A stretch of 35,019 bases of DNA, taken from contig CASEIZ010000050.1 in assembly GCA_949288185.1 (NCBI GenBank), forward strand, positions 1 to 35,019. The letters run 5' to 3'. A program made the translations under genes and the position numbers. Positions 1 through 35,019 of the stretch are shown one piece after another; the first letter of the stretch is position 1; every line of letters begins with the position of its first letter. Under the pieces are notes generated by a model, which saw only the letters and a list, made by a program, of their open reading frames with translations, searched no databases and was not told the DNA's origin. This DNA comes from an uncultured Eubacteriales bacterium. Lineage in GTDB: Bacteria; Bacillota; Clostridia; TANB77; CAG-508.

Positions 1-113
1 GCTTCTTCAAATTTTCTAACAGCTGATTTATATCCAGATTTTATCATATTATTTCTTAAAGTTTTTTTCTCAATTACTTTAACTCTTTTCTTAGCTGATT
101 TAATATTTGGCAT
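1..113 (-). CDS. rpsT: Ribosomal protein bS20 (partial, N-terminal part)
   Basis: The reverse strand from 113 encodes [20 protein letters not shown] followed by [17 protein letters not shown]. This is the typical lysine- and arginine-rich start of small-subunit protein S20, which binds 16S rRNA. About 37 residues are present and the rest lies beyond the left edge. An AGGAGGTG Shine-Dalgarno site sits just upstream at about 121-128, and a consensus-like promoter lies further upstream (159-187). It is transcribed away from the rest of the window. Identification rests on the conserved N-terminus. Confidence 0.93.
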
Positions 114-158
114 CTATAAGCACCTCCTCTTAGTCAATTATTCATTATAACATCTGAT

Positions 159-187
159 ATTCTAACACATTTTTTTATGAAATGCAA
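159..187 (-). promoter_or_regulatory. Sigma-A-like promoter of rpsT
   Basis: On the reverse strand, TTGCAT (182-187) is followed after 17 bases by TAGAAT (159-164). Spacing is ideal and the rpsT Shine-Dalgarno site follows about 30 bases downstream. Confidence 0.7.
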
Positions 188-207
188 GTGAATTTTACAA
201 TTTATTA

Positions 208-236
208 TTGTATTATAAAAAAACTTATGATATATT
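208..236 (+). promoter_or_regulatory. Candidate sigma-A promoter for rpiB
   Basis: TTGTAT (208-213), a 17-base spacer and TATATT (231-236). A transcript from here would carry the REP-like hairpins at 268-323 in its leader. Matches are moderate. Confidence 0.5.
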
Positions 237-267
237 TTTATATAGAGAAACAAAAATTGAATATATG

Positions 268-323
268 GGTCTGTCCCTTTCGTTTAAATTTTGAACGATT
301 TGGCACGTCCCTATCGTTCAAAA
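268..323. repeat. REP-like palindromic element upstream of rpiB
   Basis: TTTTGAACGAT (289-299) and ATCGTTCAAAA (313-323) form a perfect inverted repeat. They enclose TTGGCACGTCCCT, which on the reverse strand reads AGGGACGTGCCAA. A second head, GGGTCTGTCCC (268-278), reads GGGACAGACCC on the other strand and sits next to a degenerate partner palindrome. This resembles paired REP sequences with a GGGACG-type head, as associated elsewhere with RAYT (TnpA-REP) transposases. No such gene is in the window. The right arm abuts the rpiB Shine-Dalgarno site (AGGAGG, 324-329). Confidence 0.65.
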
Positions 324-336
324 AGGAGGAATGAAA

Positions 337-783
337 ATGATAGCCATTGGTTGTGATCATGGAGGATTTAAATTAAAAGAGGAAATCAAAAAATACTTAG
401 ATGAAAAAGAAATAGAATATATAGATTGTGGTTGTATGAATGAAGAAAGAGTAGATTATCCAAATATTGCAAAAGAAGTTGCACTTTCTGTTCAAAAAGG
501 AAAAGCAGAGAAAGGAATATTGATTTGCCGTTCTGGTTTAGGAATGAGTATTGTAGCAAATAAGTTTAAAGGAATTAGAAGTACACCATGTTATAATGAA
601 GAAACAGCAAAATTTTCAAGACTACATAATGATAGCAATGTATTAGCATTAGGGGCAGATTATGTAAGTGTGAATGAGGCAATTTGTATATTAAGAATGT
701 GGCTTGCAACAGAATTTGAAGGTGGAAGACACATGGAAAGAGTTAAAATTATTGAAGAAATCGAAAATGAAAATATGAAATAA
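337..783 (+). CDS. rpiB: Ribose-5-phosphate isomerase B / LacA-LacB family sugar-phosphate isomerase
   Basis: 148 residues, the normal size for RpiB, which interconverts ribose 5-phosphate and ribulose 5-phosphate in the cytosol. Family motifs are the N-terminal GCDHGG, DYPNIA (about residues 40-45), ILICRSGLGMS (about 61-71) with the presumed catalytic Cys64, and LHNDSNVLALG with His97, at the spacing known from E. coli RpiB (Cys66/His99). The start at 337 is preferred over the in-frame ATG at 331 because the AGGAGG site (324-329) is only one base from 331 but seven bases from 337. Oddity: the usual CGTG phosphate-binding loop reads CRSG, placing an Arg in the active-site loop, so substrate range may differ. 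The transferase gene follows 15 bases downstream, suggesting co-transcription. Confidence 0.85.
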   Translation: MIAIGCDHGGFKLKEEIKKYLDEKEIEYIDCGCMNEERVDYPNIAKEVALSVQKGKAEKGILICRSGLGMSIVANKFKGIRSTPCYNEETAKFSRLHNDSNVLALGADYVSVNEAICILRMWLATEFEGGRHMERVKIIEEIENENMK

Positions 784-798
784 TATGGAGGAATGAAT

Positions 799-2035
799 AT
801 GTGGGGAGATATTGCAATTGCATTTTTGCTTGCATTTATCGTAACATTTATGGCAACACCATATACCATAAAGATTGCGCATAAAGTAGGTGCGGTAGAT
901 GTTCCGAAAGATCAAAGAAGAATGCATAAAAAGGCAATGCCCAAATTTGGTGGACCAGCAGTCATATTAGGTTTCTTAGTTTCTGTAATTTATTTATTAA
1001 TTGTAATGAGTATAGAAAATTCAATCAATTTATTTCGGAATAGAACATTATGGACAAAAGCTACTAGGAATGTTTTTGGGAATATTGATTATTTCAGCTA
1101 TATGTATTGTGGATGATATAAAAACTATAAAACCAATAACAAAGTTGATAGGACAAGTATTGGCGGCAATTGTAGCGGTGGCATTTGGCATAAGAATAGA
1201 AGATATTACATTACCATTTTTAAATACAATAGAAATGCAAGAAATGTTTTCCATTATTATAACGATTATTTGGATTGTAGGTGTTACAAATGCGATTAAT
1301 TTAATAGATGGATTAGATGGGTTATCTTCAGGAATATCGGTTATATCCGCAATTTCTCTATTAATTATATTTGTATTAAATGATTCACCAATGGTGGCTA
1401 TATTACTAATAACAGCACTTGCAGGTGCATTGGTTGGATTTTTACCATTTAATTTTGCACCAGCCAAAACATTTATAGGGGATACTGGTTCAAACTTCTT
1501 GGGATTTTCATTATCCATTATTTCTATTTTAGGAGTAGCAAAAACCTATACAGCAGCTGTTATTGTATTACCATTAATTGTTCTAGGATTACCGTTATTT
1601 GATACATTTTGGGCAATTATTAGAAGATTAATAAAAGGAAAATCTATCAAAGCCATATTTAAAGCAGATAAAGGACACTTACATCATAGAATTGTGGCAA
1701 AAGGCTTTAGCCAAAAACAGGCAGTTCTAATATTATATGGAATTAGTGCGACATTTGGAATATTTGCAGTGATTATGTTAGAAAGCGGAATATGGAAAGC
1801 ATTATCATTTTTATTAATGGTAATTGTGGCAATTAGTTTAGGATATAGGAATTTTAAAACAGAAAAAACAGATAACCAAAGGTATGAATGTATAGAATGT
1901 AAATATATATATAATCCAAAGTTTGGAAACGAGAAAGCAGGAATACCAGCAGGAACACCTTTTGAGGATTTACCAGATGATTGGGTTTGCCCAGTTTGTG
2001 GAGAAGGAAAAGATATGTTTGAGATACATCAATAA
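799..2035 (+). CDS. TagO/WecA-like polyprenyl-phosphate sugar-1-phosphate transferase with C-terminal rubredoxin domain, interrupted by a +1 frameshift
   Basis: The N-terminal part (799 to about 1035) encodes membrane helices and the family motif [19 protein letters not shown]. The second part, one frame over (about 1036-2035), has [39 protein letters not shown] and a GHLHHR motif, all hallmarks of enzymes that move GlcNAc-1-phosphate onto undecaprenyl phosphate to start wall polymers or O-glycans. The two halves fit if one extra base is skipped at TTT-C-GGA near 1033-1038. A stop in the second frame at 1013-1015 bounds the shift. The last ~55 residues form a rubredoxin: [27 protein letters not shown], with four iron-binding Cys. 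ATG 799 is chosen over 793 by Shine-Dalgarno distance (GGAGG 787-791). It may be a pseudogene, a sequence error or a recoded gene. Confidence 0.8.
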
Positions 2036-2041
2036 AAAAGA

Positions 2042-2084
2042 AAGAATTAAGCATTTTAGAAATATATGTTTAGTTCTTTTTTTT
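2042..2084 (+). terminator. Intrinsic terminator after the transferase gene
   Basis: AAGAATTAAGCAT (2042-2054) pairs with ATGTTTAGTTCTT (2066-2078) with two G-U pairs, followed by a run of T to 2084. Confidence 0.75.
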
Positions 2085-2122
2085 CGTATACATTATATCG
2101 AAACTTAAAAAATTGTGAAATA

Positions 2123-2151
2123 TTGACATTTAAGTAGAAAAAAGATAAAAT
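2123..2151 (+). promoter_or_regulatory. Sigma-A promoter for the glycosyltransferase gene
   Basis: Consensus TTGACA (2123-2128), a 17-base spacer and TAAAAT (2146-2151), about 44 bases before the start codon. Confidence 0.8.
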
Positions 2152-2194
2152 AACATAAAAAGATAACATCAAAATTTACTGTGAGGTAATCATA

Positions 2195-3361
2195 ATGAAA
2201 GTAACATTTTATTCAAATTTTTTAACACATCATCAATTGCCTTTTTGTCTGGAAATGAAGAAAAAACTAGGAGATAACTTTAAATTTGTTTCAACAGTCA
2301 AGATTTTTCAATGGAGATTAGATTTAGGCTTTGAGAATCTGGATGACCAATATGATTTTGTAATAAAAGCATATGAAAACGAAACAGAATATCATAAGGC
2401 TAAACAATTAGCATTAGATAGTGATGTGGTAATAATTGGTTCAACAACAGATGATTTGATAGTTGAAAGATTAAAGCAAGATAAAATAACTTTTAGATAT
2501 AGAGCAAGAGTTTTTATTTTTCCTGATGGTTTTTGGAATACAGTATTAGATATAAAAAAGCTAAAATTATTTTATGATAGACATATAAAATTCAGAAAAA
2601 ATAAAAATCTTTATTTATTATGTGCTAATGCTTATGGACCGAATGATTTTAATTTCTTACATTTGTATAAAAATAAAATATATAGATGGGGATATTTTTT
2701 AAAAACAAATATATATGATATAAATCATTTGATACAACAAAAAGAAAATAATAAAAAAATAGAGATAATATGGGTGGCTAGATTTATAAAATGTAAACAT
2801 CCTGAAATCGTAATTAAATTGGCAAAAAATCTTAAAAAGCAAAATTATCATTTTGTTATAAAAATGCTGGGAAATGGAAAGTTAGAAGAAAAAATAAAAA
2901 GAAAAATCAAAAAAGAACATCTAGAAGATGTTATTGAAGTGGTAGGACATGTTCCAAGTGATAAAGTAAAAGATTATATGGAAAAAGCAAATATTTTTAT
3001 TGGAACAAGTGATTCTCAAGAAGGTTGGGGAGCAGTTATTAATGAATCAATGAATGCTGGATGTGCGATTGTTGCTAATGAACAAATGGGCTCAGTACCA
3101 ATTTTGATAAAGCATAGAAAAAACGGAATGATATACCATAAATATAGTCAGCTAGAAAATAATGTGAAAGAATTAATAAAATCTCCTGATTTGAGAAAAA
3201 AATTATCGATTAATGCTTATGAAACAATCACAAACGAATGGACAAGTCAAATAGCAGTAGAGAATCTAATGAATTTGTTTACAGCAATTATAAATGAGAA
3301 AGAATGCGAAATAAAGGAAGGACCAGCAAGTAAAGCAAATAATTATATCAGAAAAAAGTAG
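2195..3361 (+). CDS. GT-B family glycosyltransferase (group 1 / GT4-like)
   Basis: 388 residues, no signal peptide, so probably cytosolic or membrane-associated. The C-terminal half has the GT4 fold signature: a strand with IEIIWVARF, LGNGKLEEKI, VVGHVPSDKVKDYMEKANIFI, and the nucleotide-sugar binding EX7E motif in EGWGAVINESMNAG. The N-terminal half is acceptor-specific and not recognisable. The gene has its own promoter and follows a terminator. Next to a TagO/WecA-like initiator it could extend a polyprenyl-linked glycan, but donor and acceptor are unknown. A weak GAGGT Shine-Dalgarno precedes the ATG. Hsp33 follows after 49 bases with no visible promoter between. Confidence 0.75.
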   Translation: MKVTFYSNFLTHHQLPFCLEMKKKLGDNFKFVSTVKIFQWRLDLGFENLDDQYDFVIKAYENETEYHKAKQLALDSDVVIIGSTTDDLIVERLKQDKITFRYRARVFIFPDGFWNTVLDIKKLKLFYDRHIKFRKNKNLYLLCANAYGPNDFNFLHLYKNKIYRWGYFLKTNIYDINHLIQQKENNKKIEIIWVARFIKCKHPEIVIKLAKNLKKQNYHFVIKMLGNGKLEEKIKRKIKKEHLEDVIEVVGHVPSDKVKDYMEKANIFIGTSDSQEGWGAVINESMNAGCAIVANEQMGSVPILIKHRKNGMIYHKYSQLENNVKELIKSPDLRKKLSINAYETITNEWTSQIAVENLMNLFTAIINEKECEIKEGPASKANNYIRKK

Positions 3362-3410
3362 ATATATATGATATAAAATAAAAAAATATAAGGAAATGAG
3401 GGAAAACTAA

Positions 3411-4298
3411 ATGTCAGACAAGATAATCAAATTTTTAGCACATGAAGGAAGAGTATCAGTCATATGTGCCAATACAACCAAAATGGTAGAAGAAGCGAGA
3501 AAAACACATGATATGAGTCCAGTGGTAACAGCAGCATTTGGGAGGTTATTAACCATAACAAGCATCATGGCAACAGAAATGAAAGGAAGTAAAGATAAAT
3601 TAACCGTTCAATTAAAAGGAAATGGACCAATCGGTGTTATGATTGCCACTGCGAATAATAAACCAATTGTAAAAGGATATGCTACAAATCCAGTAGTAGA
3701 ATTACCATTAAATGAGGATGGAAAATTAGATGTTAGTGGAGCAGTAGGATATGAAGGATATATTAATGTAGTAAAAGATATTGGATTAAAAGAACCATAT
3801 ATTGGTATATCTCCATTAGTATCTGGTGAAATTGCAGAAGATTTTGCCAATTACTTTGTGAATTCAGAACAAAGAAATTCAGCAGTAGCATTAGGTGTGT
3901 TAGTAGATAAAAATGGTGTAAGAGCAAGTGGGGGATATTTAATTAATCCAATGCCAGACGCCACAGAGGAAGATATATCGATCGTAGAGCAATCTATTTT
4001 TAAAGCAGGAGCAATGTCAAAAATGTTAGACCAAAACTTAACATTAGAAGAAATTGCTAAAAAGATAACGGGAGACGAAAATGTAGAAATCATAGAAGAT
4101 AGCATTGTACCAGAATTCAAATGTGATTGTTCTAAAGAACATATGCAAAATGCATTAATGACAATAGGAAAAGAAGAATTAGAAGATATTATCGAAAAAG
4201 AAGGAAAAGCAGAATTAGTTTGTCATTTCTGCAATAAGAAATATGAATTTAATAAAGAAGAATTAGAAAATATTTTAAGGAGTATAGAAGAAAAATAA
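3411..4298 (+). CDS. hslO: Redox-regulated chaperone Hsp33
   Basis: 295 residues, standard length. The N-terminal domain contains FGRLLTITSIMATEMKG and VQLKGNGPIG. The C-terminal redox switch has the zinc ligands Cys238, Cys240 (CDC) and Cys271, Cys274 (CHFC). In the family, oxidation of these cysteines releases zinc and activates a cytosolic holdase that protects unfolded proteins under oxidative stress. It is preceded by a GAGGG-type ribosome site and followed by a strong terminator. It probably shares a transcript with the upstream glycosyltransferase, with no functional link apparent. Confidence 0.96.
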   Translation: MSDKIIKFLAHEGRVSVICANTTKMVEEARKTHDMSPVVTAAFGRLLTITSIMATEMKGSKDKLTVQLKGNGPIGVMIATANNKPIVKGYATNPVVELPLNEDGKLDVSGAVGYEGYINVVKDIGLKEPYIGISPLVSGEIAEDFANYFVNSEQRNSAVALGVLVDKNGVRASGGYLINPMPDATEEDISIVEQSIFKAGAMSKMLDQNLTLEEIAKKITGDENVEIIEDSIVPEFKCDCSKEHMQNALMTIGKEELEDIIEKEGKAELVCHFCNKKYEFNKEELENILRSIEEK

Positions 4299-4304
4299 TT
4301 TTAA

Positions 4305-4348
4305 TACACACTCTATTCAGCAAGCAGAGTGTGTATTTGTTTTATTTT
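4305..4348 (+). terminator. Intrinsic terminator after hslO
   Basis: TACACACTCT (4305-4314) pairs perfectly with AGAGTGTGTA (4326-4335) over an 11-base loop, followed by a T-rich stretch. Confidence 0.85.
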
Positions 4349-4491
4349 TGTTTACTTAATATATGTACAAGTACAATAATTAAGGTTATATTTTCCTTAT
4401 TTCTGATATAGAATTATATATATTATTTAACCATAAGTCAATAAAAACTTTGACATTTAATATTAAATTGAATGATTGCGTGTTTTCCCAA

Positions 4492-4520
4492 TTGACAAAT
4501 TTCGCAAATGAAAATATAAT
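4492..4520 (+). promoter_or_regulatory. Consensus sigma-A promoter for ppaC (and possibly smc)
   Basis: TTGACA (4492-4497), a 17-base spacer and TATAAT (4515-4520): both boxes match the consensus fully. A palindrome TTTAATATTAAA lies upstream at 4456-4467. Confidence 0.85.
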
Positions 4521-4562
4521 GGTTAAGATAATAAAAAATATAGGGAAAAGGAGAAATGAAAA

Positions 4563-5483
4563 ATGGAAAAAGAAATCGTTATATTTGGACATAAAAATCC
4601 AGACACAGATTCAATTTGTTCTAGTATAGTAATGGCTGATTTAGAAAATAAATTGGGAAATCATTGCATACCAACAAGAATAGGAAAAATTAACAAAGAA
4701 ACACAATTTGTATTAGATTATTTAAAATTAGAAGCACCAAAAATGATAGATAAGGCTGAAGATGGACAAGAAGTTATATTAGTAGATCACAATGAAGCAA
4801 CACAATCAATAGATAATATAGAAAATGCAAAAATAGTAAAAGTAGTTGACCATCACACAATGAATTTTAAAGCACCATATCAATTATATTACAGAACAGA
4901 ACCTGTTGGATGTACAGCAACAGTATTATATAAATTATATAAAGAAAATAATATAGAAATGACAAAAGAAATAGCGATATTATGTTTGAGTTCTATTATA
5001 TCTGATACATTGTTATTCAAATCACCTACATGTACAGAAGATGATGTTAAAGTAGCAAATGCATTACAAAAAATAGCAAATATTGATATGCAAGAATATG
5101 GATTAAAAATGTTAAAAGCAGGAACAGATCTAGGAGATTTTTCAGAAGAAGAATTAGTAAATTTAGATGCAAAAGCATTTGAAAAAGGAGATACAAAATT
5201 TGTAATAGCACAAGTAAATACTGTAAGTATAGAAGATGTTTTAAAAAGACAAAAAGACTTAGAAAGTGCTATCAATAGTGAAATAGAAAAAAGAGGAATT
5301 CAATTATTTGTATTTGCTATTACAGATATTTTAAATAGTAATTCAGAAATTATTGCTTTAGGAAATAGAACAGATGCAGTAGAAAAAGCATTTGATGTAA
5401 AATTAGAAAATAATAGAGCATTTTTACCAGGTGTTGTTTCAAGAAAGAAACAATTATTACCAGATATTGATAAAAACATGTAA
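4563..5483 (+). CDS. ppaC: Manganese-dependent inorganic pyrophosphatase (family II)
   Basis: 306 residues, close to the ~309 of Bacillus PpaC. DHH-family motifs are present in order: GHKNPDTDS (about residues 9-17), LVDHNE, VVDHH, and the C-terminal substrate-binding RKKQ segment (SRKKQLLP). The enzyme hydrolyses pyrophosphate in the cytosol and pulls biosynthetic reactions forward. No CBS domains are inserted, so the short, non-nucleotide-regulated form is expected. It has a full-consensus promoter and a GGAG ribosome site. No classical terminator separates it from smc; the interval is filled by a large palindrome (5493-5601). Confidence 0.96.
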   Translation: MEKEIVIFGHKNPDTDSICSSIVMADLENKLGNHCIPTRIGKINKETQFVLDYLKLEAPKMIDKAEDGQEVILVDHNEATQSIDNIENAKIVKVVDHHTMNFKAPYQLYYRTEPVGCTATVLYKLYKENNIEMTKEIAILCLSSIISDTLLFKSPTCTEDDVKVANALQKIANIDMQEYGLKMLKAGTDLGDFSEEELVNLDAKAFEKGDTKFVIAQVNTVSIEDVLKRQKDLESAINSEIEKRGIQLFVFAITDILNSNSEIIALGNRTDAVEKAFDVKLENNRAFLPGVVSRKKQLLPDIDKNM

Positions 5484-5492
5484 TATTCAAAT

Positions 5493-5601
5493 GAGGTTGC
5501 CAAAGGGGACGGGCTATTTTGGCAACTTTTTTTGAAATGTTATCTTATAAAAAATATATTTACAAAAGTTGCCAAAATAGCCCGTCCCCTTTGGCAACCT
5601 C
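5493..5601. repeat. Perfect 38-bp inverted repeat built of two facing REP-like units
   Basis: Bases 5493-5530 are exactly complementary to 5564-5601 across a 33-base AT-rich loop. Each arm contains its own smaller hairpin (GTTGCCAAA ... TTTGGCAAC) around the head GGGGACGGG. The structure is therefore a pair of inverted REP-like units. The GGGGACGG head relates it to the element at 268-323. It ends just before the smc Shine-Dalgarno site (AAGGAG) and could act as a terminator or attenuator, or form a cruciform. Confidence 0.85.
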
Positions 5602-5613
5602 AAGGAGAAATAC

Positions 5614-8600
5614 ATGTATTTAAAAAGATTAGAATTACAAGGATTTAAGTCATTTGCAGATAAAACTGTATTAGAATTTATGCCAGGAATTACAAGTGTC
5701 ATAGGACCAAATGGTTCTGGGAAAAGTAATATATCAGATGCGATTCGATGGGTACTTGGAGAACAAAGTATGAAGTCTCTAAGAGGTTCTAAATCACTAG
5801 ATATTATCTTTGCAGGTACACAAAATAGAAAATCATTAGGTTTTGCAGAAGCATCATTGGTATTTGATAATACAGATGGAAGTTTGCCAATAGAATATAC
5901 AGAGGTAACCGTTACCAGAAAAATATATAGAAGTGGAGAGACAGGGTATTATATCAATAAAGTACCATGTAGATTAAAAGATGTATTAGAATTATTCATG
6001 GATACAGGTATTGGAAAAGATGGATACTCTATTATTGGGCAAGGAAAAATAGATGAAATTTTAAGTAATAAATCAGAAGACAGAAGACATATTTTTGAAG
6101 AAGCAGCAGGAATTGTAAAATATAGAGTGAGAAAAGCGGAAAGTGAGAAGAAATTAGAACATGCAAAATTAAATCTTCTTAGAATTAATGATATATTGGC
6201 AGAAATTGAAACTAATATAGAACCATTAAAAATACAAGCAGAAAAAGCAAAAAAATATTTAAATTTAAGAGAAGAATTAAAAAATATTGAGATTGGTTTG
6301 TTCTTATACAATATAGAAAAATATAAAAAAGAGTTAGAAGATATCGTAAAAGATGAAGAAATTTATAAAAATCAATGTAATGATGAAGAAGGTAGATTAG
6401 AAAGAATTAAAGCTTTAAAAGAAGAATTAAAATCGGAAATCGATCATATTACAGAATCCATTGAAGAGATGTCTAATTTAGGATTTGAAAGCAAAAAAGA
6501 AATTGAAATGCTAAATTCGGATATTAATGTGTCTAATACAAGAATTGAAAATAATAAACAAAATAAAGAACGATTTGAAAAAGAAATTGAAGAATTAACA
6601 ACAAGAATACAAGAATTAGAAGAGGAGAAAAAACAAAAAGAAGAAAAGAAAGAAAATTTAAAACAAAATAGAGAAAAATTTGCAAAAGAGTTAGAAGAAA
6701 AAGAAAAAGAATTGGCAGAAATAACAAAAAAATTGTCTAGTAAAGAATTGGAAATGGAAGAACATAAGAAAACAGTAGAAGAAAATACAGATAAGAAATA
6801 TGAATTGCAAGCAAGTATTAGTGAGCAAGATATTAATTATCAAAACTATCAAAAAAGACAAATACAAATCAAGAATGAAATGACTGGAAATATTTCTGAA
6901 CTAGATAATACTAGAATGAAAAAAGAAGAAATTGCAAAAGAATTTTATGACATAGAAAGTAAGCGAAATAAAATTTTAACAGACTTAGAAGAAGTAAACA
7001 AAGAAAAACAAGAAGCAGATAGAAAAATTAAAGATTTTGATAGTAAAATCAATATGCTTTCAGGAGAAAAGAGAGTTAAAGAATCAAAATTAAAATTCTT
7101 AATTGAAACCGAAAAAGAAAAAGAAGGATACATCAAAAGTGTTAAAACATTATTAAAAGATTGTGAGACAACAAAAGAACTTGGAAAAGGAATGCATGGT
7201 GTTTTAGCAAATATTATAGAAGTACCTGAAGAATATCAAACAGCAATTGAAATGTGTTTAGGAAGTAGTCTGCAAAATATTGTAACAGAAAATGAAGAAG
7301 ATGCAAAAAGATTAATTGAACATTTAAGAAAACATAATTTAGGTAGAGCATCATTTTTACCAATTACATCAGTAAAAGGGAAAAAACTAGATAGAATAAA
7401 AGGTAAAAATACGGGTGTTATTGGAATTGCTTCAGATGTAATTCGATATAGCAAAAAATATGAAAATATTATTCTAAATTTATTAGGAAGAACGGTTATC
7501 GTACAAGATATGGAGACAGCTATTAGAGTTGCCAAAGACAATGGATATAGTTTTAGAATTATTACAGTAGAAGGAGATGTGATTAATCCATCAGGTGCGA
7601 TTACAGGAGGTTCTATTGCAAAAAAAACAGTCAATATCTTAGGTAGAGGAAGAGAAATTGAAAAACTACAAAAAGAAATTAAAAAATTAGAAGAACAAAT
7701 ACAAAAACTAGAACAGGAAAAAGAAACCTATCAAGAATCTATTGAACATGTATTAGAAAAGGCATCTTCTTTTGAAAAAGAATTGCAAGAAATTGAAATC
7801 ACATATGCAACAGGAAAAGAGAAAATCAATAGCATAGAGGAAAATATTACGAGAATAGAAACAAGATTAAATAAACTAAAAGAAGAAAGCAAAAAATTGG
7901 AAGAACAAAAAGAACAAAGTATGAAGAATAAAACAGACTTCCAAGAAAAAATACAAGCAATTAATGTAGAAAATGAAAAATTGAAAAAAATCATTACAGA
8001 ATTTGCAGAATTAAATAAAGATAATCAAAAATATGTAGATGATTTGAATTTTGATATTACAAATTTAAAAATTTCTGTATCTTCATTTGATGAAAGTGAG
8101 ACTTCAATAGAGGAGATTCAAGAAAGGATTCATTCTGAAATCGAAAGTACCAATAGAAGTATTGAAAATAAGAAGACACAAATTGAGCAAATCAAGCAAG
8201 ATAATTTTAATTTGGAAAAAGCAATTGAAGAAATCAAAGAAAAGATAGAGAAAATTAAAGAAGAGGTAAAAAATAGCGGTTCAAAAATAGAAGAACTAAA
8301 AGAAAAAAGAATCCAAAAAAATGAAAAATTGGCAGAACAAGAACAAGAAATTAATAGCAAATTAAAAATCATTGAAGAGTTAAAAGCACAAATGGTAAAA
8401 GTAGATGTTAAGAAAACAAAACTAGAAGAAGATATTAATGGAATCATCAACAAGATGTGGGAAGAATATGAATTAACTCCAAACAATGTCGTAGATTATA
8501 GAAAACCAGAAAATATACAATTAACACAGAAAAAGGTAAAAGATTTACGAAATGAAATTAAGGAATTAGGAAGTGTTAATGTCGATTCAATAGAAGAATA

Positions 8601-9165
8601 TAAGAACTTAAAAGATAGATATGATTTCATGTGTGAACAAAGAGTAGACTTGGAAAGTACAATGGCAAAATTAAGAAAAATTATTTCAGATATGACAAGT
8701 ATTATGAAAGAACAATTCAAAGAAAAATTTGAGATGATTAACAAAAATTTTGCAGAAGTATTTAAAGAATTATTTGGTGGAGGAACTGCAAGTTTGCGAT
8801 TAGAAGATAAAGACAATATATTGGAATGTGGAATAGAAATAACGGTACAACCACCAGGAAAGAAATTACAAAACATGATGTTATTATCTGGAGGAGAAAA
8901 AGCATTTACAGCCATTGCCTTATTATTTGCGATTCTAAAAATTAATCCAGCACCATTCTGTGTATTAGACGAGATAGAAGCAGCTTTAGATGATGTTAAT
9001 GTTTATCGATATGCAGAATATTTAAAGAAATTTTCTAAAAATACGCAATTTTTAGTCATTACACATAGAAAAGGAACAATGGAAGCAGCAGATACGGTTT
9101 ATGGAATTACCATGGAGGAAAATGGTATATCAAAATTGTTATCTATGAAATTAAAAAATAATTAA
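5614..9165 (+). CDS. smc: Chromosome partition protein SMC
   Basis: 1183 residues, the usual size of bacterial SMC, the ATPase that with ScpA and ScpB organises and segregates the chromosome. Order of parts: Walker A GPNGSGKSN (31-39), long coiled coil rich in Lys and Glu (about 170-510), hinge (about 520-670, with GVIGIASDVI, GRTVIVQDM and NPSGAITGGS), second coiled coil (about 680-1010), signature LSGGEKA (about 1090) and Walker B FCVLDEIEAALDD (about 1113). All ATPase motifs are intact. ATG 5614 is supported by AAGGAG a few bases upstream. It is likely co-transcribed with ppaC through the palindrome. The commonly adjacent ftsY and rnc are absent here. Confidence 0.98.
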   Translation: MYLKRLELQGFKSFADKTVLEFMPGITSVIGPNGSGKSNISDAIRWVLGEQSMKSLRGSKSLDIIFAGTQNRKSLGFAEASLVFDNTDGSLPIEYTEVTVTRKIYRSGETGYYINKVPCRLKDVLELFMDTGIGKDGYSIIGQGKIDEILSNKSEDRRHIFEEAAGIVKYRVRKAESEKKLEHAKLNLLRINDILAEIETNIEPLKIQAEKAKKYLNLREELKNIEIGLFLYNIEKYKKELEDIVKDEEIYKNQCNDEEGRLERIKALKEELKSEIDHITESIEEMSNLGFESKKEIEMLNSDINVSNTRIENNKQNKERFEKEIEELTTRIQELEEEKKQKEEKKENLKQNREKFAKELEEKEKELAEITKKLSSKELEMEEHKKTVEENTDKKYELQASISEQDINYQNYQKRQIQIKNEMTGNISELDNTRMKKEEIAKEFYDIESKRNKILTDLEEVNKEKQEADRKIKDFDSKINMLSGEKRVKESKLKFLIETEKEKEGYIKSVKTLLKDCETTKELGKGMHGVLANIIEVPEEYQTAIEMCLGSSLQNIVTENEEDAKRLIEHLRKHNLGRASFLPITSVKGKKLDRIKGKNTGVIGIASDVIRYSKKYENIILNLLGRTVIVQDMETAIRVAKDNGYSFRIITVEGDVINPSGAITGGSIAKKTVNILGRGREIEKLQKEIKKLEEQIQKLEQEKETYQESIEHVLEKASSFEKELQEIEITYATGKEKINSIEENITRIETRLNKLKEESKKLEEQKEQSMKNKTDFQEKIQAINVENEKLKKIITEFAELNKDNQKYVDDLNFDITNLKISVSSFDESETSIEEIQERIHSEIESTNRSIENKKTQIEQIKQDNFNLEKAIEEIKEKIEKIKEEVKNSGSKIEELKEKRIQKNEKLAEQEQEINSKLKIIEELKAQMVKVDVKKTKLEEDINGIINKMWEEYELTPNNVVDYRKPENIQLTQKKVKDLRNEIKELGSVNVDSIEEYKNLKDRYDFMCEQRVDLESTMAKLRKIISDMTSIMKEQFKEKFEMINKNFAEVFKELFGGGTASLRLEDKDNILECGIEITVQPPGKKLQNMMLLSGGEKAFTAIALLFAILKINPAPFCVLDEIEAALDDVNVYRYAEYLKKFSKNTQFLVITHRKGTMEAADTVYGITMEENGISKLLSMKLKNN

Positions 9166-9175
9166 AAAATTGAAC

Positions 9176-9210
9176 GAACGGAAGAGGTGAACCCTTCCGT
9201 TCTTTCAGTT
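9176..9210. terminator. Bidirectional intrinsic terminator between smc and the leftward gene
   Basis: GAACGGAAG (9176-9184, counting the stem from 9176) pairs with CTTCCGTTC (9194-9202). A T-rich run follows on the plus strand. On the minus strand the stem is followed by a run of T (the A stretch at 9163-9170). Confidence 0.8.
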
Positions 9211-9225
9211 TTTGTTGCTACAGTT

Positions 9226-9690
9226 TTAAATAGTTTCTGGAATATAGATTACAATCCGATACACTTTCTTAATCTCTTTATAAGCATCTTTAAATAGAGA
9301 AATATAGTGCTTTTCTACGGTAATAACAGTCTTTTCATCATCATCTAGTATAGGACGTGAGTGAAAATCATCCGGAAATTGACTCCGATTCCAATTGTGT
9401 TCGATTACGGTTAATCCAGCTTTCCCCAATAAAACTTTACCATTTTCCCGTACATACGAGACATGAGATTTAGAAAAATCGGGCTCACACCAAATCAGTG
9501 TTAATTCCTTTTGCATTTCTTCAGCAGAGTGGATTAATTGCAGATTATATTGGACATTGATATCGAGCTTTTTTACAATCATATCAATCTCTTTATCAGA
9601 TAAAAGGCCTTTTGATTTTTTCTTCAGTCCTGCTGCTAGTCTGCTTCTCCTTTCTTTATAAGAAAGATTTTTAAACCGCGCTTCTTTCAT
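9226..9690 (-). CDS. Hypothetical protein, composition unlike neighbours
   Basis: 154 residues, no recognised family. ATG 9690 is chosen because AAAGGAG lies eight bases upstream; the longer reading from 9720 lacks a ribosome site. The N-terminus is basic (ERRSRLAAGLKKKSKG). The middle is mixed charged and aromatic with WCEPDF and HNWNRSQFPDD. The C-terminus ends in a hydrophobic strand (VYRIVIYIPETI). There is no signal peptide or membrane helix. Codon use is more GC-rich (CGC, TCC, GCC) than in flanking genes, as also in the genes at 23160 and 32730, which hints at transfer or different expression. It has its own promoter with a palindrome and a 108-base structured leader. Confidence 0.6.
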   Translation of the reverse strand: MKEARFKNLSYKERRSRLAAGLKKKSKGLLSDKEIDMIVKKLDINVQYNLQLIHSAEEMQKELTLIWCEPDFSKSHVSYVRENGKVLLGKAGLTVIEHNWNRSQFPDDFHSRPILDDDEKTVITVEKHYISLFKDAYKEIKKVYRIVIYIPETI

Positions 9691-9720
9691 TATAGCAACT
9701 CCTTTCTGCCATTTAGGCAA

Positions 9721-9782
9721 CTATCGCACAATTAACATTCTAGCACGATAGACTACATAGGTCATCTAATATACTTATGACC
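9721..9782 (-). other. Structured 5' leader of the leftward hypothetical gene
   Basis: Two short hairpins lie between the predicted start site (about 9798) and the gene: CTATCG (9721-9726) with CGATAG (9746-9751), and GGTCAT (9760-9765) with ATGACC (9777-9782). No known riboswitch was recognised. Confidence 0.35.
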
Positions 9783-9804
9783 ATAACGCTAGGTACTTGT
9801 TCTT

Positions 9805-9833
9805 ATATTATCATGCTTTATTTCATAAAGCAA
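9805..9833 (-). promoter_or_regulatory. Leftward promoter with palindromic operator-like spacer
   Basis: Reverse-strand TTGCTT (9828-9833), a 17-base spacer and TAATAT (9805-9810). GCTTTAT (9815-9821) and ATAAAGC (9825-9831) form a palindrome overlapping the spacer and the -35 box, a plausible repressor site. Confidence 0.55.
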
Positions 9834-9951
9834 TGAAAAAGCCAAAATAAAATTAGTTTATATAGACAAATTATTATATCATTTTACAAGACTCAATAAT
9901 AATTAACAAAATACCAGAAATTGTTGCCCAAATGTTGTCAAGGAAGATGTA

Positions 9952-10001
9952 TTTTAACACAATAAAAAATGTTAAAACATAGTAATAAAAATAGACTATG
10001 T
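9952..10001. other. Two adjacent AT-rich hairpins in the long intergenic region
   Basis: TTTTAACA (9952-9959) pairs with TGTTAAAA (9970-9977), and ACATAGT (9977-9983) pairs with ACTATGT (9995-10001). They lie between the leftward promoter and the large palindrome at 10041. No gene is seen in 9691-10298. Function unknown. Confidence 0.35.
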
Positions 10002-10040
10002 GAATACAATTAGAAAAAACGAAGGACAAGATAATGTCTG

Positions 10041-10272
10041 TTTCCGTTTCGATATTTTAGCAGGTGAGGTGGTATGTATTATTTTTTGAATGTATTGACG
10101 AATGTGCCGTGGAGTAGATGTATAAATTCTTAGTTTTTAATAAGTGAGGAAGCGCGAACAGCGAGAGGCTCGCTTATTAAAAACTTAGAAGTTATCATCT
10201 ATGAAGCAAGCCGAGGAAATCATGAAAAAAATAATACATACCACCTCACCTGCTAAAATACCGAAACGGAAA
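10041..10272 (-). repeat. Large double-palindrome element, copy A (reverse orientation)
   Basis: The outer arms 10041-10087 and 10226-10272 are complementary over 47 bp with one mismatch. The inner arms (about 10126-10147 and 10168-10190) form a second stem carrying, on the reverse strand, TCTAA (10185-10189) opposite TAAGA (10128-10132). The reverse-strand internal loop holds TTCCTCGGCTT (10208-10218) and CACATTCGTCA (10096-10106), matching copy C although all stem sequences differ. A 10-bp sub-stem (about 10115-10124 with 10192-10201) lies between. It sits directly upstream of the ATPase gene but is oriented toward the leftward gene. Confidence 0.85.
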
Positions 10273-10298
10273 AATATCATACAAAGGAGAGAAAGTAT

Positions 10299-12917
10299 AT
10301 GTGGAAAACACTTAGAAAAGAAGAAGTTGAAAAAACACTTAACACTGATTTTCGTAACGGACTAAGTGATAGTGAAGTTTTAAAAAGGCAAAATCAATAT
10401 GGAAAAAATGAATTAGAAAATAGCAAAAAAGAAGGAATTATTATTAAATTTTTCAAACAATTTAATGATTTTATGATTATTATCTTAATTATGGCATCAA
10501 TTGTATCAGCAGGTGTATCGTGGTATCAGGGAGAAAATGACTATATGGATTCTATCATTATTATAGCGATTGTTGTATTAAATGCCATGATGGGAGTTTT
10601 ACAAGAAGCAAAAGCAGAAAAATCAATTGAAAGTTTGAAAAAAATGACACCACAAATGTCAAAAGTCATTCGAAATGGAAAAGAAATAGAAGTACCATCA
10701 GAAACTTTAACGGTAGGAGATGTGGTAATTCTAGAAGCCGGAAATCGTGTACCAGCAGATTGTAGAATGATAGAAAATTTTAATTTTAAGGTAGAAGAAT
10801 CTAGTTTAACAGGAGAAACAGAAGCTGTTGAAAAAGATGGAACAGCAATTTGCAAAAAAGGAATACCATTAGGAGATATTATCAATATGGTATTTATGGG
10901 AAGTACAGTTGTCAATGGACATGCAAAAGTTGTGGTAACAGAAATTGGAATGAGTACAAAGGTTGGAAAAATTGCCAATATGATTATTGAAAATGAATCA
11001 CCAGAAACACCAATTCAAAAGAAATTAAATCAAGTAGGAAAAATATTAGGTGTGATTTGTTTAATGATTTGCTTAGTGATTTTTGTCATAGGAATTATCA
11101 AAAAAATACCACCAATGGAGATGTTTATGACATCTGTTGGATTAGCTGTGGCAGCCATACCAGAAGGTCTGCCAGCAATCGTTACCATTATGCTATCAAT
11201 CGGTGTAACCAAGATGGCAAAACGAAATAGTATTATTCGAAAATTACCAGCAGTTGAGACATTAGGAAGTAGTAATGTGATTTGTTCAGATAAAACAGGA
11301 ACATTAACACAAAATAAAATGAAGGTCGTAGAAATTAAAGCAGAAAATCCCAATTTTGCAATGGAATTAGCAACCATGTGTACAGATAGCAAGTTAGAAA
11401 TAAACAATGGAAAAGTAGAGGTGGTCGGAGAGCCTACAGAAATGGCATTAGTAGAAGCAGCATATATAAACAAATTGGACAAAAACAAATTGTACCAATC
11501 TATGCCAAGAGTAAATGAAATTCCATTTGATTCAACTAGAAAAATGATGACAACCATACATAAATTAGAAAATGGGAAATATAGAGTGATAACGAAAGGG
11601 GCACCAGATGTATTATTAAATAAATGTATAGGAGTTTATAAAGAAAAAATAACAAAAGAAAATGAGAAAATGGCAAATAAAGCTCTAAGAGTAATTGCTG
11701 TGGCATATAAAGACATCAATCAGTTACCAAATAAAATAGAAAGTAGTAGCATTGAAAATAATTTAAATTTTGTAGGACTCATTGGCATGATAGATCCTCC
11801 AAGAGAAGGGGTTAAAGAGGCGGTAGAAACTTGTAAAAAAGCAGGTATCAAAACAGTCATGATAACAGGAGACCATATTGCAACTGCAAAAGCCATTGCA
11901 GAAAAGATAGGGATATTTTCGAAAAACGATAAAGCAATCATAGGAGAAGAACTAGATAAACTAAATCAAGAAAATTTTGAAAGAGAAATTCAAAACTATA
12001 CCGTTTTTGCAAGAGTAACCCCTGAGCATAAAGTGAGAATTATAAAAGCATGGCAAAAAAAAGGCGCAGTTGTAGCCATGACAGGAGATGGTGTAAATGA
12101 TAGTCCAGCATTAAAAAGTGCAGATATTGGAATTGCCATGGGAAAAGGTGGGACAGATGTTGCAAAAAATGCAGCAGATATGATTTTAGTAGATGACAAT
12201 TTTGTAACCATTGTAGATGCTGTAAAACAGGGAAGAAATATTTATGATAATATTAGAAAAGCGATTCATTTTTTAATTGCAACAAATATAGGAGAAATTG
12301 TAACTATTTTTATGGGCTTGGTTTTAGGACTTCAATCACCATTACTGGCTATACAATTACTATGGATTAATTTAGTGACAGATTCTTTACCTGCAATTGC
12401 TATAGGATTAGAACCACCTGAAAAAGACATTATGGAAAGAACACCAGTGGATTCGAAAAAAGGAATATTTGCAGATGGATTATGGAGTAAAATCGTATTA
12501 GAAGGTATTATGATAGGCATGCTTACATTAATTGCATTCAGTATCGGAAATAAATATTATGGAGTAGAAGTTGGAAGAACAATGGCATTTATCAGTATGG
12601 GAATATTAGAACTTGTCCACAGTTTTAACATAAAAAGTGAAAAATCCATTTTTAAAGTTGGGATATTAGAAAATAAATTCTTGATAGGAAGTTTTATACT
12701 TGGAATTTTTGTACAGACGATTGTGGTGTTTATTCCAGCTTTGGCAAATATATTTAATGTAACGAATTTGACTTCAACACAATGGATGATAACATTAGGC
12801 ATTTCTATATTGCCAATACCAATTATGGAATTACAGAAGAAAATGAATCAAATGACTGTAAAAAAAGAGAAAAAAATATTGATAAAACATACCATTCATG
12901 AAGGAAATAAAGGATAA
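10299..12917 (+). CDS. P-type (IIA-like) calcium-transporting ATPase
   Basis: 872 residues with the full P-type layout: an N-terminal cation-ATPase domain; actuator loop SLTGETEAV; M4 motif AAIPEGLPAIVTI; phosphorylation site CSDKTGTLT with Asp331; hinge motif MTGDGVNDSPALKSADIGIAMG (about 594-615); and C-terminal helices with ATNIGEIVTIFMG and LLWINLVTDSLPAIAIG. These intramembrane residues match SERCA/PMCA-like bacterial calcium pumps that export Ca2+ from the cytosol. AAGGAG precedes the ATG. No clear sigma-A promoter is visible between the element at 10041-10272 and the gene, so transcription may start upstream of or within that element. The exact ion is inferred from family. Confidence 0.9.
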   Translation: MWKTLRKEEVEKTLNTDFRNGLSDSEVLKRQNQYGKNELENSKKEGIIIKFFKQFNDFMIIILIMASIVSAGVSWYQGENDYMDSIIIIAIVVLNAMMGVLQEAKAEKSIESLKKMTPQMSKVIRNGKEIEVPSETLTVGDVVILEAGNRVPADCRMIENFNFKVEESSLTGETEAVEKDGTAICKKGIPLGDIINMVFMGSTVVNGHAKVVVTEIGMSTKVGKIANMIIENESPETPIQKKLNQVGKILGVICLMICLVIFVIGIIKKIPPMEMFMTSVGLAVAAIPEGLPAIVTIMLSIGVTKMAKRNSIIRKLPAVETLGSSNVICSDKTGTLTQNKMKVVEIKAENPNFAMELATMCTDSKLEINNGKVEVVGEPTEMALVEAAYINKLDKNKLYQSMPRVNEIPFDSTRKMMTTIHKLENGKYRVITKGAPDVLLNKCIGVYKEKITKENEKMANKALRVIAVAYKDINQLPNKIESSSIENNLNFVGLIGMIDPPREGVKEAVETCKKAGIKTVMITGDHIATAKAIAEKIGIFSKNDKAIIGEELDKLNQENFEREIQNYTVFARVTPEHKVRIIKAWQKKGAVVAMTGDGVNDSPALKSADIGIAMGKGGTDVAKNAADMILVDDNFVTIVDAVKQGRNIYDNIRKAIHFLIATNIGEIVTIFMGLVLGLQSPLLAIQLLWINLVTDSLPAIAIGLEPPEKDIMERTPVDSKKGIFADGLWSKIVLEGIMIGMLTLIAFSIGNKYYGVEVGRTMAFISMGILELVHSFNIKSEKSIFKVGILENKFLIGSFILGIFVQTIVVFIPALANIFNVTNLTSTQWMITLGISILPIPIMELQKKMNQMTVKKEKKILIKHTIHEGNKG

Positions 12918-13031
12918 AATGTAATCTATTTATTGTTAATTGGAGAAATTTTTTAAATCATGTAAAAAATTTAGTCATATTATTTTAGGTCTGAGCATAC
13001 AATATAGTGTAATCGTAAAGGGGGTGCTTAT

Positions 13032-13487
13032 TTGGGACAAACAATACCGAATAAATGGAAAAAGCATCTTGTATTAGTAGAATTTGGACTAAATTCTATC
13101 AAATATAGTCATAGTATTGAACAAGTGTGGAATTGTAGTCATAGAGAGATCGAAAGATTTAATAAGGATTCTAAAGTTGTTTATTTACGTGCTTCTAGAG
13201 AAGGATGGGCTAGACGTTATCATATAGATGACTTGAGAGTAACATCTATGCTAGACAAAGACAAAGTGATAAAAGGTTTTATACAAACAGTAAGAGGGAT
13301 TGAATCTAAGAAAGAAAAGATAGAAGAATTTGAAACATATTTAAAAGAAATAGGCATACATGAACTTTGCTTAGAATATATGCTATCGCAGAAAGGATTT
13401 TCTTTTATTGATTGGGATACAAGTAATGATAAAAAAGTGATTGATAGTGTATTTTCTACAAAAGAAAAGAGTAATTTGGTAAGATGA
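13032..13487 (+). CDS. Hypothetical protein (TTG start)
   Basis: 151 residues. The TTG at 13032 is supported by a GGGGGTG ribosome site about six bases upstream; no nearer ATG fits. It is soluble, with no membrane helix or signal peptide. Visible features are LVLVEFGLNSIKYSHSIEQVW, VYLRASREGWARRYHIDDL and a charged helix ESKKEKIEEFETYLKEIG. I do not recognise a family. It ends 9 bases before the phosphatase-fusion gene, so the two are probably co-translated and may work together. Confidence 0.6.
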   Translation: MGQTIPNKWKKHLVLVEFGLNSIKYSHSIEQVWNCSHREIERFNKDSKVVYLRASREGWARRYHIDDLRVTSMLDKDKVIKGFIQTVRGIESKKEKIEEFETYLKEIGIHELCLEYMLSQKGFSFIDWDTSNDKKVIDSVFSTKEKSNLVR

Positions 13488-13496
13488 GGTTTTTTT

Positions 13497-14540
13497 ATGT
13501 TATATGTAATTAGACATGGTAAGACAGATTGGAATTTAAAGAATAAAATCCAGGGAAGAGCAGATATTCCATTAAATGCTTTTGGTATTCAGGAAGCAAA
13601 AATAACAAAAGAACTATTAAAACAAATTCATTTTTATAAAATTATTTCATCTCCATTAATTCGAGCCAAAAAAACAGCAGAAATTATTAGCAATTGTGAA
13701 ATTCCTGTTATTACAGATTTAAGAATAATAGAAAGAGATTTTGGAGAATTTGAAGGATTAAACAAAGAGGATTTTGATTATTCTTCATTTTGGAATTATT
13801 CACTTAATAATAAATACATCAAAGCTGAAAATATTCAGCAATTATTAAATCGCGTTTACAATTTTTTAGATGAATATAAAGAAGTATATGAAAAAAATAA
13901 TGTACTTGTTGTAACACATTCTGGAGTGATTCCAGCAATTTGTTGTTACTTTAAAGGAATTCCTAAAAATAACAATATATTTACTTATAAAGATATGATT
14001 TACGAAATGTATGAAGCATTAAACCAAAGAGAGACACCAACAAAAGTGGTTCTTAGAATCAGTATGGATAAATGGCATATAGCGAAAATTGGATTATATC
14101 GATATGCTTTGCATTTTCCAGATGGGTATAAAATTAGTGTTGGGATTGCCCAGATATTTCATTCTAATTTAAAAGTCAATTTAAAAAATCCCAATATTGA
14201 CTTAGAACAATTAATAACACTTTTTGACAATGATATGAAATATAATTCTTTTAGTAATCCTTCACTAGTAAAAAATAAAAATGACGAATGGGGATTAGAT
14301 TTTTTAATTAGCTATAATGGAAATATTGCTACATGGGGAAATGAGCAGTTGTATGGTTTAAATAATTTATACACAGATTCCTATGAAAATATTATTTCTA
14401 ATATATATACCAATATCATCTCGTATTCTTTATTAGACAAAGGTTACTTTTATCGAACCAAGATAATTAGTGAAGTTAACCCATTAGCTGTACTTAGATC
14501 TAAAGCAATTCATAAAAGAAAAATAATTTACAAAAAATAA
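13497..14540 (+). CDS. Histidine phosphatase (phosphoglycerate mutase-like) fused to an unknown C-terminal domain
   Basis: 347 residues. Residues 1-165 are a branch-1 histidine phosphatase: RHG at 6-8 with the phospho-accepting His7, the conserved Arg56 region SSPLIRAKKTAEI, ERDFGEFEG with Glu79, and VVTHSGVI with His141. This catalytic set is complete. Stand-alone family members end here at about 160-210 residues. In this protein about 180 more residues follow (from about 166), with no family I recognise (for example DKWHIAKIGLYRYALHFPDG and LDFLISYNGNIATWGNEQLYG). There are no membrane segments. The substrate is unknown; the first domain alone could act on phosphosugars, phosphoglycerate or cofactor precursors. 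Confidence 0.75.
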   Translation: MLYVIRHGKTDWNLKNKIQGRADIPLNAFGIQEAKITKELLKQIHFYKIISSPLIRAKKTAEIISNCEIPVITDLRIIERDFGEFEGLNKEDFDYSSFWNYSLNNKYIKAENIQQLLNRVYNFLDEYKEVYEKNNVLVVTHSGVIPAICCYFKGIPKNNNIFTYKDMIYEMYEALNQRETPTKVVLRISMDKWHIAKIGLYRYALHFPDGYKISVGIAQIFHSNLKVNLKNPNIDLEQLITLFDNDMKYNSFSNPSLVKNKNDEWGLDFLISYNGNIATWGNEQLYGLNNLYTDSYENIISNIYTNIISYSLLDKGYFYRTKIISEVNPLAVLRSKAIHKRKIIYKK

Positions 14541-14550
14541 AGAAGAATGA

Positions 14551-14579
14551 TTGACGAATAAAAAATATAAGTATAGAAT
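14551..14579 (+). promoter_or_regulatory. Sigma-A promoter for the membrane protein gene
   Basis: TTGACG (14551-14556), a 17-base spacer and TAGAAT (14574-14579), about 58 bases before the GTG start. Confidence 0.7.
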
Positions 14580-14636
14580 AATAATATAAACTATAAGTAT
14601 AAGATAGTGATATCAAATATACGAGGGGGATAAAAA

Positions 14637-15188
14637 GTGAAAAAAATAGCAGTAAGTGTAATAAAATTAATTATAATTAATATTGCTCTTAATTTAATCA
14701 TTAATGTAGTAAAATATTTACTTGATGTAGAGATAAATGAAATTGTTGCTTATATAATTTATTTTGTAGAAAATTTAATAATTGTCTTTATAGCGGTAAA
14801 AATTTTATGGCAAAAATTCAATGTAGAAACTGTAAAGAAAATTGCATATATTCTTACCATTGTGTTAGTAATTTACAATATTTTCAGTGTTATGATGGCA
14901 ATGACACAATATGAAAAAAATTTAGCAAATATTAATTCTCAAAATAATATGATGAATAATAGTTCTTCTACAGAGATAGTTGAAGAAGGAATCATAGAAG
15001 ATGCTAACGAAGCGATGGAACAAGTTAGAGAAGCTGAAAAGGATGCCTATTATGCTTTATTAATTAGGTCAAATGGTGTAATTTATAATATAATCATTAT
15101 TGTATTATATTGTATTGTAGCACCAAAATGGTTTAAATCACAAAAGCAAGAAGTGCAAGATAATAAATATGATTTTTATAAAGACTAG
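14637..15188 (+). CDS. Hypothetical multi-spanning membrane protein (GTG start)
   Basis: 183 residues starting with GTG, supported by GAGGGGG at about 14623-14629. There are three hydrophobic segments in the first ~95 residues (about 8-28, 37-58, 68-90), then a polar Asn/Ser/Glu-rich stretch (about 95-140) and a fourth helix (about 148-165) ending in a charged tail. No family is recognised. It has its own promoter and is followed by the rpsF promoter, so it is probably monocistronic. Confidence 0.6.
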   Translation: MKKIAVSVIKLIIINIALNLIINVVKYLLDVEINEIVAYIIYFVENLIIVFIAVKILWQKFNVETVKKIAYILTIVLVIYNIFSVMMAMTQYEKNLANINSQNNMMNNSSSTEIVEEGIIEDANEAMEQVREAEKDAYYALLIRSNGVIYNIIIIVLYCIVAPKWFKSQKQEVQDNKYDFYKD

Positions 15189-15255
15189 TGTGAATAAGAC
15201 TAAATAAAATAGATAATGGAAAAGTCAAAAATACATGAAAAAACAGAAAAATATA

Positions 15256-15284
15256 TTGCATTATGAAAAAAAATATGATAAAAT
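15256..15284 (+). promoter_or_regulatory. Sigma-A promoter of the rpsF-ssb-rpsR operon
   Basis: TTGCAT (15256-15261), a 17-base spacer and TAAAAT (15279-15284). It gives a leader of about 115 bases. Confidence 0.7.
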
Positions 15285-15310
15285 AGCTGTGCTTTAAAGG
15301 TAGCATAGCT

Positions 15311-15387
15311 CTTTTTACATTATAGCAAATAACATTTCCTATAATGTAAAAAGAACAAATCTCGACTTGTGAAAAACACAGGTTATA
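15311..15387 (+). promoter_or_regulatory. Structured rpsF leader, possible S6-S18 autoregulatory site
   Basis: CTTTTTACATTATA (15311-15324) pairs with TATAATGTAAAAAG (15340-15353), a 14-bp perfect stem without a T run. A second hairpin ACTTGTG/CACAGGT lies at about 15365-15384. Ribosomal protein operons of this type are often autoregulated by an S6:S18-binding leader; I could not confirm the specific conserved bulge. Confidence 0.4.
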
Positions 15388-15407
15388 AATCCATAGGGAG
15401 GTGAAAG

Positions 15408-15695
15408 ATGATGAATAAATACGAAAGTATTATCATTGTTAATCCAAATGTTGATGAAGCAGGTTTAAAAGCTTTAGAAGAAAAATTTACAGGATTAATC
15501 AATGAAAATGGTAAAGTAGAATCAGTTGAAAACATGGGAAAAAGAAAATTAGCTTATGATATCAAAAAATTCAAAGAAGCTACATATATGTTATTCAACT
15601 TTGAAGCAAAACCAGAATTAATAGCTGAACTTGAAAGAGTTTACAGAATTACAGATGACATTATAAAATTTATTACAGTAAAAGTAGAAAAATAA
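15408..15695 (+). CDS. rpsF: Ribosomal protein bS6
   Basis: 95 residues, typical length. The family pattern is clear: KYESIIIVNPNVDEAGL near the start, the central MGKRKLAYDIKKFKEATYML and the end YRITDDIIKFITVKVEK. S6 binds 16S rRNA together with S18 in the small-subunit platform. GGAGG (15397-15401) serves either of two tandem ATG codons (15408 or 15411). It is first gene of the conserved rpsF-ssb-rpsR operon and is preceded by a structured leader. Confidence 0.97.
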   Translation: MMNKYESIIIVNPNVDEAGLKALEEKFTGLINENGKVESVENMGKRKLAYDIKKFKEATYMLFNFEAKPELIAELERVYRITDDIIKFITVKVEK

Positions 15696-15756
15696 GAAAA
15701 AAGAAATACTAAATAAAGAAGGGGCCTTTATTTAAAGTAAAGAAAGGTGATAAGAT

Positions 15757-16188
15757 ATGAATAAAGTAATTTTAATGGGAAGATTAACAAGAGATCCAGA
15801 AACAAGATATACACAAACAAGTAATACATTAGTATCTTCATTTAGTCTAGCAGTTAATAGAAGATTTGTAAGACAAGGAGAAGAAAGACAAGCAGATTTT
15901 ATTAACATTGTTGCATGGAGTAAATTAGGAGAATTTTGTAGCAAATACTTTAAGAAAGGTCAACAAGTAGGTGTTATTGGAAGAATTCAAACAAGAACTT
16001 GGGATGATGACCAAGGACAAAAACATTATGTGACAGAAGTTGTAGCAGAAGAAGCATATTTTGCTGATAGTAAAAGAGATGGTGAAACATCAAATAATAC
16101 AGCTTTTGAAAACACATTTGGAAATACAGCACCTGGAAGTATGGGAGCAGATTTTGAAATGTCTTCAAGTGATGACCTACCATTCTAA
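15757..16188 (+). CDS. ssb: Single-stranded DNA-binding protein
   Basis: 143 residues. The N-terminal OB fold (MNKVILMGRLTRDPETRYTQ, about 1-105) includes FINIVAWSKLGEF and GRIQTRTWDDDQGQKHY. A short acidic, Ser/Asn-rich linker follows, and the protein ends in the invariant tip DDLPF that recruits replication and repair partners. It coats single-stranded DNA in replication, recombination and repair. Position between rpsF and rpsR is the classic Firmicute arrangement. The ribosome site is AAAGGTG about nine bases before ATG. Confidence 0.97.
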   Translation: MNKVILMGRLTRDPETRYTQTSNTLVSSFSLAVNRRFVRQGEERQADFINIVAWSKLGEFCSKYFKKGQQVGVIGRIQTRTWDDDQGQKHYVTEVVAEEAYFADSKRDGETSNNTAFENTFGNTAPGSMGADFEMSSSDDLPF

Positions 16189-16211
16189 TTTGTTAGGGGG
16201 GAAAATAGAAA

Positions 16212-16490
16212 ATGGCAGATAAAAAACAAAATAAAAGAAATAATAAAAACTATGATGAGGATTACAATCCAAGATTCAGAAAACAAAGAAAAAAAGTATG
16301 TTTATTATGTAGTGATAAAAACTTTGTTTTAGATTACAAAAATCCAGAACAATTAAGAAAATTTATCAGTGATAAAGGTAAAATCTTACCAAGAAGAAAT
16401 ACTGGAATGTGTGCTAAACATCAAAGAGATATTACTTTAGCTATCAAAAGAGCAAGACATATCGCACTATTGCCATATGCACAAAAATAA
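16212..16490 (+). CDS. rpsR: Ribosomal protein bS18
   Basis: 92 residues. A basic, Asn-rich N-terminal extension (about 1-27) precedes [21 protein letters not shown] and [31 protein letters not shown]. The cysteines CLLC and the later MCAKH form the zinc-binding type of S18 found in many Firmicutes. It partners S6 in the ribosome. It is last gene of the operon, with a terminator just downstream. Confidence 0.97.
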
Positions 16491-16509
16491 TAAACTTTTA
16501 AAATTATTA

Positions 16510-16547
16510 AAAAGGACTAGAGATGTCAAAATTTCTAGTCTTTTTTT
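16510..16547 (+). terminator. Intrinsic terminator of the rpsF operon
   Basis: AAAAGGACTAGA region (GACTAGA 16515-16521) pairs with TCTAGTC (16534-16540), extended by A-T pairs, followed by seven T. Confidence 0.85.
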
Positions 16548-16640
16548 CTCTTGGATAGAAAAATTATATATAAAATTTTTATGTGGATAAATTTTATATA
16601 TCACTAAAATAGAAGAGGATATTCTTTTATAAAATAAATA

Positions 16641-16657
16641 ACCTCCCATAAGGAGGT
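16641..16657 (-). terminator. Weak hairpin, possible terminator of the leftward small gene
   Basis: ACCTCC (16641-16646) pairs with GGAGGT (16652-16657) just past the stop codon. On the reverse strand it is followed by a T-rich but interrupted run. The stem is short. Confidence 0.4.
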
Positions 16658-16658
16658 A

Positions 16659-16901
16659 TTATTTCCGGTTATTATCATCATTTTTAGTATCATTAAATTT
16701 TCGTAATTCCTCAATTAGATTTTCAACTGCTGGATAAAATAGTTTTCCCATTTTCATGATTAGCGACATAATTGCAAAACCGGCACAAAGAACACTTAAT
16801 GAGATAATTGCTGCATCAAGTGAAACGAGAGATACTTCTGTCAAATGAATGATGACGAAGCCCAATACTCCCATTGCTATCATACTAATTGTAAAAAACA
16901 T
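16659..16901 (-). CDS. Small hypothetical membrane protein
   Basis: 80 residues with two hydrophobic helices (about 2-22 and 27-50, containing VLGFVIIHL and IISLSVLCAGFAIMSLI) and a polar, highly charged C-terminal tail (ELRKFNDTKNDDNNRK). AAGGAGG lies directly upstream of the ATG, and an extended -10 promoter is at 16967-16975. No family is recognised. It is the only gene in this stretch on the reverse strand. Confidence 0.6.
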   Translation of the reverse strand: MFFTISMIAMGVLGFVIIHLTEVSLVSLDAAIISLSVLCAGFAIMSLIMKMGKLFYPAVENLIEELRKFNDTKNDDNNRK

Positions 16902-16966
16902 GAATACCTCCTTATGGAATCTGATTCTATATATCCTAGAATCGTTAATGTAGTAACATGTTTTAC

Positions 16967-16975
16967 ATTATAACA
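16967..16975 (-). promoter_or_regulatory. Extended -10 promoter for the leftward small membrane gene
   Basis: The reverse strand reads TGTTATAAT: a perfect TATAAT with the upstream TG of extended -10 promoters. The -35 position (about 16990-16995, TTTATT) is poor. Confidence 0.5.
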
Positions 16976-17039
16976 CAATTAGGTGAGAAAATAAAGAATT
17001 TCTTGCTAAATTATGTAAAATATAGTAAAATAGAGATAC

Positions 17040-17274
17040 AATTTACAGTTTTACATAGAAACTAATCAGAAGGTTAATATATAAATATTTTTAAAGTTTC
17101 TAGGTTTCCCTTCATTATGATTAACAAATTCTAACGATAAAGCCATAACAATACCCGGAAACAGGACCCTTTATGGCTTTATCTTAAGAATTTGTTAAAT
17201 AATTCCGGTCACATTCGAATTCTTTAAAAATATTTATATATTAACATTCTATAAAATACTAATGGCTGTAAATT
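17040..17274 (+). repeat. Large double-palindrome element, copy B
   Basis: The outer stem is in two parts: 17073-17096 pairs perfectly with 17222-17245 (24 bp), and AATTTACAG (17040-17048) pairs with CTGTAAATT (17266-17274), separated by unpaired stretches. The inner arms 17123-17147 and 17172-17196 pair over 25 bp with two mismatches, including the family A-A mismatch in TCTAA (17130-17134) opposite TAAGA (17185-17189). The internal loop has TTTCTAGGTTT (17097-17107) and CACATTCG (17210-17217), related to copies A and C. It occupies half of the 16902-17369 intergenic region, which otherwise holds only the leftward promoter. Confidence 0.85.
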
Positions 17275-17369
17275 ATAAAAAAATAGAAATGTTATGAAAA
17301 CATAAATCATATTTATAAGAAAAAGTATTGAAAAATAAATTTACAAATAAATAGGGGGAAAAGATAAAC

Positions 17370-18605
17370 ATGAATCAAGAACTATTACAATTAGCAAAAG
17401 AAGTAGAAAAAAAGATAGAACCACAATTCAAGAAAATGGATGATATTTGTAGTAAAAATAGTATAAAAGTCATTGAAGCTTTTCAAGAATGTAATTTACA
17501 AGAAATGCATTTAGCAAGTTCAACAGGATATGGAATTGATGAAGTAGGAAGAAATAAAATAGAAGAAATCTATGCTAAGGTATTCAGGGCAGAAGATAGT
17601 TTAGTAAGAGCACAATTTATATCAGGAACACATGCTCTAGCAATTACCTTGTCTGCTTTATTACGTCCCAACGATACGATGATTAGTATAACAGGTGCAC
17701 CATATGATACTTTACAAACTGTCATTGGGATTGGGAAGGAAGTAAGTGAAAGTTCATTAAAAGCTTTCGGAATACATTATGAACAAATTGAATTAGTAAA
17801 TAATGATTTTGACATAGAAACCATAAAAGAAAGATTATCAAAAAATAATGTTAAATTAGTAGAAATTCAAAGGTCAAGAGGATATTCTACAAGAGAAAGT
17901 TTAACAATAGAAAAAATAGAAAAAGCAATACAAGCCATAAGAGAAGTCAATAAAGATGTTATCATTATGGTAGACAATTGCTATGGAGAATTTGTACAAG
18001 ATAGAGAGCCAATAGAAGTAGGAGCAGATATTGCAGTAGGGTCATTGATGAAAAACTTAGGAGCTGGAATTGCCACAAGTGGAGCCTATATTGTCGGAAA
18101 AGAAGATTTAATCAAATTATGTGCAGAAAGATTAACAGCACCAGGAATTGGAAAAGAAATCGGTCCATCATTAAATCAAAATACCAATTTATTAAAAGGA
18201 TTATTTTTTGCACCACAAGTAGTAGCAAGTAGTGTTAAAACAGCCATATTTGCAAGTTGTATCTTAGAAGAATTAGGATATACCGTAGAACCAAAATACA
18301 ATGAAGAAAGAGCAGATATTGTACAAACCATTCATCTAGGAACAGCTGAAAAATTAATAAAATTCTGTCAAGGAATACAAAAAGGATCTCCAATTGACTC
18401 ATGTGTTGTACCAGAACCAAGTCCAATGGGAGGATATGAAGATGAAGTCATCATGGCAGCAGGAACATTTACAGAAGGGTCAACTATTGAACTTAGTTGT
18501 GATGGACCAATTAGAGAACCATATATTGCCTATATGCAAGGTGGATTAACCTATGACTATGGGAAATATGGTATATTAAAAGCAATAGAAGAAATGAAAA
18601 AATAA
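17370..18605 (+). CDS. PLP-dependent enzyme of the methionine gamma-lyase-like / aluminium-resistance (YnbB) family
   Basis: 411 residues, the usual size of this COG4100-type family. Seen: EMHLASSTGYGIDEVGRNKIEEIYAKVF, RAQFISGTHALAITLSALLRP (cofactor phosphate region), IMVDNCYGEFV (Asp contacting the PLP ring), and SLMKNLGAGIATSGAY with the likely Schiff-base Lys228. It ends with a conserved FTEGSTIELSCDGPIREPY segment. Family members are annotated as Cys/Met-metabolism PLP enzymes, but the physiological reaction is poorly defined. GGGGG precedes the ATG. It follows copy B of the large palindrome and is followed by a REP-like repeat. Confidence 0.88.
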   Translation: MNQELLQLAKEVEKKIEPQFKKMDDICSKNSIKVIEAFQECNLQEMHLASSTGYGIDEVGRNKIEEIYAKVFRAEDSLVRAQFISGTHALAITLSALLRPNDTMISITGAPYDTLQTVIGIGKEVSESSLKAFGIHYEQIELVNNDFDIETIKERLSKNNVKLVEIQRSRGYSTRESLTIEKIEKAIQAIREVNKDVIIMVDNCYGEFVQDREPIEVGADIAVGSLMKNLGAGIATSGAYIVGKEDLIKLCAERLTAPGIGKEIGPSLNQNTNLLKGLFFAPQVVASSVKTAIFASCILEELGYTVEPKYNEERADIVQTIHLGTAEKLIKFCQGIQKGSPIDSCVVPEPSPMGGYEDEVIMAAGTFTEGSTIELSCDGPIREPYIAYMQGGLTYDYGKYGILKAIEEMKK

Positions 18606-18674
18606 AATGTCGCATAGACAAACGAACTCAACGAGACAAAAAATGTCGCATAGACAAACGAACTTAATGCGACA
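18606..18674. repeat. 68-bp two-unit repeat, left copy
   Basis: Two units of about 35 bases each contain TGTCGCATAGACAAACGAAC. The second unit closes as a hairpin, TGTCGCAT (18644-18651) with ATGCGACA (18667-18674). A further degenerate fragment (ACGAGCTCAATAGG) follows. Nearly identical to 19974-20042 (two differences). A REP-like class distinct from the GGGACG type. Confidence 0.85.
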
Positions 18675-18706
18675 AACGAGCTCAATAGGATAGAAAGGAA
18701 TTTGTT

Positions 18707-19966
18707 TTGAATAAAGTAATTGTGATTGGTGGTGGTCCTGCCGGAATGATGGCAGCGATTACTGCGAAAGAAAATAAAAATGATGTTTTGATAATAGAAA
18801 AGAATAATCAATTAGGAAAAAAGTTGTTAATTACAGGAAAAGGAAGATGTAATATTACATCTTCTTTAGAGATGGAAGATTTTATTAAAAATACACCAGG
18901 AAATGGTATGTTTTTATACAGTGCTTATCAACAGTACACAAACAAAGATATTATTCAGTTTTTAAAACAACAGGGATTAGATGTAAAAGAAGAAAGAGGA
19001 AATCGAATCTTTCCAGTAACAGATAAATCTATGGATGTTTTAAAATGTTTTACGAAAAAGATTAAGGAATTAGATATAGATATACAGTACAATACAAAAG
19101 TTGAAGAAATTTTAACAGAAATGATAGATGGAGAAACTGTAGTAATTGGTATAAAAACAGATAAAGAAAAGATAAAGGCTAATAAAGTTATATTAGCAAC
19201 AGGTGGGAAAAGTTATCCATTAACAGGTTCAACAGGGGATGGATATAGACTAGCAGAAAAATTAGGACATAGTATAATACCAATAAGACCATCATTAGTG
19301 CCTTTAGAAGTATATGATAAAGCAGAATGTAAAGAAGTACAGGGATTAAGTTTGAGAAATGTTGGAATCAAGTTAATGGATATAGAAAAAAACAAACAAA
19401 TATATGAAGACTTTGGAGAAATGCTATTTACACATTTTGGTGTTTCAGGACCAACCATTTTAAGCGCATCAGCACATCTGGTTAGATATAAAAATATTGA
19501 CAGATTATTTCATGAAAAAAAGATTGTTTTAAAAATAGATTTAAAACCAGCTTTAGATGAAAAGAAATTAAATGATAGAATTTTAAGGGATTTTGAAGAA
19601 GTAAAAAATAAGCAATTTAAAAATAGTTTAGATAAATTACTACCACAAAAATTAATACCAGTCATCATTAGAAGAAGTAAAATAAGTCCTAATAAACAAG
19701 TAAATGAAATAACAAGGAAAGAAAGAGAAGAACTAATAAAACAAATAAAAGACTTTGAAATCATCATCAAAGGATTTAGACCAATAGAAGAAGCAATCAT
19801 TACAAGTGGAGGAATCAATATCAAAGAAATCAATCCTAAAACAATGGAATCTAAAAAAGTAAAAGGATTATATTTCGCAGGAGAAATTATAGATGTAGAT
19901 AGTTATACAGGAGGATTTAATTTACAAATAGCATATTCTACAGGGTATGTGGCAGGATTAAACTAG
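18707..19966 (+). CDS. NAD(P)/FAD-dependent oxidoreductase, HI0933/YhiN-like flavoprotein (TTG start)
   Basis: 419 residues. The FAD-binding N-terminus has VIGGGPAGMMAA (about 6-17) and LGKKLLITGKGRCNIT (about 37-52), the signature of this family. The middle has LATGGKSYPLTGSTGDGY and LFTHFGVSGPTIL. The C-terminus GLYFAGEIIDVDSYTGGFNLQ closes the FAD site. The start is TTG 18707 with AAAGGA upstream. The family includes BaiN, a bile-acid-pathway flavoprotein, but most members have no known substrate. The gene is bracketed by the two copies of the 68-bp repeat. Confidence 0.88.
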   Translation: MNKVIVIGGGPAGMMAAITAKENKNDVLIIEKNNQLGKKLLITGKGRCNITSSLEMEDFIKNTPGNGMFLYSAYQQYTNKDIIQFLKQQGLDVKEERGNRIFPVTDKSMDVLKCFTKKIKELDIDIQYNTKVEEILTEMIDGETVVIGIKTDKEKIKANKVILATGGKSYPLTGSTGDGYRLAEKLGHSIIPIRPSLVPLEVYDKAECKEVQGLSLRNVGIKLMDIEKNKQIYEDFGEMLFTHFGVSGPTILSASAHLVRYKNIDRLFHEKKIVLKIDLKPALDEKKLNDRILRDFEEVKNKQFKNSLDKLLPQKLIPVIIRRSKISPNKQVNEITRKEREELIKQIKDFEIIIKGFRPIEEAIITSGGINIKEINPKTMESKKVKGLYFAGEIIDVDSYTGGFNLQIAYSTGYVAGLN

Positions 19967-19973
19967 TACCAAA

Positions 19974-20042
19974 AATGTCGCATAGACAAACGAACTCAAT
20001 GAGACAAAAAATGTCGCATAGACAAACGAACCTAATGCGACA
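19974..20042. repeat. 68-bp two-unit repeat, right copy
   Basis: Same as the left copy, with TGTCGCAT at 19976-19983 and 20012-20019 and the closing ATGCGACA at 20035-20042. It ends about 20 bases before the yigZ-type gene and overlaps its upstream region. Confidence 0.85.
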
Positions 20043-20062
20043 AAAAGGAAAAGGAAGAGAAG

Positions 20063-20701
20063 ATGAATCGTTATTTAACAATAAAAAACAATATAGAAAC
20101 TGAAATTGTTGTAAAAAAATCAAAATTTATTGCAAATTTTATAAAAGTAACATCAAAGGAACAAGCTGAGGAAGAAATCAAGAAAATAAAGAAAAAATAC
20201 TTTGATGCAAGACATAATTGTGTTTCCTATAGAGTATTAGAAGATGAAAAAATTGTAGAAAGATTTAGTGATGATGGAGAACCTTCTGGGACAGCGGGTG
20301 GACCTATGCTAAATATTTTACAAAAAAATAATTTGGTAAATGTATTGATTGTAGTAACAAGATATTTTGGAGGCATATTGTTAGGAACTGGTGGTTTAGT
20401 TAGGGCATATTCAGATAGCTTGCAAAAGGCAATCGAAGAAAGTGAATTATTAGAACTAACAATAGGAACAGAATGTGAAGTGAAGTTGGAATACAATTAT
20501 TTTGAAAAATTTAAGTATTATTGTAAAAATAATGATATTCAAATAAAAGATACAACTTATACAGAGGAAATTGTTTGTAAAATAGAAATGGAAGAAGATA
20601 AAAAAGAGAAATTATTAAAAGATTATGCATTAAAAAATCTGATTTTTTTGGATTTTAAAGTTTTATCTAAAAAATATATAGAAAAAAGTATACCAAAATA
20701 A
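20063..20701 (+). CDS. YigZ/IMPACT family protein
   Basis: 212 residues, family length. The conserved UPF0029 core is clear: KKSKFIANF, ARHNCVSYR, SDDGEPSGTAGGPML, VVTRYFGGILLGTGGLVRAY. The C-terminal ~75 residues form the second, EF-G-like domain. The eukaryotic relative IMPACT regulates translation stress signalling; bacterial members have no firm role. AAGGAAGAG precedes the ATG. It is downstream of the flavoprotein, with the repeat between them. Confidence 0.9.
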   Translation: MNRYLTIKNNIETEIVVKKSKFIANFIKVTSKEQAEEEIKKIKKKYFDARHNCVSYRVLEDEKIVERFSDDGEPSGTAGGPMLNILQKNNLVNVLIVVTRYFGGILLGTGGLVRAYSDSLQKAIEESELLELTIGTECEVKLEYNYFEKFKYYCKNNDIQIKDTTYTEEIVCKIEMEEDKKEKLLKDYALKNLIFLDFKVLSKKYIEKSIPK

Positions 20702-20740
20702 TCGTTTTATAAAACAAATGGAAAAAATTACCAATTTATC

Positions 20741-20769
20741 TTGCAAATTATCATCTGTAATCATATAAT
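20741..20769 (+). promoter_or_regulatory. Sigma-A promoter of spo0A
   Basis: TTGCAA (20741-20746), a 17-base spacer and perfect TATAAT (20764-20769). No convincing sigma-H promoter was found. Confidence 0.75.
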
Positions 20770-20773
20770 CTGA

Positions 20774-20792
20774 ATTGTAAAATATTTACAAT
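20774..20792. promoter_or_regulatory. Palindrome at the spo0A transcription start
   Basis: ATTGTAAA (20774-20781) and TTTACAAT (20785-20792) form an 8+8 palindrome with a 3-base centre, beginning five bases after the -10 box. Its place over the expected start suggests an operator. It does not resemble the Spo0A box TTGTCGAA. Confidence 0.5.
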
Positions 20793-20813
20793 TTATTTTT
20801 TGGAGGAAAAATT

Positions 20814-21638
20814 ATGAAAGAAAAGATTACAGTCTTAATAGCAGATGACAATCAAGAATTTAGTCAAACATTAGCATCATATATAGATGCACAAGATGAT
20901 ATGGAGGTTATAGCGAAAGCCAAAGATGGAACAGAAGTAATAGATATAATTGCAAATACAGTACCAGATGTTATATTACTAGATGTGATTATGCCACATT
21001 TAGATGGATTAGGTGTTTTGGAAAATATTAATAAAATCAAAATAGCAAAAAAACCAATTTGCATTATGCTTTCAGCAGTTGGACAAGATAAAATTACACA
21101 AAGAGCAATAGAACTGGGAGCACAATATTATGTAGTAAAGCCATTTGATATAGAAGTTTTAATAAAGAGAATAAGAGAGTTTAAATTTTATAAACCAACA
21201 ACATCCAATACAAATAATAATTTTATAGCAAGAGATACAAAGCCACAATACATAGAAATATCTTCAGATAACACAAAGACAGAAGAAAATTTAGAGGCAT
21301 TAGTAACAAATATTATTCACGAAGTTGGTGTACCTGCACATATAAAAGGATATCAATATTTAAGAGAAGCCATTATGATGGTAGTAAATGATATAGATGT
21401 GATTAATCAAATTACAAAAAGTCTATATCCACAAATTGCACGTAAATTTAATACTACACCAAGTCGCGTAGAAAGAGCCATTCGTCATGCAATAGAAGTT
21501 GCGTGGGGAAGAGGTCAACAAGAAGTGGTTGAAAATATATTTGGGTATACGATATCAGCTGCAAAAGGAAAGCCAACAAATTCAGAATTTATAGCAATGA
21601 TAGCTGATAAATTAAGATTAGAATTGAAGAGTGCGTAG
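20814..21638 (+). CDS. spo0A: Sporulation master regulator Spo0A
   Basis: 274 residues. The receiver domain (1-120) has the acidic pair Asp11-Asp12, the phosphorylation site Asp57 in VILLDVIMP, and VVKPFD. After a Thr/Asn linker comes the Spo0A-specific C-terminal DNA-binding domain: [21 protein letters not shown], the recognition helix region [20 protein letters not shown] and [14 protein letters not shown]. Phosphorylated Spo0A switches cells into sporulation by binding promoter boxes. Its own promoter has a palindrome at the start site. It is followed by a terminator about 100 bases downstream. Confidence 0.98.
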
Positions 21639-21736
21639 AATTTAATTAATTATAGGTAGAAGGATAGAAGATAAGAGTAAATCGATATTCCATGAATGAA
21701 AGTAAAAGAAGAAAAGAGAGAATACATAGCCAAAAT

Positions 21737-21769
21737 AGAGTAGAATTTAAAATCTGCTCTGTTTTTTTT
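21737..21769 (+). terminator. Intrinsic terminator downstream of spo0A
   Basis: AGAGTAGA (21737-21744) pairs with TCTGCTCT (21753-21760) with one G-U, followed by eight T. Confidence 0.8.
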
Positions 21770-21809
21770 ACAAAAAATAGCAATCCTTAGTTTTATCAAG
21801 GAAATATGA

Positions 21810-21838
21810 TTGAAATATTATGTAAATTATGATATAAT
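21810..21838 (+). promoter_or_regulatory. Sigma-A promoter for the 21883 gene pair
   Basis: TTGAAA (21810-21815), a 17-base spacer and TATAAT (21833-21838). Confidence 0.75.
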
Positions 21839-21882
21839 ATCGAAAAAATGAAATTAGTCGTTATTTAAGAAAAGGAGAAAAT

Positions 21883-22611
21883 ATGAGAATATTTGCATTT
21901 AAAGATGAAGAAACAAATCAAATATGGGCGATTACAACTAAAATGTGGTCAGAGAACCAAGAGGTATTTAATACACAAATGAAAGGAGCAATGCAACAAG
22001 CATTAGTAACAGTTGTATATGAAGATGGTGGAGAATTAAATAAAGTTATCATGGGAGATAAATATATACAAATTGCAGGTGCCAATGCATTAAATCCAAA
22101 GGTAGGTATAAAAAATTGGAATGATTGTTATGTTGTTGAAGGAGATAGAGTGTTTCCAAAAGATGTTGTGGAAGGTAAAAAAGAGCTTACATTAAATGAA
22201 GCTATAGAAGGTGTTTTTTTAGAAGGAAGACTCGAAGACTTGGTAAAAAATAAATATGTAAAAGGTTTTCCTAAACATGTTGTAGAAAATATCGATTCAG
22301 AAGAATGTAGAAAAGAATTGGAAGATTATTTTCAAACACATATTTCAATATTAGAACGAAAACAGCCATCAAACATTAACTTTGAAGATAATCAACAATT
22401 AGATGCAATCAGTAGAGGGTGTATAGCAGAAATTAGACAAATTGAAAAAGAAATTGGAAAACAGGATGAAGACTTGCCAGCAGATAAAGTGAATGAGATG
22501 TTGCAAGAAAAACAGAAAAAAGTAGAAAGAGCGAAACAAATAGCAGAAGAATTAGCATCATTGGCAGAAGAATTAGGAAAAACTCCACAAGATTTTTTAA
22601 AAGGAGAATAA
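21883..22611 (+). CDS. Hypothetical soluble protein
   Basis: 242 residues, no signal peptide or membrane helix. The N-terminal ~95 residues look globular with many aromatic residues (FAFKDEETNQIWAITTKMW, NWNDCYVVEGDRVFP). The C-terminal third (about 165-240) is a charged coiled-coil-like region (EIRQIEKEIGKQ, KQKKVERAKQIAEELASLAEEL). I do not recognise a family. AAAGGAG lies upstream of ATG. The stop codon abuts the ATG of the next gene, so the two are translationally coupled and probably functionally linked. Confidence 0.65.
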   Translation: MRIFAFKDEETNQIWAITTKMWSENQEVFNTQMKGAMQQALVTVVYEDGGELNKVIMGDKYIQIAGANALNPKVGIKNWNDCYVVEGDRVFPKDVVEGKKELTLNEAIEGVFLEGRLEDLVKNKYVKGFPKHVVENIDSEECRKELEDYFQTHISILERKQPSNINFEDNQQLDAISRGCIAEIRQIEKEIGKQDEDLPADKVNEMLQEKQKKVERAKQIAEELASLAEELGKTPQDFLKGE

Positions 22612-23040
22612 ATGAAAATAGAAGAAAAAGATATAAATGAATTGGAAGAATCATTGAAGCATTATACAGAAATAAAAATTAGATTTATATGTACGATAAA
22701 TCAATATACTGAAAAAGAAAGAGAAATGTTTTGGGAAAAATTTTATGAACGAAAATTAAATATATTATTAAATATTTTATATTATAATTACACCCAAAAT
22801 AATCTAACAATATATAAAAACCCATTTTTTGAAATTCCAAAAGAAGAAGTAAAAAAATATAGAGAAATGATATGTATAGAATTAAGTAAGATGAATATTG
22901 ATAAAATTGCATCAAAAAATACTTTGTTAAAACAATATGAAGACTTGAAAGATAGAATCAAAAGCCAAAAAGAAGAGTTTATATATAATCAAGAATTTTG
23001 GAAATTATTTATGAATTTTTATAGTATATATAGTGATTAA
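22612..23040 (+). CDS. Hypothetical protein coupled to the preceding gene
   Basis: 142 residues, rich in Lys, Glu, Tyr and Phe, no membrane segment. The ATG follows the upstream stop codon without a gap, and its Shine-Dalgarno site (AAAAGGAG) lies inside the end of the upstream gene. It appears largely helical (ELEESLKHYTEIKIRF, EDLKDRIKSQKEEFI). No family recognised. Followed by an independent promoter for the lipoprotein gene. Confidence 0.6.
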   Translation: MKIEEKDINELEESLKHYTEIKIRFICTINQYTEKEREMFWEKFYERKLNILLNILYYNYTQNNLTIYKNPFFEIPKEEVKKYREMICIELSKMNIDKIASKNTLLKQYEDLKDRIKSQKEEFIYNQEFWKLFMNFYSIYSD

Positions 23041-23097
23041 ATATTTTTGTTCTTACATTGATACTGAAAAAATTGACTAAGATGTATAAAAAATAAT

Positions 23098-23126
23098 TTG
23101 CATTAAGAAAATAAATTTGGTATAAT
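23098..23126 (+). promoter_or_regulatory. Sigma-A promoter for the putative lipoprotein gene
   Basis: TTGCAT (23098-23103), a 17-base spacer and TATAAT (23121-23126). Confidence 0.8.
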
Positions 23127-23159
23127 ATAGCGATAAAAAAATATTAGGAGGTTTTCAAC

Positions 23160-23495
23160 ATGCGAAAACGGTTGGTAATAGGAATGGTAGTAGTGATAAC
23201 GAGTGGTGCTATGGCTCTGTATGGGTGCAGGGGATCAAATCCTAAGACACAGGAGATACAAGCAGATCGGCAAGAATATGCTCAAAATGCATATCAATTA
23301 GGTCTGGCGGAGTCATTAGCTGTAATGCTTATGCCACCAGAAGAATCAAGAGAGGTTCAAGATATCATACATCAGACGATAGAACAAGAACTTTCTCTTG
23401 AGGAGCAGGAGAAGGTTTTAGATGAGGTTTTCGGACTTCTAAGTGAATATATTACCACAGATATTCAAGGACTAGATATGTATCAGCAGTTGTAA
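23160..23495 (+). CDS. Putative small lipoprotein
   Basis: 111 residues. A basic start (MRKR), hydrophobic core (LVIGMVVVITSGAMAL) and Cys23 in LYGC suggest a lipoprotein signal peptide, although Tyr at the -2 position is unusual for a lipobox. The mature part is acidic and helical (PPEESREVQDIIHQTIEQELSLEEQ, read in two pieces) and has no recognised family. It has its own promoter, an AGGAGG ribosome site and a strong terminator, so it is a single-gene unit. Codon use (CGG, CTG, GAG) is more GC-rich than in neighbours. Confidence 0.6.
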   Translation: MRKRLVIGMVVVITSGAMALYGCRGSNPKTQEIQADRQEYAQNAYQLGLAESLAVMLMPPEESREVQDIIHQTIEQELSLEEQEKVLDEVFGLLSEYITTDIQGLDMYQQL

Positions 23496-23507
23496 GTCCT
23501 GAGGAGA

Positions 23508-23542
23508 AACAGGTGCGTCATAAATACGATGTGCCTGTTTTT
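23508..23542 (+). terminator. Intrinsic terminator after the lipoprotein gene
   Basis: AACAGGTGCGTC (23508-23519) pairs with GATGTGCCTGTT (23528-23539), 12 bp including G-U pairs, followed by a run of T. Confidence 0.85.
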
Positions 23543-23607
23543 CATGTATAAAATGAAAAATTATGGAAATACTGAAAATAAATACATAAGAAACTAAGGA
23601 GGTACAG

Positions 23608-23943
23608 ATGGAAGATATCGATTTAAAAAATATGGTTATTTTAAAAGACTTACCATCAAATATAGTAAAAGAAGCCTATGTGGTTTTTAAATCTAACAAA
23701 ATGATAAAAAAATTCCAAAAGATAAATAAGAATACTGAAAAAAAGCAAGGAAATAGAAAAACTGAAGATAGCCAATATGCTATAAAAGAAGCAGAAATGT
23801 TAGTATCAGAATATATAGAAAAAGTAGAAAAATCTGAAAAAGAAGTGATATTAAATGCTAGAATTAATAAAAAACTAAAAAAATATGCCTATATAGCAAG
23901 TATTATAATTGTTTTACAATTTATATTATTAATCATTAAATAG
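23608..23943 (+). CDS. Hypothetical tail-anchored membrane protein
   Basis: 111 residues. The first ~85 are charged and soluble (many Lys/Glu; DSQYAIKEAEMLVSEYIEKVEKS). One hydrophobic helix at the very end (about 92-110, YAIASIIIV-like, ending LLIIK) would anchor it with the N-terminus in the cytosol. AAGGAGGT precedes ATG. No family recognised. It lies just upstream of spoIVFA; the hairpin at 23950-23999 starts right after its stop codon. Confidence 0.55.
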   Translation: MEDIDLKNMVILKDLPSNIVKEAYVVFKSNKMIKKFQKINKNTEKKQGNRKTEDSQYAIKEAEMLVSEYIEKVEKSEKEVILNARINKKLKKYAYIASIIIVLQFILLIIK

Positions 23944-23945
23944 GT

Positions 23946-23972
23946 ATAAAACACCTTTTCCTAACATATAGT
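23946..23972 (+). promoter_or_regulatory. Candidate sigma-E (sporulation) promoter for spoIVFAB
   Basis: ATA (23946-23948), a 16-base gap and CATATAGT (23965-23972) resemble the Bacillus sigma-E pattern ATA, 16-18 bases, CATACAnT. Bacillus spoIVFA is known to be sigma-E controlled. The expected start (about 23979) lies in the loop of the overlapping hairpin. Confidence 0.45.
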
Positions 23973-23999
23973 TTAACAAGAAACCAAGGAAGAGGTGTT
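23950..23999 (+). promoter_or_regulatory. Hairpin sequestering the spoIVFA ribosome-binding site
   Basis: AACACCTTTTCCT (23950-23962) pairs with AGGAAGAGGTGTT (23987-23999), 13 bp with one G-U. The right arm contains the Shine-Dalgarno site AGAGGTG, a few bases before ATG 24005. GTTTT follows, so it may also act as a weak terminator. Confidence 0.65.
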
Positions 24000-24004
24000 G
24001 TTTT

Positions 24005-24907
24005 ATGGAAAGGGCAATGACAGTAGAAGAAAGAATTAGACGAGCAGAGGAAATTTATGAACGCCGAAAAAGAAATGAAGGACTAACTGTTGTTCAAGAG
24101 AAAGAAAGTGAAAAATCAAAAAATGAGAAAAAAGATATAAAATTACTAAAAAAAATGGTTATTCAACTCATGATATGTATATGTATTTATCTAGTTATTT
24201 ATACAATACAAAATAAGCAATATATTTTTTCGGAAGATTTTATTAACAAGGTAAATGAAATTATTTCTTATGATATTGATTTTAAAAAATTATATGAAGA
24301 TAGTAAAAACATTATAATGGGAATTTTCAATAAAGAAAATGAAAATCAGAATGAAAGTCAAAATGAAACTCAGGAAAACAATGAGGTAAATGTAACAGAA
24401 AATACAGAAATAAATAATGGTATTGGAGGTGCAGTAGAGGAAAATATAGAAGAAACTCTACAAGTCGAAGAAAATCAAAATTTATCTCAAGAAGAGCAAG
24501 ATATCCTTAATGTAAAAAATACAACAAGTTTTATAAAACCAGTAGAAGGAACGATTAGCTCTGTATATGGATATAGAGAAACTGCAACAGGAACAGTACC
24601 GAAAGATCACACAGGAACAGACATAGCGGCAATAACAGGAACCAAAATAAAATCAGCAACTGATGGTCAGGTAGTTTTGGCTTCAGATGAGGGGGATTAT
24701 GGAAAACATATCAAAATACAAATAGGAGAAGTAAGTATTATTTATGCACATTGTAATAGCTTGTATGTAAAAGAAGGTGATATGGTTACACAAGGACAAG
24801 AAATAGCAGAAGTAGGATCGACTGGGAATTCAACAGGTCCACATTTACATTTTGAGATTCGAATATCAGAAAGGACAGTAGATCCACAAAAGATATTAGA
24901 ATTATAA
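24005..24907 (+). CDS. spoIVFA: SpoIVFA-like membrane protein with LytM/M23 domain
   Basis: 300 residues. A charged cytosolic N-terminus (1-50), one membrane helix (about 51-68), a Gln/Asn/Glu-rich spacer (about 108-165) and a C-terminal M23 domain (about 175-300). The M23 zinc ligands are present: His202 and Asp206 in DHTGTD, and His282 in the HLHF motif, with His249 in IYAH. In Bacillus, SpoIVFA anchors and restrains the SpoIVFB protease in the outer forespore membrane. The assignment relies on the SpoIVFB-like protease gene 10 bases downstream and on the nearby min and rod genes. SpoIIQ is an alternative. The intact zinc ligands leave open real hydrolase activity. Confidence 0.8.
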   Translation: MERAMTVEERIRRAEEIYERRKRNEGLTVVQEKESEKSKNEKKDIKLLKKMVIQLMICICIYLVIYTIQNKQYIFSEDFINKVNEIISYDIDFKKLYEDSKNIIMGIFNKENENQNESQNETQENNEVNVTENTEINNGIGGAVEENIEETLQVEENQNLSQEEQDILNVKNTTSFIKPVEGTISSVYGYRETATGTVPKDHTGTDIAAITGTKIKSATDGQVVLASDEGDYGKHIKIQIGEVSIIYAHCNSLYVKEGDMVTQGQEIAEVGSTGNSTGPHLHFEIRISERTVDPQKILEL

Positions 24908-24917
24908 AGGAGAAAAA

Positions 24918-25625
24918 ATGAAGTTTAGAATTGATTTAAAAATATTTATGCTTATTATATTGTTCTTAATAACCAATCAAATAAAAATATATGCTATGAT
25001 AATGATATTTGCAATCATACATGAATTTGGACATTTATTAGCAGGAATTTTATTAGGAATGAAACCAGAAAAAATAGAGATAAAACCATTTGGTGTCTCA
25101 ATAAAGTTTGATATAAAAAGAGAGGACTACAATATAAAAATAGGAAAAGGAAATCTATTAGAACTGAAAAAAATATTTGTAGCATTAGCTGGTCCTTTAA
25201 CAAATGCATTAATCATTATGATTCTAAGGATGTATGACAGTCTGAAAATTAATGAATATGATATCATGATAATGATATTTTCGAATATGACGTTAATTTT
25301 ATTTAACATATTACCAATATATCCATTGGATGGTGGAAGAATATTAAAAAGTATTATCTACATGATGAAAGGAAAACGTGTGGCCGAAAAATACATATAT
25401 ATTATATCTTACATAACTTTAATTATTATAACAATGATCAGTAGTATAGCAATTCTGTATTTAAAAAATATAGCTATATTTTTAGTCATCATTTTCTTAT
25501 GGGGATTGCAAATGAGAGAATATAAAATATACGAAAATAGAAAGTTATTGTATAAAATAATACAACAAGAAATGAATCAATATGATAAAAAAGATATTCC
25601 TATTGAAAATAAGATAACGAATTAA
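24918..25625 (+). CDS. spoIVFB: SpoIVFB-like intramembrane metalloprotease (M50)
   Basis: 235 residues, multi-spanning. The zinc motif HEFGH (35-39) lies in a membrane helix, and the second motif NILPIYPLDGGR (130-141) supplies the conserved Asp138. These define site-2-protease family M50. In sporulation SpoIVFB cleaves pro-sigma-K in the mother cell. The gap to spoIVFA is 10 bases with AAAGGAG in it, so the pair is co-expressed. Unlike the longer M50B proteases, it lacks a CBS domain as far as visible. Confidence 0.88.
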   Translation: MKFRIDLKIFMLIILFLITNQIKIYAMIMIFAIIHEFGHLLAGILLGMKPEKIEIKPFGVSIKFDIKREDYNIKIGKGNLLELKKIFVALAGPLTNALIIMILRMYDSLKINEYDIMIMIFSNMTLILFNILPIYPLDGGRILKSIIYMMKGKRVAEKYIYIISYITLIIITMISSIAILYLKNIAIFLVIIFLWGLQMREYKIYENRKLLYKIIQQEMNQYDKKDIPIENKITN

Positions 25626-25662
25626 TAGTAAACTATACGAAAGAAGGTTGGAGGTAAGTCAA

Positions 25663-26199
25663 ATGATAAAAATAGATAACGGAATTACACTAATTTCATT
25701 ATCAATAGCGGTTATTATTGTATTAATCATAACAGGAATGATTCTTTATTCGGCAACAGATAGTATATATATAGAAAATTTGACAAATATGCAAAATGAT
25801 ATAGCAAATTTAAGAGATAAAGTATCGCTATATTATTCAGAATATGGTGATATACCAGTCAAAACGGAATATGAAGATGTTAGTAATTTAGAAAATGCAA
25901 AAGTAATAGGCGCAAATGATACGGGAAAATTTTATATCATAGAGTTGGAAAAATTAGAAGGATTAACTTTAAATTATGGCAAGGATTATGAAAAATATAA
26001 AGCAAATAATTATAAGTATTCATCAGATTTGACAGATATCTATGTCATTAATGAAGAAAGTCACAATATTTTTTATGCAAAAGGTATTAGAGTGAAAGAA
26101 AATAATACTATACAAATGTATTATACAGATTCAAAACCAGATGTAGAAGAGGTGAAATTAATTGGAGGAAAAGCAGAAAAATTGCTTTTTCTATTTTAA
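25663..26199 (+). CDS. Type IV pilin-like / pseudopilin-like protein
   Basis: 178 residues. ATG 25663 is chosen because GGAGGT lies just upstream; an in-frame TTG at 25648 overlaps that site. The N-terminus NGITLISLSIAVIIVLIITG resembles a class III signal: a Gly followed by a hydrophobic helix that would be cut by a prepilin peptidase. The usual Glu5 of pilins is replaced by Ser. The rest is a soluble domain (YYSEYGDIP resembles minor pilins). No other pilus genes are in the window. It may be co-transcribed with spoIVFB. The last codons overlap a weak hairpin (26169-26189). Confidence 0.6.
   Translation: MIKIDNGITLISLSIAVIIVLIITGMILYSATDSIYIENLTNMQNDIANLRDKVSLYYSEYGDIPVKTEYEDVSNLENAKVIGANDTGKFYIIELEKLEGLTLNYGKDYEKYKANNYKYSSDLTDIYVINEESHNIFYAKGIRVKENNTIQMYYTDSKPDVEEVKLIGGKAEKLLFLF
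26169..26196 (+). terminator. Weak hairpin with T run at the end of the pilin-like gene
   Basis: AAAAGCA (26169-26175) pairs with TGCTTTT (26183-26189), followed by T-rich sequence. The stem lies inside the coding end and is low in GC. Confidence 0.35.
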
Positions 26200-26321
26200 T
26201 ACATGCCTAATTTTAAAAAATTCAGGAAAGATTGATTTCCGTAGTAAATGCAAATTATAAAATCATGTAATATAATTGTAATATTTTAGCAATCTTTTTG
26301 TAATTTTAGCAACAAATATCA

Positions 26322-26350
26322 TTGACAATTAATGGATTTCGTTATATGAT
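26322..26350 (+). promoter_or_regulatory. Sigma-A promoter of the minD-minE-rodA group
   Basis: TTGACA (26322-26327), a 17-base spacer and TATGAT (26345-26350). Confidence 0.8.
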
Positions 26351-26396
26351 ATACACATCAAAAAATATGTGTTTTTAAATCCTAAGGAGGAGAATT

Positions 26397-27191
26397 ATGG
26401 GAGAAGTAATTGTTATCACATCAGGAAAAGGTGGAGTAGGAAAAACAACAACAACAGCAAATCTAGGTTCTAGTTTAGCATTAGAAGGAAAAAAAGTAGT
26501 ACTAATTGACACAGATATAGGATTGCGTAATTTAGATGTTGTTATGGGGTTAGAAAATAGAATTGTATATGACATTGTTGATGTTGTGGAAGAAAAATGT
26601 AAATTAAGACAAGCATTAATAAAAGATAAACGTTTTAAAGAATTATACCTATTACCGGCAGCACAAACAAGAGATAAAAGCGCAGTAAATGAAGAACAAA
26701 TGAGAAATTTAGTAGGCAAATTAAAAGAAGAATTTGACTATATATTAATAGATTGTCCAGCAGGAATAGAGCAAGGATTTAAAAATGCCATTGCTGGAGC
26801 AGATAGAGCAATCGTTGTTACAACAGCAGAAATATCTGCAATAAGAGATGCAGATAGAATTATAGGACTTTTAGAATCATCTGATATAAAAAATCCAGAA
26901 TTGGTGATTAATAGAATAAGACCAAACATGGTAAGAAAAGGTGAAATGATGGATGTTGATGATATTGTTGATTTATTATCCATCGATTTAATTGGTGTTG
27001 TGCCAGATGATGAATATATTATTACACAAACAAATAAAGGAGAGCCTGTTATTCAAAATAGAAGAGCACCATCAGGAAAGGCATATATTGAAATTGCGAA
27101 AAGAGTATTAGGAGAAAAAATAGAAGTAACAATTCCAGGAAGAGAAAAAGGATTTTTTGCAAAATTAAAAAGATTATTTAAGAAATCATAA
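26397..27191 (+). CDS. minD: Septum site-determining ATPase MinD
   Basis: 264 residues. The deviant Walker A GKGGVGKTTTTANLG (about 10-24), DTDIGLRNLDVVMGLENRIVYD and ILIDCPAGIEQGFKNA match MinD closely. The C-terminus GFFAKLKRLFKKS is the amphipathic membrane-targeting helix. MinD binds the membrane in its ATP form and carries the division inhibitor MinC. AAGGAGG precedes ATG. minC is not adjacent here; minE follows after 28 bases. Confidence 0.97.
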   Translation: MGEVIVITSGKGGVGKTTTTANLGSSLALEGKKVVLIDTDIGLRNLDVVMGLENRIVYDIVDVVEEKCKLRQALIKDKRFKELYLLPAAQTRDKSAVNEEQMRNLVGKLKEEFDYILIDCPAGIEQGFKNAIAGADRAIVVTTAEISAIRDADRIIGLLESSDIKNPELVINRIRPNMVRKGEMMDVDDIVDLLSIDLIGVVPDDEYIITQTNKGEPVIQNRRAPSGKAYIEIAKRVLGEKIEVTIPGREKGFFAKLKRLFKKS

Positions 27192-27219
27192 TAAAACAAA
27201 GTCGGAGGGAAATTTAAGC

Positions 27220-27810
27220 ATGTTTGAAAACATAATGAAATTCTTTAATAAATTAAGAAAAAAAGAAGAAAAAACAGCACCAAATTCAAAAGAAGCTGCT
27301 AAAGAAAGATTACATTTAGTTCTTATGCAAGATAGAGCAAATGTTTCAGCAGATTTCTTAGAATTGATGAAACAAGAAATTATAGAAGTTATCAAAAAAT
27401 ATATAGATATAGATGAAGGGGCAATAGATGTAAGATTAACCAATAAAGAAAATGAAGATGGTACGAATGGAGCTCCAGCTTTATATGCGAATATTCCTAT
27501 ATTAAATATAAAAAATGAAGCAAGAAAAATAGAGAAAAAACAAGAAGAGGAAAAAGAAAACAAACAAGAAGAAAACAACAATCAAAAGAAAGAAGATGAA
27601 AAAGAAGAGAAACAAAACAAGCAAGAAGAAGTAAAAAACGATCAACAGGATAATAAAACAGAAGAAAAAAGCTCAGATTCTAAAGTTAACAAAGAAAAAT
27701 TAGAAGATGAAGAAAAAAATGAAGATAAAGAGACAGATAAAAAAGAAGAAAATATAGAAACAGAAAATAAAGAAGATATTGCAGGAGAAAAAGAAACAAA
27801 AGAAGATTAA
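27220..27810 (+). CDS. minE: MinE with long Lys/Glu-rich C-terminal tail
   Basis: 196 residues. The first ~90 are a normal MinE (AAKERLHLVLMQDRANVSADFLELMKQEI, then ALYANIPILNIK), the factor that drives MinD off the membrane and confines the division site to midcell. From about residue 105 to the end, the protein is almost only Lys, Glu, Asn, Gln and Asp, without hydrophobic residues, so it is probably disordered. Standard MinE is about 85-90 residues, so the tail doubles its length. The frame is open to the stop and base use is not abnormal, so it is not an obvious frameshift artefact. Confidence 0.9.
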   Translation: MFENIMKFFNKLRKKEEKTAPNSKEAAKERLHLVLMQDRANVSADFLELMKQEIIEVIKKYIDIDEGAIDVRLTNKENEDGTNGAPALYANIPILNIKNEARKIEKKQEEEKENKQEENNNQKKEDEKEEKQNKQEEVKNDQQDNKTEEKSSDSKVNKEKLEDEEKNEDKETDKKEENIETENKEDIAGEKETKED

Positions 27811-27815
27811 CCTTG

Positions 27816-27870
27816 TTGTATACGGGAAAAGTTATATAGGTTCAAGATGAAGATTAATTTTCCCATACAA
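27816..27870 (+). other. Hairpin between minE and rodA
   Basis: TTGTATACGGGAAAA (27816-27830) pairs with TTTTCCCATACAA (27858-27870), with a two-base bulge, over a 27-base loop. No T run follows, so it is not a classical terminator. Confidence 0.4.
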
Positions 27871-27895
27871 TAAAAAATAGAAAAAGAGTGATTTC

Positions 27896-29002
27896 ATGAG
27901 AAAAAGAGAATTAAAAAATATGGAGTGGGGAATCTTAATTACTGCAATTATTCTGTGTATTATAGGAATAGTTGCATTATTTTCTGCCACACAAGAAACT
28001 GAATATGAAGAATTTACAAAACAGATAATATGGTTTGTAGTTAGCTTGATAGCGATGGTGATTGTTATGTTTATAGATTATAACTTGCTATTGAAAGCAT
28101 CACCAGTATTATATGGCATATTTATTCTATTATTGGTAGGGGTATTATTTACATCTCCGATTAATGGAGCGACAAGTTGGTATAATATATTTGGGTTTTC
28201 ATTTCAACCAGCGGAATTTGATAAAGTATTTGTCATATTATTTTTAGCATATACCATCATAAAAATTCAACGAAAAGGGCAAGATGAAATTAATAGAATA
28301 ACGAAATTACCAATTGCATTAGCAGTTGTAGGACTACCAGTTTTGTTAATTGTTATGCAACCTGACTATGGAACAGCACTAGCATATATTGTCGCAATGG
28401 CATTAATGTTATTCTCAGCAGGTTTGGATAAAAAATATATTATAGGAACGATTTTATTAATTATCATTGCAGTTCCACTATTATATAATTTTGTATTACC
28501 AGAACATGCTAAATCAAGAATTGATGTGTTTTTAAATCCAGAATCAGACCCTAGAGGAGCAGGATATAACATTATTCAATCTAAAATTGCCATAGGTTCA
28601 GGTGGATTAACAGGAATGGGAATCTTAAAAGGAAATCAAACACAATTAGGATTCTTATATCCGAAAACAACAGACTTTATTTATTCTGTTATTGGAGAAG
28701 AAATGGGCTTTATTGTAGCAGGTGGTATCATTTTATTATATGTATATTTGATAACCAAATGTATTTATATTGCAAAAACAGCAAAAGATAAAGCAGGTTC
28801 TATAATTGCCATTGGAATTACCGGCATATTTTTATTCCATGTGTTAGAAAATATAGGAATGGTTATGGGATTATTACCAATAACAGGTGTACCACTACCT
28901 TTTGTTAGTTATGGAGGAAGTTCTTTGATTACAAACTTCATATGTATAGGATTATTATTAAATATTAGTGGTAAAAGACAAAAAACAATATTTGTGCAAT
29001 AA
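27896..29002 (+). CDS. rodA: SEDS-family protein RodA (FtsW/RodA/SpoVE)
   Basis: 368 residues with about ten membrane helices. SEDS motifs: FSFQPAEFDKVFVILFLAY, QPDYGTALAYIVAM with the catalytic-type Asp region, and the C-terminal GVPLPFVSYGGSSLITNFICIGLLLNI. SEDS proteins polymerise lipid II into glycan strands with a partner transpeptidase. RodA serves the cell cylinder, FtsW the septum, SpoVE the spore. Placement after minD-minE in a mre-min-rod-like region favours RodA. Copy C of the large palindrome begins 8 bases after the stop. Confidence 0.85.
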   Translation: MRKRELKNMEWGILITAIILCIIGIVALFSATQETEYEEFTKQIIWFVVSLIAMVIVMFIDYNLLLKASPVLYGIFILLLVGVLFTSPINGATSWYNIFGFSFQPAEFDKVFVILFLAYTIIKIQRKGQDEINRITKLPIALAVVGLPVLLIVMQPDYGTALAYIVAMALMLFSAGLDKKYIIGTILLIIIAVPLLYNFVLPEHAKSRIDVFLNPESDPRGAGYNIIQSKIAIGSGGLTGMGILKGNQTQLGFLYPKTTDFIYSVIGEEMGFIVAGGIILLYVYLITKCIYIAKTAKDKAGSIIAIGITGIFLFHVLENIGMVMGLLPITGVPLPFVSYGGSSLITNFICIGLLLNISGKRQKTIFVQ

Positions 29003-29009
29003 ATGTAAT

Positions 29010-29217
29010 TACAATTCAGTGTAGAATGCTTGCATATTTATTTTTATACATTCCTCGGCTCAATACGAATGCCAAGAAATTCTAAAACAATTTTATGGCA
29101 CCCTTTCACGTCAAGCGCGAACATTTTCCATAAAATTATTTAAGAATTTCTAAGCATTCTCCAATCACATTCGTCATTTATAAAAATAAATATGCAAGCA
29201 TTCTACACTGAATTGTA
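29010..29217 (+). repeat. Large double-palindrome element, copy C
   Basis: The outer arms 29010-29048 and 29179-29217 are perfectly complementary over 39 bp. The inner arms 29075-29098 and 29128-29151 pair over 24 bp with two mismatches, one being the A-A mismatch in TCTAA (29081-29085) opposite TAAGA (29141-29145). The internal loop carries TTCCTCGGCT (29051-29060) and CACATTCGTCA (29166-29176), shared with copy A on its reverse strand. The terminal loop is 29099-29127. It fills most of the rodA-dusB gap. Confidence 0.9.
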
Positions 29218-29279
29218 TTAAGCATATAGTTATCTCTTGTTAGATAGATGAAAATATATATGTTTTATAAGGAGAAATG

Positions 29280-30254
29280 ATGAGTTATATAAAAAAATTA
29301 AGGATAGGAAATGTAGAATTAGAAAATAATTTCATATTAGCACCTATGGCAGGTGTTACTAACAGACCATTTAGAATGATATGTAAAGAATATGGTGTGG
29401 GAATGGTTTGTACTGAAATGGCAAGTGCAAGAGCTATGTTTCACAATGATTTAAAAACAAAGAGATTGTTAAATACAGATGGAGAGAAAAGACCAATTAG
29501 TATGCAAATCTTTGGGAGTGATGAAGAGTCAATGGCATATGCTGCAGAATATGTAAGTAAGATTGCCGATATTGTGGATGTCAATATGGGATGTCCTGCT
29601 CCAAAAGTTGTTAAAAATGGTGATGGTAGTAAATTATTATTAGATTTAGAAAAGGCAGAAAGTATTTTAAAAACAGTGATGGAACATTCAAAAGTACCTG
29701 TTACCTTAAAAATTAGAAAAGGATGGGATAAGGAAAATATTGTAGCTGTAGAGATAGCAAAAATTGCAGAATCAGTTGGAATATCAGCAATAACGATACA
29801 TGGAAGAACAAGAAGTGAATTTTATACAGGAAAAGCTGATTTAGACATTATAAAACAGGTAAAAGAAAGTGTTCATATTCCGGTGATTGGAAATGGAGAT
29901 GTGGTAGATGGAGAGTCAGCAAAAAGAATGTTTGAATATACTGGTGTCGATGGTATTATGATAGGAAGAGGAACCTTTGGAAGACCATGGGTATTTAAAG
30001 AGATTATGGAATATTTAGAAACCGGTAAAAAAATGGAGGAACCAACCAATCAAGAAAAATTACAGATTATAGAAAAACATATAGATTTAGCGGTAGAAGA
30101 AAAAGGAGAGATAGCTGTTAAGGAACTTAGAAAACATATTGCGTGGTATACGAAAAATCTTAAAAATTCAAGTGAATTTAGAAATTCTATTAATAAAATA
30201 GAAACAAAAGAGGAGTTAATCAATAAAATAGAAGAATATTTTAAAAGTCTCTAG
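29280..30254 (+). CDS. dusB: tRNA-dihydrouridine synthase (DusB-like)
   Basis: 324 residues, normal for bacterial Dus. Motifs: ILAPMAGVTNRPFRMICKEYG at the N-terminus, VDVNMGCPAPKVVKNGDGS with the catalytic Cys, VTLKIRKGW, ITIHGRTR, and VIGNGDVVDGESAKRM with GVDGIMIGRG for FMN binding. The enzyme reduces uridines in the tRNA D-loop using FMN and NADPH. ATG 29280 is preferred to the overlapping ATG 29277 because of Shine-Dalgarno spacing (AAGGAG 29269-29274). Large palindromes lie on both sides (copies C and D). Confidence 0.94.
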   Translation: MSYIKKLRIGNVELENNFILAPMAGVTNRPFRMICKEYGVGMVCTEMASARAMFHNDLKTKRLLNTDGEKRPISMQIFGSDEESMAYAAEYVSKIADIVDVNMGCPAPKVVKNGDGSKLLLDLEKAESILKTVMEHSKVPVTLKIRKGWDKENIVAVEIAKIAESVGISAITIHGRTRSEFYTGKADLDIIKQVKESVHIPVIGNGDVVDGESAKRMFEYTGVDGIMIGRGTFGRPWVFKEIMEYLETGKKMEEPTNQEKLQIIEKHIDLAVEEKGEIAVKELRKHIAWYTKNLKNSSEFRNSINKIETKEELINKIEEYFKSL

Positions 30255-30279
30255 AATAAGATGTAGCAAAGATACAGTG

Positions 30280-30458
30280 CAGTGTCTAATTCCACAGAGG
30301 TATATATATTATATTTTTCGCTATCCTAACACTTTACATACTCTAACCAAATCAGCTCCCACGGGACTGTTGCTGATTTAATAAGAGTATGTAGCGTGTC
30401 GGTCCCCACGAAACCCGTTTAAAATATAATATATATACCTCTGAGAAATTAGACACTG
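30280..30458 (+). repeat. Large double-palindrome element, copy D
   Basis: The outer arms 30280-30317 and 30421-30458 pair over 38 positions with a small central mismatch. The inner arms 30335-30356 and 30372-30393 pair over 22 bp except for the family mismatch region: TCTAA (30342-30346) opposite TAAGA (30382-30386). The terminal loop contains CCCACGGG. The internal-loop motifs of copies A-C are not clearly kept; CCACGAAA (about 30406-30413) may be the counterpart of CACATTCG. Confidence 0.8.
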
Positions 30459-30493
30459 AACAGAAACTTACTTGTTTTATTAGGAGGCTTTTT

Positions 30494-31105
30494 TTGAATA
30501 AAATTAAAATATTAAAAAAACAAATCATCATAATTAGTATAATCGTTATTTTTTTCACTACATTTTTTTATATAACAAAGAGTAAAAAAATAAAAATTGG
30601 AAATAATAGTAGTAGTCAAGAAATAATTGAAAATATTTTAAATATTAGTTCATATGAAAGTATTATAGAAGTAGAAGTTAATAGTAATAAAAATGTTAAT
30701 AAATATGTTATACAACAAAACTACATAGAACCCAATATGTCAGAGCAAGAAATATTAGAACCAGATAATATAAAAGGTATAAAAATTATAAAAGCAAAAA
30801 ATGAATTAAAGGTAGAAAATACAAATTTAAATATGACAAAAATATATAACAATTATCCATATATAACCAATAATTGTATGGATTTAAATACATTTATAGA
30901 AATATATAAACAAGATGGAAAGCAAGAATATGAGGAAAAAGATAATGAAATTATATTAGAAACGGAAAATGAAGAAAATCCATATACCCAATATAGAACA
31001 TTATATATCAGCAAAGAAACAGGAAAACCTACTAAAATGGAAATAAAAGACAATAGCAAAAAAACATTAATTTACATATTATATAAGGAAGTAAAGTTTC
31101 AATAA
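30494..31105 (+). CDS. Hypothetical membrane-anchored extracytoplasmic protein (TTG start)
   Basis: 203 residues. The TTG at 30494 is supported by TAGGAGG at 30481-30487. A basic start ([10 protein letters not shown]) and one hydrophobic helix (about 11-28) give a signal anchor; no lipobox Cys is seen. The remaining ~170 residues are Asn/Glu/Lys-rich and probably beta-rich, ending in [20 protein letters not shown], a pattern faintly like LolA-fold GerS-type sporulation or germination proteins. That resemblance is weak and I do not assign a function. It lies between copy D and the toxin gene. Confidence 0.55.
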
Positions 31106-31116
31106 AAACTTTACTT
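31089..31116 (+). other. 11-bp hairpin at the stop codon of the preceding gene
   Basis: AAGTAAAGTTT (31089-31099) pairs perfectly with AAACTTTACTT (31106-31116), enclosing the stop codon. No T run follows, so termination is doubtful. Confidence 0.4.
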
Positions 31117-31175
31117 GGCTAATATTTAAAATAAAACACATACTTGATAATATAACAATATCGGGAGTGAAAAAA

Positions 31176-31526
31176 ATGGTAATAAAAAGAGGAGATATGT
31201 TTTATGCAGATTTAAGCCCAGTAGTAGGTTCTGAACAGGGAGGAATTAGACCTGTACTAATTATACAAAATGATTTGGGAAACAAATATAGTCCTACAGT
31301 TATTGCAGCGGCTATTACTTCACAAACAGGGAAAAATAAATTACCAACACATATAGAAATTGATTCAGAAAGTTGTGGATTAAAAAATAATTCAGTGGTT
31401 TTAACAGAGCAAATACGAACAATTGATAAAAGCCGTTTAAAGGAAAAGATAGGTCATATAGATGATGAAAAAATCATTAATCAAGTAAATAATGCATTAG
31501 GTGTAAGTTTTGGGCTAGAAGAATAA
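31176..31526 (+). CDS. mazF: EndoA/MazF-type mRNA interferase toxin
   Basis: 116 residues from ATG 31176, matching the start of Bacillus EndoA ([20 protein letters not shown]), with [31 protein letters not shown] and [19 protein letters not shown]. The family cuts mRNA at short specific sites. The GTG at 31167 lies inside the GGGAG ribosome site and is rejected as start. The usual antitoxin gene (EndoAI/MazE) directly upstream is missing: the preceding gene is an anchored protein of 203 residues and the gap is too short for an antitoxin. A strong terminator follows. Confidence 0.93.
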
Positions 31527-31558
31527 AGAGGATTTAAGTTTATTTAAATCCTCTTTTC
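31527..31558. terminator. Bidirectional terminator between mazF and the HD-GYP gene
   Basis: AGAGGATTTAA (31527-31537) pairs perfectly with TTAAATCCTCT (31544-31554), with T-rich sequence on the plus side and T-rich sequence on the reverse strand as well. Confidence 0.85.
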
Positions 31559-31567
31559 TATATCTTT

Positions 31568-32515
31568 TTATACTCTTAATTTTTTTATAATTTTAATTTC
31601 TTTGTACAAATTCTCAATAATGGCTTTTCTAGTATTGTATGCTTCTATATATTCTTGATGAACTTGTTCCAAATTATCAACTGTTTCTCCAGGTTTGGCT
31701 AATACTCTAATTCCCTCTGCATAATAATGCTTATCTTTTTCACTTTTTGCCTTTTCCATTTTTCTCTTGTATTTTTCCATTTGTTTCATACGTTTGATAT
31801 CTTCAGCTAATGCATCAACATAACTTTGTGTACAAGTAATTTCATACTCAATATCATCAATAACAACTTTAAATAAAGTACGAACAATAATAGCATTACT
31901 TTTACCAAGTTTTACTTCTTCAGCAAGTTGATTTAAGGTACCAGAATAATCTGGAGTGACAGATGGTTTTGTTTCATCTATTAAGATTTTTAAAGTATCA
32001 GATATACCAACATGAGATTTATATTGTCTTTTACTTACAATAGCATCATATTCATCAGCTACTCGAATAATTTGTCCCTCATAAGGAATATCTTTCTTGG
32101 TTAATCCTTGAGGATATCCTGAACCATTTAGAGCTTCATGATGATATAAAGGACCAGCAGCATAAGGTCTTAATTTTAAATCTTTCATACACATTTCATA
32201 TCCTAAAGTAGTATGCTTTTTCATAACCTCGAATTCTTCATCAGTTAATTTGGCAGGCTTTTGTAAAATGGCAGGTGGAATAAATAATTTTCCAATGTCA
32301 TGAAGGTAAGCACAAATTGTACAATATTCTGTAAATCCTTTATTACAATGTAGGTATTCACAAAGTCTACAAGTTAATGCTGCCACATTTTCAGAATGTT
32401 TTCTTGTAAAAACATCTAATGTATCTAACATGTTTAGTTGATAACGCATGGTTTTATCTAAGTTATATGATTTTAAACTTGTTTTATCATAAAAATCAAA
32501 TTCTGGTTGTTTCAT
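31568..32515 (-). CDS. HD-GYP domain phosphodiesterase
   Basis: 315 residues, leftward. The HD-GYP core (about 25-170) has His40, YLHDIGK with His72-Asp73, a later His101, HHEALNGSGYPQGL (His125-His126 and the GYP of 133-135) and RVADEYDAI. Such proteins hydrolyse cyclic di-GMP or related dinucleotides. The C-terminal ~120 residues (VKLGKSNAIIVRTLFKVVID and a Lys/Glu-rich helix) are not a known output domain to me. No receiver or sensor domain and no membrane helix are seen. GGGGTG precedes ATG 32515, and a good promoter lies upstream. Confidence 0.88.
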   Translation of the reverse strand: MKQPEFDFYDKTSLKSYNLDKTMRYQLNMLDTLDVFTRKHSENVAALTCRLCEYLHCNKGFTEYCTICAYLHDIGKLFIPPAILQKPAKLTDEEFEVMKKHTTLGYEMCMKDLKLRPYAAGPLYHHEALNGSGYPQGLTKKDIPYEGQIIRVADEYDAIVSKRQYKSHVGISDTLKILIDETKPSVTPDYSGTLNQLAEEVKLGKSNAIIVRTLFKVVIDDIEYEITCTQSYVDALAEDIKRMKQMEKYKRKMEKAKSEKDKHYYAEGIRVLAKPGETVDNLEQVHQEYIEAYNTRKAIIENLYKEIKIIKKLRV

Positions 32516-32538
32516 AATTTTTCACCCCTATCAAAAAT

Positions 32539-32567
32539 ATCATACCATTAAATAAAAAAAACTGCAA
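32539..32567 (-). promoter_or_regulatory. Sigma-A promoter of the HD-GYP gene
   Basis: Reverse-strand TTGCAG (32562-32567), a 17-base spacer and TATGAT (32539-32544), just upstream of the GGGGTG ribosome site. Confidence 0.7.
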
Positions 32568-32654
32568 TAAGAATAAAAAAAAATGAGAGAAGTCATGATA
32601 GAATAGATAAAGAAAGAGAGCAAAACCTTATAAATCTAAAGAGAAACAGATAGA

Positions 32655-32683
32655 TTGACATAATTTGGAAAATAATATATAAT
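32655..32683 (+). promoter_or_regulatory. Consensus sigma-A promoter of the HD hydrolase gene
   Basis: TTGACA (32655-32660), a 17-base spacer and TATAAT (32678-32683). It places the transcript start after 32685, which excludes the in-frame TTG at 32685 as start codon. Confidence 0.85.
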
Positions 32684-32729
32684 ATTGTCGACACATGGAA
32701 ACCCTATTTCAGAAGAGGAGGTTGAGGAT

Positions 32730-33449
32730 ATGAAGAAAGCCAGTTATTTAAAGTTATATAGATTCATAGAGCAGTATGCAAGCAAAAAAGGGTTGCGGAA
32801 TACATTAATCGCGCTACCACTTGCTGTAAAGTATCACGAGGGGCAGAAGCGAGATGATGGTGAACCATATATTATGCATCCTATGAGAGTGTGTATCACG
32901 TTGATTCTATTAAGACCGGAATTAGCCTTTCGGAAAGCATACCCTCGAAAAAGTGAACAATGGGTGTGGCAGCAATGCGACATTCTATTTGCGACAGCAT
33001 TGTTGCATGATGTAGTTGAGGAGGCAGAATTACCTAAAAATGGAAAGGAACTGGTCACAGTTTATCATCTCGATAAAGAGGTTTTGAAGAATGTCAGAAT
33101 TCTTTCGAAACTACCTAAGAGAAAGAAACATTTTTGGAGTAGGATTTATAGGCCAAGGAGCTATTATCGAAAGATATCTCAATCGATAATACCTTCATTG
33201 ACCAAACCTGTTGATCGCAAAGACAACTGCATGACATTTGGGGTATTTCCTGCAAAACGGAAGAAAAAGTATATGATAGAAAACTATGAGTACATATATC
33301 CGTTATGTAAGAAAACGAGAAAGAAATACCCTGAATTTGCAAGAATCATTGACACAATTGAAGGCATGATTAAAGAAAATGTTAGGCCATATGAATATGT
33401 ATTAAATCTAAAAACTGGTAACCTCACAGAGAGAGTCAACACATGTTGA
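32730..33449 (+). CDS. Stand-alone RelA/SpoT-type HD hydrolase-like protein
   Basis: 239 residues from ATG 32730, chosen for GAGGAGG just upstream and the promoter position. The HD core resembles the ppGpp hydrolase part of Rel/SpoT: HEGQKRDDGEPYIMHPMRV with His50, ATALLHDVVEE with His93-Asp94, and a VDRKDN segment (162-166) at the place of the Rel motif DRLHN. The metal ligands are therefore all present. No synthetase, TGS or ACT domain exists. It could be a small alarmone hydrolase (Mesh1-like) or another HD phosphohydrolase. An inserted basic region (KLPKRKKHFWSRIYRPRSYYRK, about 127-148) is unusual. Codon use is more GC-rich than in neighbours. Confidence 0.75.
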   Translation: MKKASYLKLYRFIEQYASKKGLRNTLIALPLAVKYHEGQKRDDGEPYIMHPMRVCITLILLRPELAFRKAYPRKSEQWVWQQCDILFATALLHDVVEEAELPKNGKELVTVYHLDKEVLKNVRILSKLPKRKKHFWSRIYRPRSYYRKISQSIIPSLTKPVDRKDNCMTFGVFPAKRKKKYMIENYEYIYPLCKKTRKKYPEFARIIDTIEGMIKENVRPYEYVLNLKTGNLTERVNTC

Positions 33450-33465
33450 CTCTCTCAACCTTTTT
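33429..33465 (+). terminator. Strong terminator overlapping the stop codon of the HD gene
   Basis: GAGAGAGTCAAC (33429-33440) pairs perfectly with GTTGACTCTCTC (33445-33456) around a 4-base loop, followed by AACCTTTTT. The stop codon (33447-33449) lies inside the right arm. Confidence 0.9.
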
Positions 33466-33518
33466 ATATAAATGAAAATTTGGTGTAAATTTGTCTAGAT
33501 AGTTTCTAATAGATAAGC

Positions 33519-33547
33519 TTGAAAAATGAGGAAAATTATGGTATTAT
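33519..33547 (+). promoter_or_regulatory. Sigma-A promoter of aspS
   Basis: TTGAAA (33519-33524), a 17-base spacer and TATTAT (33542-33547). The leader holds a hairpin AGTTGAA/TTCAACT (about 33574-33602) but no T-box features. Confidence 0.7.
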
Positions 33548-33634
33548 AGGTAAGATAAAACAAACAAGGAAAAAGTTGAATAATGCAATTATTTTTCAAC
33601 TGTATGGATACTTAAGGAAGGGAATGAGATAAAA

Positions 33635-35019
33635 ATGTATAGAACAAAAACTTGTGGAGAATTAAATATCAAAAATGTAAAAGAACATGTTGAATTGGCA
33701 GGATGGATTCAAAAGATAAGAGATTTAGGTGGAATGACTTTTATTGATTTAAGAGATGAATTTGGAATCACACAAATTGTTGTAAATGACGAAGAATTAA
33801 AGAAATTTGTTAAAGATTTACATACAGAAAGTTGTATCCACATAGAGGGAGAAGTTGTGGAAAGAGCAAGTAAAAATCCACATATGAAAACAGGAGATAT
33901 TGAAGTAGTTGCTGAAAAAATAGAAGTATTAGGAAAATGTAAAAATGTACTTCCTTTTGAAATCAATACAGACCAAGAAGTTAGAGAAGATTTACGATTA
34001 GAATATAGATTTTTAGATTTAAGAAATGAAAAATTACACAACAATATTTTATTACGTTCAAAAATTTTAAAAACAATAAGAGATAAAATGGATGAATTAG
34101 AATTTACAGAAATTCAAACACCAATCTTAGCAAATTCTTCACCAGAAGGTGCAAGAGATTATTTAGTACCAAGTAGATTAAATCCAGGGGAGTTTTATGC
34201 GCTTCCACAAGCACCACAACAATTTAAACAATTATTAATGGTTAGTGGATTTAATAAATATTATCAAATTGCACCATGTTTTAGAGATGAAGACCCAAGA
34301 GCAGATAGAGCACCAGGAGAATTTTATCAATTAGATTTTGAAATGAGTTTTGCTACACAAGAAGATGTTTTTAAAGTCATTGAAGAAGTTGTACCATATA
34401 CATTTGAAAAATTTACAGATTGGAAAGTAGATAAAGGACCATTTGTTAGAATTCCATATAAAGAAGCAATGGAAAAATACGGAATTGATAAACCAGATTT
34501 AAGAAATCCATTAATTATTCAAGATGTAACAGATGTATTTAAAGGTTCTGAATTTAATGCATTTAAAGATAAAACGATAAAAGCGATTATTGTACCAAAT
34601 GGAGCAGAACAAGGAAGAAAATTCTTTGATAAAATGGGCGAATTTGCCACAACAGATGAAGTAGGTGCAAAAGGATTAGCTTGGACAAAATTAGACAATG
34701 AAGGAAATGTACAAGGTGGTATTGCAAAATTCATTACAGACGAAATTAAAGAAAAATTAGAAAAAGACTTCGGTCTAGAGAAAAATGCAAGTATTTTCTT
34801 TATTGCAGATGAATTTGAAAAAGCACAAAAAATTGCAGGATTAGTGAGAATTGAATTAGGAAAACGATTAGACTTAATTGAAAAAGGTGTATATAAATTC
34901 TGCTTTATTGTAGATTTTCCAATGTATGAATTATCTGATGAAGGAACCATCGATTTTAGCCATAATCCATTCTCAATGCCACAAGGTGGTTTAGATGCTT
35001 TAGAAAATAAAGATCCATT
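33635..35019 (+). CDS. aspS: Aspartate-tRNA ligase (partial, 3' end outside window)
   Basis: 461 residues are present of an expected ~590. The N-terminal OB fold binding the tRNA anticodon (HVELAGWIQKIRDLGGMTFIDLRD, about 17-40) is followed by the class II core: motif 1 region FTEIQTPILANSSPEGARDYLVP, motif 2 APCFRDEDPRADRAPGEFYQLDFEM, and the bacterial-type insertion domain (about 290-425). The reading frame runs open to the right edge; motif 3 would lie beyond it. The bacterial insertion shows it is the bacterial, not archaeal, type. It is preceded by AAGGAAGGG and its own promoter. Confidence 0.97.
   Translation, partial: MYRTKTCGELNIKNVKEHVELAGWIQKIRDLGGMTFIDLRDEFGITQIVVNDEELKKFVKDLHTESCIHIEGEVVERASKNPHMKTGDIEVVAEKIEVLGKCKNVLPFEINTDQEVREDLRLEYRFLDLRNEKLHNNILLRSKILKTIRDKMDELEFTEIQTPILANSSPEGARDYLVPSRLNPGEFYALPQAPQQFKQLLMVSGFNKYYQIAPCFRDEDPRADRAPGEFYQLDFEMSFATQEDVFKVIEEVVPYTFEKFTDWKVDKGPFVRIPYKEAMEKYGIDKPDLRNPLIIQDVTDVFKGSEFNAFKDKTIKAIIVPNGAEQGRKFFDKMGEFATTDEVGAKGLAWTKLDNEGNVQGGIAKFITDEIKEKLEKDFGLEKNASIFFIADEFEKAQKIAGLVRIELGKRLDLIEKGVYKFCFIVDFPMYELSDEGTIDFSHNPFSMPQGGLDALENKDP

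Follow-up and report, generated by a model that had tools for sequence, protein, structure and literature searches.

The four large intergenic palindromes (A, B, C and D) in a 35,019-nucleotide stretch of DNA from an uncultured Eubacteriales bacterium (hereafter the window) belong to families of MITE-like transposable elements that carry no gene themselves. In these families the two arms of a palindrome change together and the core between them inverts, most likely (probability about 0.62) via replication template switching that copies one arm onto the other. As MITEs the elements are ordinary; their evolution is unusual, with a conserved core, arms rewritten in concert and a core that changes its orientation. 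The original prediction, made from the sequence of the window, had proposed a process that makes or repairs palindromes, and this has become the best supported part of that first reading; the transposable nature of the elements and the inversion of their core had been missed.

All four palindromes were found at the places where they had been noticed, each with an inner hairpin inside the outer arms. For A and B, the extents given first had to be replaced by the full lengths read from empty sites in related genomes. In the following list, R1 is a covariance model of the family, G numbers denote genomes of relatives (G000 is the genome carrying the elements of the window), and L numbers used further below denote loci.

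10040-10272, reverse strand: element A, a clean insertion in comparison with G027 and G025; R1 match 10081-10234, E 1.2e-29 (A is among the copies used to build R1)
10033-10039, forward strand: left target duplicate of A, AATGTCT, imperfect, read from the empty-site alignment
10273-10279, forward strand: right target duplicate of A, AATATCA, imperfect, read from the empty-site alignment
17035-17279, forward strand: element B, with the ends GATACAATTTACAG and CTGTAAATTATAAA; R1 match 17081-17235, E 8.2e-16 (B is among the copies used to build R1); the site is empty in G027 and G025
17027-17034, forward strand: left 8-bp target duplicate of B, AAAATAGA, from the empty-site comparison
17280-17287, forward strand: right 8-bp target duplicate of B, AAAATAGA, from the empty-site comparison
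29010-29217, forward strand: element C, outer arms 29010-29051 and 29176-29217, inner hairpin 29067-29159
29035-29191, forward strand: R1 match of element C, E 2.1e-17 (C is among the copies used to build R1)
29051-29060, forward strand: left internal-loop motif of C, TTCCTCGGCT, read in the sequence
29166-29176, forward strand: right internal-loop motif of C, CACATTCGTCA, read in the sequence
30269-30469, forward strand: element D, representing the second family, which is built alike but has another core (30301-30437); not among the R1 matches

The arms are 52 nt long in A (94% complementary), 29 nt in B (97%), 42 nt in C (98%) and 49 nt in D (88%). The core common to A, B and C consists of the inner hairpin, in which TCTAA faces TAAGA, and of an internal loop whose one side contains TTCCTCGGCT or TTTCTAGGTTT and whose other side contains CACATTCG. 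The motifs described for the loops were borne out: TTCCTCGGCT and CACATTCGTCA are common to A and C, CACATTCG occurs also in B, and each of the four palindromes can be read as having TCTAA opposite TAAGA. None of the listed open reading frames of at least 80 aa overlaps A, B, C or D. Searches of phages with C and of plasmids with A gave no match, and no Rfam family matched in the window at its gathering score; at E≤1, the region 28950-30520 gave hits to one snoRNA model and, over C, to three miRNA models, all far below the gathering score. A further palindrome at positions 5492-5602 of the window (50-nt arms, 90% complementary, 11-nt loop) is not an R1 match.

A, B and C are members of one repeat family. 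In the genome carrying the window, the two-motif pattern CCTCGG-N88..118-CACATTCG was matched 16 times (reversed control 0) and the pattern CACATTCGTCR 17 times (control 0). R1 was built from 17 copies, i.e. the 16 matches of the two-motif pattern and B. A covariance model search of the genome and its relatives had been suggested as a check of the original prediction; run with R1, it gave many matches, and the observation proved larger than described. R1 has 40 matches at E≤4e-7 in the genome, 23 of them beyond the 17 building copies; at E≤1 the list comprises 51 rows, the last 11 of which are weak, including 8 that are the opposite strand of known copies. D is absent from this list in the window's genome even at E≤1, and is a member of a second, separate family of the same build, of which 21 copies including D were read (20 fetched), with cores 85-100% identical to that of D and arms that are variable yet paired. 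The proposal that the four palindromes form one family thus holds for A, B and C but not for D.

In the genus, 24 of 35 genomes contain between 1 and 46 R1 matches (E≤0.01) and the other 11 contain none; in a first sample of 20 genomes from other families of the order there were 0 matches. A wider sample of the order (E≤1e-4) revealed R1 matches in 96 of 287 genomes and in 20 of 45 genera, the latter number leading us to reject a confinement of the elements to one genus. Of the 96 genomes, 95 belong to the window's own family and 1 to another family. Since both surveys used stricter filters and scored at most 55 and 10 candidates per genome, respectively, these counts are lower bounds. The single genome outside the window's family, G092, contains 3 R1 matches, possibly as a result of horizontal transfer. 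Matches of the two-motif pattern in the wider collection were taken as chance, the longest exact complementarity of their flanks being 10 nt among the matches listed.

Judging from recent copies in G034 and G013, the copied unit is the whole palindrome. The terminus GTTACAATTYACAG is present in 21 of 39 genomes, often as facing pairs (reversed control 0), and 20 elements with this terminus, out of at least 27 facing pairs, were fetched; they measure 75 to 387 nt, and some have different hairpin cores as judged by eye. Exact 8-bp target duplications flank 7 of these 20 elements, and 10 of 20 if one mismatch is allowed, compared to 0 of 380 in either case when the left flank of one element was paired with the right flank of another. 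At fixed ends, the target duplicates of L376, L379 and L389 differ in one position and those of L378 in eight. The site of B is uninterrupted in G027 and G025, from which the element is absent, and carries the exact 8-bp repeat on both sides in G000; the site of A is likewise uninterrupted in G027 and G025, with an imperfect duplicate in G000. C and D are absent in G027. When 41 copies from various subfamilies were scanned with free ends, 3, 2 and 2 of them had flanking repeats of 7, 8 and 9 nt (control means 0.10, 0.03 and 0.00), and none of the 21 D-family copies has a flanking 8-bp duplication; target duplication is therefore established for the GTTACAATTYACAG subfamily and B only. Furthermore, the core is found between more than one type of terminus: in L276, L277 and L281-L283 (G000) and in L353-L356 (G008), a core of the same kind is accompanied by other, GGGGACG-rich termini.

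The elements would be moved by a DDE-type transposase encoded elsewhere. As for an autonomous partner, no facing GTTACAATTYACAG pair 1-3 kb apart was present among the matches listed. Several candidate partners were considered and rejected. The Y1 (HUH) transposase is encoded in 37 of 39 genomes, including element-free ones, and is missing in G006 and G019, which carry elements; IS256 and ISL3 each exceeded the cut-off in 1 of 9 genomes and IS1595 in 0 of 9, which does not fit.

Arms and core differ strongly in their conservation. In nine copies of one subfamily from the window's genome (picked from the 16 two-motif matches for their common inner-stem type), the mean identity is 0.88 in the core and 0.57 in the arm middles, with 0.51 in the shuffled control. 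In the same nine copies, the left arm middle matches the right one of its own copy at 0.96 and the right arms of other copies at 0.51. The claim that the stems are unrelated between copies is thus correct for the arm middle but not for the whole arm, as members of a subfamily have the AT-rich stretch adjoining the core and their termini (e.g. TACAATTCA/TACAATTTACAG) in common. Four copies in G034 have no variable position among 163 core columns (60-222), and the variation in their arms is mirrored at columns 39/253, 41/249, 45/247, 48/244 and 56/231; one-sided variation occurs as well, e.g. at columns 24, 59, 223, 224 and 234.

The same behaviour is seen at orthologous sites. The changed arm columns of seven pairs comprise 50 with a joint change on both sides, 24 with a change confined to one of the four arms and 26 of other kinds. 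The pair L278/L315 (1 concerted, 58 one-of-four, 24 other) was left out of this count, its arms being misaligned and the inner hairpin lost in G034. In the pair L451 (G008)/L458 (G001), 10 concerted changes occurred in a 43-column arm between flanks that are 96-98% identical; L266/L286, in turn, shows 0 concerted arm columns and 4 one-sided ones. L271/L352 and L264/L393 each represent the same insertion, with flanks and loop motifs kept and arm middle and inner stem largely different. In L449/L457 (G008 vs G001), 120 consecutive core columns are unchanged (flanks 89-91%), and in L277/L312 the core is 100% identical over 159 nt, with 90.7% identity in the single matched flank. At L315, the site of C in G034, the inner hairpin is lost and the arms and loop motifs are kept. 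Behind the dus gene (window 30255-30493; L315-L317), at the place that D occupies in G000, there is a short hairpin in G025 and G027 and an unrelated long hairpin in G034.

Besides the arms, the orientation of the core changes. The orientation survey included 117 loci (a part of those collected), 110 of which had a clear core orientation; both flanks could be matched in another genome for 9 loci, with C counted as one, and 4 of these have the core in opposite orientation, i.e. C (G025 vs G000 and G034), L283/L400, L451/L458 and L452/L459. The cores of L283 and L400 are only 76% alike, and at L451/L458 the inversion is accompanied by a change of the arm middle on both sides. All one-flank pairs were left out, as were L273/L391 and L275/L391, for which both orientations match, and L354/L359 (short repeats), which if counted as unchanged would give 4/10. 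For L291/L292 the orientation comes from this survey, its separate alignment being offset and therefore set aside. The core of L277/L312 (one flank only, at a contig end, not counted) is inverted as well. As the genomes are drafts, the inversions could in part be assembly errors at inverted repeats.

Template switching between inverted repeats has been reported to homogenise their arms and to invert the spacer (PMC8604942); it has also been put forward as the way in which perfect stems arise and persist, with multibase compensatory changes (PMC8794818). Both signatures, arm homogenisation and spacer inversion, are present together in the elements studied here. We propose that the nascent strand would switch its template at the hairpin, which would restore full pairing to arms that had changed on one side, and that a switch between the strands would leave the core inverted. 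The arm middle would be free in sequence, and the core would owe its conservation either to selection (on movement, on protein binding or at the RNA level) or to conversion between copies; new arm sequence would have to come from conversion with other copies or from local mutation. Several points speak against template switching. It copies an arm and invents no sequence, which leaves the source of the 10 concerted changes of L451/L458 unexplained; the inverted spacers are far longer than the changes described in yeast (see below); the core has the same direction in 15 of 18 copies between co-directional genes (see below), which free inversion would not give; and L266/L286 has no concerted columns. 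The failure to find an autonomous partner in the genomes and matches covered, the few flanking duplications in the mixed subfamilies and the D family, the low core likeness of L283/L400 and the draft state of the genomes also count against the explanation as a whole. A bolder idea, which we consider quite improbable, is a mobile hairpin that rewrites its own arms: the core would recruit or prime fold-back synthesis at each move or replication, resulting in a private palindrome with either core orientation. If true, such a hairpin would be a diversity-generating element, unlike a MITE whose changes come from ordinary mutation.

The original prediction understood the covariation of the stems as that of a structured RNA or of a hairpin bound by a protein, i.e. 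a fold that is needed, so that single stem mutations are subsequently compensated. Covariation is indeed present, like the further copies that had been expected with it: 22 of 26 pairs of the inner stem have changes on both sides, which was reached in 0 of 500 shuffles, and pairing is found in 90.5% of the inner-stem cells compared to 35-49% in slid structures. The conserved core with its variable arms (0.88 in the nine copies) and the unchanged core of L449/L457 fit this explanation as well. The covariation is poor evidence of a selected fold, however: the inner stem contains 83 cells with double changes and 2 with one-sided standard changes. Nor is there an excess of wobble pairs: in 27 core-oriented arm pairs, 7 G-T and 8 A-C mismatches were counted, and among the 442 cells of the inner stem, 4 G-T and 11 A-C. 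The nearly equal numbers of G-T and A-C mismatches in the arms do not suggest a wobble-tolerant RNA. The mismatch types also lend no support to a functional strand chosen by folding energy (the reverse strand being more stable in all four palindromes). The inverted cores at the four orthologous loci and the lack of any Rfam family reaching its gathering score count against an RNA, too. What keeps an RNA role open is the direction of the copies. Of the 27 full-length copies in G000 (L256-L285), 15 are co-directional with both neighbouring genes and 3 opposite, and the neighbouring genes diverge in 7 cases and converge in 2; no probability is attached to these counts, as the copies are related. 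A role of one strand in transcripts could underlie this bias, as could a preference in insertion or inversion. On balance, we regard a selected RNA or protein-bound hairpin as rather unlikely. Covariation of inner stem and arms need not mean RNA function here, because double changes swamp one-sided ones, a G-T excess is missing and arms change on both sides at fixed sites.

Conversion among copies, in which recombination would replace whole modules (arm middle, inner stem, core orientation), is a possible though less probable explanation, and may act together with template switching. It would account for L271/L352 and L264/L393, where modules differ between kept flanks, for the invariant core of the four G034 copies and for the perfect core of L277/L312 beside a diverged flank. 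However, when six changed arm middles of 18-21 nt from G001 and G008 were compared with 7 and 9 other loci of these genomes, which are part of all copies, the best matches covered 12-15 letters; each arm would, in addition, need a separate exchange. Inversion of cores between near-perfect inverted repeats is also what an inverton-like switch would produce, with a site-specific recombinase acting on the arms as its sites. We consider this very unlikely: the arm middles are near the shuffled level between copies and hence contain no constant recombination site, recombination alone does not produce rewriting of both arms, and the region of C and D has no promoter-like excess (8 found; mean of shuffles 9.7). 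Chance hairpins or terminators, for which the short hairpins at the C and D sites of element-free relatives might be quoted, are already refuted by the copy numbers with their zero controls, by the 23 R1 matches beyond the building copies and by the target duplications.

In the open-access literature, judged mostly by title and the opening of the abstract, no described family was recognisable as the same, which is no proof of novelty. A close likeness is to QMITE2 of Coxiella burnetii, a prokaryotic MITE described as short and intergenic, with terminal inverted repeats around a core, a stable predicted hairpin and direct repeats of 7-9 bp (PMC10969869); unlike QMITE2 as described there, the elements studied here have paired arm middles that differ between copies and a conserved core that inverts. 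With the reported cases of template-switch mutation at inverted repeats (PMC8604942, PMC8794818) they share arm homogenisation, spacer inversion and compensatory double changes, but here the setting is that of mobile elements in bacteria, whose arms measure some 20-70 nt, and the inverted spacers are ~120-150 nt long vs 2-5 bp for the substitutions described in the yeast study (PMC8604942). The hairpin-forming elements of sponge mitochondria, said to have invaded genomes repeatedly (PMC2800124), resemble them by description rather than by sequence or structure, and are organellar. Like invertons as described in PMC11892184, they are invertible DNA, but lack a constant recombination site in the arm middle and a promoter-like excess.

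Covariation is standard evidence for a functional RNA, and here arms covary at fixed genomic sites along with core inversion. The many copies in many sister species form a large natural set that allows a direct test of whether template switching alone can mimic RNA covariation. Furthermore, the elements represent a type of MITE whose conserved part is the core and not the arms. Seven short palindromes of 75-102 nt (L370-L373, L377, L380, L381) have the same GTTACAATTYACAG termini and, judged by eye, no core; they may be ancestors or deletion products of the longer elements. Note also that L383 (G030) and L384 (G057) are double or nested, with a second hairpin element within the first.
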